Shown one piece after another: positions 1 to 64,000 of a stretch of DNA of 64,000 nucleotides; positions within the stretch are counted from its first letter, which is position 1, and the number at the start of each line of letters is the position of its first letter. The stretch lies in assembly GCA_027023305.1 (NCBI GenBank), contig JALVVR010000048.1, forward strand, positions 47,579 to 111,578, written 5' to 3'. The notes under the pieces were generated by a model, which had not been told where the DNA came from, ran no database searches, and saw only the letters and a list, made by a program, of their open reading frames with translations. The position numbers and the translations under genes are program-made. This DNA is from Campylobacterales bacterium (lineage in GTDB: Bacteria > Campylobacterota > Campylobacteria > Campylobacterales > QNZT01).

Positions 1-36
1 GTCATATTGATACCCCTACCAAAAATATGATATACT
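1..36 (+). CRISPR. Terminal type II-C CRISPR repeat (array continues left)
   Basis: I read this 36-bp stretch as the last repeat of an array that lies outside the window. Positions 7-31 are the exact reverse complement of the 25-bp anti-repeat at 4587-4611. The 3' end is TGATATACT, an extended -10 promoter element, as in type II-C arrays of Neisseria and Campylobacter where each repeat starts its own crRNA. No second repeat follows one 30-nt spacer length later, so this copy ends the array on the cas2 side. crRNAs would be read on the plus strand, toward cas2. The exact left border is uncertain because the window starts here. Confidence 0.8.
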
Positions 37-65
37 AGATACTATAGTAAGCCCTTATTTTAGGG

Positions 66-114
66 TTATTATGGAGTTTTTTACATATAAAAAATGCTTA
101 AAACTCCATAATAA
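66..114. terminator. Perfect 15-bp stem-loop across the cas2 3' end
   Basis: The arms at 66-80 and 100-114 are perfect inverted copies separated by 19 bp. The right arm includes the last codons and stop of cas2 (98-100). A second, weaker hairpin (AGCCCT/AGGGTT) lies at about 48-65. There is no clear U-run after the stem on either strand. It could end transcription of the cas operon and of any transcript started by the -10 element in the terminal repeat, but that role is inferred. Confidence 0.5.
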
Positions 115-424
115 GTTGCCCTATTTGTCTATTTTCTTCGTTAGTTTTGGTACCTAAAATTAACTCCATATTACTAAATTGTTTATCAGTTATTTGTAAA
201 ATTCGAATATTTCCTCTAGAAGGTGTTACTTTTTTGATAAATTTTATATATTTTTTTGAGAGTTGTATCCCTTTACAAATACGACAATAAACAGAATATT
301 GCAACATAAAAAAGCCATTTTCCAAAAGTTTCTTTCTAAACTTTATATATGTTTTTCTATCTTTTTTTGTTTTAGTTGGTAAATCAAAAAATACTATTAA
401 TCTCATAAAATTTTCATTATTCAT
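98..424 (-). CDS. cas2: CRISPR-associated endonuclease Cas2
   Basis: Cas2 is the structural partner of Cas1 in the spacer-integration complex. At 108 aa it has the usual Cas2 length. The N-terminal beta strand LIVFFDLPT carries the conserved acidic residue of the ferredoxin-like fold (D14), followed by a basic helix (KTYIKFRKKLL) and a QYSVYCR strand typical of type II Cas2. It is the last gene of the cas9-cas1-cas2 operon and overlaps cas1 by 8 nt, so translation is probably coupled. Its stop codon is buried in a 15-bp stem-loop. The family assignment is secure from sequence and position. Confidence 0.95.
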   Translation of the reverse strand: MNNENFMRLIVFFDLPTKTKKDRKTYIKFRKKLLENGFFMLQYSVYCRICKGIQLSKKYIKFIKKVTPSRGNIRILQITDKQFSNMELILGTKTNEENRQIGQLIMEF

Positions 425-1319
425 AATTTAATTTTACTTTTTTGAGCAAATTACTATTTCTTGCTTTAGTAGCTTGTTTTAGGCTATCTATATACACAGT
501 AATAGAACTTAACATTGAATAGTTTGTATCTTCTATTATCCACTTTGATTTAAGTAGTGAAATTAATCGTTTTTTTAAATCTTTTGTAAGTATATCATCA
601 TTTAAACCCTCTTCTTCAAAAATCAAATAAACTTCCCTATCAACAACACATCTAAATACTTCCATAATGTCATCTACCAAATTAAAAGAGTTTAGTTTAT
701 TTTTATGATGAAGTCCAAAAAAAGGTGTAAATCCACTAGCTACCAACCCTCTAGCTACAGCACTTCTAACAACAGCATAACCATAATTTAGTGCTGAATT
801 CCTTATATCATCTATATTTCTTGTATAGTAATTTAGGGTATTAGAAAATATAATACTCCAATAATAGGAGGCAACTGTTGCTTCTATATTGGTATTATCT
901 CCTGATTTAATTTTATTGATATATGGAGTTACCTCTATAGTGTTAAACCCAAAGTAATCAAGTAACTCTATTTGATTTTGTACTTTGTTAGTTACAATCC
1001 TTTTCCATACACTTTTTCTAAATGGTTCACTCCATTCTAACTGAAGATTTGAAACTTCTGTATATCTACTATGCTGATGAAAAGGTAAAAATATTCCATT
1101 TGGCATGAAACTATTATCACAAGTAAATAAAACTATATTTTTTTCTGCCAAATGCGACATAAAAGCAGAACTCATAGAAGAGTAATTATTTTCAAGTACC
1201 ACTACACTCACATCATCGATAGGAACTCTTGTAGCACCATCTTTATCTGTTGAAACCATAATATTGGCATCTTTTATTGACAAGTAACATGGATTAGCTA
1301 TATAGAGTACACTGCTCAT
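417..1319 (-). CDS. cas1: CRISPR-associated integrase Cas1 (type II-C)
   Basis: This is the metal-dependent DNA integrase that inserts new spacers with Cas2. At 300 aa it matches type II Cas1. The active-site region is visible: E146 in NIEATVASYYW, the GLHHKN motif (H204/H205) and the acidic segment VDDIME at 215-220. The middle gene of the operon, it starts 3 nt after the cas9 stop and overlaps cas2 by 8 nt. No csn2 or cas4 gene lies in the locus, which fits subtype II-C. All catalytic positions appear intact, so the adaptation module is probably functional. Confidence 0.96.
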   Translation of the reverse strand: MSSVLYIANPCYLSIKDANIMVSTDKDGATRVPIDDVSVVVLENNYSSMSSAFMSHLAEKNIVLFTCDNSFMPNGIFLPFHQHSRYTEVSNLQLEWSEPFRKSVWKRIVTNKVQNQIELLDYFGFNTIEVTPYINKIKSGDNTNIEATVASYYWSIIFSNTLNYYTRNIDDIRNSALNYGYAVVRSAVARGLVASGFTPFFGLHHKNKLNSFNLVDDIMEVFRCVVDREVYLIFEEEGLNDDILTKDLKKRLISLLKSKWIIEDTNYSMLSSITVYIDSLKQATKARNSNLLKKVKLNYE

Positions 1320-1322
1320 AAC

Positions 1323-4300
1323 TCACCTCTTTATAAAAGGTTTTCTTTCAGATTCATAAGGAACTTCTGTTATATTTCCTAAAAGGTCTATATGTAGTTT
1401 TTTTAAACTTAATATTTTTGTTTTAACTCCTGTACCTTTCAAAGCACGATTATCATAATTAACATCAAATTCTAAAGATAATAAAATCTCATTATTATTT
1501 TTAAAATTTTCATATGATATTGCAAGTTTTGTACTGTTTTTAAAATTTTCTATTGAATAATTTTTTGTTAATTCTTCCAAAAGTAGAGTAAAATAGTTTT
1601 TTTTATCTTTTAATTCTTTCACATCATTAATTTTAATATCTAAAAACAAGCCTAAAATTCCATTTGGTTTTTTCTTTTTAATCATAGGAAGATTTGCAAT
1701 TTTAGCAATCTCTTCTTTTTTAGTATCTACATCCATTTGATTAATTATGTTGATTTTCAACCTATAAACTTTAACCTCTTTTATAAAAATTTCATCCTCT
1801 TTATTATCCATAGAAAGTAAAGTGATATTTGCTGTACCAGTATGTGGAGAAATATAATATCCTCTAATTATTTCTTTTTTAGTAACAACTTCAATCAAAT
1901 CATTTGGATAAAGTGAAAAAATAAATTTTTGTCTATTAGGGTTAAACTCTTCCCAAGCTTTATTTCCTGCAGTTATAAACTTTGTAGGTAAAGGCTTATT
2001 TAAATCTTTTAAATATAATGGAATTAAATAGTATTTCTCTTTTTTTACATCTTTAAATACATCTGTACGAACAATTTCACCATTATCAACAATACCACCT
2101 CGTATCTCTAAGCCTTTTTTGGATTTTTCATCTTTTTTTCTAGGATTATCACTATGTACCTTGCCACTATTTTTAACCTTTGGTTGCCGAACTACATTGA
2201 TTTTCTCTATCATTGTTTTAATATCCTTGACAAAATCATCATAAGGTTTAGTAAATTTTGGCTTATCTTTTCCATCTCGTTTATAAGTTTCTAAAGCATG
2301 ATAGTATTTAGAAAGCCTATTAATAATTGTAGCATTTGAAAAAGCAATCAAAATGGCATCTTCAAAATGATGATAATGATTTTCTCTATTTTTATTTTCT
2401 AATCCCCATTGATATCTAAGTGTACTTGTTAATTTACCTGAAACGACATAAACTCTTCTCTCTTGATTATTATCTTTAAATTTTAGATATTTTTCAACAT
2501 AGTTCTTAACTACTTTACTTATGATACGAGTATCATTTAAGTGTCTTTTTAAAAAATCTTGTTCTTTAGTAGCAAAGTCTTTCATGGTAAGTTTTCCTAC
2601 TTTAGCTTTACCCAGTATCTCTCTTGAACGAACAAAATTTTCAAATTTTTCCCATCTCTCTCTATTTTCTCCAAAATACTCATATGGAGTTTTGTTTGAT
2701 TTGAACTGATTTTCTTTGGATAAAACTAAAACTTTGTTACTTATACTATCATCTGAACTTCTACTGATAGGTAAAATATGATCAACTTCATAAGAGTTTC
2801 CAAATGTAGTTATCTCTCTTACAATCTCTTCAGCTGAAATATGTGTAAAAGAGTATAAACAAAGCTCACCTTGCTGTTGCCATAACCTTATTTTTAAAAT
2901 ATTTTTGGAACTAATAAACTTTTCACCACAATTTTCTGCAATAAAATCTACAGCTATTTGTTTATTTCTACTATCTCTTAACTGTGCAGATGTTATCTCT
3001 TTTTTTTCTTTTTGAGTGTTTATTTCTCTTGCCAACTCTATATTTAATCTATCAAATGTCCACTCATTATCATTATTTATCTCTCTGTGTTTTTTAAGTA
3101 TAGAATTTATCAGATGCCTACTTTTTGTAATGGCTCTTGTTACTATTGGGTTAGATATCATAAGCTGAGTATCTGTTAGAGGAGGTAAAAAGAGTTTAGG
3201 AGTAACTTCTATCTTCATATCTTGTTCTAAAATAGCCTCATCAACTCTGTAACCTTTTTCCAAATATGGTAATATTTTCTTAACAGCTTCAGTAGATACA
3301 CTCAAATATCCACTAAAATTTAGGTAAATAATTTTGTCGAAAATATTTTTTTGCTCTTCTTGATTTAATTTAGTTTCTTTTAAAAATATTTTCAACTTAT
3401 CTTTTCTTCTTTTAAGAGATTTTTCATAAGTCAAAAGGTCAGTAATCTTTTCATATATCTCTAAATTATTAAAAAGTTTATTAAATATCAACTCATCGTC
3501 TATAGTATTTTTAATTTTTAAAAAATATTCCAAGTAAATAATATGCTTTTGAGTATCCTCCTCATCACCTTTAAATTTACTTTTACTAGATATATTTAAA
3601 ATCTTTTTAGCTTCTGTTTTTGTAATCTTTCTGTCATGTGCCTCTTTTAAAAGCAGTTCTATCTCTTCTGTGTTTAAAGCCCTATATTCCTCTTGTTCAG
3701 GTTCTTTTACTCTAAGATTTACTAAAATACCTCTAGCTACAAATACTTCACTACTATAAAGAGCTTTTAATGCTCTTTTTTTTCCTTCAATAAGTGAACA
3801 GTTTCCTATCATATTTTTAAGTGATTTAGGCTCATTTACAAATAAAAACTCTTGCATGATTTTATCTATAAATTCATCTGTAACATAAAGATTTTTTAAC
3901 TCTTTTTGCTTATGTAAAATTTGCCTTAACTCATCTTCTAGGTAGTTACGATGGATAGAAAATTTATAATCAGGACTATGATCTTTTTTAGCTCTGTTTC
4001 TACTTTTTTTACCTTTTAATTCATACTCATTATAAATAAACTCACCATAAGTTCTATATGAAAAATCTTTAAACTCCTCTTTTAAAGCATTTTGAGCCTC
4101 TTTAATTTTACCTACATCACTATCATTATTATCATCTATCTCATACTTAAAACCTCTTCTATTTGCAATATGCACAATAACTCTAGTTAACTCTTTCCCA
4201 TCAAGTAACTCATCTAATCCTTTAGTTCTTAAGCTTAAAGGGGTATCTTTTTTTATACCTTTTCTAAAAAGTGGAGCTATTTTATTTTTAGGAGTTATAA

Positions 4301-4547
4301 GTAAGTTTTTTGAAACTAGTTTATAAGCAGAACACAATTTTTTTATTTTAAGTAATCTTCTTTCATGATTTTTGTTTGTTATTCGACTACTTCTATAACC
4401 TCGCCTAATAGAAGCTAAAGTGTTATGTTTTTCATCTTCTGGAGCTTCAAATACATGAACACCTCCATCTATAAGATTATTATTTTTTGTATCAACTAAT
4501 GCCCAACCTATAGAAGTATGCCCTAAATCCAATCCAAGAGTAACCAT
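1323..4547 (-). CDS. cas9: CRISPR-associated RNA-guided nuclease Cas9 (type II-C)
   Basis: The effector nuclease of the CRISPR system, 1074 aa. RuvC-I: LGLDLGHTSIGW with D7. An arginine-rich bridge helix lies at about 48-70. RuvC-II: NIELARE with E504. HNH: YEVDHILPISRSSDDSISNK with D589, H590 and N604/N613. RuvC-III: HHFEDAILIA with H727 and D730. All nuclease residues are present. The C-terminal end (about 1039-1074, including LHIDLLGNI) resembles other Campylobacterota Cas9 proteins. The roughly 110 residues before it (925-1038) look like an addition to the PAM-interacting region, since C. jejuni Cas9 is 984 aa. The start is supported by AGAAGG about 9 nt upstream. It is first in the operon and divergent from the tracrRNA gene. 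Confidence 0.97.
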   Translation of the reverse strand: MVTLGLDLGHTSIGWALVDTKNNNLIDGGVHVFEAPEDEKHNTLASIRRGYRSSRITNKNHERRLLKIKKLCSAYKLVSKNLLITPKNKIAPLFRKGIKKDTPLSLRTKGLDELLDGKELTRVIVHIANRRGFKYEIDDNNDSDVGKIKEAQNALKEEFKDFSYRTYGEFIYNEYELKGKKSRNRAKKDHSPDYKFSIHRNYLEDELRQILHKQKELKNLYVTDEFIDKIMQEFLFVNEPKSLKNMIGNCSLIEGKKRALKALYSSEVFVARGILVNLRVKEPEQEEYRALNTEEIELLLKEAHDRKITKTEAKKILNISSKSKFKGDEEDTQKHIIYLEYFLKIKNTIDDELIFNKLFNNLEIYEKITDLLTYEKSLKRRKDKLKIFLKETKLNQEEQKNIFDKIIYLNFSGYLSVSTEAVKKILPYLEKGYRVDEAILEQDMKIEVTPKLFLPPLTDTQLMISNPIVTRAITKSRHLINSILKKHREINNDNEWTFDRLNIELAREINTQKEKKEITSAQLRDSRNKQIAVDFIAENCGEKFISSKNILKIRLWQQQGELCLYSFTHISAEEIVREITTFGNSYEVDHILPISRSSDDSISNKVLVLSKENQFKSNKTPYEYFGENRERWEKFENFVRSREILGKAKVGKLTMKDFATKEQDFLKRHLNDTRIISKVVKNYVEKYLKFKDNNQERRVYVVSGKLTSTLRYQWGLENKNRENHYHHFEDAILIAFSNATIINRLSKYYHALETYKRDGKDKPKFTKPYDDFVKDIKTMIEKINVVRQPKVKNSGKVHSDNPRKKDEKSKKGLEIRGGIVDNGEIVRTDVFKDVKKEKYYLIPLYLKDLNKPLPTKFITAGNKAWEEFNPNRQKFIFSLYPNDLIEVVTKKEIIRGYYISPHTGTANITLLSMDNKEDEIFIKEVKVYRLKINIINQMDVDTKKEEIAKIANLPMIKKKKPNGILGLFLDIKINDVKELKDKKNYFTLLLEELTKNYSIENFKNSTKLAISYENFKNNNEILLSLEFDVNYDNRALKGTGVKTKILSLKKLHIDLLGNITEVPYESERKPFIKR

Positions 4548-4571
4548 CTTTCTACCTTCTTAATTTAATTA

Positions 4572-4580
4572 TGCTACAAT
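4572..4580 (+). promoter_or_regulatory. Extended -10 promoter of the tracrRNA
   Basis: The sequence TGCTACAAT is an extended -10 element (TG, one base, TACAAT) ending 6 nt before the anti-repeat, so transcription would start at about 4587. It resembles the TGATATACT at the end of the CRISPR repeat. On the other strand a CATAAT hexamer (4568-4573) could serve cas9, so the two promoters would overlap. Confidence 0.6.
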
Positions 4581-4586
4581 TAATCC

Positions 4587-4695
4587 ATCATATTTTTGGT
4601 AGGGGTATCAACTAATATGATAAATAGGCACTCTAGTTTTACTAGAGAATAATAGCACTAAGACCTATGTGGGCTTTTGCCCTGTGCTCTTCTTA
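4587..4695 (+). ncRNA. tracrRNA of the type II-C CRISPR system
   Basis: The predicted tracrRNA pairs with the crRNA repeat and anchors the guide in Cas9. Its first 25 nt (4587-4611) are fully complementary to repeat positions 7-31. After a short CTAA insertion, a further TATGA at 4616-4620 can pair with the repeat's 5' end, leaving a bulge. Two hairpins follow: CTCTAGT/ACTAGAG (4631-4647), and a nested stem AGCAC/GTGCT (4654-4688) enclosing GGGC-TTTT-GCCC (4671-4682). A short pyrimidine-rich tail follows. This order of anti-repeat then two hairpins is that of known II-C tracrRNAs. The 3' end is approximate. It lies between cas9 and coaD, read away from cas9. Confidence 0.88.
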
Positions 4696-4722
4696 ATTAT
4701 ACCATAAACTTTAATCTTATCT

Positions 4723-5193
4723 TTAATACAGATTTATATTTTTTAAAACATCTTTACATACGAGATGAGATACATCCCCATCATGAGAGAGTATAGTCCT
4801 AACAACAGAGGAGCTTATAAAAGCATTTTCAAGTGTTGGCATAAGATAGACAGTTTCTATTGTAGGGTCTAGTGAAGAGTTTGCATATCCCATTTGTAAC
4901 TCATACTCAAAATCACTAACTGCCCTTAGCCCTCTAACTATAAACTTTATATCCATCTCTTTTGCAAAATCAACAAGCAAGTTATCAAAGCTAACTACCT
5001 TAACACCCTCTATATCTTTTGTAGCAAGTTTTGCCATTTCTACTCTTTGACTCACATCAAACATAGGTTTTTTTGCTTTTGAGTTAGCAACTGCAACTAC
5101 TACTTCATCAAAAATATGACTAGCTCTTTTTATAATGTCTAAGTGACCATTTGTTATAGGATCAAAAGTTCCTGGATATATCGTTTTTTTCAT
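4723..5193 (-). CDS. coaD: Phosphopantetheine adenylyltransferase
   Basis: Catalyses the fourth step of coenzyme A synthesis: ATP plus 4'-phosphopantetheine gives dephospho-CoA and pyrophosphate, in the cytoplasm. At 156 aa it has the family's normal length. The nucleotidyltransferase signature [15 protein letters not shown] (from residue 7, with the GH of the T/HxGH motif) and the C-terminal ISSSVVRTI motif are present. It begins directly before the ubiX stop codon with no gap, so it belongs to the flgA-ubiX-coaD operon and is last in it. The tracrRNA gene is convergent with its 3' end. Confidence 0.96.
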
Positions 5194-5715
5194 CTAACTT
5201 CCCCACCTTTTATATAAATCATGCTCTATTTTTAACATATCGAACCACTTCCCTATCAAAAAATCCTCCATCATCTCCAAACTTTGTTGATTTGAGTAGT
5301 AACCCAAGACTGGAGGAGCTATAACTACTCCTAAATTTGAAAGTTTTAGCATGTTTTCCAAAGCTATGGAAGAGTATGGCATCTCTCTTGGAGCAAGTAC
5401 TAGTAGCCTTTTCTCTTTTATCATCACAGATGCCGTTCTTGTAAGTAGGTTGTCGGCTATACCACACGAGATTTTGGCTAAGGTATTCATACTAGTTGGA
5501 ACTATTATCATAGCATCAGCACTAAAACTTCCACTTGAAATTGGAGCTGCAATATCAGAGTTTTTAAACTCATCTATCCCCTCCTCCTTTTCAAAAACCA
5601 CCTTTGCACTCTGACTTTGTACTAAAAAAATCTCTATATTTTTAGGTAAAGCTTCTATAAATCTTTTTGCCAACCTTGCCCCACTAGCTCCACTTATCCC
5701 TACAACTAACTTCAC
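5194..5715 (-). CDS. ubiX: Flavin prenyltransferase UbiX
   Basis: UbiX attaches a dimethylallyl group to FMN to make prenylated FMN, the cofactor of UbiD-type decarboxylases. At 173 aa it has the usual length, with the N-terminal flavin-binding GISGASGARLAKRF and the PTSMNTLAKISCGIADNLLTR region. The start ATG overlaps the flgA stop by 4 nt. Its client, a UbiD-family decarboxylase, is encoded 34 kb away in this window (39219-41039), so the pair is split between two loci. Confidence 0.94.
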   Translation of the reverse strand: MKLVVGISGASGARLAKRFIEALPKNIEIFLVQSQSAKVVFEKEEGIDEFKNSDIAAPISSGSFSADAMIIVPTSMNTLAKISCGIADNLLTRTASVMIKEKRLLVLAPREMPYSSIALENMLKLSNLGVVIAPPVLGYYSNQQSLEMMEDFLIGKWFDMLKIEHDLYKRWGS

Positions 5716-6359
5716 TTTATCAAAACCTTGTTAAAGGATAATACTTTTGCTTTTAGTATCTTTTTACTTCCTCTTTTTACTCTTATATACTCTCCAACTC
5801 TTCCATCTTCTAAAGCTCTAACTGGAAAATCAAGCACGATACTACCGTCTCTAGCCTCAGCTGTTACTTCATCATTTCTATGTATATCTGGTATCTTTCT
5901 AACCATTCGGTTTGTGAGAATCTTTCCTCTAACTATAAAAGTTTTTGCCTCTAGTTTTGCTACATTTGTTACAGGTTTATCATAAAAGTTATCAAACTTC
6001 AAAGGTATTTGAGTAAAAAAATCCATAGAGAGTGGAGTTTTATTTCTTATATCCATATTTGCCAAAAGCACTTGTACGGTAGCATCTATATAGTATTTAA
6101 AATATATCCTCTTTTCATTTTTTCCATCACTAAAAATTGCTGAAAAATTTCCGTTTTCTCTTTTTATGGAATTTTTAGGAAAATAAACTTTTTGTATTTT
6201 ATAACCTTTGGGGACACTATTATTGGCTTTTATCTTTATACTTTTTATAGTCATAGTTGGATAGTAATTGGTAAACTTTTTATCAAGATAATTTTCTAAC
6301 TTTTGTTCATAAGAAAAAAGTTGTAATGAGAGTAAAAGTATTATAAATATTGTTTTCAT
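5712..6359 (-). CDS. flgA: Flagellar basal body P-ring formation chaperone FlgA
   Basis: FlgA is the periplasmic chaperone for assembly of the flagellar P ring. I place the start at the ATG beginning MKTIFIILLLSLQLFS, which gives an N-terminal signal peptide. An upstream in-frame ATG at 6473 would add 38 residues that break that pattern and cover a 39-bp inverted repeat. The C-terminal part (about residues 85-210) is the SAF/ChapFlgA domain, with KTFIVRGKILTNRMVRKIPDIHRND and the closing VRALEDGRVGEYIRVKR. It is first in flgA-ubiX-coaD and overlaps ubiX by 4 nt. The ribosome site before the chosen start is weak. Confidence 0.85.
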   Translation of the reverse strand: MKTIFIILLLSLQLFSYEQKLENYLDKKFTNYYPTMTIKSIKIKANNSVPKGYKIQKVYFPKNSIKRENGNFSAIFSDGKNEKRIYFKYYIDATVQVLLANMDIRNKTPLSMDFFTQIPLKFDNFYDKPVTNVAKLEAKTFIVRGKILTNRMVRKIPDIHRNDEVTAEARDGSIVLDFPVRALEDGRVGEYIRVKRGSKKILKAKVLSFNKVLIK

Positions 6360-6402
6360 GAGAATATAATACCTAAAATAGATGAAAAATTTGTGAAGCA
6401 AA

Positions 6403-6441
6403 GGCAAGATGCTATAAAGGAGGCAAAAAGAGCATCTTGCC
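6403..6441. repeat. Perfect 11-bp inverted repeat upstream of flgA
   Basis: The arms GGCAAGATGCT (6403-6413) and AGCATCTTGCC (6431-6441) are exact inverse copies around a 17-nt loop that reads ATAAAGGAGGCAAAAAG on the plus strand. It lies between the divergent flgA and queC genes. It could be a regulatory RNA hairpin in the flgA leader or a protein-binding site. No U-run follows on the plus strand; on the minus strand it is followed only by TTTGCTTC. Confidence 0.4.
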
Positions 6442-6566
6442 TGTATAAAAAATAATTTTGAGTTAATTCTCAATTTCTTATGTCATAATGACGGCGAGAT
6501 TATACATATTAAGACTAAAATTATCCTTTTTAATTTTAACTAAATTTATTTTTTAAGGAAAAATTC

Positions 6567-7232
6567 ATGGAGAAAGCAGTTTGTATCATAAGTGGAGGTA
6601 TGGATAGTGCCTTGAGTAGCTACTTTGCAAAGTATAGAGATGGTTTTGAGATTATAGCTGTTCACTTTAATTATGGACAAAAAACAGAAGATAAAGAGTT
6701 ACAATGCTACCAAGATATAGCTAAAAGCTTAAATGCAATCAAGATGATAGATTTGGATTTGCATTTTATAAAAGATATTGGTGGTTCTGCCCTAACTGAT
6801 GATAGTATAGCTGTACCAAAAGATGGTTTAAAACCAGGTATTCCCGTAACTTATGTTCCTTTTAGAAATGGTATATTTTTATCTATTGCAGCTGCTATTG
6901 CTGAAAAAGAGGGAGCAAGTGCTATATATATAGGAGTTGTTGAAGAGGATAGTAGTGGTTATCCTGATTGTAGTGAAAGTTTTATCACATCATTGCAACA
7001 TGCCATAGATAAAGGAACAAAACCAGAAACAAAAATAGAGTTAAAGACACCTCTAGTACATTTAAAAAAAGAGGAGATTGTAAAAGAGGCTAAGAAACTT
7101 GATGTTCCACTTAGTAAAACTTGGAGTTGCTATGAGAGCAGTGATAAGGCATGTGGAGTTTGTGATAGTTGCAGACTTCGACTAAAAGGCTTTGAAAAAG
7201 CTAATTTAAAAGATGAAATAGAGTATAATTAA
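6567..7232 (+). CDS. queC: 7-cyano-7-deazaguanine synthase QueC
   Basis: QueC converts 7-carboxy-7-deazaguanine to preQ0 with ATP and ammonia, a step in queuosine synthesis for tRNA. At 221 aa it is typical. The N-terminal PP-loop [13 protein letters not shown] binds ATP, and the C-terminal cysteines [18 protein letters not shown] form the zinc site. A good ribosome site (AAGGAAAAA) precedes the ATG. I looked for a preQ1 riboswitch in the 200-bp leader and did not find its conserved pattern. Confidence 0.95.
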
Positions 7233-7235
7233 CCC

Positions 7236-7457
7236 ATGAATAATATAAAAAACTGTATAGATAAATACTTAAAAAAACTAGAAGATGAAGTTATGAGCCT
7301 ACTTGCTGATACTTCTATGCCACTAACAATAAAAAACCAAAAGATGGAACCTCTAGCTTTACAAAAAAAAGTGCTTCTTAAAACCAAAGAGGAACTAAAA
7401 AAGATAGAAAATACCAACTTTGTAGCAGAATGCAAAATGTACCAAAAAGGAAAATAA
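7236..7457 (+). CDS. Small charged protein upstream of dut, function unknown
   Basis: A 73-aa ORF starts 3 nt after the queC stop and overlaps the dut start by 1 nt (TAATG). It is lysine- and glutamate-rich, with no signal peptide or membrane segment, and is predicted to be mostly helical (KYLKKLEDEVMSLLAD, KKVLLKTKEELKKIENTN). The two cysteines (C7, C66) are isolated. I do not recognise a family. Tight packing between queC and dut supports it being a real gene, but the ribosome site is weak. Confidence 0.6.
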   Translation: MNNIKNCIDKYLKKLEDEVMSLLADTSMPLTIKNQKMEPLALQKKVLLKTKEELKKIENTNFVAECKMYQKGK

Positions 7458-8143
7458 TGACAAACAAAGATAAACTTATAGAAATGCTAACCCTACAACA
7501 AAAGTTAAATGATGAAACAAATGGAGAGGGTTGGGAAAATGGATATACAAAACAAAACCGACTTATAAATTGGAGAAGATGTATATATATGGAACTTGCT
7601 GAACTTGTTGACAGCTTTAACTGGAAACACTGGAAAGATATAAACATAGCCCCTGATTGGGAAAATGTCAAAATAGAAGTAGTTGATATATGGCACTTTA
7701 TACTAAGCCTTGCACTTGAAGAGTATAAGTTAGCACATAAAGGAAATATAGAAGATATAGCAAATTATATCTTAGAGACTCAACACTTCGCAGACTTTGA
7801 AAATGAACAGCAAATAGTTCATGATGAAGATATCTTTATGATTATAAACACTATAGAACACTTTATAAAAGATACCCTTGACGGAGAAAAGTTTAACAAA
7901 CTAATAGATGACTTTTTAGAAGTAGCTCTTCAATGTGGACTGAACATAGACATACTCTATAAGTTTTATATTGCAAAAAATGTTCTAAATCAGTTTCGCC
8001 AAGACCACGGATACAAAGATGGAACATATATAAAAAGTTGGAATGGCAAAGAGGATAACATAGTTATGCTAGAAATCCTTGAAGACAAACTACTAAATTC
8101 AAAAGAACTCTATCATGAACTTAAACAAAATTATCCAGCTTAG
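7457..8143 (+). CDS. dut: Dimeric (all-alpha) dUTPase
   Basis: Hydrolyses dUTP to dUMP and pyrophosphate, keeping uracil out of DNA and supplying dUMP for dTMP synthesis. This is the all-alpha dimeric type known from C. jejuni and Leishmania, not the common trimeric one. Metal-binding acidic helices are visible: YMELAELVDSFNWKHWK and KIEVVDIWHFIL. I chose the ATG at 7457 (AAAAAGGA just upstream), overlapping the preceding stop codon, rather than an in-frame ATG 27 nt earlier. That gives 228 aa. The 3' end overlaps the next gene by 29 nt. Confidence 0.9.
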   Translation: MTNKDKLIEMLTLQQKLNDETNGEGWENGYTKQNRLINWRRCIYMELAELVDSFNWKHWKDINIAPDWENVKIEVVDIWHFILSLALEEYKLAHKGNIEDIANYILETQHFADFENEQQIVHDEDIFMIINTIEHFIKDTLDGEKFNKLIDDFLEVALQCGLNIDILYKFYIAKNVLNQFRQDHGYKDGTYIKSWNGKEDNIVMLEILEDKLLNSKELYHELKQNYPA

Positions 8144-8831
8144 TCTTAAAGACTTTTTCTCAGCAAAGTTTTTAACTCTCTCACTAGCTCCTATCATGAT
8201 AGTTTTTGCTATTGTATTTGGAATTTACTTTTTGACTGATATTGACTTCGCTACTCTTTTAGCAGTTGATTCAACTACACATCCTTGGCTTGGATGGATA
8301 CTATCTTTTGGATTTATGCAAAGTTTTATAAACTTCTTTCTGTATATCTTTATCTGGGGTCTTTTAGTAGTAGTAAGTGTTGTTCTATCTATCATAGTAG
8401 TTGGATTTTTTACTCCAAAAATAGTAAAAGAGATACAAAAAAGACACTATCCACACATAAAACTAACAAATCAAAACTTTACTCTCTCAAACTCAGTTTT
8501 TATGTATTTAAAAGTATTTTTTATATTTTTTACTCTGCTTTTGATAACCCTACCTTTAGCAGTAATACCAGGGATAAACTTAGCAGTTTTATATATACCT
8601 TTTTACTACCTATTTCACAACTTTTTAGTTCTAGATGTAGGCTCATCGATAGTATCAAAAGATGAATTTTTATCTATCGTAAAATCAAATAAAACACTTT
8701 TTAGGTCAACTACACTAACTCTGTATCTTGTATCTTTGATACCTTTTTCAGGTATTTTGTTACAAGTTTTTTATGTGATTGTTATCTCTCATGAATTTTT
8801 TATGAAAAAAGAGGAGCTTCTTAACCATTAG
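8115..8831 (+). CDS. EI24 domain membrane protein
   Basis: A 238-aa inner-membrane protein with about five hydrophobic helices (e.g. FLTLSLAPIMIVFAIVFGIYF, LLVVVSVVLSIIVVGFF, VFFIFFTLLLITLPLAVIP). The pattern and the conserved FFTPKIVKEIQKRHYP-like loop match the EI24/CysZ-like family found in Campylobacterota. The biological role is not established; the related CysZ proteins import sulfate. It overlaps the end of dut by 29 nt, in another frame, so expression is probably coupled. Confidence 0.75.
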   Translation: MNLNKIIQLSLKDFFSAKFLTLSLAPIMIVFAIVFGIYFLTDIDFATLLAVDSTTHPWLGWILSFGFMQSFINFFLYIFIWGLLVVVSVVLSIIVVGFFTPKIVKEIQKRHYPHIKLTNQNFTLSNSVFMYLKVFFIFFTLLLITLPLAVIPGINLAVLYIPFYYLFHNFLVLDVGSSIVSKDEFLSIVKSNKTLFRSTTLTLYLVSLIPFSGILLQVFYVIVISHEFFMKKEELLNH

Positions 8832-9135
8832 GGGTAAAACCACTCTCCTCTGCTCCAAAAGGATTAGCACTTAACTTATCTTCCTCAGCTATCCTAGCCT
8901 CATACTCCAACATACTCATTCTTACTTCATTTATCTGCTCTTTAGTTACATTTTCATCACTACTCCAAGCAACTTCTATATCTCCTCCATACTTATCTCC
9001 AAGTATTGCTATCTTCTTTTCAAACTCACTAAAATCTAAACAATACTCTTTTGTATCCTCAGCCTCATCACTAATCTCTATATACCATCTTCCCACAGGA
9101 TTTGACATTATTTTTGCTTCTAAAACTCCACTCAT
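8821..9135 (-). CDS. Small acidic hypothetical protein
   Basis: A 104-aa acidic cytoplasmic protein with a strong ribosome site (AAAAGGAAAATT before ATG). It begins with a beta-rich segment (PVGRWYIEISDEAEDTKEYCLDF), followed by helices rich in Glu. I recognise no domain. It is encoded downstream of the S24 repressor gene in the same direction (37-bp gap), so the two may be cotranscribed. Its 3' end overlaps the convergent EI24 gene by 11 nt. Confidence 0.65.
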   Translation of the reverse strand: MSGVLEAKIMSNPVGRWYIEISDEAEDTKEYCLDFSEFEKKIAILGDKYGGDIEVAWSSDENVTKEQINEVRMSMLEYEARIAEEDKLSANPFGAEESGFTPNG

Positions 9136-9172
9136 AAATTTTCCTTTTATTTTTTAGTTTCCTATATTTTGC

Positions 9173-9835
9173 CTACATTCCTCTTACAGAACCAACAACT
9201 TTTCCTATTACTTCTATATTTTCACTTCTTACAGTCTCTACTCCATACATAGAATTATCTGAGATTAAATCCAGGCTTCCATCACTTTTTACCATCACTC
9301 TTTTTACAAAAAGTCCTATCTCAGTGGAAACTGCAAAGATACCATTTTTGTTAACATCTTTTAGAGTTCTGTTGATAAATATAATATCCCCATCATGAAG
9401 TGTAGGCTCCATAGAATCTCCCAAAACATTTATAGCATCTATATTTTTCATCTGGGCTTTTCCACCCATCAAAGTAGCCATATGCTCATCTATCGCTATC
9501 TCATCACTCTCATCATCATAGTTAAATGCTCCTCCCCCTGCACTAGCAAATATATCTCCAAAATATCTTACATTTACATACTTTTCAGTCTGGGCTTCTA
9601 AACTCTTTGTTGATTGGTTATACAAAAGCCAATTTATTGAGATTTTTCTCTGAGCACAAAACTCTAAAATCTCCTCAAGAGGTAGTCGTCCTCTTTTTTT
9701 CATAGTTGCAAAAGATAGTTGCTTTATACCTAAAACTTCTGCAACCTCTTTATCAAAAATTCTCTCTTTACCAACCTCTTCAGAAATAATCTCTTTCATC
9801 TTTGGTAAAACATCTTCAAGTCTTAGCATTTTCAC
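9173..9835 (-). CDS. LexA/CI-like repressor: HTH plus S24 self-cleaving peptidase
   Basis: A 220-aa repressor. Residues 1-75 form a bacteriophage CI-type helix-turn-helix (DKEVAEVLGIKQLSFATMKKRGRLP). Residues 88-218 are a peptidase S24 domain with the nucleophile S141 in LGDSMEPTLHDGD and the lysine K178 in FVKRV. An Ala-Gly bond at 99-100 (ASAGGG) is a candidate self-cleavage site of the LexA/CI/UmuD family, so RecA-stimulated self-cleavage is plausible. A perfect palindrome lies just upstream of its start, over its own -10 region, suggesting self-repression. It is divergent from a Y-family polymerase. The ribosome site is AAAGGAG. Confidence 0.85.
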   Translation of the reverse strand: MKMLRLEDVLPKMKEIISEEVGKERIFDKEVAEVLGIKQLSFATMKKRGRLPLEEILEFCAQRKISINWLLYNQSTKSLEAQTEKYVNVRYFGDIFASAGGGAFNYDDESDEIAIDEHMATLMGGKAQMKNIDAINVLGDSMEPTLHDGDIIFINRTLKDVNKNGIFAVSTEIGLFVKRVMVKSDGSLDLISDNSMYGVETVRSENIEVIGKVVGSVRGM

Positions 9836-9850
9836 TCCTTTTTTAGAAAT

Positions 9851-9871
9851 AATATGTCATTTTGACATATT
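9851..9871. promoter_or_regulatory. Palindromic operator between repressor and polymerase genes
   Basis: Arms AATATGTCA (9851-9859) and TGACATATT (9863-9871) are perfect inverted copies with a 3-bp spacer. The left arm overlaps TATTAT on the minus strand (9849-9854), a likely -10 for the repressor gene. The right arm contains TTGACA reading toward the polymerase. This is the expected site for the S24 repressor, which could then control both directions. Confidence 0.7.
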
Positions 9872-9933
9872 TCTTTGTTTTTAGAAAATATTTATGTAAA
9901 ATCATATCAAATAAAACATAAAAAGGAATAAAA

Positions 9934-10035
9934 ATGAAAATTTGTACTATTATAAATCATATAAAAAGAAGTTTTGAATTGTTTTTGGATATATTAGAAG
10001 AGATACTTTTAGTTACTAATTATAAACTTTTATGA
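9934..10035 (+). CDS. 33-aa small ORF coupled to the Y-family polymerase
   Basis: The reading frame starts with MKICTIINHIKRSFELF, has a good ribosome site (AAAAAGGA, 6 nt spacing), and its stop TGA overlaps the polymerase start as ATGA. The peptide has a basic N-terminal half and a hydrophobic helix near the end (LFLDILEEILLV). It may be a real small protein working with the polymerase or a leader that couples translation. The polymerase ATG has no ribosome site of its own, which supports coupling. I recognise no family. Confidence 0.55.
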   Translation: MKICTIINHIKRSFELFLDILEEILLVTNYKLL

Positions 10036-11294
10036 TTTTGCACCTTGACTTAGACTCATTTTTTGTCTCAGCTCATAGAACAAAGGATAAATCACTTTTA
10101 AATAAACCTGTGATTGTAGGTGGAAGAAGTGATCCTTTTATATTTGACAAAAGTTTCAACAAAACAAAAGTCCAAAACCAAAACAGTGGAGCTTTTGTCC
10201 CTGCTCTTTTTATAAGAGATAAAGAAGCTACTTTTGAAGAGTATTTTAAAGAGGGAGACAAACTTCGTGGTATCGTGATAACTGCATCTTATGAGGCTAG
10301 AGAGATGGGTATAAAAACTGGTATGAGCATACGAGAGGCGATTTGTATATGTAAAGATTTGATAGTTTTAACTCCTACACATAAACTCTATCATGATTTT
10401 TCAAAAAAACTAAAAGATTTTTTATATACTAAGATTCCTATCATAGAGCAGTACAGTATAGATGAGTTTTTCACTGATGTTGGTGGGTGGGTAGAAGATA
10501 ATGAAGTCGAAAAGTTTGCAAAAGAGATAAAATATGATATCTTTAAAGAGTTTGGATTACCTATATCCATAGGGATTGCCAAAACAAAATGGACAGCAAA
10601 ATTTGCAACAAGTTTTGCAAAACCTTATGGAGTAAAACTTATACTTCCAAATGGGCTTGATAATTACTTAAAAGAGACTCCCATAGAAAAGTTTGCAGGG
10701 ATTGGTAAAAGTTTTACCAAAAAATTACACTCTTACAAAAAGTTCACCCTTTGGGATATAAAGACTTCTAAATCCTTGCTTTACTCATTTGGAAGAGGTG
10801 GAGAGGATATATATAAAAGAGTTTGTGGTGAAGATGATGAAAAAGTAATACCAAACAAATCTAGAAAATCAATAGGTATATCAAGAACTTTTGACCCAAT
10901 AGAAGATAGAGATGAGATAAAAAGAAGAGTTATTATTTTGTCTCGTCATTTAGTTTTCATGATAAGTAAGTATCACTATACTCCTACAACCTTGCATCTC
11001 TCTATCAGATACGAGTATGCAAAAAGTAAAAAGCAGATCACTTTCAATAGAATTTTTAATGAACTATTTTTTGTAAAAACCACTTTAAAGCTTTTTAATG
11101 AACTTGATATTTATAAATATTCAAAAGTAATAAGAATTTCTATAAATCTTAGAAACTTTACAAAGCATCCCAAAGAGGCTTACTCACTTTTTGAGTATGA
11201 AAAAGATAAAAAGTTTAATACTCTTCTAAAACAAACTACAAAAATGAGGGAAAAATACGGGATAGATATAATCAGGTTAGCTAGTGAAGTGTAG
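10032..11294 (+). CDS. Y-family translesion DNA polymerase (DinB/UmuC type)
   Basis: A lesion-bypass DNA polymerase, 420 aa. Catalytic acidic residues are in the N-terminal LHLDLDSFF (D6, D8) and in YSIDEFFTDV. The fingers motif ITASYEAREMGIKTGM is present. A helix-hairpin-helix follows (IEKFAGIGKSFTKKLHSY), then a little-finger domain after about residue 290. Compared with E. coli DinB (351 aa) it has about 45-50 extra residues after PVIVGG (roughly 32-79). I see no obvious clamp-binding motif at the C-terminus. It is probably controlled by the divergent S24 repressor, making it a candidate damage-inducible gene. Confidence 0.9.
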   Translation: MILHLDLDSFFVSAHRTKDKSLLNKPVIVGGRSDPFIFDKSFNKTKVQNQNSGAFVPALFIRDKEATFEEYFKEGDKLRGIVITASYEAREMGIKTGMSIREAICICKDLIVLTPTHKLYHDFSKKLKDFLYTKIPIIEQYSIDEFFTDVGGWVEDNEVEKFAKEIKYDIFKEFGLPISIGIAKTKWTAKFATSFAKPYGVKLILPNGLDNYLKETPIEKFAGIGKSFTKKLHSYKKFTLWDIKTSKSLLYSFGRGGEDIYKRVCGEDDEKVIPNKSRKSIGISRTFDPIEDRDEIKRRVIILSRHLVFMISKYHYTPTTLHLSIRYEYAKSKKQITFNRIFNELFFVKTTLKLFNELDIYKYSKVIRISINLRNFTKHPKEAYSLFEYEKDKKFNTLLKQTTKMREKYGIDIIRLASEV

Positions 11295-11311
11295 GAGGGA
11301 AAACCTCCTAC
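11291..11311. terminator. Hairpin terminator between convergent genes
   Basis: GTAGGAGG (11291-11298) and CCTCCTAC (11304-11311) form a perfect 8-bp stem with a 5-nt loop. It overlaps the polymerase stop codon and lies 10 nt from the hpf stop, so it probably ends transcription from both sides. No long U-run follows. Confidence 0.6.
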
Positions 11312-11320
11312 TATTAAGTG

Positions 11321-11959
11321 TTAGTAAAGTCCAAAAAGACTGTTTCTTATCTTGTGTAAAACTCTAGTTCTTCCACTCTCATCGATAAAAATCATTAAAG
11401 ATTTATTCTCACTTTTTATCTTTTCAAGAGCACTCTCAATAGTTAAAGATTTTTCATCTTCTATATCAACTTTAACAATATCATCTTTGTTTTTTATCAA
11501 AACTTTTACACTGTCTTCATAATCATTATATACCAAAAAATCTCTCTTGCTATCTTTTAAAACTTCAACTGCATCTTCATGAGCCAAAGGTTTATAAAGT
11601 TCTAACTCCATAGGTATAATCTCATCAAACTCTTCAATACTATCATCGCCACTATCTTTTTCTACTTGATAATCAGTTATCTTATCATGATATCTTCTTA
11701 AAACTTTTTTAGCTCTCTCTACTGCTAAGTCCACAGCAGCATACATATCTTTATCATCTTGTTTTACAACTATTGTATTTTTATGAGCTATATTTATTGA
11801 AAACTCTACTATAAAACCTTTCTTCTCATCTGGAGATACAACAACTCTAACAGAGATAATATCTAAATTATATTTCTTTAAAGTCTCTATAGCACTCTGT
11901 ATATGTACTTTCATCGCATCGGTTAATTCTAACTGTCTTCCTACTAAACTAGTATTCAT
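11321..11959 (-). CDS. hpf: Ribosome hibernation promoting factor, long form
   Basis: Binds the 30S subunit and pairs 70S ribosomes into inactive 100S dimers when growth stops. At 212 aa it is the long form. Residues 1-100 are the S30AE/RaiA fold (LVGRQLELTDAMKVHIQSAIETLKKY, DMYAAVDLAVERAKKVLRRYHDKI). Residues 145-205 form a divergent C-terminal dimerisation domain (MELELYKPLAHEDAVEVLKDSKRDFLVYND). It is a single gene with its own promoter about 50 bp upstream and an AAGGAGAT ribosome site. Confidence 0.9.
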   Translation of the reverse strand: MNTSLVGRQLELTDAMKVHIQSAIETLKKYNLDIISVRVVVSPDEKKGFIVEFSINIAHKNTIVVKQDDKDMYAAVDLAVERAKKVLRRYHDKITDYQVEKDSGDDSIEEFDEIIPMELELYKPLAHEDAVEVLKDSKRDFLVYNDYEDSVKVLIKNKDDIVKVDIEDEKSLTIESALEKIKSENKSLMIFIDESGRTRVLHKIRNSLFGLY

Positions 11960-12006
11960 GACGATCTCCTTAAAATTTATTTGAGAATCTAACTTCTCAT
12001 AAGGTT

Positions 12007-12012
12007 ATTATA
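12007..12012 (-). promoter_or_regulatory. -10 box of hpf
   Basis: The minus strand reads TTTGTATAATAACC, with a perfect TATAAT hexamer at 12007-12012, about 48 bp before the hpf start. It is preceded by T-rich DNA, as is common for Campylobacterota sigma-70 promoters. The leader between it and hpf can form a small GAGAA/TTCTC hairpin. Confidence 0.55.
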
Positions 12013-12053
12013 CAAAAAAATCGTAAATATTAAGTTAATTTCTTAAATATTTT

Positions 12054-12488
12054 CTAAGGTTTTTGAAGTGTTCTTCTGTGTAATTTTATAGGTTCACTCA
12101 AACCAGCTTGAGTTGCTTCAACTGTTACATCCATTATCGCTGTATAGTTAGAATCAGAAGTTTGAACTCCATTATCTATAACATTAGGATTACAAGCAGT
12201 TGGTATTCCACTACCCATATATCTTATATCTATATTTGCTCTATATAAATTGTTATCAAAATTTATAGTCATATTTTTTATACAATCAACACTATTATCA
12301 TGTCCAGATATCGCCAAAAGAGCAAACTCTGTTGCACTTCTTAAGTAAAGTCTTGCTTGTTCTTTTATATAAAGATTACTAGTTTGCTTTACAGTAGAGC
12401 TTGAAAGCCCTATCATCAAAGACATCAAAACAGCAACAGTCATCATGATAATTATAGCTGTTATCAAGCCAAAACCTCTTCTTTTCAA
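12054..12488 (-). CDS. Minor pseudopilin lacking Glu5 (GspK/PilX-like)
   Basis: A 144-aa type II/IV pilin-like protein. The class III leader MKRRG is cut before FGLITAIIIMMTVAVLMSLMI, the hydrophobic assembly helix. Position 5 of the mature protein is Thr rather than the near-universal Glu, a feature of tip pseudopilins such as GspK, although GspK proteins are normally much longer. The remainder is a small globular part with two cysteines (SVDCIKN, PTACNPN). It is last in a three-gene pseudopilin operon and overlaps its neighbour by 4 nt. I cannot say whether the machine is type II secretion, a pilus or DNA uptake. Confidence 0.7.
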   Translation of the reverse strand: MKRRGFGLITAIIIMMTVAVLMSLMIGLSSSTVKQTSNLYIKEQARLYLRSATEFALLAISGHDNSVDCIKNMTINFDNNLYRANIDIRYMGSGIPTACNPNVIDNGVQTSDSNYTAIMDVTVEATQAGLSEPIKLHRRTLQKP

Positions 12489-13441
12489 TATATCGCCCTC
12501 TCTTTACAAAAACCATAGTTAGTTTTTTCATCTCTAAGACAAAGTTTTGCTCTTATAGTACTTCCTGTTTGGACAAATCTAAAAGTACTAACATGTTTGC
12601 TTAACAAAGCTTTTTTAGTATTATGATTACTATATCTCTCATTTTGCCATGGTTGATAGTTGTAATATAGGTATAAATCAAAATCTTTGATATGTTTAGG
12701 AGGAGTACTCTTATCAAATAAATCATTACCATTTCCATCTTTTGCATTTACTACATTTTCAGGAACTATCGCATAAGCACTCCAAGCCAAATAATAATGT
12801 TCACAGTAATCAACTGAACCTGGTGGTGTATCAAATACTAGTTGGGTATTTGTAGTTTTATGTACTGGATATACATTAGTATGTGTATTATTTAGATAAC
12901 CATAACTTTTTACACTACTATTATGAGAGCACTTAAAAACTATAGCAGCTCCTCCACCATTATTATTTAAGTTAACACCACCGTATGATAGGTTATCTAT
13001 ATCTATTTTAGTTTTATCAAGTCTTGAGCCACTTGTGACAAAACCATTAGAATTGGTACTAGCATTATCTATATCTATAAACCCACTCCAACCAGCAAAT
13101 CTATTAATCCCTCCAGTGGTAACCCACTCTCCTATCATACCTTCATTATCATATCCTATCCACTCTAATACATCATGATTTATACTAATACTAGGATCTG
13201 AAAGTTTCAGATAATTAGCTCCTCTATTACTTGCAACAACACTATCTTTTATCCTATACTGAAGTCTTTTTGAAATTATATCTAGTACCTGTTCTGTATC
13301 AGCTTGAAGTTTATTTATAACTTTACTTCTTATATATCCCTCATACATATGAGCTATAATATTTGTTCCAATCATGGTTACTATTCCCAAAACTACTATG
13401 ACCATAACTAATTCGATAAGTGTAAAAGCTCTTCTTTTCAC
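12485..13441 (-). CDS. Pseudopilin-like protein with large C-terminal domain
   Basis: A 318-aa protein starting MKRRAFTLIELVMVIVVLGIV, the prepilin signature followed by the N-terminal helix. Glu5 is present, but the residue before the cleavage site is Ala instead of the usual Gly; prepilin peptidase tolerates Ala in some substrates. The long Asn/Ser-rich C-terminal part is of unknown fold and has paired cysteines (KCSHNS, DYCEHYY, KLCLRDEKTNYGFCKE). It resembles GspJ/PilW-type minor pilins in size. It is the middle gene of the three, overlapping the next gene by 4 nt and the first by 1 nt. Confidence 0.7.
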   Translation of the reverse strand: MKRRAFTLIELVMVIVVLGIVTMIGTNIIAHMYEGYIRSKVINKLQADTEQVLDIISKRLQYRIKDSVVASNRGANYLKLSDPSISINHDVLEWIGYDNEGMIGEWVTTGGINRFAGWSGFIDIDNASTNSNGFVTSGSRLDKTKIDIDNLSYGGVNLNNNGGGAAIVFKCSHNSSVKSYGYLNNTHTNVYPVHKTTNTQLVFDTPPGSVDYCEHYYLAWSAYAIVPENVVNAKDGNGNDLFDKSTPPKHIKDFDLYLYYNYQPWQNERYSNHNTKKALLSKHVSTFRFVQTGSTIRAKLCLRDEKTNYGFCKERAIY

Positions 13442-14133
13442 TATTTTGTCCTCGTTAGTAGTTTTGATTGACCGATATTTGAGAGATAACTTCTCAAAAC
13501 TATGCTCTTTCCAAGATTTGGCATAGTAGTTCTTATTTGAACCATTTTTATATTTGTACTATTTTTATTGTTTGTTATAGGATTTAAAGTAGAAGGATTT
13601 AAAGAGGCTGTTATACTTGTTTGAGAAAAATCAATATTATCACTTATATAATATATTTTTGAAGTTATAGATGTATTTTTATCTTTATAATCAAAAGCTC
13701 CACTTCCACCTATATTTTTACTTTCATCATGAAAATCATTAATACTTTGTTTATTTGAGTTATTAACTGTTGTATCTGGATAAACAACTCCTGGATTTAT
13801 ATAGTCAAAAAATCTTCTTCTCTTATTTAAATAAATACAACCTATTCTTAGATTATTATCATTTATCCCACTTGTTACTCTATTTAGTTCACTATCTCCA
13901 GCCTTTACATCTAGTATTCTCAAAATCTTATTTGTGCTATCATAAGAGTTTTTATCCCAAGGATAAGAGAGTATATTCCCCATCTTAGTTGAAGTAGCTA
14001 AAATAGCTTCTTGTATCATTGAAAATTCATTTGATTTTGCTGACTCTTTTAAAAGCATAGGTACACTCATGAGAGAAATAGCTATGATTATTATCGCAAA
14101 AACAACCTCTATTAAAGAAAATCCTCTTTTCAA
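13441..14133 (-). CDS. Prepilin-type pseudopilin (PilV/GspI-like)
   Basis: A 230-aa pilin-like protein with a canonical leader MKRG, cleavage before FSLIEVVFAIIIIAISLM, and Glu5 present. The globular domain has no family signature I recognise; the cysteine at RIGCIYL is single. As first gene of the operon it probably sets expression of all three minor pilins. Such triplets usually form the tip complex that primes a type IV pilus or a type II secretion pseudopilus. No secretin, ATPase or prepilin peptidase gene is in this window. Confidence 0.7.
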   Translation of the reverse strand: MKRGFSLIEVVFAIIIIAISLMSVPMLLKESAKSNEFSMIQEAILATSTKMGNILSYPWDKNSYDSTNKILRILDVKAGDSELNRVTSGINDNNLRIGCIYLNKRRRFFDYINPGVVYPDTTVNNSNKQSINDFHDESKNIGGSGAFDYKDKNTSITSKIYYISDNIDFSQTSITASLNPSTLNPITNNKNSTNIKMVQIRTTMPNLGKSIVLRSYLSNIGQSKLLTRTK

Positions 14134-14185
14134 AACTTCACCTTTTTAGTTTACTACTACTAAATCGGCATATTTTTAAAAAAAT

Positions 14186-15388
14186 TTACTCATTTCTCAA
14201 AGTTGTTAATATATCAACCTCTGTTGCTTTTTTTGATGGATAGTATGAAGATGCTAAAACTATCAAAACAGCCCCAACTATAGTAGCTATAAAATCACTA
14301 GTTGATAAATCAAGTGGAAGTTTACTAGTCCCATAAACATCTGCAGGAAGTGTTATAATATCAAAATGTCCTAAGAGATAAATTCCCAAAAGTCCCAAGA
14401 AAGCTCCTGTAATCACTCCAGCTCCACCTATCAAACTTCCAAGATAAAAAAATGCTTTTTTTATCTCTTCTCTTGTAGCCCCTAGAGATAAAAGTAAAGC
14501 TATCTCTTTTCTTCTATTCATAACTGTCATCAAAAGTGAACTGATAATGTTAAGTGAAGCCACTAAAATAATAAGCATCAAAACCAAAAATAGTGCCTTT
14601 TTCTCTACTGCCATTGCTGAAAAAAGATTTCCATTTTGCTGCCACCAACCAACTGCCGTGTAACCCATAGGTAAAACTCTTCTTATCTTTTTTATATCTT
14701 CCAAGGGATTTGGTGAATCTATATGAATACCATGATAAGTGTGAAATGGAACTTTTACTATTTTTGAAAGAGCATATAAAGTTGTATATACATAAGCCGA
14801 ATCATAAGCTTGCATACCTGATTTAAAAGTATCCACCACTTTAAACCTTTTCATAGTAGGCATCAAAGAAAAGCCACCAGGAGTAGCTTCTGTAAAAATA
14901 AGAGTTATCTTATCTCCATGGTTTAAACCAAAACTAGAAGCTATATTTGCTCCTATTATTGACTCAAATTTTTTAATATCTCTGTTTTTTATCGCTTTAC
15001 CAACTATCGGATTTATCTTTGCTTCACTTTTAAAATCAACCCCATAAACTACAACTCCACTCATTTTTCCATCTTTTTTAGTTATAGCTTGTGTATTTAG
15101 ATATGGGCTATAAGTAAAATTTGGAAACCTCTCTTTTAGTGCATTCAGAAGTCTATCATCAAGACTACCTGTTGCAGAAGGATAAACTGTTATAGGATAA
15201 CTCATAGTTGAGATTTTTTCTTGAAACTCTTTACTTGTACCATTCATGATAGCCATAGCCACTATCAAAACCATCAAACCAACACTAACTCCAAGATATG
15301 CCAAAATCGCACTTATGGAGATAAAAGGCTGAGATTTATCAAATCTTATATACTTTCTAACTAGATATGGTACAAGAGATTTTATCAT
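14186..15388 (-). CDS. LolC/LolE-family lipoprotein-releasing ABC permease
   Basis: An inner-membrane permease of 400 aa with the MacB/FtsX-type layout: one N-terminal transmembrane helix ([24 protein letters not shown]), a periplasmic domain at about 45-260, and three C-terminal helices ([61 protein letters not shown]). Family members extract lipoproteins from the inner membrane for transfer to LolA. A lolA gene is at 18120, though no LolD ATPase is in the window. The start overlaps the secA stop (ATGA), so it is cotranscribed with secA. Campylobacterota usually have a single such permease, acting as LolF. Confidence 0.85.
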
Positions 15389-17997
15389 TTAGCTAAAAGT
15401 CCTTTTTTGGGTCCACTTTTTCCACAACAGTTTTTGTACTTCTCTCCACTTCCACAAGGACATGGGTCATTTCTAGGTATTTTTTTCTCTGCTTTTATAG
15501 GTTTTTTTTCATCCTCTTCAAGATTTAACTTCAAGTTACTATCATCTATTTCCAAAGCTTCTTCCATCTCTTCTAAAGCTTTTTGATTTTCCTCTTCACT
15601 TTTTAACTCTATCATTTGAAGCATCTTAGTTGTCTCACTTTTTAGTGAATCAATAAATGCAACAAACATATCATAACTCTCTTTTTTATACTCAGTTAAT
15701 GGATCTTTTTGATTATACCCTCTAAGCCCAATACCAGTTTTTAGTATATCCATCTGATAAAGATGCTCTCTCCAACCATTATCTAAGATTTGAAGATATA
15801 CCATTTTCTCTATCTCATCTCGCTGTTCACTACTTACCTGAGCCATCTTTTCTTCATAAAGCCCTTTTAATCCTATCTCTATCTTTTCTATAAGCTCTTC
15901 ATACTCCAAGCCTACTAAGTCTTCTTTTAAAAACTCTACGAAAACTTCCTCTTTAAAAGTAGCTATAACCTTTTCTAAGTCATACTCCTCTTTTGGAAGT
16001 CCTTCATATATACCGGCATTTCCTAACACACTCTCTATATATCCAAGTCTGTTTTCATCTATCTTTTCTTTTAAACTAAACTCTGGATTTAAGAGGTTAT
16101 TTCTAAAAGCATAAACAACTTTTCTTTGTTCATTTGCTACATCATCATACTCTAATATATGTTTTCTTGACTCATAGTGAAGTGACTCAACCTTTTTCTG
16201 AGCATTTTCAACAGCTCTTGTTACCATTCTCGACTCTATATGCTCACCCTCTTCGATACCTAATCTCTCCATGATAGATTTTATCTTATCACTTCCAAAG
16301 ATTCTAAGAAGATTATCCTCTAAAGATAGATAAAACTGACTAACACCAGGATCTCCTTGTCTTCCACTTCTTCCTCTAAGCTGGTTGTCTATCCTTCTAC
16401 TCTCATGTCTTTCTGTTCCTATGATATAAAGTCCACCTAGCTCTTTTATTTCATCACTAACTTTTATATCAACACCACGACCAGCCATATTTGTAGCAAC
16501 AGTTACAGCTCCCCTCTTTCCAGCATCTGAGATTATCAAAGCTTCACTCTCATGATTTTTTGCATTTAGTATATTGTGAGGGATTTTTGCCTTTTTTAAC
16601 TGCTCATGTAAAAGCTCACTTTTTTCTATGGAAGCTGTTCCTATCAAAACTGGTTGACCTTTTGATTGAAGCTCTTTTATCTGCCGTGCAACTGCTTCGA
16701 ACTTCTCTCTCTCACTTTTGTATATCAAATCATTTAAATCTTTTCTAACAACTAGAACATTTGTAGGGATACTTATAACATCTAAGTTATATATCTGAGA
16801 AAACTCTGTTGCCTCAGTTTGAGCAGTACCAGTCATACCTGCAAGTTTTTCATACATTCTAAAATAGTTCTGAAAAGTAATATCAGCTAAAGTTTGACTC
16901 TCTTCTTGAACTACAACTCCCTCTTTAGCCTCTAGTGCTTGATGAAGTCCTTCACTAAATCTTCTTCCCTCACTAAGTCTTCCAGTAAACTCATCAACGA
17001 TAACAATCTCACCATCTTTTACAACATAATCAACATCTTTTTCAAAAAGATGATTTGATTTTAGAGCTTGATCTAAGTGATGAGCTAAGATTGCATTGTC
17101 TAAACTATAAAGATTGTCAACTCCAAAATGTTCTTCTGCTTTTTTTATACCCTCTTCAGTAACAAAAACAGTTTTGTTTTTTTCATCAATAACAAAATCC
17201 CCAGTAACTTTTTTATCTTTACTTCCAGGGATTGGTAACTCTTCACCTTTTTCTAACCTTAGTGCAACTTGATTTGCTTTATGATAATTATCAAGTGATC
17301 TTGAAACTGGACCAGAGATGATAAGTGGAGTTCTAGCCTCATCTATCAAAATACTATCAACTTCATCTACGATTACAAAATTATGCTCTCTTTGTACTTT
17401 TTCCTCTGAAGAGTACTTCATGTTATCTCTTAGATAATCAAATCCAAACTCATTGTTTGTTCCATAAGTTATATCTGCATCATACTGAGCTTTTCTCTCT
17501 GCATCATCTTGTATATCATTTACTATACAACCAACAGTGTAACCTAGAAAGTTATATATTTTTCCCATTTCATCAGCATCTCTTTTTGCTAAATAATCAT
17601 TTACAGTTACTAGATGCACCCCTTTCCCGCTCATAGCATTTAAAACTATCGGTAAAGTAGCAACAAGAGTTTTACCCTCTCCTGTTTTCATCTCAGCAAT
17701 CTTTCCTTCATGAAGTACCAAACCACCTATCATCTGAACATCAAAGTGCCTCATGTTAAGCACTCTTTTACCAACCTCTCTAGTTATAGCAAATGAGTCG
17801 TATAGCACATCATTTAAAGTTTTTTCACCACTTTTAACTTCCTCTTTTAGTGAGTTAAATACTTCTTTTAACTCATCATCACTCATTTCCTCATATTTAC
17901 TTTCAAGTGCATTTATATTTTGTACTCTTTTTCTATACTGTTTTACAACTCTATCATTTTTTGTTCCAAACACTTTTGAAAACATAGATGTTACCAT
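15385..17997 (-). CDS. secA: Protein translocase ATPase SecA
   Basis: SecA drives protein export through SecYEG. The 870-aa protein has all expected motifs: the Walker A region [17 protein letters not shown], the Walker B region [22 protein letters not shown], the helicase motif [10 protein letters not shown] and the [10 protein letters not shown] arginine-finger region. It ends with the zinc-binding tail [19 protein letters not shown], which contacts SecB and lipids. The first ATG has an AAAGG site 9 nt upstream. It is followed with a 4-nt overlap by the LolC/E-type permease, linking export with lipoprotein release. Confidence 0.98.
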
Positions 17998-18119
17998 TTA
18001 TCACTGCCTTTATAAAAAATTGTCGTATTTTAACCAAATTTAACTACCAGTTTGCTAAAGTCAAATATTACACCATTTTATCACTTTTTCTTTATAGGAT
18101 AAAATAAAAAAGGACAAAC

Positions 18120-18644
18120 ATGAAAAAACTTATACTTTCAACTCTACTAGTTACTTCATCATTAATATCGGCAGAGTTAACAAATCTTAAAACTATAAGT
18201 AGCAATTTCACCCAACTTATAACAAACGACTCTCACAACACTATAAAATACCAAGGCAAAATGTTCGCAAAAAAACAAAATAATTTAGCTCTTTGGATTT
18301 ATACCTCACCAGTTGAAAAGAAGATTTATTATAGAGATGGAAATATAGTCATTCTTGAACCTGATTTAGAACAAGTTACATTTGCAAAACTAAATAAAGT
18401 TCCAAATATTATAACTATATTAAAAACAGCAAAAAAGATTTCTAACCATAAACTTGTAGCAAAATTTAACAAAACAAAATACACTATAACAGTAGATGGA
18501 GATAAAGTTCAAAGGATAAGTTATCATGATGAAATGCAAAACAATGTATCTATAAGATTCTCAAATCTTAAAACTAATACACCTATAAAAGATGATCTAT
18601 TTATATATGAAATTCCTGCAGGATATGATGTTTTAAAACAGTAG
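18120..18644 (+). CDS. lolA: Outer-membrane lipoprotein chaperone LolA
   Basis: A periplasmic carrier that takes lipoproteins from the LolCDE/LolF permease to the outer membrane. The 174-aa precursor has a signal peptide (MKKLILSTLLVTSSLISA) and no lipobox. The LolA pattern is visible: SNFTQLI near the N-terminus, YQGKMFAKKQNNLALWIYTSP, YYRDGNIVILEPDLEQVT, and PIKDDLFIYEIPAGYDV at the end. The ribosome site is AAAAAAGGAC. It is transcribed away from the secA-permease operon. LolB is not seen here and is generally absent in this phylum. Confidence 0.9.
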   Translation: MKKLILSTLLVTSSLISAELTNLKTISSNFTQLITNDSHNTIKYQGKMFAKKQNNLALWIYTSPVEKKIYYRDGNIVILEPDLEQVTFAKLNKVPNIITILKTAKKISNHKLVAKFNKTKYTITVDGDKVQRISYHDEMQNNVSIRFSNLKTNTPIKDDLFIYEIPAGYDVLKQ

Positions 18645-18646
18645 AG

Positions 18647-18666
18647 GAAGAGGAACTAACCTCTTC
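18647..18666. terminator. Hairpin between convergent lolA and M15 peptidase genes
   Basis: GAAGAGG (18647-18653) and CCTCTTC (18660-18666) form a 7-bp stem with a 6-nt loop. The stop codons of both convergent genes lie next to or inside it, so it is a likely shared terminator, without a strong U-run. Confidence 0.5.
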
Positions 18667-19267
18667 TCCAAGTCCTAACAGGACCTACATCCACATGCAC
18701 AAAATTACTTCTTGGATAGTAACCAACACCACCCATACCAATACCTCTAGCGATATGCCTTAAAGTTCTAAGTCTAATACCAGGGATATGAATATCAACA
18801 GCCTGTGCTTTCATATGATAACTATGCTTAGCAACACCAGCAGTGTGTATTCTTAAATATCTATTGGTTGCTGGAGATCTATATCCTGAAAGTACATCTA
18901 TTCTTTCAACTCCATGTTTTCTTCTTACATAATGATTTATTTCATGAAGCAATTCAACAAGTTTTAAATCTATTCTTGCTATTTGCCAAGCTCTGTAATC
19001 CATCATTGCCTTATCTATTTGGAAAAGTCCAGTGATATTATATCTATGTCCATCAAAATAATTAGCTTTAAAAGTTCTTTTTAAATGTGTGCTATGAAGA
19101 ATAAGAGTTTTTTTCACCCCTCTTTTATGATGAGTGCTAGCAAAAGCATCAGTAGAAGCTAAACCAAGTCCTGCAGTAGCTAATACACTATTTCTTAAAA
19201 AATCTCTTCTGCTATTGTCTAAAGTAGGTTCATCACACTCACTAGAGTCAACTATAATCTTTTTCAA
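18656..19267 (-). CDS. Tat-exported YcbK/MepK-type peptidase (M15, DUF882)
   Basis: A 203-aa periplasmic protein. A twin-arginine signal is clear: SRRDFLRNSVLATAGLGLASTDAFA (R20, R21). The catalytic domain (about 90-200) has M15 zinc-site residues in KHSYHMKAQAVDIHIPG (HxxxxxxD type) and NFVHVDVG, as in MepK, which cuts 3-3 crosslinks in murein. It lies 79 bp downstream of an L,D-transpeptidase, which makes 3-3 crosslinks, in the same direction. A functional link between making and cutting these bonds is likely but inferred. Confidence 0.85.
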   Translation of the reverse strand: MKKIIVDSSECDEPTLDNSRRDFLRNSVLATAGLGLASTDAFASTHHKRGVKKTLILHSTHLKRTFKANYFDGHRYNITGLFQIDKAMMDYRAWQIARIDLKLVELLHEINHYVRRKHGVERIDVLSGYRSPATNRYLRIHTAGVAKHSYHMKAQAVDIHIPGIRLRTLRHIARGIGMGGVGYYPRSNFVHVDVGPVRTWRRG

Positions 19268-19346
19268 TTTCCGCCTCCTACAGCATAAATTATGAATTTA
19301 GGAGTGAATAATATCATAAAAAAGTAAACAAGACAAATTTTAGTTA

Positions 19347-21146
19347 CTAAATTATATCTTTAAGTAAAATTTTATCATATCCATATATATCATAAGAGAA
19401 TTTTACTATACCATCATCAGTTACAAAAACTGTATAATACCTTATAAGAACAGGAAGCTTTTTATTAAATCCAACAGCTTTTAAATCCCCTTTTTTAAGA
19501 AGTTTCTTTATCTTACTATATCCAATACTCATCTGTTCATTTGATACTAGTTTCAAAAGATTATCTGGATTATGTAATCTTATACATCCATGTGAAAAAG
19601 CTCTAACTCTTTTTTTGAAAAATCTTTTACTAGGGGTATCATGAATATAAACTGCATTTTGATTAGGAAACATAAACTTCATAATTCCCAAAGGATTTTT
19701 TATACCAGGTTTTCTAACAAAAGCATAAGGCACTTTACTATGCTTATCATATTTACTCCAATCCACAGTTGCTGGATCTATCTCTTTTCTATTTTTTCCC
19801 CAACCATCATATATAACAAATTTTTCAGGATCTAAATAGTTCGGATTTGCTTTTAGTTTTGGCAGCATCTCATTTACAACTATAGAGTTTGGTACTGTCC
19901 AAGTAGGATTTAAAACAACATAACTCATAATTGAGCTAAATATAGGTGTAGGTTTATCTCGTCTTCCACAAACTACACGACTAGCTAATTCTACTCTTTC
20001 ATTATCAAAAATTCTTAGCATAAAATCAGGAATATTTACTAGTATAAATTTTTCATCCATAAAAGATGTTTCCCATCTAGACTTTTCTATGTTTAATTTT
20101 ATAAGCTTTAGTTTTGCCTCTGCTGATATATTTAAACTTCTTCTAGTTTCAGGGGTCATACTTCCACTAACCCAAAGCCCCATTCTTTTTTGATACTTTT
20201 TAAGAGCCCTTTTAAGAGTTTTATCAAACTTATTATAACCCTCATGATAACTAGCCAAATCTCCACTTACACTAAGCCTTTTTGCCAAAAGGTTTACTCT
20301 TTTTCCTTTTGAGCCATATCTTAGTATTCTACCAGCTGGAATTTTTACCCAACCACCCATATCTCTTATATCTTTGTATTTGTTATAAGCCTCTTTAAGT
20401 CTCTCATATATAAGGTTATGGTTTACAAGGTCATATAAATCTTTTTTTATACTATTTTTAGCAAATGAATTTTGTATCATACTTAGATAATTAGGTTCAC
20501 TTTTTGGAGTATTCCATTTATAATTTATCTCTGTCTCTTCTTTTTTAGCTTTCAAAGTTGCTTGTAAATGTTCATAATCTAAAATACCGTTATGCAAATC
20601 ATGAGCTAAATTAAAAAAAGCATCACTTAACAATATATCTAAGTTTGTAAAAAGTAACTTTTTTTCACTTCCATCATAGTTTCCATCTTTCACCACACTT
20701 ACCAAAGCATTTATCTCATCATAATGATATCTTGTCAAATCATCCAAAGCTTCACTAGGAGCTTCTTCGATAGCCTTTATCAAACTTTTTACTCGAGTGT
20801 TGATATTAAACCCATTTTTAAACCAAAAAAGATTATAGCCATTCCCTCTATAAAGCCTATCTACAGCACCTCTTCGATATATAACATCTATGGAGTAGTT
20901 TCCATAACTATTACCATTTATAAGACCTATAAAATAGTTTTGTGTAGCTTTTTGAGATATATCTTCACTACCTAAAGAGGCTGTCCAACCGCTATCTGTA
21001 TCTGCACTTCCATTACTTTGAACTTCACTACTATCAGGAGTAATCACTTCTTCAACAGTTACAGTATTTGGATTTTGGTCTTCTATCCAACCGGCATTTG
21101 CTAGTGTTAACAACCCAAATAAAATAAATAAACTTATAATTTTCAT
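19347..21146 (-). CDS. L,D-transpeptidase of the YcbB/LdtD type
   Basis: A 599-aa periplasmic enzyme that forms 3-3 murein crosslinks or attaches proteins to murein. It has a signal peptide (residues 1-18), an N-terminal scaffold region, a peptidoglycan-binding domain at about 275-340 (YGSKGKRVNLLAKRLSVSG), and a YkuD catalytic domain at about 365-560 with AFSHGCIRLHNPDNL, where C521 is the nucleophile. Size and domain order match E. coli LdtD, a beta-lactam-resistant transpeptidase. An M15 murein peptidase follows downstream. Confidence 0.9.
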   Translation of the reverse strand: MKIISLFILFGLLTLANAGWIEDQNPNTVTVEEVITPDSSEVQSNGSADTDSGWTASLGSEDISQKATQNYFIGLINGNSYGNYSIDVIYRRGAVDRLYRGNGYNLFWFKNGFNINTRVKSLIKAIEEAPSEALDDLTRYHYDEINALVSVVKDGNYDGSEKKLLFTNLDILLSDAFFNLAHDLHNGILDYEHLQATLKAKKEETEINYKWNTPKSEPNYLSMIQNSFAKNSIKKDLYDLVNHNLIYERLKEAYNKYKDIRDMGGWVKIPAGRILRYGSKGKRVNLLAKRLSVSGDLASYHEGYNKFDKTLKRALKKYQKRMGLWVSGSMTPETRRSLNISAEAKLKLIKLNIEKSRWETSFMDEKFILVNIPDFMLRIFDNERVELASRVVCGRRDKPTPIFSSIMSYVVLNPTWTVPNSIVVNEMLPKLKANPNYLDPEKFVIYDGWGKNRKEIDPATVDWSKYDKHSKVPYAFVRKPGIKNPLGIMKFMFPNQNAVYIHDTPSKRFFKKRVRAFSHGCIRLHNPDNLLKLVSNEQMSIGYSKIKKLLKKGDLKAVGFNKKLPVLIRYYTVFVTDDGIVKFSYDIYGYDKILLKDII

Positions 21147-21231
21147 ATTAAACCTTTAAAAATAGCTATTCTATAGAAATTAACTAAATCAAATCTTAAA
21201 ATAATAAGTTTTTTTTATATTTAAACTTTAA

Positions 21232-22092
21232 CTAACAATTAAACAGTGCAATACCCTCTCTTAAACTATCATCAACAACAATACACTCCATAAAATCAAA
21301 TACTTTCATCAATTCCTCAAAAATTTCAATACCAGCAACTATCAAATCCTCTCTTCCTACTCCAACCCACCTTTTTCTGTCACTCTTATCCATAAAAATC
21401 AAATCATTTTTTACTTTTTGTACTTTTCGTAAGGACAATAAATAGCAATTTATCTTTTTATAGTCATAACTGTTATAATCCATACCTTGCAAATATGATG
21501 CGATAGTAGTAGGTGTTCCAGAAGTTGCTACTAAAAATGGAGGTTTTTCATACCCTTTAAATCTCTCTTTTATCAAAGATATTTTTTTATTTATCCCTTT
21601 TTTTAAATCTTTTAAACCATACTCTTCAACTATCGTAACAATCCCCAAGTCAAAACTATCTGATACTATCTCATTGCCATCTACAAAACTAACCTCCGTA
21701 GAACCACCACCAATATCAACCAAAATGTAACTTTTTGTATCAATTATATTTTTTACTGCTACATTTGTATAAAATGCCTCTTTTTTCCCATCTATAATCT
21801 CAAACTCTATCCCAAATCTTCTCTTTATCTCAGATAAAAACTCATCTGCATTTTTAGCAAACCTTAAAGCCTCAGTAGTTACAGCTTTTAAACCTTTTGA
21901 AAAATCAAATATCTTACTAGCTTCATTTATAGCCTCAAATATCCTCTGCTTTGCCTCATCACCTATAACTCTACTACTCTTTATCCCCTCAGCAGTCTTT
22001 ACTATCTTTTCAAACTCTCTTACTCTCTTTTTACTTTTACAATCAATCTCAACAAATCTTATAGTATTTGAACCCAAATCACAAGCTATCAT
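21232..22092 (-). CDS. Ppx/GppA family phosphatase
   Basis: A 286-aa single-domain member of the exopolyphosphatase/guanosine pentaphosphatase family, part of the ASKHA fold. Phosphate-binding loops are visible at the N-terminus (CDLGSNTIRFVEID) and at LVDIGGGSTEVSF (about 142-154). The catalytic Glu region follows in VTTEALRFAKNADEF. It lacks the C-terminal HD-like domain of E. coli Ppx, as is usual in this phylum. It degrades polyphosphate or pppGpp; sequence alone does not tell which. The gene is divergent from pdxJ across a large palindromic element. Confidence 0.85.
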   Translation of the reverse strand: MIACDLGSNTIRFVEIDCKSKKRVREFEKIVKTAEGIKSSRVIGDEAKQRIFEAINEASKIFDFSKGLKAVTTEALRFAKNADEFLSEIKRRFGIEFEIIDGKKEAFYTNVAVKNIIDTKSYILVDIGGGSTEVSFVDGNEIVSDSFDLGIVTIVEEYGLKDLKKGINKKISLIKERFKGYEKPPFLVATSGTPTTIASYLQGMDYNSYDYKKINCYLLSLRKVQKVKNDLIFMDKSDRKRWVGVGREDLIVAGIEIFEELMKVFDFMECIVVDDSLREGIALFNC

Positions 22093-22117
22093 GATATAAT
22101 CTCTCCTAAATTTACAA

Positions 22118-22286
22118 AGCTAATATAGTGCTTTATTTTATGACTTATTGTTTTTAATGAAAAAATTCCGTTAAAAAAATTGCTCTTGCCACAAAGTGGT
22201 GCCGAAGGCATTAGCAATTTTTAGGAATTTTGCAATGTACCGAAGGTAAAAACAATACCGTCATAAAATAAAGTACTATATTAGCT
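22118..22286. repeat. 169-bp near-palindromic element with 27-bp inverted ends
   Basis: The outer arms 22118-22144 and 22260-22286 are inverted copies matching at 26 of 27 positions. Inside, further inverted matches exist: ATTGTTTTTA, AAATTCC and AAAATTGCT, each with its counterpart on the other side. The right half also holds two related short palindromes, TGCCGAAGGCA (22199-22209) and TACCGAAGGTA (22238-22248). It fills the space between divergent ppx/gppA and pdxJ and has no coding potential I can see. It looks like a MITE-type or REP-type intergenic element, or a very long regulatory hairpin. Confidence 0.7.
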
Positions 22287-22310
22287 AAACAACATTTAAT
22301 AGGAAAAAAC

Positions 22311-23090
22311 ATGAAACTTGGAGTAAATATAGACCATATAGCAGTACTAAGAGAGGCTAGACGTGTAAATGATCCCGACCCATTACAAGCAGTTTTTATA
22401 GCAAAAGAAGCTGGAGCTGACCAGATAACTATTCACTTAAGAGAAGATAGAAGACATATAAATGAATGGGATGTAAAAAGGATTATAGAAAACTCACCAC
22501 TTCCAGTAAATGTTGAGTGTTCCATAGCACCTGATATAGTTGAATTTTTAGCCCAACTTAAACCTCATAGAGTAACAATAGTACCAGAAAAAAGAGAAGA
22601 ACTTACAACTGAAGGTGGACTAAACTTAGAATCAATCTACGACAAACTTGACAATGTAGTTCACTATTTCAAAGCACAAGAGATAGAGGTTTCACTCTTT
22701 ATAGACCCAACATATGAAGCTATAAAATCGAGTAAAATCTTAGGAGTTGAGTGGATAGAACTTCATACAGGAGAGTATGCAAACCTATATAATTCCCTAT
22801 ACTCAAACCTAACACAAACTCCTCACTCTATACCAGAGCTACAAACAAGCAGAAAAAATCTATCTAAATCGCTAACAAAAAGTCTAAAAAATATCAAAGA
22901 ATGTTCAACTTTAGCTAGTGAAGAGTATGGCTTAAAAGTAGCTGCAGGTCATGGACTAAACTATCAAAATGTATCTAGTATTGTAAATATAAAAGATATA
23001 GAAGAGTTAAACATAGGTCAAAGCATCATAGCTAGAAGTATTTATACAGGACTCAAAACTGCTATAACTGATATGAAAGAACTCTTATGA
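22311..23090 (+). CDS. pdxJ: Pyridoxine 5'-phosphate synthase PdxJ
   Basis: Condenses 1-deoxyxylulose 5-phosphate with 3-amino-2-oxopropyl phosphate to give pyridoxine 5'-phosphate, the vitamin B6 ring-forming step. The 259-aa TIM barrel begins with the family signature LGVNIDHIAVLREARR and has QITIHLREDRRHI, VNVECSIA and AAGHGLNYQNV. It is somewhat longer than E. coli PdxJ (243 aa) because of an insertion around 165-185. It overlaps pdxA by 4 nt, so both enzymes are made together. Confidence 0.96.
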   Translation: MKLGVNIDHIAVLREARRVNDPDPLQAVFIAKEAGADQITIHLREDRRHINEWDVKRIIENSPLPVNVECSIAPDIVEFLAQLKPHRVTIVPEKREELTTEGGLNLESIYDKLDNVVHYFKAQEIEVSLFIDPTYEAIKSSKILGVEWIELHTGEYANLYNSLYSNLTQTPHSIPELQTSRKNLSKSLTKSLKNIKECSTLASEEYGLKVAAGHGLNYQNVSSIVNIKDIEELNIGQSIIARSIYTGLKTAITDMKELL

Positions 23091-24001
23091 AAACTATCGC
23101 TATAAGTCTTGGAGATATAAATGGCATAGGCTTAGAAATAGCTCTAAACTCTCACCAGACAATAAAAAAACTATGTAATCCACTATACATGATAAACAAA
23201 GACTTACTTCAAAGAGGGGCTAAACTTTTAAATAAAGATATTCCCATTGATTTTAAGATAGTAGAAGTTGGAAAAGACTTTACTATAAACCCTGGAATTG
23301 TAAGTAAAAAAAGTGGCAAATTCAGTTATAAAAGTTTTTTAAAAGCAGTAGAGTTAGCAACAGAAAAAAAAGTAGATGCCATCACAACTCTACCTATAAA
23401 TAAAGAAGCTTGGAGCAAAGCTGGTATTAAAAAAGCAGGACATACATACCTACTCGATTCTATCTTTAAAAAAGAAGCTATCATGATGATAGGATGTGAT
23501 AAACTATTTACTCTTCTTTTTACTCATCACATCCCACTAAAAGAAGTTCCTAAAAAGATAAAAACAAAAAGACTTTTGCGATTTTTACTAGATAGTTACA
23601 ACTCCATAAAAGTTGAAAAGATAGGAGTTTTAGCCTTAAATCCTCATGCAGGAGATGGAGGAGTTTTAGGAAATGAAGAAAAAAAGATAAACAAAGCCAT
23701 CAAAAAAGCAAATAAAATTCTAAAAAAAGAAGTATTTATAGGAGCTTTAGTACCTGATACTGCATTTACCCCTATCATGAGAAAAGAAATTCAACACTTT
23801 ATCTGTATGTATCATGACCAAGGACTCATAGCAACTAAAAGCTTGTTTTTTGAAGAGAGTATAAATGTAAGCCTAAACCTACCAATCATAAGAACTTCAG
23901 TTGACCATGGAACTGCATTTGACATAGCTTATAAAGATAAAAACCCATCAACTTTAAGTTATATAAATGCGATTAAAGAAGCAGTCAAACTAAAAGTGTA
24001 A
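23087..24001 (+). CDS. pdxA: 4-hydroxythreonine-4-phosphate dehydrogenase PdxA
   Basis: Oxidises 4-phosphohydroxy-L-threonine to the aminoacetone phosphate-type substrate used by PdxJ. The 304-aa protein has GDINGIGLEIALN at the start and the metal-binding histidines in AGHTYLLDSIF, FTHHIPLKEV and MYHDQGLIATKSL. It is second in the pdxJ-pdxA operon with a 4-nt ATGA overlap. It is slightly short relative to E. coli PdxA (329 aa), which is normal for this phylum. Confidence 0.95.
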   Translation: MKTIAISLGDINGIGLEIALNSHQTIKKLCNPLYMINKDLLQRGAKLLNKDIPIDFKIVEVGKDFTINPGIVSKKSGKFSYKSFLKAVELATEKKVDAITTLPINKEAWSKAGIKKAGHTYLLDSIFKKEAIMMIGCDKLFTLLFTHHIPLKEVPKKIKTKRLLRFLLDSYNSIKVEKIGVLALNPHAGDGGVLGNEEKKINKAIKKANKILKKEVFIGALVPDTAFTPIMRKEIQHFICMYHDQGLIATKSLFFEESINVSLNLPIIRTSVDHGTAFDIAYKDKNPSTLSYINAIKEAVKLKV

Positions 24002-24009
24002 AGCAACAC

Positions 24010-24038
24010 TTGACACTTCTTAATTTTCATGATATACT
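24010..24038 (+). promoter_or_regulatory. Consensus sigma-70 promoter of the merR-aas operon
   Basis: TTGACA (24010-24015) and TATACT (24033-24038) are separated by exactly 17 bp, and the -10 is extended (TGATATACT). It starts 8 bp after the pdxA stop, about 19 bp before the MerR start codon. An inverted pair AAGTGT/ACACTT flanks the -35 region (about 23995-24012) and might be a regulator site or a weak terminator. Confidence 0.75.
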
Positions 24039-24056
24039 TCTTCAAAAGGAGTTATC

Positions 24057-24593
24057 ATGAGCTTAAAAATGAAAGAGTTAGTTGAAAAAAGTGGTGAAAG
24101 CAAATCCACTATCCTCTACTATATAAAAGAGGGTTTACTGCCCCAGCCACAAAAGCCTAAACCAAATGTTCACTTATATGATGAAAACTGCATAAAAATC
24201 ATAGGTTTTATAAAGTACCTTCAAGAGCATATGCACTACTCTATCTCACAGATAAAAGAGATATTTTCATCAAACAATTTTAATTACGATGATAACTTTG
24301 ATTTGATGATAAACTCACTAAAACTTTTAAACTCCAAAGAAAAAGATGAGATAGAGAAGATAAAAATGAGTGCAAAAAAACTAGGTTTAGATGAAAAACT
24401 TTTTGAAAAGTATCAAAATAGTGCCAAAGAATTAGCAAAACTTGAGTTTGAAGTAGGGGCAAAACTTTTAAAAGAAAATCCATCTTCAACAGATGAAGTT
24501 TATAAACTACTTTTTGACACCATCCTTACTCTAAAACCTTACATATTCAACCAAGCTACCATATCAGAACATAAGGATAAATTTGATGTTTAA
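24057..24593 (+). CDS. MerR-family transcriptional regulator
   Basis: A 178-aa DNA-binding regulator. Residues 1-70 are the winged-helix MerR domain (KMKELVEKSGESKSTILYYIKEGLLPQP, VHLYDENCIKII). The rest is a helical segment with a coiled coil around 80-125 and no cysteine cluster, so a metal ligand is unlikely. The strong ribosome site is AAAGGAG. Its end overlaps the following LplT-Aas-like gene by 8 nt, so it probably controls phospholipid repair, perhaps in response to fatty acids or membrane stress. That ligand is inferred only from context. Confidence 0.9.
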   Translation: MSLKMKELVEKSGESKSTILYYIKEGLLPQPQKPKPNVHLYDENCIKIIGFIKYLQEHMHYSISQIKEIFSSNNFNYDDNFDLMINSLKLLNSKEKDEIEKIKMSAKKLGLDEKLFEKYQNSAKELAKLEFEVGAKLLKENPSSTDEVYKLLFDTILTLKPYIFNQATISEHKDKFDV

Positions 24594-27500
24594 TCTTTTT
24601 AAAACAAAAGGCTTTTCAGCTTATATGGTGATAATGTTTCTAAATGCCATGACAGATTTAGGACATAAGATAATTCTACAAAACACTATCTTTAAATCTT
24701 TTGAGGGTTCAACTCTTATTATCTTAACAGCCCTTACAAATGCTCTTATTATCCTTCCTTTTATAATTTTATATAAACCAGCTGGAAATATAAGTGATAG
24801 ATACAAAAAAACAAAAGTTGTAAAGCTATCAGCCCTTTTTGCTATCTTTATCACTATCCTTATCACGGTAAGCTACTATCTAAGTGCTTTTTGGTTTGCA
24901 TTTTTTTTTACATTTGTCTTAGCTGCTCAAAGTGCTATATACTCTCCTGCAAAATATGGACTTATAAAAGAGATGTTTGAAGAAAAACTTATCACAAAAG
25001 CAAACTCAGCTGTCCAATCAATCACTATCATTTCTATCCTTTTAGGAGCTGTTGTTTACTCTTTCCTTTTTGAAAGCTTGCTTCATGAGATAAACTCTCC
25101 AAATGAGATTTTAAAACAAATCACACCACTTGGGTTTTTACTTATTATCTGCTCTACTTTTGAGTACCTATTAGCAATTAAATTAGAAAAACAAGCAGTT
25201 ATAGAAGTTGAACCAACCAAAAGCAGTGATGAAAAAATTCTACCACTTTTAAAACAAAATCCAACTATTTGGCAGAGTATCATAGGACTTAGTATATTTT
25301 GGGGAGTATCACAGATAGTAGTATCCATCTTTGGAGAGTACTTAAAAAGCTCACTTGGAGAGACAAGTACTATCATCTCTCAAGGACTACTTTCTCTTAG
25401 TGGTATCGGTATAGTTTTAGGCTCAATTTATGCTGGAGTGGTTAGTAAAAACTATACTGAAAAAGGCATCATTCCATTAGGCTCTTTTATCATGAGTATA
25501 TCACTGTTTTTTATGCCATTTTTAAGCTCTTTGTGGGGTTTAGGAGTGAGTATATTTTTGTTTGGATTTGGAGCTGGACTTTTTATTGTACCTTTAAACT
25601 CACTCATACAGATAGAAGCTGAGGAAAAAAACTTGGGAAAAATCCTTGCAGGAAATAATTTAGTACAAAATCTAGTAATGTTTTTAGCCCTAGTTTTAAC
25701 AGCTGTTTTTGGATATTTTTCTATTTCAAGTAGAGAACTATTTTTTGTAGTCTCATCTATTATGATATTAGGAGCAATAATTGCTATGAAAAAATTGTTT
25801 TTTGAATTAGTTAGATTTGTTTTAAAAATCTTTATAGACTTTAAGTACAAACTACATATTGATACTAAAATTCCACTTGATTCACAAAAAGGAGGAATAC
25901 TTCTTTTAGGAAATCATCAATCTTTACTAGACTGGGCTATTTTACAAGTTGCCTATCCAAGACAAATAAGATTTGTCATGGATAAGGATTATTATAATCT
26001 TTGGTATGTAAAACCTATAGTTAAATTTTTCAACATAATCCCAATATCAACTAGAGGAAGCAAAGAGGCTCTAAAGGGAGTTAGTGAAGCACTAAACAAT
26101 GGTGAAGTAGTCTGCATATTTCCAGAAGGACACTTAACACAAAATGGACATATAGGAGAGTTTCAAAAAGGATTTGAGATAGCTTTAAAAGATGTAACTA
26201 ATGCCAAAATACTACCATTTTATCTAAGGGGACTTTGGGAGAGTGGTTTTTCAAGAGCACCTAAGAAAAGTAGAAAAAACAAAGACTTTACCGTTAGTTT
26301 TAGTTCGTTTATGGATGTTAGCTCTTCAAAAGAGGAGGTAAAAAAAGAGGTAGAAAAACTTTCAGTACATGCATGGCAAAACTATATAAAAAGACAAAAA
26401 TCAATCCAAGAGATGTGGATTGAAAACTCAAACAGTGACTTTTTTATAGCTGACTCAACAGGACAAAAGTTTTCAAACAACAAGTTTACTACTGTAACTT
26501 TACTTATGGCAAAAAAGCTAAAAGCCTTTATAAAAGATGAACAAAACATAGGCATCATCATGCCAAGCACAATAGCAGGAAGCTTAGCAAATATGGCTAT
26601 CTTTAGCTTAGGAAAAACAGTAGTAAATCTAAACTACTCTAGTGGAAATAACTCACTAGCTTATGCAATAAAGTTAGCTGATATAAACTCTATCATAACT
26701 TCAAAACAAGCTATCACAAAACTAAAAGCTAAAGGTTTTGATTTAGAGCCTATCTTAAAAGAAAAAAATGTTATTTATCTTGAAGATATAAAGCCACTTA
26801 TTAGCAAACTAGAATCTATTATGATATTTTTAAAAGTACTACTTTTACCAAAACTAGCTCTTAAAAAACTCTATATAAAACCAAGAAATATCGAAGATAC
26901 AGCAGTTATCCTATACTCAAGTGGAAGTGAAGGCACACCAAAAGGTATAGAATTATCTCATAAAAATATAGTAGGTAATATAAAACAGATGAATTCTCTT
27001 ATCGCACCAAGTAGTAAAGATGTTATCCTAGGGACTCTACCTATATTTCACTCTTTAGGACTAACTGTTACAACACTTTACCCACTTTTAGAGTCAGTTC
27101 CTGTTGTTTGTCATCCAGACCCAACAGATGGATATGCGATAGGAAAACTAGCTCATAAGTACAAAGCAACTATGCTTTTTGCAACATCTACCTTTTTTAG
27201 ACTATACAGTAAAAACAGAAAGCTAAATCCTCTCATGTTTGAAAACATAAGACTCTCTATTGCAGGAGCAGAAAAACTTCAACAACAAGTTAGAGATATG
27301 TTTAAAGAGAAATTTAATTTAGATATTTATGAAGGATATGGAGCTACTGAAACTTCACCAGTTGGTTCTATAAACATACCTGATAAACTAAGAGCTGATA
27401 CTTATAAAGTTCAAAAAGGAAATAAAATAGGAACTATCGGAATGCCATTAGTTGGAACATCTATCATGATAACAGATCCTCAAACTTTTGAACCACTAAA

Positions 27501-27984
27501 CTTAGGTGAAGAGGGGATGATTTTGATAGGTGGAATTCAGGTCATGAAGGGTTACTTGAAAAACAAAGAAAAAACAGATGAAGTTTTAAAAGAGATAGAT
27601 GGTATCACTTACTATGTAACAGGTGATAAAGGGAAGCTAGATGAAGATGGTTTTTTAACTATAGTCGATAGATACTCAAGATTTGCCAAAATAGGTGGTG
27701 AGATGGTTAGTTTAGGACTTGTAGAAAGCTCTATCAAAAAACTTTGTGATGATAGTTTTGATATAGCTATTACAGCTTTGAGTGATGAGAAAAAGGGAGA
27801 AAAATTAGTCTTACTAGCTGAGGGTAATGTGGAAATAGAAGAGCTTAAAAAAGATATTTTAGAGCTTGGGTTAAATCCTCTATTTTTACCTACCAACTAT
27901 ATAAAAGTAGATGAGATACCAAAACTAGGAAGTGGAAAGGCTGACTTTAAAGCGATTATGAAACTCGCAGATGAACTTTTATAG
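24586..27984 (+). CDS. aas: Three-domain LplT-Aas-like lysophospholipid flippase/acyltransferase/acyl-ACP synthetase
   Basis: A 1132-aa fusion. Residues 1-400 are an MFS-type transporter with about 12 helices, like the lysophospholipid flippase LplT. Residues 425-620 are a PlsC acyltransferase with GNHQSLLDW (HX4D) and FPEGHLTQNG. Residues 640-1132 are an AMP-binding acyl-ACP synthetase with LYSSGSEGTPKG (about 773) and EGYGATETSP. Together they would bring lysophospholipid inward and re-acylate it. In E. coli LplT and Aas are separate neighbouring genes. I choose the ATG at 24586, with AGGA 8 nt upstream, over a TTG at 24583. The start overlaps the MerR gene. Confidence 0.9.
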   Translation: MFNLFKTKGFSAYMVIMFLNAMTDLGHKIILQNTIFKSFEGSTLIILTALTNALIILPFIILYKPAGNISDRYKKTKVVKLSALFAIFITILITVSYYLSAFWFAFFFTFVLAAQSAIYSPAKYGLIKEMFEEKLITKANSAVQSITIISILLGAVVYSFLFESLLHEINSPNEILKQITPLGFLLIICSTFEYLLAIKLEKQAVIEVEPTKSSDEKILPLLKQNPTIWQSIIGLSIFWGVSQIVVSIFGEYLKSSLGETSTIISQGLLSLSGIGIVLGSIYAGVVSKNYTEKGIIPLGSFIMSISLFFMPFLSSLWGLGVSIFLFGFGAGLFIVPLNSLIQIEAEEKNLGKILAGNNLVQNLVMFLALVLTAVFGYFSISSRELFFVVSSIMILGAIIAMKKLFFELVRFVLKIFIDFKYKLHIDTKIPLDSQKGGILLLGNHQSLLDWAILQVAYPRQIRFVMDKDYYNLWYVKPIVKFFNIIPISTRGSKEALKGVSEALNNGEVVCIFPEGHLTQNGHIGEFQKGFEIALKDVTNAKILPFYLRGLWESGFSRAPKKSRKNKDFTVSFSSFMDVSSSKEEVKKEVEKLSVHAWQNYIKRQKSIQEMWIENSNSDFFIADSTGQKFSNNKFTTVTLLMAKKLKAFIKDEQNIGIIMPSTIAGSLANMAIFSLGKTVVNLNYSSGNNSLAYAIKLADINSIITSKQAITKLKAKGFDLEPILKEKNVIYLEDIKPLISKLESIMIFLKVLLLPKLALKKLYIKPRNIEDTAVILYSSGSEGTPKGIELSHKNIVGNIKQMNSLIAPSSKDVILGTLPIFHSLGLTVTTLYPLLESVPVVCHPDPTDGYAIGKLAHKYKATMLFATSTFFRLYSKNRKLNPLMFENIRLSIAGAEKLQQQVRDMFKEKFNLDIYEGYGATETSPVGSINIPDKLRADTYKVQKGNKIGTIGMPLVGTSIMITDPQTFEPLNLGEEGMILIGGIQVMKGYLKNKEKTDEVLKEIDGITYYVTGDKGKLDEDGFLTIVDRYSRFAKIGGEMVSLGLVESSIKKLCDDSFDIAITALSDEKKGEKLVLLAEGNVEIEELKKDILELGLNPLFLPTNYIKVDEIPKLGSGKADFKAIMKLADELL

Positions 27985-27992
27985 TTCATCTG
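27968..27992. terminator. Bidirectional terminator hairpin, aas / deg protease
   Basis: CAGATGAACT (27968-27977) and AGTTCATCTG (27983-27992) form a perfect 10-bp stem with a 5-nt loop, TTTAT. Both convergent genes end inside it; their stop codons overlap in the loop region. Confidence 0.6.
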
Positions 27993-29379
27993 ACTTATAA
28001 GATTTTATATTGTACTTATTAAGAAGTGATTTTCTGTTTTTTAGAACTTCACTTCTTTTTAAAACTATTTTATAGTTGTGGTCATCTTCAAAAACAACAA
28101 ATTTACTCTTTCCACTCTCAATAATTTTCACAAAATCTTTAAAGTTTTTTGGAGTCTTTCCATTTACTTTCTCAACTATCATGTCTCTTACTTTTTCAAA
28201 ACCTCTACTAAGAGAAGATGGTAAAACTCTATATAGTAAAACTAATTCATTTCTTTGTTTTGTAGGAAACATATCAAGATACTTGTTCGCAAATCTATAC
28301 TCTATACTTGCAGGTACAAAAACAAATCCACCATATATATAGTAAGTAAGCTTATCTTTAAACTTAGCAACTTTTATAAGGCTTAAGTCTTTAAAAGTTT
28401 TATCCACTTTTATCTTATAACCCTTCTCTTTTCCATCCCTAAGGATTTTTATATTAACTTCATCTCCCACTTGATGCTTTTGAAGCATATAGTTAAAAGA
28501 TGTAAACTCTTTATCCCTAAACTCTACCTTTGCATTTGAGTAAACATTTTTACCATCTATCCCTATGAGAACATCATTAGGTTTTAAAACATCAGAAGCT
28601 GGTGAATTTGGATAAACTCTATTTATCAAAACACCTACTTTTTTATCCTTTAGCTTATACATCTCTTTTATACTTGGATTTTCCAAAGTTTCTATCTCAA
28701 TTCCTAGCATAGGATAACCATTTAATTTTCCATCTTTCAAATCAGTTAAATAGTGTTTTATCACATTTGTTGGTATTATATATCCTATATTTTGACTACT
28801 TCTCTTGCCTTGCATAACAATCCCAACAACTTTTCCATCACTTATAGCAGGTCCTCCACTATTCCCTGGATTTACTGCTGCATCTATCTGAATTGCAAGA
28901 AGTTTTGCTCCACTATGTACATAAGTTTGATGCTCTATTCTTGAAATAACTCCTGAAGTTATACTAAGAGTACTTCCACCCTCTGGAAATCCATAAACAT
29001 CTACTTTTTGTTGAAGTGAAGGTAAATCTCCTATTTTTAAAGCTTTAGTACCCTTAAAAAAACTCTTATCTTTTACAGTTATCAAAGCTAAATCTGCCGT
29101 ATGATTTATACTTAAAACTTTAGCTTCATATTTCTTTGTATCACCATTTTTAAGCACTTCTAAATATGTAGAATGAGTTACTACATGTGCATTTGTAAGA
29201 ATTTTATTTCCATCTATGATACAACCACTCCCCGTTGCTCTACTTATGATAGATGTCCAAGGTTGTCTAATACTAGGTTTACTAGAAACTGTAAAAATCT
29301 TTACAACAGCACTCTTTATATTTGCATCATTTGCAAATATATTTACTAACAAAAGTGATAAAACTATCAATATCTTCAT
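27979..29379 (-). CDS. Deg-type serine protease with PDZ domain (S1C)
   Basis: A 466-aa periplasmic protease with a signal peptide (1-17). The trypsin-like triad is complete: H65 in LTNAHVV, D96 in HTADLALI, S174 in PGNSGGPA. A PDZ domain follows (about 225-315, YPNSPASDVLKPNDVLIGIDG). The C-terminal part (about 330-460) resembles the second PDZ-like domain of the plant Deg9/Deg10 group (RYFANK-like LYRVLPSSLSRGFEKV). It is therefore distinct from the classical HtrA encoded at 62338, giving two Deg proteases in the window. It overlaps the aas gene end to end by 6 nt. Confidence 0.9.
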   Translation of the reverse strand: MKILIVLSLLLVNIFANDANIKSAVVKIFTVSSKPSIRQPWTSIISRATGSGCIIDGNKILTNAHVVTHSTYLEVLKNGDTKKYEAKVLSINHTADLALITVKDKSFFKGTKALKIGDLPSLQQKVDVYGFPEGGSTLSITSGVISRIEHQTYVHSGAKLLAIQIDAAVNPGNSGGPAISDGKVVGIVMQGKRSSQNIGYIIPTNVIKHYLTDLKDGKLNGYPMLGIEIETLENPSIKEMYKLKDKKVGVLINRVYPNSPASDVLKPNDVLIGIDGKNVYSNAKVEFRDKEFTSFNYMLQKHQVGDEVNIKILRDGKEKGYKIKVDKTFKDLSLIKVAKFKDKLTYYIYGGFVFVPASIEYRFANKYLDMFPTKQRNELVLLYRVLPSSLSRGFEKVRDMIVEKVNGKTPKNFKDFVKIIESGKSKFVVFEDDHNYKIVLKRSEVLKNRKSLLNKYNIKSYKSDEL

Positions 29380-29388
29380 AAATTTCCT

Positions 29389-29865
29389 TTAAAATACATA
29401 CATAAAAATATACAACAAAACTCCAGTTACAGATGTTAGTGCTATACCAAAAAAAGTAGGCTTTGCTATCTTAACATGAGAGTATCTAAAACTCTTTTGT
29501 GAAATCTTTTTATAATATCTCAGTCCAAAATATATGCTATAACTCCACAAAAAAGTAGTTGCTATCGCCACCAAAACATGAAAAGCTAAAAAAGCATAAA
29601 GAAAAGTGTGATTTAGACTACTTTTTGCTAAAATAGGGGCAAATCCTCCCATAACTCTAGCACCATACTCAAAGTAGCCTACAAACAAAATACCTATGAT
29701 AAATAGTAAAACTTGCAACTTAATATGTAGTTTTATATTGCCTTTTTTAGCTTGAGATATACCAAATGCTACTAAAAATGGAAGAATCGCTACAACTACC
29801 ATAACTTCATCCATAAAAAGTGGTGCCTCTGTTGGCAAAAATCCATCTTTAAACATATAGTTCAT
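29389..29865 (-). CDS. DUF420-like membrane protein
   Basis: A 158-aa protein with four or five transmembrane helices (VMVVVAILPFLVAFGISQA, LHIKLQVLLFIIGILFVGYFEYG, TFLYAFLAFHVLVAIATTFLW, FGIALTSVTGVLLYIFMYVF). Spaced histidines in the helices (KLHIKLQ, LNHTF, AFHVL, YSHVKIAK) fit the DUF420 family, whose members are linked with cytochrome oxidase assembly (CtaM). The function here is inferred from the family only. It sits 2 nt after the yggS stop region and 9 nt before the Deg protease, in one operon. Confidence 0.7.
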   Translation of the reverse strand: MNYMFKDGFLPTEAPLFMDEVMVVVAILPFLVAFGISQAKKGNIKLHIKLQVLLFIIGILFVGYFEYGARVMGGFAPILAKSSLNHTFLYAFLAFHVLVAIATTFLWSYSIYFGLRYYKKISQKSFRYSHVKIAKPTFFGIALTSVTGVLLYIFMYVF

Positions 29866-29867
29866 CT

Positions 29868-30539
29868 CTATCCTTTAAAAAGTATTGAGCCAAGTCGTAA
29901 CATATTTGACCCACACTTAACTGCTAGTTCAAAATCACTACTCATTCCCATAGAACAAACAGTAGCACCCTCTTTTTGTAAACTATCATAGATTTTATAA
30001 GTACTCTCAAAACTATTTTTTATAACTTTTTCATCCTCTTCATGAGCCCCTATACTCATAACCCCCTTAAGATTTAAGTTTTTAAGATTTTCTTTTATTT
30101 TTAAATACTCTTCTATCGCACTCTCTGGCATAACACCAGCTTTACTATCCTCTTTAGCACTGTTTATCTGAAGTAAAATATTAACTTTTTTACCCTTTAC
30201 CTCTGCCCTTTTATCAACTTCCAAAGCTTTTTCATAACTGTCTATCGATTGGATTAAAAAAGGATTTTGCTCAAGCAAAGCATTTATCTTGTTTGTTTGC
30301 AGTCGTCCTATAAAGTGCCATTCCAAAGGATATTCCTCTAAAATATCAGCTTTCTCTTTCAAATCTTGAACCCTGTTTTCTCCAAAAGCTCTTTGTCCAA
30401 TCTTATACAAACTCTCAACTGCTTGTGCATCATTATATTTACTAACAGCAACTATCTTTACTATCTGATGCTCATCAGTCTCTATTCTAGCTCTCTCAAT
30501 TTTTTCTAAGACTTCATCAAAATTTTTTTCAAAATCCAT
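29868..30539 (-). CDS. PLP homeostasis protein (YggS/PLPBP family)
   Basis: A 223-aa pyridoxal-phosphate-binding TIM-barrel protein that buffers free PLP and affects amino-acid pools. K34 in IVAVSKYNDAQAVESLY holds the cofactor. RAFGENRVQDLKEKADIL, WHFIGRLQTNKI and CSMGMSSDFELAVKCGSNMLRLGS are family hallmarks. It has no measurable enzyme activity in known members. It lies 3 nt after rseP in the same operon. Confidence 0.94.
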   Translation of the reverse strand: MDFEKNFDEVLEKIERARIETDEHQIVKIVAVSKYNDAQAVESLYKIGQRAFGENRVQDLKEKADILEEYPLEWHFIGRLQTNKINALLEQNPFLIQSIDSYEKALEVDKRAEVKGKKVNILLQINSAKEDSKAGVMPESAIEEYLKIKENLKNLNLKGVMSIGAHEEDEKVIKNSFESTYKIYDSLQKEGATVCSMGMSSDFELAVKCGSNMLRLGSILFKG

Positions 30540-30542
30540 TTC

Positions 30543-31610
30543 TTACCCCATCAATCTTATAATATCATTTATAGTAGTAAATGCCATCAAACTAAGCAAA
30601 ATCGCCCATCCAGCGACTGTTAGCCTATAAAAAACTTTCTCACTTGGGACTCTTTTTGTGATAATTTCATATAGATTAAACATGATATGCCCACCATCAA
30701 GAGCAGGAATAGGAAGTAGATTTAAAACTCCTAGGTTCACTGAAATTAAAGCTGCAAAAACAAGCAGAGTTGAAATCCCAGCTGCACTTGCCTTTGAAGT
30801 AATATTTACTATTGAAATAATTCCTCCCATATCTTTTGCAGGTACTACACCCTGAACTAACTTTTGTAAACTTCTAACTATCAGCCCAGTTGCCCAAACA
30901 GTTTCTCTATATGCATAACCTACAACTTCACCTACTGTGTTAAACTTTACCTTTATAAACTCTCCAGTAGGAGCTATTCCAATCATCTTTTTTTGGATTT
31001 TTTCTCCAAACATATTTACAGATTGGTGAAGTTTAGGAGTGATAGTAAACTCTTTTACTTTTCCATCTCTTAAAACAGCTACCCTAATAGCCCCTTTTGA
31101 TTTTTTTATTGTCTTTCCTATATCATCCCACTCTCTTATCTTTATTCCATTTATAGCAACTATCTTATCTTTTAGTTGTAAGCCAAATTGATAAGCTGGT
31201 AAATCTTTACTCAAACTTCCTACTTTTGGTGCTAACTTATCAACTCCAATAGTTCCTACAACCAAGTAAAGTAAAAATGCCAAAAGTATGTTAAAAAATG
31301 GTCCAGCTAGAAGTATCGCGATTTTTTGCCAAGGAGTTTTACTCATATAGCTATCAGGATCATCACTCTTTTTACTAAGGTCAAAATCATCCTGACCTTT
31401 CATCCTAACAAACCCACCAAGAACTACTGGATAAAAACTATAGAGAGTATTTCCCCATTTCTTTGAAAACCAAGGTTTATTAACCCCAATAGGCATACCC
31501 AAACCAAACTCAAGCACTGTAACACCCATAATTCTTGCTACGATAAAATGTCCAAATTCATGAAAGATTATCAAAACTGATAAAACCAATAATGCTGTTA
31601 AGATTCCCAA
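30543..31610 (-). CDS. rseP: Site-2 intramembrane metalloprotease RseP
   Basis: A 355-aa inner-membrane zinc protease that cuts anti-sigma factors and leftover signal peptides. The active site HEFGHF (H17, E18, H21) is in the first helix and the third ligand region is NLLPIPALDGGHIMFN near the end. A single PDZ domain lies in the middle (LQLKDKIVAINGIKIREWDDIG); E. coli RseP has two. It overlaps pgsA by 13 nt, in an operon for membrane lipid and lipoprotein functions. Confidence 0.94.
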   Translation of the reverse strand: MGILTALLVLSVLIIFHEFGHFIVARIMGVTVLEFGLGMPIGVNKPWFSKKWGNTLYSFYPVVLGGFVRMKGQDDFDLSKKSDDPDSYMSKTPWQKIAILLAGPFFNILLAFLLYLVVGTIGVDKLAPKVGSLSKDLPAYQFGLQLKDKIVAINGIKIREWDDIGKTIKKSKGAIRVAVLRDGKVKEFTITPKLHQSVNMFGEKIQKKMIGIAPTGEFIKVKFNTVGEVVGYAYRETVWATGLIVRSLQKLVQGVVPAKDMGGIISIVNITSKASAAGISTLLVFAALISVNLGVLNLLPIPALDGGHIMFNLYEIITKRVPSEKVFYRLTVAGWAILLSLMAFTTINDIIRLMG

Positions 31611-32131
31611 AAATAACTCCTTATATATTCATACCCTGAGTATATCGTCAAAAATACAGAAAACCAAAGTATTTCATTAGCATATGGCCAATTCATTAAC
31701 AAAAATCCAATAGCAAACATTTGAGCAACTGTTTTTGCTTTACCAGCCCAAGATGCTGATACACTTCTACCCTCACTAGCCATAGCAACTCTAAGTCCAG
31801 TGATAAAAAACTCACGAGTTAGGATTATAAATACTGCCCAAGGGCTAGCTCTATCTATATAGACAAGCCCTATAAAACCAGCAAGCATAAGCATCTTATC
31901 TGCTAAAGGATCTAGGATTGAGCCTAGTTTTGTAATCTGATTCCAACTTCTAGCTATATATCCATCAAAAAAATCAGTAATAGAAGCTAAAACAAATATC
32001 AAAGCTGCAAAATAATCAAGCCAACTCTCATGCCATCCACCAAATATAGGATTTTGCCTATCTACCAAAAACCAAAACATCAAAGGAGCTAGCAGAATTC
32101 TAAGTATTGCTAAAAAGTTAGGAAGATTCAA
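31598..32131 (-). CDS. pgsA: CDP-diacylglycerol-glycerol-3-phosphate phosphatidyltransferase
   Basis: Makes phosphatidylglycerol phosphate from CDP-diacylglycerol and glycerol-3-phosphate at the inner membrane. The CDP-alcohol phosphotransferase signature DG-x2-AR-x8-G-x3-D-x3-D is intact in [19 protein letters not shown] followed by PLAD. At 177 aa with about five helices it is typical. It overlaps lgt by 14 nt and rseP by 13 nt. Phosphatidylglycerol is also the donor used by Lgt, so the pair is metabolically linked. Confidence 0.95.
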
Positions 32132-32945
32132 TTTTTTGCCTTTTTGATAATATCATATACAAAATTCCTGCAAACAAAACCATACAAAAAGATAACAACT
32201 GCCCCATAGTTAGCCATCCACAACAAATATATCCAAGTTGAGGGTCAGGTTGTCTAAAAGTTTCTGATATAATTCTCATAAAGGAGTATAAAATCATATA
32301 AATTATCATCAACTCTCCATCAAACTTTTTATACTTTTTGATACTCATCATGATAAGAAATATCACAAAGCCTTCTAAAAAAGCTTCATACAGTTGTGAG
32401 GGATGTCTTAAAACTCCATTTACATAGATTCCCCAAGCTACATCAGTAACTCTTCCAAAAAGCTCTTGATTTAAAAAGTTTCCAATCCTGCCAAATATAT
32501 ACCCCAAAGGTATCGCAACTGCTGCGACATCAAGAATTTTTAAAGTATATCCCTTGTATTTTTTAGCAAATAAATATGCTCCTATACTAAAGCCAATAAC
32601 AGCTCCATGAAAGCTCATACCTCTTATACCTATATATTCTCCATTTGCCCCAAATGGATTAAACATTTGCCAAGGATGAGTTAGATAGTAGGAAAGATGT
32701 TCAGAGTAAAATAAGAAGTAACCTATCCTAGCTCCTAAAATTACACCTATTTCAACATACACAAAAAATTTATCTAAAATTTCATCACTTATAGGAAGAT
32801 TGTCTTTTTTTATCAAAACTTTTGCAAACCACAAAGCACTAAGTAGTGCTAAGATATACATAATCCCATACCAGTGAACTTTCAACCCAAAAAGTTCAAA
32901 GGCTACAGGATTAAAATGACTATATATATGTTGCCAAAAGTTCAT
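32118..32945 (-). CDS. lgt: Prolipoprotein diacylglyceryl transferase
   Basis: Lgt transfers diacylglycerol from phosphatidylglycerol to the lipobox cysteine of prolipoproteins, the first step of lipoprotein maturation. The 275-aa membrane protein has seven hydrophobic helices and the family signature [14 protein letters not shown]. The histidine and arginine patches SFHGAVIGF and RHPSQLYEA are present. It lies between the fabL-like gene (3-nt gap) and pgsA. Confidence 0.96.
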
Positions 32946-32948
32946 GTA

Positions 32949-33728
32949 TTAACACTTAGAGCTAAATGTAGTTCCACCATCTATAACTATAGTTTGTGCA
33001 GTTAGCCATCTTGCATCATCAGTACATAAAAAGTAACAAGCACCTGCTAAATCTTCAGGTTGACCCATCTTGTTTAGTGGTGATATATCTATAGTTTTTT
33101 GTTTTATCTCTTCATAGTTTACAAAAGCTTTTAGTGCATCTGTATCTATTGGTCCACCACTTACTGCATTTACTCTGATATTTTTCTCACCGAGTTCCAT
33201 AGCTGCATATTTTACCATAATCTCTACTGCTGCTTTATTTATACCATGACCTGCATAATTGTCTATATGTCTAATATTTCCAGTTGAACTCATGCTGATG
33301 ATACTTCCACCACCTTGCTTTTCCATTCTCTTAGCTGCTTCTTGAGCTCCGATTACGAAAGCATTTACAGTAGCAGTATAAATGTTGTTTAATCCTCTAG
33401 GTTTCAATCTCATAAACTTACCATATCCACCAACAACAGCTCTACCATAAATCATAGCATTTGAGATAAAAAAGTCAACTCTATCAAAATCTTCATCGAT
33501 TTTTTTAAAAACCTCTTTGTACTGTTCTGGTTCAAGTACATTTAAAGGATAGTATTTAGCTTTTACACCATACTTACTCTCTAAATCTTGTGCTATCTCT
33601 TTTGCTGAGTCTTCATTTGAGTTATATGTAAAAGCCACATTTACACCATTCTCAGCAAATTTGTAAACTATTGCTTTACCGATACCTTTTGTAGCTCCAC
33701 TTATAACTAAAGTTTTACCTTTCATCAT
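32949..33728 (-). CDS. FabL-like enoyl-ACP reductase (SDR family)
   Basis: A 259-aa short-chain dehydrogenase with the nucleotide loop SGATKGIGKAIV. Its active site is Y-x6-K (YAGHGINK) rather than the Y-x3-K of ordinary SDRs; Y-x6-K marks enoyl-ACP reductases. The segment VNAVSGGPIDTDALKAF is nearly that of Bacillus FabL (VNAVSGGAIDTDALKHF). It probably reduces enoyl-ACP in fatty-acid synthesis with NAD(P)H. The same position next to dapA is taken by Cj0807 in C. jejuni and by HP1014 in H. pylori, often named as a generic oxidoreductase. Confidence 0.82.
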   Translation of the reverse strand: MMKGKTLVISGATKGIGKAIVYKFAENGVNVAFTYNSNEDSAKEIAQDLESKYGVKAKYYPLNVLEPEQYKEVFKKIDEDFDRVDFFISNAMIYGRAVVGGYGKFMRLKPRGLNNIYTATVNAFVIGAQEAAKRMEKQGGGSIISMSSTGNIRHIDNYAGHGINKAAVEIMVKYAAMELGEKNIRVNAVSGGPIDTDALKAFVNYEEIKQKTIDISPLNKMGQPEDLAGACYFLCTDDARWLTAQTIVIDGGTTFSSKC

Positions 33729-33732
33729 GAGT

Positions 33733-34620
33733 TTATCCTTTTATCTTATAGTTTTTTAATATTTTTTCTATTTTAGAAAAATTTTCTTCACTTGGTTTTG
33801 TAAGTGGCAACCTATACTCCAAAGTAGGAATAAGACCAGCTAGATACATAGCTGCTTTTATAGGTATAGGGTTACTCTCACAAAAAAGAACTTTATTTAT
33901 ATCAAAAAGTTCATCATTTATAGCTTTAGCACCTCTGAAATCTCCCTCATTTGCTTTATGAACAAGTGAACTTATCATATCAGGCAAAAGATTTGCAGTT
34001 ACAGAGATAACTCCATCTCCACCATTTGCCATAAGAGGATAATTTATAGCATCATCACCACATATAACATCAAGGCTAGGATTTTTTGCTTTTAGCTCAA
34101 CTGCTCTTTCCATAGAACCAGTAGCTTCTTTTACTGAGTAAATATTTTTACAATCATTAAAAAGTCTATTAACTGTACTAGGATTTATATCAACTCCAGT
34201 TCGTCCAGGGACATTGTAAAGTATAACGCCTATCTCAATCGCATTTGCTATAGCTTTATAATGCTGATAAAGTCCTTCCTGTGTTGGTTTGTTGTAGTAT
34301 GGAGAAACTGAAAGAATTGCATCAGCTCCTGATTTTTGTGCAAATTTTGCCAAATCTACAGCCTCTAAAGTTGAATTACTTCCAGCTCCTGCAACTACTT
34401 TTGCTTTTGTACCTTTACAAGTAGCCACTGCTATCTCTATACACTCTTTATGTTCATCATGACTTAAAGTTGCACTCTCCCCAGTTGTTCCAACTGGAAC
34501 TATTGCATCAATTCCTTGCTCTATCTCTCTTTTTATCAAGCTTTCATAAGTAGTTTTATCAACCTTCCCATCTCTAAATGGAGTAATAATAGCTACCATC
34601 GCACCTTTTGGGAAACTCAT
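33733..34620 (-). CDS. dapA: 4-hydroxy-tetrahydrodipicolinate synthase
   Basis: Condenses pyruvate with aspartate semialdehyde, the first committed step of lysine and diaminopimelate synthesis. The 295-aa TIM barrel has the Schiff-base lysine K164 in [11 protein letters not shown]135 and R140 in LYNVPGRTG, and the GTTGESATL loop. The start overlaps the M16 peptidase stop by 4 nt. Confidence 0.97.
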
Positions 34621-35930
34621 TTGTTTTCTCCTTTATATCTAAGTATCACAGTTGTTGAGTTATCTTTAGTAAAATATCTCTTCGCAACCTCTTTTATATC
34701 TTTGGTTGTTAGTTTATCTAAATTTTCCTCATAATTTAAAAGTGGTTCTATATCACCCTTTACAAAGTAACTTCCAAACATATCTGCCAAAGAGCTACTA
34801 TCTTGCATAGAAAATATAAAATCACTCTTAGTTTGAAGTTTTAATTTATCAAGCTCCTCTTTTGTCATGTCAGTTGTTTTTAACTTCTCTATCTCTTCAA
34901 GGATAATTTTCTCAACATCTTCAGCCCTAACCCCAGGATTACAAATAGCCATAAATAAAAATATACTTGGGTTTTTCTGCTCCATATTATAAGCATAAAC
35001 AGTGGAAACCATCTTTTTATTATCAACTAACAAAGAGTTTAATCTACTACTTTTTCCACTACTTAGTATCTCACTTATGGCACTTAAAGCTACTTGATCT
35101 TTACTTTTAAAATCAGGTATATGATAAGCTATTGCTAACATTTGTGAAGCAGACTCTTTGTTTGTGATATAAAATCTCTTTGCTCCATCTTGTTTAGGTT
35201 CAACTTGATGTCCTCTTTTTATCTTTTTACTGCTATTTTTTATCTTCCCAAACCATTTTTTAGCCTTTTTAAAAACCTTGTCAGCATCTATATCTCCAGC
35301 TACTACTATCACAGCATTTTGTGGTTGATAATACTTTTTGTGAAACTTCTTTATATCTTTTATTTTCCAACTCTTTATATCATCTATAAAACCAATAGGA
35401 GTCCAATGATATGAGTTGTAAACAAAACAGTTGTTAAAAAGTCTAAAGTAAAGATAACCCATAGGGTTGTTATCGGTTCTCCAATACCTCTCCTCTAAAA
35501 CTACATTTCTCTCAGGTTGAAACTCTTTATCTTTTAGGTTTAGATTTTCCATAAGCTCTGCAAAAAGCTCCAAAGATTTTGAAAGGTTTTTAGAGGAACT
35601 TTTTATATAGTAGTGAGTTTGGTCAAAGCCTGTTGAAGCATTATTTACTCCACCAAATCCCTTAACTATTTTATCAAACTCTCCAGCTTTTAGTTTTTTT
35701 GTGGATTTAAAGTTCATATGCTCTAACATATGAGCTATACCACTCTTACCCATCACTTCATCACCACTTCCAACTTGGTAGTAAATGTCAGTTGTTATAA
35801 CATTTGAATTGTTCTTCATCGGAATCACAACTACTTGCAATCCGTTTTTTAGTGTTTTTGTATAATATTTTGGTAGGGAATTTCCCATCAAGACTCCTAT
35901 AATTAGTATTAAATATAAAAAGATTTTCAT
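34617..35930 (-). CDS. M16 family zinc peptidase
   Basis: A 437-aa exported peptidase with an N-terminal signal peptide or anchor ([18 protein letters not shown]). The inverted zinc motif HxxEH is present as HMLEH (H67, E70, H71), with the downstream Glu in the [12 protein letters not shown] region. The second half (about 240-430) is the inactive M16_C-type domain. Natural substrates are unknown. Position between dapA and pyrD matches Cj0805 and HP1012, so synteny is conserved across the phylum. It overlaps both neighbours by 4 nt. Confidence 0.92.
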
Positions 35931-36985
35931 CTTAAATCTGCTCCAACTGCTTCACTGATATTGTTAAATCCATCTCTTTTCATAAGCTCTTGTATCCTAT
36001 TGTTTATATGTGAGATTAGATATGGACCTTCAAATATCAAAGCACTCAAAACTTGAACTAGACTTGCTCCAGCCTTTATCCTTCTATATGCTTCATCTCC
36101 ACTATCTATACCACCCACACTTATAAGTGTAGTTTTACCATAAAATTCTTTTGCAATCTCTTTAAAAAGCAAAAAACTCTTCTCTTTTAAAACTCTACCA
36201 CTAACTCCACCAAAATCTTTAGCATTTGGTAACACTTTGTAGTCAATAGTAGTATTAGTAGCTATTATCCCATCTGCCCCACTTTTTATAGCACTCTCAC
36301 ATAAAGCTAAAGCATCATCACTGCTCATATCAGGAGCAATTTTTAAAAATACTGGCTTAGAAGTTTTTTCTTTTGCCATAGAAAAAACTTCATTTATAAA
36401 CTTTTCATTTTGCAAATCCCTAAGTCCCGGAGTATTTGGCGAAGATATATTTACTACTATATAATCACTTATATCCTTAACCTCATCAACTAAGATTTTA
36501 TAATCCTCTATCGCCCTATCTTCAGGAGTAACTTTATTTTTCCCAATATTTGCCCCAATAGGAATCTTGTAAGGATATATCTCTTTTAACCTCTGCCTAA
36601 AAAAAGCAACTCCCTCATTGTTAAATCCCATAGCATTTTGGAGTGAACTATACTCAGGAAACCTAAAAAGCCTTGGCTTTGGATTCCCACTCTGAGGCTT
36701 TGGAGTAACAGTTCCAACCTCCAAAAAACCAAATCCAACTGCTTCAAGAGCCTTTATCATAGTAGCATTTTTATCAAACCCAGCTCCAAGCCCTACTGGA
36801 TTTTCAAACTCAATTCCTAAAATATTTTGAGAAAGCCTACAATTTGTCTTTTTATAATAAGCCCTTACAAAAAACAGCAAAAATGGCAGATAATCCCCCA
36901 AATTTCTAGCTATGCTCTCTGTTATCTCATGAGCATTTTCTGGGTCTAGTTTGTATATGTATTTTTTAAATGTGTGGTATGTCAT
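35927..36985 (-). CDS. pyrD: Dihydroorotate dehydrogenase, class 2 (quinone)
   Basis: Oxidises dihydroorotate to orotate using membrane quinone, in pyrimidine synthesis. The 352-aa class 2 enzyme has the N-terminal helical membrane-docking segment (YHTFKKYIYKLDPENAHEITESIAR) and the motifs GLGAGFDKNATMI, NISSPNTPGLRDLQ (catalytic Ser) and ISVGGIDSGDEAYRRIKAGA. The start codon overlaps the stop of the doc toxin gene by 4 nt, so it may be cotranscribed with it. Confidence 0.96.
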   Translation of the reverse strand: MTYHTFKKYIYKLDPENAHEITESIARNLGDYLPFLLFFVRAYYKKTNCRLSQNILGIEFENPVGLGAGFDKNATMIKALEAVGFGFLEVGTVTPKPQSGNPKPRLFRFPEYSSLQNAMGFNNEGVAFFRQRLKEIYPYKIPIGANIGKNKVTPEDRAIEDYKILVDEVKDISDYIVVNISSPNTPGLRDLQNEKFINEVFSMAKEKTSKPVFLKIAPDMSSDDALALCESAIKSGADGIIATNTTIDYKVLPNAKDFGGVSGRVLKEKSFLLFKEIAKEFYGKTTLISVGGIDSGDEAYRRIKAGASLVQVLSALIFEGPYLISHINNRIQELMKRDGFNNISEAVGADLR

Positions 36986-37416
36986 ATAATCCTCTCTATT
37001 AATTTTAATTTCAGTGACTCACTAAATTCATCTTCATGAATAATAGATTTTATAATATCCAAAAGTAAATCATCATCAATTCTTCCCTCTGCTAACCAAA
37101 CAACTATATTTTCCATCTCAATAACAAATTTTTCAACACAAAAATCATACCCATTTATCTCTAAAAAATAAGCTCCTAGTACTAAACAAGACCTTTTATT
37201 TCCATCATTAAAGGGATGAAATTTATTTACAGCTATAACTAAATGTTTAAGTTTTTCTTCAAAACTAGGATAATACAAATCATTTTGTATATTTGTCAAT
37301 GCACTATCTAACAAGTTTATCTCCCTATTACCTTTTAATCCCCCACTCTTTTGAATAATCCAATCATGAACATTTATAGCATGTTGTATATCAAAATAAA
37401 AAAATTCTCTATTCAT
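36982..37416 (-). CDS. Doc-type Fic-fold toxin
   Basis: A 144-aa Fic/Doc-family protein. The core motif HPFNDGNKR (67-75, with catalytic H67) is the Doc form HxFx(D)GNKR. Phage P1 Doc with this motif phosphorylates EF-Tu and stops translation. The upstream helix DSALTNIQN and the overall length match Doc. It follows a 337-aa DNA-binding protein (1-nt overlap), which may be its antitoxin, instead of a small Phd partner. Its stop overlaps the pyrD start, an unusual fusion of a toxin gene to a core biosynthetic gene. Confidence 0.88.
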   Translation of the reverse strand: MNREFFYFDIQHAINVHDWIIQKSGGLKGNREINLLDSALTNIQNDLYYPSFEEKLKHLVIAVNKFHPFNDGNKRSCLVLGAYFLEINGYDFCVEKFVIEMENIVVWLAEGRIDDDLLLDIIKSIIHEDEFSESLKLKLIERII

Positions 37417-38429
37417 TATCTATCTTTTAATCTTTTAAGAACAGCTAATGTTTCAGGATTAGACAATCTTTCTTCAAGAGATTTACTTGTCTCTCCTAAA
37501 AATTTATCAAAATCACTTTTGGGAACAGATTGAATATAATTTTCTAACTTTTCATGTAAAGCATCTCTAAAACACATATCTCTACTTGCCATTTTTACTC
37601 TTGCATCCTCAATCATAGGTTTTAAATAAGGATTTTCTTCTGTTTTTTCAAATAACTTATCTAGCTCTTTAGGAGTTAATTTTCTACCTAATTTTTCAAA
37701 CTCTTTTTTCATATCTTGAGCTATACCATTTTCAATACTTGCAATAATATTTAAAACTTCTAAATAGAGTGTATCTCGCAATCTATCTTTCTTTTCTAAA
37801 TCAAGTATCCTTTTGTACTCTTTTGCATTTTCTAAAAATACTATTTTATAGATTTTATCAGTATATCTAGCATATTTATACTTTCCCATATCCAAATAAA
37901 AATCTAAAGCATTTGTAAACTCTTGTCTATAACTATACTCTTTATATGAAGCTGGTAAGTAGTCTTCCTCTCTTTGATTGATATATTTTGTATGCCCTCC
38001 TGACTTCTGTGCCATTACATCTAAAACAATATCTAAAATCTTACTTCTTATAATTTTTGCTCTTTGACTTTCTGTCATAAGCATAGCCAAGTTTAAAACA
38101 GCTCTAAAAGAAAAAACCCCAAGTATAGGTGTTTTAAGTATGTCCCCGACATAAATGTCGGAGACATACTCTTTAAATCTTTTAAATTCTTCACCTTTTA
38201 AAATCCTATATCCATTTTTAGTTAACTCTTCTCTATTTTGTTCCAAATATCTCTCTATAGTTCTAATATCAACTTGCAATAGTTGAGCAACTTTGGCTTT
38301 TGTAAATACTCTTTCATCCCTCCAAGTTATCCCTCCAAGAGCAAGATGTAACTCTACCTTTTCTAAAGCATAGTGATTATTTAAAATATTTTGCCTACTA
38401 ACACTTGAAGTTGTTAAATCTTTTGTCAT
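37416..38429 (-). CDS. Large DNA-binding partner/antitoxin candidate of Doc
   Basis: A 337-aa cytoplasmic protein with no signal peptide. The N-terminal part (about 30-85) looks like a helix-turn-helix: ERVFTKAKVAQLLQVDIRTIERYLEQNREEL. The middle (about 90-215) is helical (FRAVLNLAMLMTESQRAKIIRSKILDIV), and the last third is charged (KLTPKELDKLFEKTEENPYLKPMIEDAR). I believe similar proteins are annotated as DNA-binding or RhuM-like proteins beside Fic/Doc genes, but the match is from memory. The start has a GGAAGGA site. It overlaps doc by 1 nt, as an antitoxin-first operon would. Confidence 0.65.
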   Translation of the reverse strand: MTKDLTTSSVSRQNILNNHYALEKVELHLALGGITWRDERVFTKAKVAQLLQVDIRTIERYLEQNREELTKNGYRILKGEEFKRFKEYVSDIYVGDILKTPILGVFSFRAVLNLAMLMTESQRAKIIRSKILDIVLDVMAQKSGGHTKYINQREEDYLPASYKEYSYRQEFTNALDFYLDMGKYKYARYTDKIYKIVFLENAKEYKRILDLEKKDRLRDTLYLEVLNIIASIENGIAQDMKKEFEKLGRKLTPKELDKLFEKTEENPYLKPMIEDARVKMASRDMCFRDALHEKLENYIQSVPKSDFDKFLGETSKSLEERLSNPETLAVLKRLKDR

Positions 38430-38508
38430 GTGGTTATCCTTCCATCTTCTTTGGTATAGCCGATTATTCTATAGTTTTTTGCCATTTTTACTTTTACTAC
38501 TATCTAAT

Positions 38509-38519
38509 TGATACTATCA
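38509..38519. promoter_or_regulatory. Palindrome upstream of the Doc partner gene
   Basis: TGATACTATCA is a perfect 11-bp palindrome (5-bp arms, 1-bp centre) about 80 bp upstream of the 337-aa gene and 11 bp after the vapC stop. It may be an operator for the DNA-binding partner protein or chance. The 100-bp gap also holds a 19-codon frame (38426-38485, minus strand) that overlaps the start as ATGA but lacks a ribosome site. Confidence 0.35.
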
Positions 38520-38529
38520 GTTCATGGTT

Positions 38530-38931
38530 TTAAACCCAATTTTCTAACCTTAATCCATTTACTCTTTCAAATTTTTTGGTATTATTTGTTACTAAAATAA
38601 CATCTAAAGATTTTGCATGAGATGCTATTTGCATATCCATATTTCCTATGACTTTTCCTTTTTTTTCTAAATCAGCCCTTATCTTGCCATACTCTATACT
38701 TGCTTTAAAATCATATTCAAATATATCAAATGGAAGTAAAAATTCATTTAATGCTTGAAGATTTTTTTCAATATGTTGACTTTTATAAACACCATACATT
38801 AACTCAGAAACTACTATAGAAGATATACCAACATCACCTATATCAAAACTTTTTAGTTTTTCTTTAACTTTTTGTGGTCTGTTTTTTATTATGTAGATAC
38901 AGATATTTGTATCTAACATAAACTTTTTCAA
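38530..38931 (-). CDS. vapC: VapC toxin, PIN-domain ribonuclease
   Basis: A 133-aa PIN-domain RNase; VapC toxins cut tRNA or rRNA to block translation. The acidic metal site is intact: D7 in FMLDTNICIYI, E43 in SELMYG, and D99 in IGNMDMQIA, followed by ILVTNN. It resembles the FitB/VapC group. It overlaps vapB by 4 nt, so it is made together with its antitoxin. Confidence 0.92.
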   Translation of the reverse strand: MKKFMLDTNICIYIIKNRPQKVKEKLKSFDIGDVGISSIVVSELMYGVYKSQHIEKNLQALNEFLLPFDIFEYDFKASIEYGKIRADLEKKGKVIGNMDMQIASHAKSLDVILVTNNTKKFERVNGLRLENWV

Positions 38932-39167
38932 AACAAGTCCTCTCTTTTTTGAGCTACTTCATCTCTTGGAACTTCAAAATCATCACTAAAGTTTTCTAGC
39001 GAGTCAAACATCCTATCCCAAATAGTTTTATCATTTTTAGGGATAAGCATTATTACACCATTTTGCTTTTTTATAAAAACCTCTTTTTGATTTTCAAACC
39101 TAAACTCTTTTGGAAGTCTAACAGCTTGACTTTGTCCATTTTGAAATATCTTCGCAGTAGCACTCAT
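38928..39167 (-). CDS. vapB: VapB antitoxin (AbrB/MazE-type)
   Basis: A 79-aa DNA-binding antitoxin. Its N-terminal swapped-hairpin domain has the family signature AKIFQNGQSQAVRLPKEFRF. The acidic C-terminal tail (FDSLENFSDDFEVPRDE) would wrap VapC. The ribosome site is AAGGAG. The promoter is consensus-like with a palindrome over the -10, fitting control by the VapBC complex. Confidence 0.92.
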   Translation of the reverse strand: MSATAKIFQNGQSQAVRLPKEFRFENQKEVFIKKQNGVIMLIPKNDKTIWDRMFDSLENFSDDFEVPRDEVAQKREDLF

Positions 39168-39192
39168 GACAAACTCCTTAATATATATTTTA

Positions 39193-39222
39193 TAGTATAT
39201 ACTAATTTATTACAAATGTCAA
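39193..39222 (-). promoter_or_regulatory. vapBC promoter with overlapping palindromic operator
   Basis: On the minus strand TTGACA (39217-39222) and TATACT (39194-39199) are 17 bp apart. The 12-bp palindrome TAGTATATACTA (39193-39204) covers the -10 box, a likely binding site for the VapB/VapBC repressor. The -35 box overlaps the ubiD stop codon, showing the module sits directly against ubiD. Confidence 0.7.
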
Positions 39223-41039
39223 TCTACTATCCTAAATCTCTCCAAAAACTCATCATCAACATCTATCAAGCCTCTTTGCCTCAAACTCTCTATAACTTCC
39301 TTGTTACAATCAGTATCATCAGGCCATCTTCTATCAAAGCTATCCAAAGCATTTTTATTTGTAGCATTTATCCCTATATACTCTTTTTGTAAGTATATAT
39401 CTCTTCTTGCATCGATATTGTTAACAACTCTCCATATAAGCATGTATGGATTGTCTAAATTATTTTTCTTTTCATCAACAAATACCAAAAGTTTTGTATG
39501 CTCTTTTATAGGTTTTAAGACTTCATAACTCTCTTTTATAGGCTTTGTTTTTTTAGTTTTAAGCAGAGTTATCGGAGTTTTTGTATAAGTTTTGTACTGT
39601 TTTATCTCCACTATATCATTATCAAGCTCTTTTATCTTTTCAAAAAGTTCTTCATCGCTGATTATGTCTTTTTTAGGAAAAGTTACATTGTCAGCTGTAC
39701 AGTCAACCCCTAACTTCCCACCATAAGCAAAACTTGGACTTGAGTGGTCAAGTGCATCGCAGACTCCTTCACTAACTAAGATATTATCAACCATCACTCT
39801 ATCTAAGATATAATCACTGATAGCTTCATAATCCTCTAGTTCAGGTGCATCATCATTTACAAAAATAGCATGTTTTACAAAACTCATCTGCCCTACTCCC
39901 CAAAAAGCATGCATAAACTGTTTTGCATGACCAGGATATGAAGTCTTCATCTTTGATATTATAAGATTGTGAAAAACTCCATTTTCTGGCATAGCATAAT
40001 CAACTAAATCAGGAGCAGTTGTCTTTAAAAGTGGTAAAAATACTCTCTCAGTTGCCCACCCCATAAACTTATCCTCTAAAGGTGGCTTACCAACAACAGT
40101 TGCTACATATATAGGCTCTTTTTTGCTGGTTATGGCACTAACTTCAAGTACTGGGTACTCCTCTTCCAAAGTATAGTATCCTGTATGATCTCCAAAAGGT
40201 CCTTCTACTTCTAACCTTGAAGTATCTACCCACCCTTCTATCACAAAATCCACATCTTTAGGGACATATAAATCATTTGTGATTGATTTTACAAGCTGGG
40301 CATTTTCTCCTTTGATAAATCCATACATCAAAAGTTCAAAAATTCCGTGAGGAAGTGGAGCAGTCGCAGCCCAAGTATATAGTGGGTCTCCACCTATTGC
40401 AATAGAAACTGGCATTTTTTTACCAGCTTTTTTGTACTCGTTAAAAAAAATTGCACTATCTTTGTGTATCTGCCAGTGTAGTCCTAACTCTTTTTCATTG
40501 TAAATCTGAAGTCTGTACATTCCAAGATTTTTAACCTCTCCATTTAGACTTTGAGTATAGACTTGCCCCATAGTGATAAAAGGTCCACCATCTTTATCCC
40601 AAGTTTTTAGGATTGGTAAGTCATAAAGATTTACTTCGCTTCCCTCATTAACTACTTCTTGACACTCTCCTCTACCCTTTAATCTCTTTGGAAATACATT
40701 TTTTAAATGGAACATCTTTCCAAGCATTCCAAGTTTATCCATGAGTGTTGCTGGTGGTTTTAACTTTAGTAGCCCCTCTATTTCATCAGCTATTATATCT
40801 GGATGCTTACCTAAAAAAAGTTCAGTTGCTTTATATGAGCCAAAAAGATTTGCTACTACTGGAGTATCATACTTTTTATTTAATCTTTTAGATACTGGAT
40901 TTTTAAAAAGAAGAGTTTTGGAGTCATCTTTTTTTACCTCAATATAGGCAATATGAGGTATCTCAAGATCTATATCAACCTCATCTTCGATAACTCTTAA
41001 GAGATTTTGTTCCTTTAGTAGTTCGATAGCTTGTTTCAT
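39219..41039 (-). CDS. ubiD: UbiD-family decarboxylase (menaquinone pathway)
   Basis: A 606-aa prenylated-FMN-dependent decarboxylase. The conserved UbiD segment WVDTSRLEVEGPFGDHTGYY holds the catalytic Arg/Glu. The cofactor is made by UbiX (5194-5715). At about 600 aa it matches the Campylobacterota homologues usually named menaquinone biosynthesis decarboxylase, rather than shorter 490-aa E. coli UbiD. These organisms make menaquinone, so that name is more likely than ubiquinone synthesis. It has a 48-bp gap to the efflux operon on its right and vapBC inserted on its left. Confidence 0.9.
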   Translation of the reverse strand: MKQAIELLKEQNLLRVIEDEVDIDLEIPHIAYIEVKKDDSKTLLFKNPVSKRLNKKYDTPVVANLFGSYKATELFLGKHPDIIADEIEGLLKLKPPATLMDKLGMLGKMFHLKNVFPKRLKGRGECQEVVNEGSEVNLYDLPILKTWDKDGGPFITMGQVYTQSLNGEVKNLGMYRLQIYNEKELGLHWQIHKDSAIFFNEYKKAGKKMPVSIAIGGDPLYTWAATAPLPHGIFELLMYGFIKGENAQLVKSITNDLYVPKDVDFVIEGWVDTSRLEVEGPFGDHTGYYTLEEEYPVLEVSAITSKKEPIYVATVVGKPPLEDKFMGWATERVFLPLLKTTAPDLVDYAMPENGVFHNLIISKMKTSYPGHAKQFMHAFWGVGQMSFVKHAIFVNDDAPELEDYEAISDYILDRVMVDNILVSEGVCDALDHSSPSFAYGGKLGVDCTADNVTFPKKDIISDEELFEKIKELDNDIVEIKQYKTYTKTPITLLKTKKTKPIKESYEVLKPIKEHTKLLVFVDEKKNNLDNPYMLIWRVVNNIDARRDIYLQKEYIGINATNKNALDSFDRRWPDDTDCNKEVIESLRQRGLIDVDDEFLERFRIVD

Positions 41040-41087
41040 GAAAATATTCCCTTAATTAAGTTCTGAATATATTTTACAATATATCTT

Positions 41088-44000
41088 TTAAATCATCCTC
41101 TCATACTTACTTCTAAGCCATCTATCAAGTGGATAAAATATTTTATAGATAACAGGAACTATCAAAAGTGTTAAAAACATAGAACTCAAAAGTCCACCTA
41201 TGATAGAGATAGCCATAGGAGCTTTTGTTTCACTTCCAAGTCCACTTCCAAAAGCTAAAGGTATCATGGCAAATACCATAGCCATAGTTGTCATGAGGAT
41301 TGGTCTAAGTCTTTTTTCTCCAGCTTCTAAGAGTGCTTTATCTACATTTTCATCTTTTTTGACAAATTCATTTGCAAAATCAACAAGTAGCACTGCATTT
41401 TTTCCAACCATTCCCATCAAGAGCATAAATCCTATCATGACAAAGAGGCTAAAGTGAAGATGACTAACAAAAAGAGCTATCATCACTCCAACTATACTTA
41501 GAGGAAGTGCCATCATGATAATAAATGGTTGAACCAATGATTCATACAAAATAGCTAAGATGATATACATCAAAATCACACTAAGTAAAATCGCAGATGC
41601 AAAAGCTTTGTTTGTCTTTACCATCTCCTCTGCAAAACCAGTAAATTTATAACTAACCCCTTTTGGTAAGAGTTTATCTATCTCTTTTTTTGTATATTTT
41701 ACAGCTCCTCCAAGATCTAAGCCAAAAAGATCAGCAAAGATACTTACTTGTCTTTGTCTATCATAGTGATATATTGAAGAGAGAGATTTAGTATCTTTAA
41801 ACTCTACTAAACCATCAAGATATACTAAAGTACCATTTTTAGCTCTTAATTTTATCTTTTTTATATCTTCTATACTCTTTCTATCACTGTCTGGAAATCT
41901 TAGAGTTATATCATACTGTTTTCCATTTTTCTCAAAATATGAAATCTCTATATCGCTAGAAAAAGCTATGGAAATAGCTTGAGCTATCTGACTTGCCGTG
42001 ATACCAACTCTTTTAGCATTTTGTCTTAAAATCTTTATATCTATTTGAGGTTTTCTTCCATCTAAATTTGTATCTATATCTTTAAATCCTCTGTTTTTTG
42101 ATAGATATGAAACAAGTGCCTTTTTTGCAACTTCCAAATCTTTAAAATCATCCCCTTTTAAAACTATCTGATATGGTACGGTAACTCCTGCTCCTTTGAT
42201 ATTTGGTATGGCAGCAACTGTTATAAACATCTTTTTTGAAAATGGCTTTAACCTCTCTCTAAAGTTTTGTATAATCTCCTCTTGAGATAATCTTCTTTTA
42301 TCTTTTGGAGTTAGTTTTACATATATCAAAGCTTTATTTTTATCTTTTACAGAGTTATATCCCACACTCAAAGTTGTAAAAACTACATCTTTGTTTTGTT
42401 TTACTACTTTTTCTACTCTTTTAGACTCTTCTATCATCTTTTGTAAGCTAATCCCCGGATCTGCTTTTATCTTTATCTCAAACTCACTCTTATCCTCTTT
42501 TGGTAAAAAATCCATCCCTATCTTTGGAAAAAGACTTAAACTTCCAAAAAATACTACAAAAACCAAAAGTAAAGTCGTTTTTTTATACTTTAAAACTCTA
42601 TTTAAAATATCTGCATAAAATTTTTCAAGAGATGTAAAAAATGGCTCTGTTACATCATAAAAGTAACTTCTCTTTTTTTGCAAAACTCTTGCACTCAAGC
42701 TGGGCATAAAAGTTATAGCTATTGTGTATGAGATGATGATGGCAAATCCGACAGTCATCGCAAAACTCTCAAAAAACTTTCCAACTATACCACTCATATT
42801 TGCAACTGGTATAAAAACAGCCAAAAGCATCGCTGAGATTGCCAAAATAGCAAATGCCATCTCTTTTACACCCTCTATTGATGCACTAAATCTATCAAGT
42901 CCTTGCTCCATCTTTTTATAGATATTTTCAAGCACTACTATCGCATCATCTATGATGATTCCTATTGAAAGAGTTAAACCTATAAGTGTCATTTTATTTA
43001 GATTAAAACCCATAAGATTCATCAAAGCGATAGTTCCAAGTATCGAAATAGGGATTGAAAGAGCTGAAACTATGGTAATAGTAGTATTTCTTAAAAATCC
43101 AAAGATGATAACAACTGCCAAAATCGCACCAAATATCAAATCAAACTTCACATCTTCAAGTGAGTTTAAAATAAAAGGAGATGTATCTTGCAAAGTTCTC
43201 ACTCCAAATCTATCTCCTGCCATCTTTTTTAAAAGAGGGATTGCATTTTTTACCTTTTTGACTACTTTTAGAGTATTTGTCCCTGAAATCTTTTGCACTT
43301 CAAGCATCACCCCTTTTATACCATTTAGAGAAGCATAACTTTTTGCATCACTTAGAGAATCTTCTACCCTTGCTATATCTTTTAATCTAACTCCACTTTT
43401 TATCATGATATTTTCAAGTTCTTTAACACTTTTTGCATCAGCTTTTGTTTTTAAAATATACTCATGATTTTTTGTGATAAGTTTTCCTCCTCCTATTTTG
43501 ACATTTTCTAAAGAGATGATAGAGTTTAACTCCCTAACAGTTATGCCATACTTATTTAAAAGAGTTGGATTTGGATAGATTTTTAACTCTCTATCTCTAT
43601 AACCCACTATATTTACTCTTCCAACTCCATTTATCTTTTGCAAAGCTGGTTTTACCTTTTCATCACCAAAAAGCATAAGGTTTTTTAAACTATCATTTTT
43701 TGCAGTCAAAAAGACTTTTATAACTGGAGCTGCTCCAATATCTAGCTTACTAACCAAAGGAGTTTTTGCATCTTTTGGCAAAGTTACAGCACTTACTTTA
43801 TCTCTTACATCATTTGTAGCTTCATTTATATCTCTATCCAAAAAAAACTTGACCATCACAACACTTGCACTATCACTACTTGTTGAAACGATACTATCAA
43901 CCCCACCTATACTAGATATAGCTTCTTCTATCTTATCTGTGATTTGAGACTCTACACTACTTGCATCAGCTCCGGGATAGATAGTTTTTATCGTAACTAT

Positions 44001-44123
44001 TGGAAAATCGACATTTGGATACAAAGCTGATGGCATACTTTTAAAACTTAGATATCCAAAGATAACAAGAGTAAAAGCATACATCAAAGTAGCTATTGGG
44101 CGATTTATAGCTATTTTGTACAT
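41088..44123 (-). CDS. RND multidrug efflux transporter (HAE-1 family)
   Basis: A 1011-aa proton-driven inner-membrane pump, AcrB/MexB-like. It has an N-terminal TM1 (PIATLMYAFTLVIFGYL), large periplasmic loops, and TM4 with the proton-relay aspartates in GIIIDDAIVVLENIYKKM. Four more helices end the protein (e.g. FASAILLSVILMYIILAILYESL). It is last in the tetR-tolC-hlyD-rnd operon and overlaps the adaptor gene by 13 nt. The substrates cannot be told from sequence. Confidence 0.92.
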   Translation of the reverse strand: MYKIAINRPIATLMYAFTLVIFGYLSFKSMPSALYPNVDFPIVTIKTIYPGADASSVESQITDKIEEAISSIGGVDSIVSTSSDSASVVMVKFFLDRDINEATNDVRDKVSAVTLPKDAKTPLVSKLDIGAAPVIKVFLTAKNDSLKNLMLFGDEKVKPALQKINGVGRVNIVGYRDRELKIYPNPTLLNKYGITVRELNSIISLENVKIGGGKLITKNHEYILKTKADAKSVKELENIMIKSGVRLKDIARVEDSLSDAKSYASLNGIKGVMLEVQKISGTNTLKVVKKVKNAIPLLKKMAGDRFGVRTLQDTSPFILNSLEDVKFDLIFGAILAVVIIFGFLRNTTITIVSALSIPISILGTIALMNLMGFNLNKMTLIGLTLSIGIIIDDAIVVLENIYKKMEQGLDRFSASIEGVKEMAFAILAISAMLLAVFIPVANMSGIVGKFFESFAMTVGFAIIISYTIAITFMPSLSARVLQKKRSYFYDVTEPFFTSLEKFYADILNRVLKYKKTTLLLVFVVFFGSLSLFPKIGMDFLPKEDKSEFEIKIKADPGISLQKMIEESKRVEKVVKQNKDVVFTTLSVGYNSVKDKNKALIYVKLTPKDKRRLSQEEIIQNFRERLKPFSKKMFITVAAIPNIKGAGVTVPYQIVLKGDDFKDLEVAKKALVSYLSKNRGFKDIDTNLDGRKPQIDIKILRQNAKRVGITASQIAQAISIAFSSDIEISYFEKNGKQYDITLRFPDSDRKSIEDIKKIKLRAKNGTLVYLDGLVEFKDTKSLSSIYHYDRQRQVSIFADLFGLDLGGAVKYTKKEIDKLLPKGVSYKFTGFAEEMVKTNKAFASAILLSVILMYIILAILYESLVQPFIIMMALPLSIVGVMIALFVSHLHFSLFVMIGFMLLMGMVGKNAVLLVDFANEFVKKDENVDKALLEAGEKRLRPILMTTMAMVFAMIPLAFGSGLGSETKAPMAISIIGGLLSSMFLTLLIVPVIYKIFYPLDRWLRSKYERMI

Positions 44124-44815
44124 TTTATAACCCCATCTCCAAATAGCCCTGTTATCTCATCACTAACTAAAACTTCTGCTTTTGCCATCCTACTTTTTAG
44201 ATCAACAGTTGGATATATCTTTGTTATCTTCGCCTCTTTAAAAGAGTTTTGACCATCTATCTTATATCTAAAGATATCTCCGACTTTTACTTTTGAGATA
44301 TACTTTTGGTCATAACTTAAAACCAACTTTTGCTTATCATAGTTTTGGATTTTCAAAGCTGTTCTTATCATCGCTCCACTTACAACATCTCCACTCTCTA
44401 TAAGTTTTGCAGTGATTATCCCAGCAAAAGGAGCTTTTAGTAAACTTTTTTCATACAAAGCTTTTTGATATAGATATTTAGCCTTTGCACTATCTAAGTT
44501 AAATTTATACTTATCAAGTCGGGATTTATCTATAAGCTTTTTTACTTTTAACTGTCTATCATACTCTTTTTTTGCAAACTCAAATCCACTCTTTGCCATA
44601 TCCAAAAGAGCTTTTAAATCATCATTTTTTAAACTTGCTAAAACCTCTCCCTCTTTTACCCTACTTCCAACATCAACCAAAACTTTATTTACCTCACCAG
44701 TAGTACTAAAAGCAAGATTTGCACTTTTTAAAGCCATTACATCAAAAGTTGCATACACTTCATCTGCTAAAAGACTTCCAACTAAAACAAATATAAAAAA
44801 CAAAATTCTTTTCAT
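44111..44815 (-). CDS. Efflux periplasmic adaptor (membrane fusion protein), short
   Basis: A 234-aa MFP/HlyD-type adaptor with a signal peptide (MKRILFFIFVLVGSLLA) and no lipobox. It includes a lipoyl-like half (VLVDVGSRVKEGEVLASLKND), a helical hairpin (about 70-115), the second lipoyl half (LLKAPFAGIITAKLIESGDVV), and a beta-barrel part (KVGDIFRYKIDGQ). Typical AcrA-type adaptors are about 370-400 aa, so the hairpin and C-terminal domain are reduced. It overlaps the RND gene by 13 nt and the outer-membrane gene by 4 nt. Confidence 0.88.
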   Translation of the reverse strand: MKRILFFIFVLVGSLLADEVYATFDVMALKSANLAFSTTGEVNKVLVDVGSRVKEGEVLASLKNDDLKALLDMAKSGFEFAKKEYDRQLKVKKLIDKSRLDKYKFNLDSAKAKYLYQKALYEKSLLKAPFAGIITAKLIESGDVVSGAMIRTALKIQNYDKQKLVLSYDQKYISKVKVGDIFRYKIDGQNSFKEAKITKIYPTVDLKSRMAKAEVLVSDEITGLFGDGVIKCTK

Positions 44816-46032
44816 CGTATAAACTCCCTTATATCTCTTCCACTATAAAAATAATAAGCCCCCAAATCTATTTGCAACTGATTTTTTGCAGTTGCATAGA
44901 GTGATTTTGCAAAAGATAGTTTTGATAAAGAGTCAAAATAACTCTCTATATCACTAAGTCCTGCTTCATACTTTTTCTTAGTCAAGTTATAACTACTTTT
45001 TGCAGACTTAAAAGCACTTTTAACACTTTGAAGATTTTGCATATCCACTTTTAACCTCTTTTTTGCCATCTCAAAATGCACTTTTTTAAGCTTTATCTTA
45101 TACTCTAACTGCTCGTTTAAAGCCTTTTGTTTAAAAAGTAAAGAGAGTTTCTTTTTCTTAACACTTTGATTGTCAAAAATTCTCCAATTCGCACTAAGAG
45201 TTATTTTGTTTTGATTATTTACACCTACTGGATGAAGAGAATCAACTCCACCATAATCAAATCTTGAGTAACTATCTTCCACTCTTAAGTGAGGTTTGTA
45301 AGCACTATTTATAGCCTTTTTGTTAAATCCAAGTGAACTGATACTCTCTTTTATAGATTTTATCTCATCATCTTCTTTTAAAGAAACTTGCTTTTTTTCA
45401 AAATAAGAATCATCCAAAGATGAAATCTTTTTACCAATCTTTATCTCCAAAATCTTTTTTAGCATCTGTTTTTGATACTCTAACTCTTTTATCTGATATA
45501 TATTTGTTTCATAAGCTGATTTTAGTTTGTAAAAATCATCATTTGAAGCTAAATCTGCTTTTATAAACTTTTTTACTCTCTCTAACTGAGCTTTTAAACT
45601 TCTTTTTTTATCATGAAGTGCTTTTATCTTTGCTCTCATATTTTGAATAGTAAAATAATCCCTAACCACTTCCAACATCAAAGATTTTGTAAAGTATCTT
45701 TTTTGATACCATAAAGCCTTTTTATCTCTCAAAGCTCCATTTGCCAATAAACTCTTATATCCACCATCATAAAGCTCATATGATAGTTTTGCATAACTAT
45801 TTGTTACCCTTTTTGGCATAAAAATATTTGCTTTATCAACACTTTGATAAACTCCACCAACATCTAAAGTAGGAAATTTTGAAGCTTTGATAGACTCAAA
45901 CTCTTTTTTCTTAGCCTTTACTTCATACATCTTTGCTTTTATGAGATTGTTTGATTTTATATCTTTTAATAACTCTTTTAAATCTTCACTAAAGATTAAT
46001 ACAGGCAATAATAGTAAAAATAACCACTTCAT
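44812..46032 (-). CDS. TolC-family outer-membrane efflux channel
   Basis: A 406-aa outer-membrane efflux protein with a signal peptide (MKWLFLLLLPVLIFSE) and no lipobox. Long heptad-rich helices (YFTKSLMLEVVRDYFTIQNMRAKIKALHDKK, KKRLKVDMQNLQSVKSAFKSAKSSYNLT) form the TolC alpha barrel. LYDGG and WRIFD segments correspond to beta strands. It would connect with the adaptor and RND pump encoded next to it, overlapping each neighbour by 4 nt. Confidence 0.88.
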   Translation of the reverse strand: MKWLFLLLLPVLIFSEDLKELLKDIKSNNLIKAKMYEVKAKKKEFESIKASKFPTLDVGGVYQSVDKANIFMPKRVTNSYAKLSYELYDGGYKSLLANGALRDKKALWYQKRYFTKSLMLEVVRDYFTIQNMRAKIKALHDKKRSLKAQLERVKKFIKADLASNDDFYKLKSAYETNIYQIKELEYQKQMLKKILEIKIGKKISSLDDSYFEKKQVSLKEDDEIKSIKESISSLGFNKKAINSAYKPHLRVEDSYSRFDYGGVDSLHPVGVNNQNKITLSANWRIFDNQSVKKKKLSLLFKQKALNEQLEYKIKLKKVHFEMAKKRLKVDMQNLQSVKSAFKSAKSSYNLTKKKYEAGLSDIESYFDSLSKLSFAKSLYATAKNQLQIDLGAYYFYSGRDIREFIR

Positions 46033-46625
46033 CTTTTAGCCTCCATACACTCAAAAACCATATTTATATATTCATTTAACTCTTTTTCTAAATCCTTTGT
46101 GCTATAAGTAGTAATACTTGAGATATAAAGCCCCTCAGCCATCATAAAAAGTGGTTTTATATACTTTTTAGAATCCTCTTTTAACTCTTTGTTTTTTATA
46201 CCCTCTTCTACTATCTCTTCCATCCAGCTTCTATACTTTTCAAAACACTCTGTTTGGAATTCTTTCATCTTTTCATTAGTTTCCAAAAGATTTATGGATA
46301 AAAACTTTTTATAGATTATCCTCAACTCTTCATCATCTTTTTCATAAAAGAAACTTCCAAATGATTTTATCTTCTCCTTAGTGCTATTTAAAATATATAA
46401 ATTATCTCTTTTTTTTTCATCATGTTTTACCATCATCAGATGGACTAACTCAAAAAGTATCTCCTCTTTGTTTTTAAAATAATCATAAATACTTCCTTTT
46501 GAAACATTTGCACTTTTTGCTATCTTTGAAACTGTTATATCTTTTATGCTTTCATTTAAAAATAACCCTTTAGAAGAAAATGCAATATCTCTTCTTTTTT
46601 GCTCTTTATCTACAATAATTGCCAT
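46029..46625 (-). CDS. TetR-family repressor of the efflux operon
   Basis: A 198-aa regulator. The N-terminal helix-turn-helix (DITVSKIAKSANVSKGSIYDYFKNKEEILFELV, about 25-57) is followed by a helical ligand-binding domain. It is the first gene of the operon, directly behind a consensus promoter and a 23-bp palindrome at the transcription start. So it most likely represses itself and the pump, released by a drug or bile-like ligand. The ligand is unknown. It overlaps the tolC-like gene by 4 nt. Confidence 0.92.
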   Translation of the reverse strand: MAIIVDKEQKRRDIAFSSKGLFLNESIKDITVSKIAKSANVSKGSIYDYFKNKEEILFELVHLMMVKHDEKKRDNLYILNSTKEKIKSFGSFFYEKDDEELRIIYKKFLSINLLETNEKMKEFQTECFEKYRSWMEEIVEEGIKNKELKEDSKKYIKPLFMMAEGLYISSITTYSTKDLEKELNEYINMVFECMEAKR

Positions 46626-46644
46626 AATAACCTTTCTTGGATTT

Positions 46645-46667
46645 AAATGACCGACTGTCGGTCATTT
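46645..46667. promoter_or_regulatory. TetR operator palindrome
   Basis: AAATGACCGA (46645-46654) and TCGGTCATTT (46658-46667) are perfect inverted arms with a 3-bp centre. It lies between the -10 box and the tetR start, covering the expected transcription start, so a bound repressor would block the operon. Confidence 0.8.
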
Positions 46668-46670
46668 GTG

Positions 46671-46699
46671 ATTATAGAGTTATTTTTTTAATTTGTCAA
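46671..46699 (-). promoter_or_regulatory. Perfect sigma-70 promoter of the efflux operon
   Basis: On the minus strand TTGACA (46694-46699) and TATAAT (46671-46676) are exactly 17 bp apart, a fully consensus promoter. Such a strong promoter needs tight repression, which the adjacent operator would provide. Confidence 0.85.
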
Positions 46700-46771
46700 G
46701 AGTTTTTTATATATTATCCCACATCAAAAGATGTAGAATAAATAAATTTGTGAATTTTTTTAAGGGAGTAT

Positions 46772-47716
46772 TTACAATATTTCTTTTAATGCCTGTTCTT
46801 CAGCTTCTTTTAGAAGTTTAACTGCTCCTCTTTCCACCATGATATCTGCTAACTCTTTTCCTATAGATTTATAATCTTTTTTAGAAACATAAAGCTTCTC
46901 TTTTAGCATTTTATCACCATTTGGCATACCGACTATCGCTCTAACTGTTATAGTTTTATCTTTTATCTTTGCATTTACTCCGATAGGTACTTGACAGCCA
47001 CCTTGAAGTACATCTACAAAATCTCTCTCGATAGTTGTTTCTATGTTTGCATCTTTATCATTTAAAACTTTTACTATTTCTAAAATCTTCTCATCATCCA
47101 CACACTCTATTCCTAAAGCTGCTTGTCCCATAGCTGGTATCATGATAGATTTTTTTATAGGAGTAAAATATTTCACCTCATTTTCAAATCCAAGTCTTTT
47201 TATACCTGCAGTTGCTAATATGATAGCATCATACTCACCATCTTTTAGTTTTCTAAGCCTTGTATTTACATTTCCTCTTAGGTTTTTTATTTTTAAATCT
47301 GGTCTATATGCAAGGATTTGCATTCTTCTTCTTAGGCTTGTAGTTCCCACCACTGCACCCTCTGGAAGAGAATCTATATCTTCATACTTTTCACTCAAAA
47401 TCGCATCTTTTGGATTTTCTCTTTTAGTTATAGCCCCAAGCACTAAGCCATCAGGAAAAACAGTCGGAACATCTTTTAGACTGTGAACTGCTATATGAGC
47501 TTCACCATTTAACATAGCATCTTCAAGTTCTTTTGTAAAAAGTCCCTTTCCACCTATCTTTGCTAAAGGAGTATCTAGTATCTTATCTCCTTTGGTTTTC
47601 ATCACTTTTAACTCAACTTCTAACCCATCATGAACATCTTCTAAAACACTCTTGATATGCTCACTTTGCCAAAGAGCTAACTGACTTCCTCTCGTTGCTA
47701 TAACTAGTTTTTTCAT
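46772..47716 (-). CDS. hemC: Porphobilinogen deaminase
   Basis: Joins four porphobilinogens into hydroxymethylbilane in heme synthesis. The 314-aa enzyme has the N-terminal TRGSQLALWQSEHI, the KGLFTKELEDAML region, the VVGTTSLRRRMQIL motif, and the dipyrromethane-binding cysteine in LQGGCQVPIGVNA. It follows the Dsb-like gene directly without a gap. The gap to tetR contains a short hairpin (CTACATC/GATGTGG on the minus strand) that may end transcription. Confidence 0.97.
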   Translation of the reverse strand: MKKLVIATRGSQLALWQSEHIKSVLEDVHDGLEVELKVMKTKGDKILDTPLAKIGGKGLFTKELEDAMLNGEAHIAVHSLKDVPTVFPDGLVLGAITKRENPKDAILSEKYEDIDSLPEGAVVGTTSLRRRMQILAYRPDLKIKNLRGNVNTRLRKLKDGEYDAIILATAGIKRLGFENEVKYFTPIKKSIMIPAMGQAALGIECVDDEKILEIVKVLNDKDANIETTIERDFVDVLQGGCQVPIGVNAKIKDKTITVRAIVGMPNGDKMLKEKLYVSKKDYKSIGKELADIMVERGAVKLLKEAEEQALKEIL

Positions 47717-48577
47717 TTATTTTATACCTAGAATTGATTTGTATTTTGTTCTTGAAGCATCTTTTTTACCATCAACATATATAGTAGGTGTTCCACTTAT
47801 CATGAGGGCATCTATATATTTTTTATCCTCTTTTATCTCTGCTTCTATCTTTGGTTTATGAATTTCTTCTTTTGTGATATTTGTTCCCATCACTTGGTTA
47901 AAAGCTCTTATGATTTTACTTTCATCTTTTTCATCTGTTACAAAGTAATCTTTGTTTTGATAAGTTTTAAGCTCAACATCTTTCACACCTTTTGCTCTTG
48001 CCACTAACATAAGTCTAGACATAGTAGGAGAAGCAAGATGAAGTCTTCCAAGTGGTAAATGATAATAATAAACTGCAACTTTACCAGGGTGTTCTTTAAC
48101 AGCTTTTAAAAAGTTTGGCATAAAATCTTGACAAAATGGACAAAGAGGATCACTTATAGCTACTATTTTATGCTTTTCATTACCCGTTCCATATATGAGA
48201 TGTTCTTTATTATATATAGAATTATCAGTTATATCTACAGCTATCTCTCTTTTTAAACTATCATGGTTATCTATACCTAAAAAATCTTTTGCGATATACT
48301 CACCATTTGTGAAGACTTTTTCATGAACCATCATATCACCTTTATTTGGTCCTTTAAGCATATCCAAGTCTATATCTACAAAGTAAACTTTCCACCCAGG
48401 GATTTGTTTTAAATCTTTGTGGTCTTTTACTTGTATAGTTTTTATTTTATAAAGCCCATTTCTTCCATTTATAACACTTTTAAAAAAGTTTTCTATTTTA
48501 CTATCTATTGTTGCTGCACTTAAAATAGCACTACTCAACAAACTTGTCACTAACAACTTCGACATCGATAATCTCAT
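47717..48577 (-). CDS. DsbC/DsbG-like periplasmic thiol-disulfide oxidoreductase
   Basis: A 286-aa exported protein with a signal peptide (MSKLLVTSLLSSAILSAA after a short start). The thioredoxin-fold domain (about 135-285) has the active site CPFC (C146, C149) in ISDPLCPFCQDFM and the cis-Pro loop SGTPTIYVDG. The N-terminal part (25-125) may be a DsbC-like dimerisation region. The first ATG has a GAGGAG site 9 nt upstream. Its 5' end overlaps fxsA by 47 nt, an unusually long overlap. Confidence 0.88.
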   Translation of the reverse strand: MRLSMSKLLVTSLLSSAILSAATIDSKIENFFKSVINGRNGLYKIKTIQVKDHKDLKQIPGWKVYFVDIDLDMLKGPNKGDMMVHEKVFTNGEYIAKDFLGIDNHDSLKREIAVDITDNSIYNKEHLIYGTGNEKHKIVAISDPLCPFCQDFMPNFLKAVKEHPGKVAVYYYHLPLGRLHLASPTMSRLMLVARAKGVKDVELKTYQNKDYFVTDEKDESKIIRAFNQVMGTNITKEEIHKPKIEAEIKEDKKYIDALMISGTPTIYVDGKKDASRTKYKSILGIK

Positions 48578-48947
48578 CGTTATTTTCTCCTCTATTTTTA
48601 TTATTATTTTTATATTTTAAACCAAAAATCTTCTTAGCAAAAAATGTACCCACCACACTAAACTGTAAAAGAATACCTAAAATATCACTAAAAAACCCAG
48701 GAACAATCAAAAGAATAGCACCTAAAAAAGAAAAGATACTAAGCTTTTGAAACTCTTCTATACTTATCTCTTTACTAAAGAGCATCATCGCATTGTTCGC
48801 CAAAGTGTATCGAAAGTTTGTTAATAAAAATAAACCAACTATTGCCGAAAAAACAATCTCCAAAAATGTAGCAAGCCCACCTATTTTAGAAGAAATATTT
48901 ACAGTTGTTAAAGTTTCTAGCAGTATATAGAGTAAAAAGTAAAACAT
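48531..48947 (-). CDS. fxsA: FxsA family membrane protein
   Basis: A 138-aa inner-membrane protein with four hydrophobic segments ([58 protein letters not shown]). The pattern LLIVPGFFSDILGILL is the FxsA signature. E. coli FxsA suppresses F-plasmid exclusion of phage T7; its cellular role is otherwise unknown. It overlaps proS by 1 nt and the Dsb-like gene by 47 nt. Confidence 0.88.
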   Translation of the reverse strand: MFYFLLYILLETLTTVNISSKIGGLATFLEIVFSAIVGLFLLTNFRYTLANNAMMLFSKEISIEEFQKLSIFSFLGAILLIVPGFFSDILGILLQFSVVGTFFAKKIFGLKYKNNNKNRGENNDEIIDVEVVSDKFVE

Positions 48948-50620
48948 CAGAACTCTATTACCTTCTGTAAAACTTCATCACTTTTTACATCTATCTTTTC
49001 TAAAGTAGCTCTTTTTACTATCTGAACCTCACCATCTTTTAGCTTTTTACCAACTATCACTGCTTTTGGTATCCCAATAAGTTCAAAATCACTCATCTTA
49101 AACCCAAATCTTTCACTTCTATCATCAAGAGCAACTCTTACTCCCTTGAGACTCAACTCTTCATAAAGCTTCTCTGCAAACTCTCTTTGCTCATCTTTTT
49201 TAACATCAGAGATGATAACAACTACTTCAAAAGGAGCTGAGTTTTTAGTCCAAATAATACCTTTTTCATCATGAGACTGTTCAACAACCACAGCAACAAG
49301 TCGGCTAACACCTATCCCATAAGTTCCCATGATAAATGGTACTCTTTTACCATTTCTATCTAAAAAAGTTGCATCAAGTGCTTTTGAGTATCTATCTCCA
49401 AGTTTAAAGATATGCCCTACCTCTATACCTTTTGTTATACTAAGCTCTCCACCACAAGATACACACTTTTCTCCTGCTTTTACAGTAACCAAGTCTGCAT
49501 ACTCAAACTCTTGTCCTTTTAAAGAGTAACCTTGTAGGTGATAATCTTTTTTATCTGCACCAGTGATAAGATTTTCCTCATCTTTTAACTCACTATCAAC
49601 CACTTTTCTTACATTTTGAACACCAAGACCTATAAATCCAGGATTTTCAAGCTCACTTTCATCTGCATCTACAAGCTCGATAGTACCAACAAAACTACAA
49701 GCCTTTGTCTCTTGAAGTTCATCACTACCTCTAACAAAAAAGATAACTATCTCATCTCTATCTTCATATATTGCCTTTTTAGCAACTGCTTTTACAAACT
49801 GTGTTTTAGGAAGGCTAAAAAACTCTGCCAACTCATCTATCGTTTTAACATCAGGAGTATGTACCTCTTTAGTTTCTTGACTCTCATGACTATACTCTTT
49901 TTTCACTCTTTTAGCTGCCTCGATATTTGCTCCATACTCACAAGAGTTACAAACTACTATATCATCCTCTCCATTGTCAGCTAGTACCATAAATTCTCTA
50001 CTTCCACTTCCACCTATCGCTCCACTATCAGCTTCAACTACTCTAAAATCAAGCCCTAACCTCTCTAAAATCCTTGAATAAGTCTCTTGCATCAGAGCAT
50101 ACTCACGATCCAAATCTTCATAGCTTTCATGAAAACTATAACCATCTTTCATCAAAAACTCTCTACCTCTTAAAAGCCCATATCTAGGTCTTGCTTCATC
50201 ACGAAACTTAGTGTTTATTTGATAAAAATTTTGAGGCAACTGCTTATAGCTAGTAAGTCTGTTTCTAACTAAATCCACCATTGATTCTTCATTTGTTGGA
50301 CTTAAAACAAAGTCATTGTTTTTTCTATCTTTAAATCTTAAAAGCTCACTTCCAAACTTACTACTTCTACCACTCTCATCCCAAAGACTAAGTGGAGTTA
50401 CAAAACCAAGCTGAGTTTCTTGACAACCTGCCTTATCAAGTTCTTCTTTGACAATAGCCCTTATCCTATCAAGCACTATCTTTCCAAGTGGCAAAAAGTT
50501 ATATATTCCACTTCCTATCTGAGAAACAAATCCAGCTCTAACTAGATAGATATGGCTTGGAAGCACTGCATCTTTTGGAGCTTCCTTAGTTGTTGGTAAA
50601 AATGTTTTTGAAAATCTCAA
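48947..50620 (-). CDS. proS: Prolyl-tRNA synthetase
   Basis: Charges tRNA-Pro. The 557-aa bacterial-type enzyme has the class II motif 2 region [23 protein letters not shown], an editing (INS/YbaK-like) domain at about 230-380, the motif 3 region [26 protein letters not shown], and a C-terminal anticodon-binding domain. It is first in a proS-fxsA-dsb-hemC run. Confidence 0.98.
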
Positions 50621-50673
50621 TTTTTAATCCTTGAATATTATTATCCATTAGTATAGTAGAAAATTTTTGAAAT

Positions 50674-51942
50674 TTAGTAATTTATAGGTTTAAAATCCTC
50701 TATATGTTTTTTACTACCTAAACTTCTTTGAGAAAAGTTACTATTTTGTGTAGCCGTATCAAACCATTTCGCTCCACTTTGTAAAGCAGTTGAGCTACCT
50801 AATCCATCAAAAAAATTATCCCATTTCACATCTTCATTTGGAAAAAAGTTTTTCACTACAAATTTTGCTCTTTGTTTTACATCATCGTCTCTTATCCTAC
50901 CTCTTTCACCCCAACCTATAATATAATCAGAATCAGTAGAAACAAAACCAATATCTCTATCTATACTATAATGATACCTCATCATACTCTCTTCAAATAG
51001 CATAGCCAAGTCTTCATATTGATTATAATATCCATACAAATCAGTAGCTCCAGCACCATCAAACAAAGTCCCAACATCACTAGGAGTTAAGCTTTTTTGA
51101 TAAGTTGATGGAGTTTGCCCACCATAAAGAACTTTTGCCAAATCTTTCAAATCACTAGATGTAAGAGGATATTGATTATAAAGTTTTGTAGATACTCTCC
51201 TACTTTGTATATCCTCAGTAGCATAGTAAATAGAATCATTTGTGTTTATATAAGGCAGAGTTAAGGGATTTATAAAATCATTTGCATGACCTAATTCATG
51301 ATATAAAAGTGATGCTAAACGATACTGTATATCACTTCTCTCTCTTGTAACTCCAGAATCCAAAGAGTATCTTTTATAAGCATAAGCCCCATTTTTTACA
51401 TATCTCCAAGCTGTCAAAAAGTTCAAATCACTTCCATAACCTGTACGATAATCATCTTTTTTATGAATAGTGCTAGCTTCACTAGGATTTAACCACAAAT
51501 ATCTAGCATCCAAATAAATTGCCCCTGTTAGATTCCAGTAAAAAGATGGATTTATATCATCATCTATTACTATAGCAGTTACACTTCCTAAAAGTTTTTT
51601 TATATCCTCATCTAAATAATTATCAATCATCTCTAAAAACCTATCTCCCATCCACTTATGAGAAACTAAAAGTCTCTTTTTTATCATGTCTCTTGTGATA
51701 GTCTGATTTTCCTGCATCAAAAGTGGAAGTTTGTTTAGTGAACATGACTGATTTATATGGTTGATAGCTATACACTCTTTTAAAACATTTTTATATGGAC
51801 TATTTGTATCATAAACAAAATCATTTGCAAAACTACTAGTATAAAGTCCTGGCACAATTTCATCATCCTCATGATTTGCTGAGCCTCCACACCCAATAAA
51901 GAGAAAAATCAATATAAAAGTTAGATAGTTGTAATACTTCAT
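50674..51942 (-). CDS. Lipoprotein with HExxH metalloprotease-like motif
   Basis: A 422-aa lipoprotein precursor: signal peptide and lipobox LFIG-C18. A possible zinc site is HELGHANDF (H215, E216, H219, with D222 a candidate third ligand), preceded by a helix (DIQYRLASLLY). A later acidic helix, DLAMLFEESMMRYHYSIDRD, may help. The rest is Tyr/Asp-rich and I recognise no family. It would sit on the periplasmic side of the inner or outer membrane. It is a single gene between proS and the 79-aa/purM pair. The metalloprotease function is inferred from the motif. Confidence 0.7.
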   Translation of the reverse strand: MKYYNYLTFILIFLFIGCGGSANHEDDEIVPGLYTSSFANDFVYDTNSPYKNVLKECIAINHINQSCSLNKLPLLMQENQTITRDMIKKRLLVSHKWMGDRFLEMIDNYLDEDIKKLLGSVTAIVIDDDINPSFYWNLTGAIYLDARYLWLNPSEASTIHKKDDYRTGYGSDLNFLTAWRYVKNGAYAYKRYSLDSGVTRERSDIQYRLASLLYHELGHANDFINPLTLPYINTNDSIYYATEDIQSRRVSTKLYNQYPLTSSDLKDLAKVLYGGQTPSTYQKSLTPSDVGTLFDGAGATDLYGYYNQYEDLAMLFEESMMRYHYSIDRDIGFVSTDSDYIIGWGERGRIRDDDVKQRAKFVVKNFFPNEDVKWDNFFDGLGSSTALQSGAKWFDTATQNSNFSQRSLGSKKHIEDFKPINY

Positions 51943-52029
51943 GAAACTTCCTTTGGGGATATTGTATAAAAATTATCTTTTAAATAAAATTCGCTAAAAT
52001 CAAAAAAAACAAAAATAAAGGAGAACCAA

Positions 52030-52269
52030 ATGTGTGCTTCAAGAATGCAAAGACTTCTGACTGCTATAATGCTAGGAATAATCCTATACTTTTTTGCCGA
52101 GGCTGGTATTGATTTTCAAAACGGAGTGAAAGAGAGTACAAACTTTATAATTGCAACAGGATTACAAACTTTTGTGATAGTTATGATGATACTTTGGGCG
52201 ATAACAAACTTTTGTCCTTCAACTTGGTTTTTCAAAAAAATACTTCCTCCATGTAAGTGGGATAAATAA
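52030..52269 (+). CDS. Small two-helix membrane protein upstream of purM
   Basis: A 79-aa protein with two hydrophobic helices ([19 protein letters not shown] and [20 protein letters not shown]). Cysteines occur at the N-terminus (MCASRMQ) and C-terminus ([16 protein letters not shown]). It resembles the DUF2892/YgaP-like transmembrane domain, but I am not certain. The ribosome site is AAAGGAG. It overlaps the purM start by 1 nt (TAATG), so it is expressed with it. No functional link to purine synthesis is obvious. Confidence 0.65.
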
Positions 52270-53264
52270 TGAGTAAACTTAGTTATAAAGATGCTGGTGT
52301 TGATATAGATGCTGGAAACAGTTTTATAGAAAATATAAAGCCATTTGTAAAATCTACATTTGACAAAAATGTTATAGGTGGAATTGGCTCTTTTGCTGGA
52401 GCTTATGAACTCCCTACTGGATATAAAGAGCCAGTAATGCTAGCTGCAACAGATGGAGTTGGTACAAAACTAAAACTAGCAATAGATGCCAAAAAGTACG
52501 ATACAGTAGGTATAGACTTAGTTGCTATGTGTGTAAATGACCTTATATGCAACTTTGGAACTCCAAGCTTCTTCCTAGACTACTATGCAACTGGAAAACT
52601 GACAACTGAGATAGCAACTGAGGTTGTAAAAGGTATTGCTGAGGGTTGTAAGATAAGTGAATGTGCCTTAATAGGTGGCGAAACTGCTGAAATGCCAGGA
52701 ATGTACAGCGAAGATGACTTTGACTTAGCAGGTTTTGCAGTAGGAGTTGCTGAAAAAAACGAGATGGATAGAGTAAGCTTAGTAAAAGAGGGTGATTTAC
52801 TAGTAGCACTCCCAAGCTCAGGAGTTCACTCAAACGGTTACTCTTTGGTAAGAAAAATCTTCTTTGATAAACTAGGTATGAGCTTAGATGATGACTTTAA
52901 CGGAAAACCACTAAAAGACACACTTCTAACTCCAACAAACATCTACATAAAAACTTTCAAAAAACTAAAGCAAAACATAGTCGCCTTAGCTCACATAACA
53001 GGTGGAGGAATAATAGAAAACCTACCTCGTGTGCTACCATCGCGATTAGATGCTCACATACAAAAAAGTTCTATAAAAACTCTTCCTATATTTGACTTTA
53101 TGAAAGGCCATGTAGAAGAAGACGAAATGTACAGAACTTTCAACATGGGAGTTGGAATGATACTTGTAGTAAGAGCTGAAAATCTTGATAAAGTTTTAGA
53201 AAACTCTGATGGGTATTTGATAGGTGAGATAGTAAAAGGTAGTCAAAAGGCTATCATGAAGTAG
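52269..53264 (+). CDS. purM: Phosphoribosylformylglycinamidine cyclo-ligase
   Basis: Makes aminoimidazole ribonucleotide from FGAM with ATP, step five of purine synthesis. The 331-aa enzyme has [20 protein letters not shown] at the start, [13 protein letters not shown], the ATP-binding [10 protein letters not shown] and [23 protein letters not shown], and [18 protein letters not shown]. All regions are as in other PurM proteins. It ends at a hairpin shared with the convergent S41 peptidase gene. Confidence 0.97.
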
Positions 53265-53280
53265 TGATTTTCACTACTTC
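53258..53280. terminator. Bidirectional terminator, purM / S41 peptidase
   Basis: GAAGTAGTGA (53258-53267) and TCACTACTTC (53271-53280) form a perfect 10-bp stem with a 3-nt loop. Both stop codons lie in the stem, so it serves convergent genes. Confidence 0.65.
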
Positions 53281-54227
53281 AAATCAGGTGTTAACCCTAC
53301 CTCGTTTATACTTCTACCGGACGGTAAGAAATACTCTGAAACTGTAACTTTTAAAACCTTTCCATTATCTAGCTTATATAGTTTTTGAATACACCCTTTG
53401 CCATATGTTTTTTCCCCAACTATCACTGCTTTTTTATAATCTTGCATGATGCCCGCAAATATTTCACTAGCTGATGCTGTATTGTGATTAACTAATATCC
53501 TTATATTAAAATCTCTATCGATAACTTTACTAGTCGCATAATACTTTTTATCTATATTTTTACCTTTTTCAAAAAGTAAAACACCTTTTTCTATAAATAA
53601 GTCTGCCAATTTTAAAGCTTCCTCAAAAACCCCACCACCATTATCTCTTAAATCAAAAGTTATTAACTTTATTTGTTTGTTGGCTTCTAAAATCTTCTTA
53701 ACTTCAGAGGTAACTCCCTTTGCAAAATTCTTAATATGTATATATACTTTTACTTTAGAATTTAATCTATACTCAACATTTTTTACATCTATTTTCTGTT
53801 TTTTTAAAAAAACAGAAAATTTGCCTTTATTTTTTCTATAAAAAGTTAAATTAACTCCATTTTTAAACTTTTTAATCTCTCTATATATTTGTTCTAAAGT
53901 AGAGTTTTTTATACTTTTATTATTTACACTTAAAAGAATATCCCCTTTTTGAATATCATGAAAATAAGCAGACGAATCTTTCACAACTATAAAGACATAT
54001 ATTTTCCCAAAGAGTTTAACAAGTGTTATGCCTAATCCTTTATAAGCTTTATTCAATTTTCTACTAAATTCATCTGCCTCACTTGCTTTTAAAACTTTGG
54101 TATATTTATCCAAAGAAATATTTTTTTTTGATGTATAGTAATTTTCTTTTATAATATTTTGAGGATTTTGACTACATCCCACTAAAAGTAAAACAAAAGT
54201 AAAAAGTATAGTTTTTAATAAAACCAT
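53274..54227 (-). CDS. S41 family C-terminal processing peptidase, lipoprotein
   Basis: A 317-aa CtpA-like protease with a lipobox (LLVG-C18), so it is anchored on the periplasmic face. A PDZ domain (about 60-130, SSAYFHDIQKGDILLSVNNKSI) is followed by the S41 catalytic domain with LRDNGGGVFEEALKLADLF, S252 in NTASASEIFAG and K277 in GEKTYGKG, the Ser-Lys dyad. It is shorter than usual CtpA (about 430-450 aa). Its start overlaps the upstream Lnb-like gene by 13 nt, so the two are probably cotranscribed and coupled. Confidence 0.9.
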   Translation of the reverse strand: MVLLKTILFTFVLLLVGCSQNPQNIIKENYYTSKKNISLDKYTKVLKASEADEFSRKLNKAYKGLGITLVKLFGKIYVFIVVKDSSAYFHDIQKGDILLSVNNKSIKNSTLEQIYREIKKFKNGVNLTFYRKNKGKFSVFLKKQKIDVKNVEYRLNSKVKVYIHIKNFAKGVTSEVKKILEANKQIKLITFDLRDNGGGVFEEALKLADLFIEKGVLLFEKGKNIDKKYYATSKVIDRDFNIRILVNHNTASASEIFAGIMQDYKKAVIVGEKTYGKGCIQKLYKLDNGKVLKVTVSEYFLPSGRSINEVGLTPDLK

Positions 54228-55918
54228 TTAAATCCTGCACTTATACTACTTTTATAATCATGATTGATATTTAAATAAATTGATTTTTGTTTTTGGAAAC
54301 TATACTCTACTAAAGCTTCTAAATAATCTTTATCAAGTAGCTGAAATTTTTCATTATAAGTAGAACCAAGTTCAATATTTACTCTTAATTTATCAAGATT
54401 TGCATAACAACCAATCTTTGGTCTAACTTTTATCTTATCTTTTTTTGAATGAAGTGATGCATCTAACAAAGCATATAATTTTAAACTTTTATATTTTGTT
54501 GTATATCCAACTCCACCCTCTGCAAAATAATCTCTTTCAAATCTATTATCCAATCCTACTCTTAACTCCCAAGATATAGGACTTTCTTTATCAAATGGAA
54601 GTCTATTTATCTTTAACCTTCTTACCTTTATAAAATCAAGTGACTTCAGCTTTACTTTATCAGATAGCCAAATCTTTGTATCTAATATACTAAGCATATC
54701 TCCATCAAGTGAATTAAATCCTACTTTATCAAGACTAAAAGCACTAAAAGATAAAGTTGTATAATTTTTTTTGTCAAATCTGTCAAAACCAGCACCAATA
54801 TAACTCATTTTATTACCATTTGTTACAGCTTCTTTTTCTTTAGGTTTTGGAGTTTTATAAGTAGATTTTGGAAGTTTTAATCTTTTAAGTAAAAGCTTTA
54901 AATCAGCATTATTATTAGTATATTTTTGGTAAGAAATTAAAAAATCATATATTTTCTCTTGTGAAATATTTTCATCATTTTTTATATAATCATAATTTTT
55001 ATCTTTTATCTTTTTCACTACTATATTTTTTTCATCTTTAGATAAAGAATCATAAAAAGCATATATCTCTTGTTGTTTTGAAGGATGATATATCACATCA
55101 TTTACTAAACCTAATTTTTCTAACCTATAAAAACTTTCTATTGGAGCAAACCATATATTTGCTTTAGGTAATACATCTTTATTATAAGTACTAGCTAAAA
55201 GCTCTGTTATTTTATAGCCACAATTTCTGTTAAAAAAATAGTATTTAAAGTGAATTCCCTTAAGTTCCCAAAGATGATATAGCAAAAATCTTTTCTGTTT
55301 GTCACTAAGCTTTAACTTATACTCCCACATTTCTCTATACTCTTGATTTGAGTAAACCATATTATCCATATAGTAGTATTTATCACTATAACTTGCTTTA
55401 TATCCCCCTGTTATACCGTTAATTATATATAAAAATATATTATTTTTTTTAGGTAAAATAGCCCCATAGCTTATCGTTACATCAAAAAGCTCACTCTCTT
55501 TTTTATATTGATTTATCTTTAGAAAAGAGTGTCCAAAAGCTGAAGCAGGATTTCCTAAAAAGCCACTTACAAAAACCAGACTTATACTTTTTAATTTTTT
55601 AAATAGTTTCCAATTTTGTAGATTTTTACAAGCTAAAAGTTTATCTGGCTTTAACTCTTTATAGTACTTTGACAACCATACATATCTAGCAGGATATTTG
55701 CAAATAAGCCTATTTTCCCTAAAAGCATAGAGTGTAGCTTTAAGTTCACTTTGAGAATCTTTATAACCATCTTTAGAGATAAAAAAATCTCTATTTATTA
55801 TACTACTTTTATCTCCGTCAAAATGTAATAACATAAGCCAAGTTTTTTTATTGGCAAGACTTCCACTACTAGCAAAAACAGCAGTTGATAACAAAAATAC
55901 AATAAAGAAAAATTTCAT
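54215..55918 (-). CDS. DUF4105/Lnb-like periplasmic protein with beta-barrel C-terminus
   Basis: A 567-aa exported protein (signal peptide 1-16). Residues about 115-260 fit the DUF4105 family, now named after the Lnb N-terminal domain, a papain-like fold: H130 in NPASAFGHSFLKI and C233 in NRNCGYKITELL are the likely catalytic pair. The C-terminal part (about 365-567) is made of alternating beta strands and ends in Phe/Trp/Tyr (SAGFKWFY), like an outer-membrane barrel. Lnb enzymes acylate lipoproteins in some bacteria; whether this protein does is unknown. Partners are the DUF3015 gene upstream and the S41 protease downstream. Confidence 0.75.
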   Translation of the reverse strand: MKFFFIVFLLSTAVFASSGSLANKKTWLMLLHFDGDKSSIINRDFFISKDGYKDSQSELKATLYAFRENRLICKYPARYVWLSKYYKELKPDKLLACKNLQNWKLFKKLKSISLVFVSGFLGNPASAFGHSFLKINQYKKESELFDVTISYGAILPKKNNIFLYIINGITGGYKASYSDKYYYMDNMVYSNQEYREMWEYKLKLSDKQKRFLLYHLWELKGIHFKYYFFNRNCGYKITELLASTYNKDVLPKANIWFAPIESFYRLEKLGLVNDVIYHPSKQQEIYAFYDSLSKDEKNIVVKKIKDKNYDYIKNDENISQEKIYDFLISYQKYTNNNADLKLLLKRLKLPKSTYKTPKPKEKEAVTNGNKMSYIGAGFDRFDKKNYTTLSFSAFSLDKVGFNSLDGDMLSILDTKIWLSDKVKLKSLDFIKVRRLKINRLPFDKESPISWELRVGLDNRFERDYFAEGGVGYTTKYKSLKLYALLDASLHSKKDKIKVRPKIGCYANLDKLRVNIELGSTYNEKFQLLDKDYLEALVEYSFQKQKSIYLNINHDYKSSISAGFKWFY

Positions 55919-55962
55919 GAAGTTTAAATATTACAGTAGAGGCAAAGCCCCTATCTGCTAGA

Positions 55963-56409
55963 TTATAGAGATACTATCTCAAAAAGTTTTTCAGCTTTAT
56001 CTTGTTTTTTCAAAGAAGAAAATCCTTTACTTGAAGCAACTTTTGCAAAAGAAGTTCTGATTTGCGATACACTTTTACCAGTTATTTTTGAAAGAGCTTC
56101 TACATATTTTCCTTTACCAGAAGCTATCTCAGCCTCTAATTTATCATAACTACCAGCAACAAATGCAGCTACTTTTGCTGATTTGCCTTTACAAGTACCA
56201 TCAGAAGAGATATTTGAACTTATAGCCGTAGTACCTAAATCCCAGGTAACATTTGATATAACTGCTAGAGTGCTATCATTTGGAAAAAGCATAGCACCTA
56301 TACCACACTCTCTGTAAACCGCACCTAAATCTCTATCTGCTGCAACTGCCTGAGTAGATGATATAGCTGTTAGGGCTAAAGCCACTAGTGATAATTTGAT
56401 TTTTTTCAT
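55963..56409 (-). CDS. DUF3015 family periplasmic protein
   Basis: A 148-aa exported protein with a clear signal peptide (KLSLVALALTAISSTQAVAA). The mature start DRDLGAVYRECGIGAMLFP and the SNVTWDLGTTAISSNISSDGTC segment are DUF3015 hallmarks, with two cysteines (about C35 and C74) likely forming a disulfide. No function is known for the family. A strong ribosome site (AAAGGAGG) suggests high expression. It precedes the DUF4105/Lnb-like gene by 44 bp in the same direction, an association I recall from other proteobacteria. Confidence 0.8.
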   Translation of the reverse strand: MKKIKLSLVALALTAISSTQAVAADRDLGAVYRECGIGAMLFPNDSTLAVISNVTWDLGTTAISSNISSDGTCKGKSAKVAAFVAGSYDKLEAEIASGKGKYVEALSKITGKSVSQIRTSFAKVASSKGFSSLKKQDKAEKLFEIVSL

Positions 56410-56501
56410 AAAAAATCCTCCTTTAAAATTTATTTAAGTCGATATATTACTTTTTTTATATTAAAATAAGATTAACTAAACTATTTAAGAAAATTTTAAT
56501 C

Positions 56502-57458
56502 TCACTCCCAATCCAACAACCTCCTCTCCCCTTTAAGTCCTCTTATCTCTGTCACATCTTGGCTAACCTCTATCACTCCTTTATACTCACTCTCTTTATT
56601 TCGTATAGCAAAGTATCTTATATGTACAAATCTACCTTTAAACTCTATCCAAAACTCAGCTTCATCTCTTCGTCCAGCTTTAAACTCTTTAAGGATTAGC
56701 AGTACTTGATCAACACTTTTTGGTGGGTGGCAAAATTTTACTTCTCTTCCTATTATTCCTGCACTTCTTGGGAAAACTCTTTTATCTCCACGATTATAAA
56801 AGATAACTACATCATTTTCATCTACATAAGTTATATCAACTGGCATAAACTGTAACAACAAGTTTATCTGTTCAGGCAACATAAATCCTTCATCAAGTTT
56901 TATCCTACCATCTAGTGAAAAAGGTAACTTTCTCTTTTTTGTATCAAGTGAAGGGTGAACATACTTTCTTTCTACTTCTATCATGAAACCTATCTCATCA
57001 TCTCCCTCTCTCATCTCTAGCCAATCATCTTTATCTAAAAGATTTAGAGCATTTGGAAGTAACCTAACCTCTTCAATTTCTAAAAGATGCTCAACTGTTC
57101 TAAAAACTACTGGTAAAAGCTCCTCTACTGATACTAGATTTTCCTCTTTTAAAAGTATCTTTATCTCTCTTATATCATCTCTTATATTATCATGCATTGC
57201 CCACATATTTTGAGAGGGACTAGTCCAACCGTACTTTTCTAAGTATGGAAAGAGTTGATTTTCTTTTCTTGCAAAGTGCTTTTCTATATCACAAAATTTT
57301 TCAAATAATTTTAAAAACTTTTCACTCTCCTTAAATACATCAACCAAGTTTATCTGTGAAATCAACTCTCTTATATACTCTGCCTCTTTTAGATATATCT
57401 TTACTGGATGGCTCTCTTCTAAGCTATCATATGGATTTTTTGAAAAAAATTCACTCAT
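56502..57458 (-). CDS. Hemerythrin-like plus PAS domain sensor (DUF438-like)
   Basis: A 318-aa cytoplasmic protein. The N-terminal helical domain (15-145) has hemerythrin-type residues in HPVKIYLKEAEYI, CDIEKHFARKENQLFPYLEKYGW and HDNIRDDIREI, and HLLEIEEVRLLP, which could hold a di-iron or oxygen/NO-sensing site. The C-terminal part (205-310) is a PAS-like domain (MPVDITYVDENDVVIFYNRGDKRVFPRS, EFWIEFKGRFVHIRYFAIR). There is no output domain, so it may be a ligand-binding or partner protein. It is divergent from a PAS-GGDEF-EAL protein. Confidence 0.78.
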   Translation of the reverse strand: MSEFFSKNPYDSLEESHPVKIYLKEAEYIRELISQINLVDVFKESEKFLKLFEKFCDIEKHFARKENQLFPYLEKYGWTSPSQNMWAMHDNIRDDIREIKILLKEENLVSVEELLPVVFRTVEHLLEIEEVRLLPNALNLLDKDDWLEMREGDDEIGFMIEVERKYVHPSLDTKKRKLPFSLDGRIKLDEGFMLPEQINLLLQFMPVDITYVDENDVVIFYNRGDKRVFPRSAGIIGREVKFCHPPKSVDQVLLILKEFKAGRRDEAEFWIEFKGRFVHIRYFAIRNKESEYKGVIEVSQDVTEIRGLKGERRLLDWE

Positions 57459-57535
57459 TTATTCCCCTTTTTTCATGATTATATTGAAAATATTTAATTT
57501 TTACTAAACAAAAATTTTTAATTGTCGATATATCG

Positions 57536-57545
57536 TCAGAAATAT
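57536..57545. promoter_or_regulatory. Short palindrome before the GGDEF-EAL gene
   Basis: CGATATATCG is a perfect 10-bp palindrome, extended by TG/CA pairs outside one mismatch, starting 25 bp before the ATG at 57561. It lies in the divergent promoter region shared with the hemerythrin-PAS gene. It may be an operator, but it is short and AT-rich. Confidence 0.3.
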
Positions 57546-57560
57546 ATATAAACAGGAAGT

Positions 57561-59642
57561 ATGATGAATAAAAACACTATTTGCCGAGGATTACTACAAA
57601 AGAATGAGAAAAACATAGGTATCTTTACTATAGATTACAACTACAATATAAAAAGCTGGAGTGAAGGATGTGAAAATATCTTTGGTTTTAACTCTTCGAT
57701 AGAGGAAAAGAGTATCTTTGGAACTATCATACCACTATATAGTCAAGATGGACTTCAAAGTGATTTTAAATCAAAGAAAGATTTAGATTTTCATCAAGTG
57801 GAATTTGTTTTGAAAGATGGCTCTACTTCTTTTTTCAACACAATAGTTAGATACACGGATGAAGAGATAACATTTTTGATATTTTCTAAAGATAAACAAA
57901 CTTCATCCAAACTCTCTTCACTTGTAGTAGACAAACTCTCTCATGATATAGTTATCTCGTTAGATAAAAATGGTTACATAAAAGAGTTTAACGAAGAAGC
58001 ATCTTTTTTAACAGGCTATAAAAAAGATGATGTGTTAGGTAGAAACTTTGTAGAACTTTTTATACCAAAATCATACCAAGAAAAAATTCTTTTACAAATA
58101 CAATCAACTTTCAAGAAAAAAGAGATAAATATAAGAGATAACTATCCTATTACATGTAAAGATGGTTCTAAAAAGATAGTTTACTGGAACTACAATATAG
58201 TAAACCACGCCCACAGAGACCAAAGGCTTTTTGTAACTAGCAAAAACCAAACAAAAGAGAGTATCATCACTCAAAAACTTGACTATCTAGCAACTTATGA
58301 CAACTTAACCGACCTTCCAAATAAAAATCTTTTTCTAAAAGAGCTTCGAAACTCTATGGACAGAGTTGCAAAATCAAAAGATTTAAATCTTTTACTAATC
58401 ATACTAGATATCAAAAACTTCAAATCTATAAATCACACTTTTAGCATAGAAACAGGGGATAATCTTTTACAACTTATAGCAAAAAGATTAAACAACAAAC
58501 TAAGAGATTATGACTTAGTTGCAAGAGCAGAAGGGGATAGATTTGCCATCATATTTGATGATATACCAAACGAACTCTACTCTACAAAGATAGTAAACAG
58601 AGTCTTAGAGCTTTTTAAGACACCTTTTAAAATAGAAAAAAACCTTCTAAACACAGAGGTAAGCATAGGTGCAACTATTTTTCCATCAGATGCAAACACG
58701 ATAGATAAACTTATCAGTAGTGCAGAGTTTGCCCTACAAAAAGCAAAAGATAAAACAGGAAGTAGTTATAAGTTTTTTATGCCTAGTATGTATGATGATA
58801 TATCAAAAAGAAGTGAACTCGAAAAAAATATAAAAAATGCCCTTAAAAATGATGAGTTTTTCGTAACTTACCAACCTCAAGTAGATATAGATACAAACGA
58901 GATAAAAGGTGTAGAAGCACTAGTTAGATGGAATCACCCAAGTCTTAAAAACATACCACCTCTTGACTTTATCCCAGTAGCAGAAGATATTGGCTTAATC
59001 CTTGATATAGGAAAAATAGTACTAGAGAAATCTATAAAAGATATAAAAAATCTTCATGAAAGTGGATGGAAAGAGTTAACTCTTTCAGTAAATATATCAG
59101 CAGTCCAACTTTTACAAAGTAACCTACTAGATACTGTAAAATCTCTACTTGATAAATATAACTTTAACCCAAATCTTTTACACTTAGAATTAACAGAGAG
59201 TCTTTTTATGAAAAATCTTGAACTTTCTTCAAAACTACTAAAAGAGTTTAGGGCTTTAGGAATCAAAATATCTATTGATGACTTTGGTACTGGTTACTCA
59301 TCTCTAAGTTATATAAGCCGTCTTCCTATAGATATACTAAAAATAGATAAATCTTTTGTAACAAATATCCAAGACAGTGAAAAAAATCCAATAGTAGATG
59401 CTATAATCTCTATGGCTCACTCGCTAGAACTTAAAGTTATAGCTGAAGGAGTAGAGATAAAAGAGCAAAATGATTACTTAAAAAACAAAAATTGTGATTT
59501 TATACAAGGATACTATTATAGTAAGCCAATAAGTTACAAAAAGTTACAAAATTTTTTAAATAATAATAAAATAATTCCTCATAACTACTTAAATAGCGAT
59601 GATTTAGGAGTTGAGACTAAGTTAAAAGAATTAATTAAATAA
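57561..59642 (+). CDS. PAS-PAS-GGDEF-EAL protein, probable c-di-GMP phosphodiesterase
   Basis: A 693-aa signalling protein. Two PAS-like domains occupy about 15-115 and 130-235 (LSHDIVISLDKNGYIKEFNEEASFLTGYKKDDVLG). The GGDEF domain (about 245-405) is degenerate: the signature reads AEGDR (about 320-324), so cyclase activity is probably lost. The EAL domain (about 425-670) is intact, with VEALVRW, ELTESLFM, SIDDFGTGYSSL and KIDKSFV. So it likely degrades c-di-GMP, under PAS control. No transmembrane segment is seen. It ends before the ccoG promoter. Confidence 0.92.
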   Translation: MMNKNTICRGLLQKNEKNIGIFTIDYNYNIKSWSEGCENIFGFNSSIEEKSIFGTIIPLYSQDGLQSDFKSKKDLDFHQVEFVLKDGSTSFFNTIVRYTDEEITFLIFSKDKQTSSKLSSLVVDKLSHDIVISLDKNGYIKEFNEEASFLTGYKKDDVLGRNFVELFIPKSYQEKILLQIQSTFKKKEINIRDNYPITCKDGSKKIVYWNYNIVNHAHRDQRLFVTSKNQTKESIITQKLDYLATYDNLTDLPNKNLFLKELRNSMDRVAKSKDLNLLLIILDIKNFKSINHTFSIETGDNLLQLIAKRLNNKLRDYDLVARAEGDRFAIIFDDIPNELYSTKIVNRVLELFKTPFKIEKNLLNTEVSIGATIFPSDANTIDKLISSAEFALQKAKDKTGSSYKFFMPSMYDDISKRSELEKNIKNALKNDEFFVTYQPQVDIDTNEIKGVEALVRWNHPSLKNIPPLDFIPVAEDIGLILDIGKIVLEKSIKDIKNLHESGWKELTLSVNISAVQLLQSNLLDTVKSLLDKYNFNPNLLHLELTESLFMKNLELSSKLLKEFRALGIKISIDDFGTGYSSLSYISRLPIDILKIDKSFVTNIQDSEKNPIVDAIISMAHSLELKVIAEGVEIKEQNDYLKNKNCDFIQGYYYSKPISYKKLQNFLNNNKIIPHNYLNSDDLGVETKLKELIK

Positions 59643-59715
59643 GTCAAGCTTATAATTATTATAAACATTATAATATAAGTAGCAAAAAATGACAGTTTTG
59701 TTACTTTTTATTTAG

Positions 59716-59721
59716 TATAAT
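59716..59721 (+). promoter_or_regulatory. -10 box of ccoG
   Basis: A perfect TATAAT hexamer lies 40 bp before the ccoG start, in T-rich DNA, with a TGACAG (59690-59695) 20 bp upstream as a poor -35. A GGGGATG ribosome site precedes the start codon. Confidence 0.5.
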
Positions 59722-59760
59722 TTAACTACAATATGAAAAAATTCAAAACAAGGGGATGTT

Positions 59761-61200
59761 ATGGCAACAGCAGAGGGTGGCTCTAATTCTAAAAAGAGCA
59801 AAATGAAAGAGTATTTAAAAGGTTGGATACCTTATAGATATAAGAGGTATGTAGTTTTTATATTAGCAACCATTGTAGCTATCGTTTTACCATTTATAAG
59901 AATAGATGGTGCACACTTTTTTCTACTAAACTTTGATCATAAACAAATACATCTTTTCTTTACAAAGTTTGATATGCAAGAGTTATATGTTATGCCATTT
60001 TTACTAATCTTCGGATTTTTAGGTGTATTCTTCATGACTACTCTTGGTGGTAGAGTTTGGTGTGGATGGCTTTGTCCTCAAACTATCTTCAGAGTTATAT
60101 ATAGAGATTTGATACAAACAAAACTTCTAGGTATCAGAAGAAATATAGCTAACAAACAAAAAGAACCTGAAGGACAAACTGTAAAAAGAGCAATAGGATT
60201 TTTTATCTGGGTTGCACTAGCGATACTCGCTGCAGTTGACTTTATGTGGTTCTTCGTTCCACCAGAAGACTTTTTCAAATATATCCAACATCCAGCAGAT
60301 CATCATGTTATGATGACAACTATCTCAATAGTAGCTGGATTTTTAATCTATGATGTTGTAAAACTAAAAGAAGATTTTTGTATATATGTTTGTCCTTATG
60401 CTAGAGTTCAATCTGTTATGTATGATGAAGAAACAATACAAACTATCTACAACACTGATAGAGGTGGAGACATATATAGTGAAGATCAAGAGAGAAAACT
60501 AGTTAATAATCTAAAAGAGTTAAAAGTTGCAGAACCTGATGCAGAGTGTACATACTGTGATAGTTGTGTAAGAGTTTGCCCTACTCATATAGATATAAAA
60601 AGAGGTACACAACTAGAGTGTATCAACTGTCTTGAATGTGCAGATGCCTGTACAAAGGTTATGGGAGCTTTAGGAAAACCATCACTTATCACTTGGACAA
60701 GTCTTAGTGCTGTAAAAGAGCATAGAAGACCTAAATTTTTAAGATTTAGAACTATCGCTTATGGTATTGCATTAACTGCTGCACTTACAGGTATATTAGT
60801 TATGGGTAGTAAAAAAGAGAACATGTTACTAAACATAAACAGGACTACTCAACTTTATAAGATAAAAGATAATGGTAGCAGAGTAAACAATGCTTATATC
60901 TTCTTGTTCCAAAACACTCAAAGAAAAGATCACAAATACTACTTTGAAGTAGAGGGTCATCCAGATATCAAGATAGCAAGACCAGCTAAACCATTTAAAC
61001 TTATGTCAGGTAAAAAAGCTCAAAAAGTTGTTGTTTTATATACAACTAAAGTGTTAGTAAAAGATTATAAAAAAGATACTCCTATACCTATCACTATCAA
61101 AGCTTATGCTACTGATAATAAGAAAAAAATAGTTGTTGAAAGACACACGACTTTCGTATATCCTAGATACGATCTTATCCAAAAACACAAAAAACAATAA
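59761..61200 (+). CDS. ccoG: Cytochrome c oxidase accessory protein CcoG
   Basis: CcoG is an iron-sulfur membrane protein that reduces copper for assembly of cbb3 oxidase. The 479-aa protein has about five transmembrane helices (VVFILATIVAIVLPFI, VMPFLLIFGFLGVFFMTTLGG), the GRVWCGWLCPQTIF and FCIYVCPYARVQ cysteine motifs, and two 4Fe-4S clusters (CTYCDSCVRVCP, CINCLECADACTK). A C-terminal immunoglobulin-like domain follows (about 370-475). A cbb3 oxidase operon is not in the window. It ends at a clear hairpin. Confidence 0.95.
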   Translation: MATAEGGSNSKKSKMKEYLKGWIPYRYKRYVVFILATIVAIVLPFIRIDGAHFFLLNFDHKQIHLFFTKFDMQELYVMPFLLIFGFLGVFFMTTLGGRVWCGWLCPQTIFRVIYRDLIQTKLLGIRRNIANKQKEPEGQTVKRAIGFFIWVALAILAAVDFMWFFVPPEDFFKYIQHPADHHVMMTTISIVAGFLIYDVVKLKEDFCIYVCPYARVQSVMYDEETIQTIYNTDRGGDIYSEDQERKLVNNLKELKVAEPDAECTYCDSCVRVCPTHIDIKRGTQLECINCLECADACTKVMGALGKPSLITWTSLSAVKEHRRPKFLRFRTIAYGIALTAALTGILVMGSKKENMLLNINRTTQLYKIKDNGSRVNNAYIFLFQNTQRKDHKYYFEVEGHPDIKIARPAKPFKLMSGKKAQKVVVLYTTKVLVKDYKKDTPIPITIKAYATDNKKKIVVERHTTFVYPRYDLIQKHKKQ

Positions 61201-61202
61201 CC

Positions 61203-61226
61203 AAAGAGAGGAACTTTCCTCTCTTT
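61203..61226 (+). terminator. Rho-independent-like terminator of ccoG
   Basis: AAAGAGAGGA (61203-61212) pairs perfectly with TCCTCTCTTT (61217-61226) across an ACTT loop. The right arm ends with TTT and is followed by AATCTAAT. It starts 2 bp after the ccoG stop codon. Confidence 0.75.
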
Positions 61227-61298
61227 AATCTAATATTAATCTTCTTAAGCTACTATCCCACTTCAAAAATTTATAACCTTTTATTTGGAGTAGTGAGA

Positions 61299-62039
61299 AT
61301 GATAAAAAAAATAGATATTAATTCAGATGAATTTATAGCAGAACTTGAAAAAACAAAAGAATTTACAGATAAAGTTTGTAGCTCTCAAGGGTGGGTTTAC
61401 AATCCTGACCTTGAGATAAATGAATCAGTTAGTTTTGGATTAGCTAGAAACAAGCTTATTTATAAAAAAAGATTTTGCCCATGTTTTATGGTAGAAGAGG
61501 TAGATGGAAAATATAAAAGTGTAGATGACAGAATCTGCCCTTGTAAACCAGCACTTCAAAAAGAGATACCACAAAATGGTGTTTGCCACTGTGGTATCTT
61601 TTGCACGAAAGAGTTTGCAAAACAAAAAGAGACAAGTGACAAGGCAGAAGAAGTTGCACACACTCATTCAAGAGGATTAAGCAAAGCTGAGTGTGAAGAA
61701 CTTTTATCAAACCCTCAGCTTGACTCTGATGAGTTAGAATCACTTTTAGAAGCTAGAGAACTTGGCATGATAACCTTTTTACTAGTAGATGTAAGAGAGT
61801 GGATGGAGTGGATAGGACAAAGAATAAAAACAACTGACTATCTTATCCCAACAACAAGCTTTTATGATGCTCTTAGTCAAATAGAGAATAAAAAAGATAA
61901 AAATATCATACTATACTGCTTTAGTGGTAGTAGAAGTGCTTATTGTCAACAAGTTATGCAAAGTATGGGATTTACCAAAGTTTCTAACTTAACAAGAGGC
62001 ATCATGACATACAATGGTGAATGTGAAAGTGGAGAGTAA
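61299..62039 (+). CDS. Ferredoxin:thioredoxin reductase-like/rhodanese fusion protein
   Basis: A 246-aa cytoplasmic protein with two domains. Residues about 1-115 resemble the catalytic subunit of ferredoxin:thioredoxin reductase, with the cysteine pattern FCPCF, then ICPCK after 17 residues, then VCHCGIFC after 13. These would hold a 4Fe-4S cluster and a redox disulfide. Residues about 140-245 are a rhodanese domain with active-site C in LYCFSGSRSAYC. I place the start at the ATG at 61299, which has GGAG 8 nt upstream; a GTG 6 nt earlier lacks proper spacing. Possible roles are thioredoxin reduction or sulfur transfer. It follows ccoG by 98 bp. Confidence 0.85.
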   Translation: MIKKIDINSDEFIAELEKTKEFTDKVCSSQGWVYNPDLEINESVSFGLARNKLIYKKRFCPCFMVEEVDGKYKSVDDRICPCKPALQKEIPQNGVCHCGIFCTKEFAKQKETSDKAEEVAHTHSRGLSKAECEELLSNPQLDSDELESLLEARELGMITFLLVDVREWMEWIGQRIKTTDYLIPTTSFYDALSQIENKKDKNIILYCFSGSRSAYCQQVMQSMGFTKVSNLTRGIMTYNGECESGE

Positions 62040-62124
62040 TTTTTGCTTTCTCATACACTATTTATCATCGATATAACAATGACTATAGTTCAACAACAGT
62101 TCACCATTCCAAAAACTAAAGACT

Positions 62125-62161
62125 CTACTTCATCGACAGATTTATCTGTTCGATGAAGTAG
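62125..62161. terminator. Long stem-loop after the FTR-rhodanese gene
   Basis: CTACTTCATCGA (62125-62136) and TCGATGAAGTAG (62150-62161) are perfect 12-bp arms. The inner CAGAT/ATCTG (62137-62141 and 62144-62148) extend the stem with one bulged T. No U-run follows. It is the main feature of the 298-bp gap 62040-62337 and may end transcription or mark a small RNA. Confidence 0.45.
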
Positions 62162-62277
62162 ATATTAACTCAAATAATAATTATTGTTAATTGTTGTTAA
62201 TCTTTGATTTGTTTATGATTAATCCCTATCCTCTATACTTCTTTTTGTGAAGAAATTCATCTTACCTCCTTTAAAAG

Positions 62278-62312
62278 ATTTTAAGAGTTCTCCGAGTGGG
62301 GCTCTTAAGATT
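62278..62312 (+). promoter_or_regulatory. Hairpin in the htrA leader
   Basis: ATTTTAAGAG pairs with CTCTTAAGAT (9 of 10 positions) around a loop that can form a second CTCC/GGGG stem. It lies 26 bp before the htrA start. It could be a regulatory leader or a terminator from upstream. The rest of 62162-62277 is AT-rich and shows me no further gene. Confidence 0.35.
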
Positions 62313-62337
62313 ATAAAACAAGCAAAAAGGAAACTTC

Positions 62338-63732
62338 ATGAAAAAAACAATAATTCTTTCAAGTTTAGTAGTATCACTATTTTCAAACGAAGTAAAATTT
62401 AACTTAGTTGATAAAAATCCTTCTCATGTTATACCAACAAATAATAAACAAGTACTTTCATATAATAGTGCTATAAAAGAAGCAGTAAAATCCGTAGTAA
62501 ATATTTCAACTAAAACAAATATAAAAATAACAAAAAACTTTGCTGTGCCAAATCTACCATTTCCAAAAGAATTTATGGAACCACTTTTAAAAAGTCTTCC
62601 TCAGTCAAAATCTCTAAAAGCTCTAGGTTCTGGAGTTATCCTTACAAGTGATGGATATATAGTAACAAACTCTCATGTAGTTCATGGAGCTGATGAAATA
62701 AAAGTAACTCTTCCACATAGTAAAAAAGAGTACAAAGCAAAGATAGTAGGGATAGATAGTGATAGTGATCTCGCCGTCATAAAAATAGAAACATCAAACT
62801 TAACTCCTATAAAGATAGCAAACTCAAAAGATTCATTAGTTGGTGATGTAGTATTTGCCATCGGAAATCCTTTTGGAGTAGGCGAAACTGTAACAAGTGG
62901 TATCATCTCAGCTTTAAACAAAAACAGAGTAGGACTAAATCAGTATGAAAACTTTATCCAAACAGATGCCTCTATAAACCCAGGAAACAGTGGTGGGGCT
63001 TTAGTAGATAGTAGAGGAGCTTTGATAGGTATCAACAGTGCCATCATCTCAAAAAGTGGTGGAAACAATGGTATAGGACTTGCAATCCCTGCAAATATGG
63101 TTGTAAATATCACAAAAAAACTTATCGAAAAAGGAAGAGTTGATAGAGGATATATAGGTATAAGTATAAGTGATGTTACAAAAAATCTCGCTTCTATTTA
63201 CACTCACAAAACAGGAGCTGTAGTCGTGGATATAGAAAAAAACTCTCCTGCTTTTAAGTATGGTCTAAAAAGAGGAGACCTTATATATGAGATAAATGGT
63301 AAAGCCATACCAGATGCCCCTACTCTAAAAAGCACTATTGGAGCTTTTTCCCCAAAAAGTAAAGTTTTGATGAAAGTAGAAAGAAATAAACAAGATATAA
63401 CTATAAATGCCATCTTAGCAAATAAAAACAATGAACTAAAATGCACTCTAAACCACAATCTTGACGGACTAAATCTATCAAGTATAACAAATGAACTAAG
63501 ATACCAGTACAGAATCCCAAGGGATATAAATGGAGTCTTGATAACAGACATAAAACCAAATTCACTAGCCGAAGAAATAGGACTTCAAGTTGGAGATGTT
63601 ATAATACAAATCGAAGACACAAAGATAAAATGTATAGAAGATATAAAAAGTATATTTTCAGCTCATCAAAATATGCCAAAAAGAGTTTATGTAAACAGAT
63701 ACGGTGAAATTTTGATGTTTGTTATAAAGTAG
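62338..63732 (+). CDS. htrA: Periplasmic serine protease/chaperone HtrA (DegP-like)
   Basis: A 464-aa heat-shock-type protease and chaperone with a signal peptide (MKKTIILSSLVVSLFS). The triad is H113 in IVTNSHVVHGAD, D144 in SDSDLAVIKI and S218 in NPGNSGGAL. Two PDZ domains follow (about 265-350 and 375-460). It clears misfolded periplasmic proteins; in C. jejuni and H. pylori secreted HtrA also cuts E-cadherin. It is followed by an OmpR-type regulator after 8 bp, as htrA-cprR are in C. jejuni. Confidence 0.95.
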   Translation: MKKTIILSSLVVSLFSNEVKFNLVDKNPSHVIPTNNKQVLSYNSAIKEAVKSVVNISTKTNIKITKNFAVPNLPFPKEFMEPLLKSLPQSKSLKALGSGVILTSDGYIVTNSHVVHGADEIKVTLPHSKKEYKAKIVGIDSDSDLAVIKIETSNLTPIKIANSKDSLVGDVVFAIGNPFGVGETVTSGIISALNKNRVGLNQYENFIQTDASINPGNSGGALVDSRGALIGINSAIISKSGGNNGIGLAIPANMVVNITKKLIEKGRVDRGYIGISISDVTKNLASIYTHKTGAVVVDIEKNSPAFKYGLKRGDLIYEINGKAIPDAPTLKSTIGAFSPKSKVLMKVERNKQDITINAILANKNNELKCTLNHNLDGLNLSSITNELRYQYRIPRDINGVLITDIKPNSLAEEIGLQVGDVIIQIEDTKIKCIEDIKSIFSAHQNMPKRVYVNRYGEILMFVIK

Positions 63733-63740
63733 GGAAAAAC

Positions 63741-64000
63741 ATGATAAAAGTTTTGATGATAGAAGATGATTTAGAGTTAGCAGAGATACTTTCAAAGTAT
63801 TTAAAAAAGTTTGATATAGAAGTAGAAGTAGCAGAAGAACCTTATATAGGGCTTTCTATGTTAGAGGTTAACAAATACGAACTTTTGATACTAGACCTTA
63901 CTCTCCCTGGACTTGATGGACTTGAACTAATACCAAAAATAAGAGAGTTTAGCAACATACCTATCATCATATCTTCTGCAAGAGATGATATACTAGATAA
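63741..64000 (+). CDS. OmpR-family response regulator, CprR-like (partial, cut by window edge)
   Basis: Only the first 86 codons are present. They form a receiver domain: MIKVLMIEDDLELAEILSKYL with the acidic pocket (E8, D9, D10), the phosphoacceptor Asp in LLILDLTLPGLDG (D53), and IIISSARDD near the edge. The start has an AGGGA site and lies 8 bp after htrA. The htrA-cprR-cprS order of C. jejuni suggests a CprR-like envelope-stress regulator; the DNA-binding domain and partner kinase are beyond the window. Confidence 0.85.
   Translation, partial: MIKVLMIEDDLELAEILSKYLKKFDIEVEVAEEPYIGLSMLEVNKYELLILDLTLPGLDGLELIPKIREFSNIPIIISSARDDILD

Follow-up and report, generated by a model that had tools for sequence, protein, structure and literature searches.

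Campylobacter and Helicobacter, of the Epsilonproteobacteria, are cited as having neither LexA nor a typical SOS response (PMC2390758). The locus described here, from a member of the Campylobacterales, sets a CI/LexA-like repressor gene divergent from a translesion polymerase gene with a palindrome between them (Table 1), which raises the question of what such a repressor controls in this phylum. Judged from sequence, the protein is very probably an analogue of LexA that stands, as master repressor, at the head of an SOS-type DNA-damage regulon in Campylobacterota without LexA. Free-living relatives of Campylobacter thus appear to have an SOS response after all, under a phage-type self-cleaving repressor whose targets would be an error-prone polymerase, recA and, in part of the group, integron integrases, and the protein is best read as one that works like LexA from outside the LexA family.

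Table 1. Features of the repressor-polymerase locus. Positions are those of the window, the whole 64,000-nucleotide stretch of DNA that was analysed.
Feature	Position	Strand	Basis
S24/CI-like repressor, proposed SOS regulator (LexA analogue)	9173..9829	-	Pfam/PHROG matches, invariant residues, AlphaFold model
Possible -10 (TATTAT) for the repressor gene; overlaps the edge of the operator	9849..9854	-	Inferred from sequence inspection
Operator AATATGTCA-TTT-TGACATATT	9851..9871	.	Between the divergent repressor and polymerase genes; recurs in genome and relatives
Possible -10 (TAAAAT) of the ORF33-polymerase promoter	9897..9902	+	Inferred from sequence inspection
33-aa ORF, translated leader or small protein	9934..10035	+	Conservation; stop overlaps polymerase start (ATGA)
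Y-family translesion DNA polymerase	10032..11294	+	PF00817/PF11799, active-site motifs intact

Read from its longest start, the minus-strand repressor ORF spans 9173-9835; translation most likely begins at the ATG at 9829, which has an AGGAG site and is the position at which the 26 aligned orthologs all start. The protein carries a helix-turn-helix at about residues 26-60, matches Peptidase_S24 (PF00717, 67 bits) and Phage_CI_repr (PF07022, 27 bits), and has phrog_4, a phage repressor family, as its top PHROG match. The predicted cleavage bond, Ala97-Gly98, and the dyad, Ser139 and Lys176, are unvarying in 26 of 26 aligned orthologs; together with the S24 domain they place the protein among the S24 peptidase regulators (the LexA/CI/UmuD superfamily). 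A Foldseek search with its AlphaFold model (pLDDT 84) returned phage 186 CI as the closest solved fold, then LexA and lambda CI, with structures of both in complex with RecA filaments among the matches; only this fold search found any, as sequence searches of solved structures with the single sequence and with a profile returned none. Its score against the LexA equivalog TIGR00498, 24.6 bits over residues 131-216 only, lies below the curated cut-off of 110.95 bits and places it outside LexA. Nor is it a prophage CI repressor surrounded by phage genes: full-length orthologs occur in about 44 of 160 sampled genomes, and the neighbours are dUTPase, CysZ/EI24-type, HPF and prepilin-like genes. Downstream of the repressor, a 104-aa ORF (8821-9135, minus strand) is kept in the nearest relative and has no Pfam or NCBIfam match. 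Elsewhere in the window, a 1074-aa ORF (1323-4547, minus strand) resembles type II Cas9 by eye, with HNH/RuvC-like sequence; scanning the window for Rfam families and tRNAs returned nothing.

The divergent gene encodes a Y-family (PolIV/DinB-like) polymerase, with IMS (PF00817, 140 bits) and IMS_C (PF11799, 38 bits) domains and the catalytic motifs LDLDSFF, SYEAR and YSIDEFF all intact. Its matches to the NCBIfam PolIV models are below cut-off, and it probably belongs to the epsilon-proteobacterial PolIV-like group named in PMC6511836, whose members would cluster with Arcobacter nitrofigilis PolIV (ADG92494.1). The 33-aa ORF that precedes it is kept in the nearest relative and at L030 under purifying selection (loci L030 and L246), with 7 synonymous changes over about 18 sites and 5 nonsynonymous changes over about 84 in the comparison with the nearest relative. 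The operator has a 9+3+9 architecture and lies just upstream of the possible -10 of the ORF33-polymerase promoter, at or beside the -35 region; the nearest relative has TAGAAT in place of that -10. In the same relative the operator reads AATATTTCA-ATT-TGAAATATT, with both arms altered together. The locus had been described in an earlier note as an S24/CI-like repressor with an Ala-Gly bond and a Ser-Lys pair, a divergent polymerase and a 33-aa ORF, and all of these are borne out; the perfect 21-bp palindrome also described was slightly overstated, as the 9-bp arms are perfect but the three central bases are not self-complementary.

Further copies of the palindrome, for which the earlier note had suggested a scan, occur across the same genome, where pattern searches with reversed-pattern controls supplied the site statistics. 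One near-perfect copy lies 74 nt upstream of recA, which is present in a single copy, and others precede rmuC, a Dcm-type methyltransferase and an N6 methyltransferase. The integron integrase intI (TIGR02249, 419 bits) also has an operator. On contig C68 (L022/L023) the operator occurs in two near-identical repeats, one of which adjoins a REP-associated tyrosine transposase gene, and a copy on contig C72 has no clear target gene. The integron integrase genes under the operator at L247 (C17:1-6000) and L250 lie right at or close to the ends of their contigs, which is what fragmentation of the assembly by cassette arrays would produce. A weak site with two mismatches lies about 170 nt upstream of a DprA-like gene (L008, C48:124647).

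The assembly, in 73 contigs with 5.28% contamination, is probably a metagenome-assembled genome, so that some site-bearing contigs may derive from a co-binned relative. A second repressor-polymerase copy on contig C30 was considered as a paralog and rejected, the contig being colinear with window positions 4735-14103 at 83-85% identity; this 10.7-kb contig (L246, G000:C30:1-10745) probably comes from a co-binned second species, which fits the contamination estimate.

Across nine relatives the signal is sharper, with 31 operator sites at up to one mismatch and 1 for the reversed pattern. Where a gene lies nearby, sites precede recA, recG, comM/YifB and radA, as well as dinD (427 bits) and another integron integrase; some have no clear target. 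Operators also stand before Y-polymerase genes far from the repressor, orthologs of the present one in two relatives (G078 and G039), where there is no space upstream for the 33-aa ORF. Methyltransferases, an NgoPII nuclease, a YhcG nuclease, ORF6N proteins and Bro-N domain proteins complete the list of genes adjoining sites. A common operator therefore precedes the repressor, recA and translesion polymerase, as in an SOS-type regulon, and recA, rmuC, dinD and the integron intI are LexA targets elsewhere.

An operator before recA is widespread but not universal. With an operator called at no more than two mismatches, 23 of 29 genomes from the repressor-bearing family groups f1, f4, f7, f8 and f10 have one upstream of recA, compared with none of 13 from the repressor-bearing groups f5, f9 and f11 and none of 19 genomes without the repressor. 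Only 0.0007 of dinucleotide-shuffled promoters reach this criterion, and the association holds when all 42 sampled promoters of repressor-bearing families are set against the 19 repressor-less ones (23/42 versus 0/19, Fisher P = 1.3e-5). Besides f5, f9 and f11, a handful of genomes elsewhere (G127, G153, G041, G091 and G092) have no operator at recA, so that the regulon is not uniform. The location of the site before recA is kept across families, and Sulfuricurvum has two tandem operators there, about 28 nt apart. The repressor's own promoter has an operator in 17 of 29 genomes (22 of 29 at three mismatches), and within a genome the variant agrees between the repressor and recA promoters, as for the AATATTGCA type in L081/G028 and in G165.

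Orthologs of full length, scoring at least 220 bits, were recovered from about 44 of the 160 Campylobacterota genomes sampled, in eight family groups, and the repressor is present in Sulfuricurvum, Sulfurimonas, Arcobacter, Malaciobacter, Poseidonibacter and Sulfurospirillum-type genomes. Cultured free-living species that encode it include Malaciobacter halophilus DSM 18005 (L060) and Poseidonibacter lekithochrous (L066). Two large groups, f2 and f3, which we infer to be Helicobacter- and Campylobacter-like, have weaker matches only. A separate lexA controlling the polymerase would have told against the earlier note's proposal of a LexA-independent damage switch; no LexA above the TIGR00498 cut-off was found in this genome or in any of the 160. 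That proposal now appears strongly supported. The switch is larger than the single operon then envisaged, because recA, rmuC, an integron integrase and other genes have the operator upstream as well. The suggested phage origin fits the class of the protein (phrog_4, 186 CI fold) but not a recent prophage remnant, the gene being a chromosomal regulator that is kept widely across the phylum.

The groups f5 and f9, which are deeper, offer an informative variation. Here too, as seen in five genomes, the repressor gene is paired divergently with that of a Y-polymerase, but the intergenic operator is a different one, AATTAACA-N3-TGTTAA (TTAACA-N3-TGTTAA). The predicted recognition helix differs along with the operator: most sequences that go with the AATATKKCA operator have ATMK in this region, and those of f5/f9 have S(M/I)(L/M)K. 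Control of recA by the strict f5/f9 operator was considered and rejected, the palindrome being nearly unique to the repressor-polymerase promoter. The polymerase switch is probably the oldest part of the regulon, with recA either captured later or lost from it in some groups. We lean towards a history in which a divergent repressor-polymerase switch, as in f5/f9, was ancestral; recA, repair genes and integron integrases would then have been taken over as operator and recognition helix changed, and the system lost towards the Campylobacter- and Helicobacter-like groups.

At the level of the DNA and its translation, the analysis establishes the operator family, where its members lie, how they are conserved and how they co-vary with the repressor, as well as the conserved cleavage residues. 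The mechanism that we propose is that a repressor dimer would bind AATATKKCA-N3-TGMMATATT and so silence its own promoter along with the divergent polymerase, recA and other genes of repair and mobility. RecA filaments on single-stranded DNA would stimulate the repressor to cut itself at Ala97-Gly98 by means of Ser139 and Lys176, and this self-cleavage would induce the regulon upon damage.

One challenge to this mechanism concerns how the repressor is inactivated, as phage 186 CI, its best solved-fold match, is induced through the antirepressor Tum and not by RecA-dependent cleavage. Inactivation of a genuine regulon repressor by an antirepressor or another protease would also suit the presence of phage-like DNA-binding proteins (ORF6N, Bro-N domains) among the targets. 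We nevertheless regard it as unlikely, since the chromosomal orthologs never vary in the Ala-Gly bond, the Ser or the Lys, whereas the three phage-like homologs examined, from repressor-less f2 and f3, carry Met-Gly or Leu-Gly at that bond, and since RecA-filament complexes of LexA and lambda CI are among the structural matches.

A more restrictive reading would make the protein a domesticated or remnant phage repressor that governs only itself and the adjoining polymerase, with the other palindromes belonging to a different regulator. Its CI-like domain architecture and the confinement of the strict f5/f9 operator would agree with this, but the matching variants at the repressor and recA promoters of one genome, the absence of the recA operator from all 19 genomes without the repressor and the classical repair functions of the targets make it quite improbable. 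That the palindromes are chance occurrences or AT-rich hairpins without regulatory meaning is scarcely credible: the genome is AT-rich and a looser search of it gave 29 matches against 19 in the control, yet the one-mismatch counts in relatives already contradict this, as do the joint alteration of both arms between close relatives and the fixed recA positions. The palindrome exceeds chance: copies stand before DNA-repair genes throughout the genome, and it has been kept from family to family.

A LexA-like regulator outside the LexA family, as we propose for this repressor, invites comparison with known systems. It would share with LexA and the canonical SOS response its targets (recA, translesion polymerase, rmuC, dinD, integron intI), autoregulation, cleavage residues and fold, and differs in its low score on the LexA model, its CI-like N-terminal domain and its operator. 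From 186 CI and lambda CI, which it resembles in domain architecture and solved fold, it differs in being chromosomal, conserved across the phylum, with no phage genes noted nearby, and in its proposed control of host repair genes. The non-canonical SOS repressors of Bacteroidetes (COG2932-related; PMC8565304) likewise join an S24 peptidase to an N-terminal domain resembling that of phage repressors, again in a phylum regarded as lacking LexA; the likeness is one of description, the phylum is another, and here integron integrases and unlinked Y-polymerases are in the regulon. FddR of Francisella (PMC13148647) is also a co-opted phage-type S24 repressor with an Ala-Gly bond and a Ser-Lys dyad in LexA-less bacteria, but its core response comprises three genes, without induction of recA, whereas here most genomes of five groups have the recA operator. 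HdiR of Lactococcus lactis, a LexA-like repressor of itself and a Y-family polymerase (UmuC homolog), runs a basic response (PMC8565304), and the regulon here is wider and includes recA. Precedents thus exist in Bacteroidetes and Francisella; our literature search, with poor coverage of subscription journals, found no SOS report in Campylobacterota.

If our reading is correct, many free-living Campylobacterota are predicted to have an SOS response, and its loss in host-associated groups would be explained. The family groups would also provide a ready series of intermediate states in the capture of recA by a phage-type repressor. A survey of integrons found no LexA motif of other than the E. 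coli type before any integrase (PMC3108266); integron integrase expression would here come under damage control outside LexA and, should the history from an ancestral switch hold, these would be the first integron integrases under SOS control by a non-LexA repressor.
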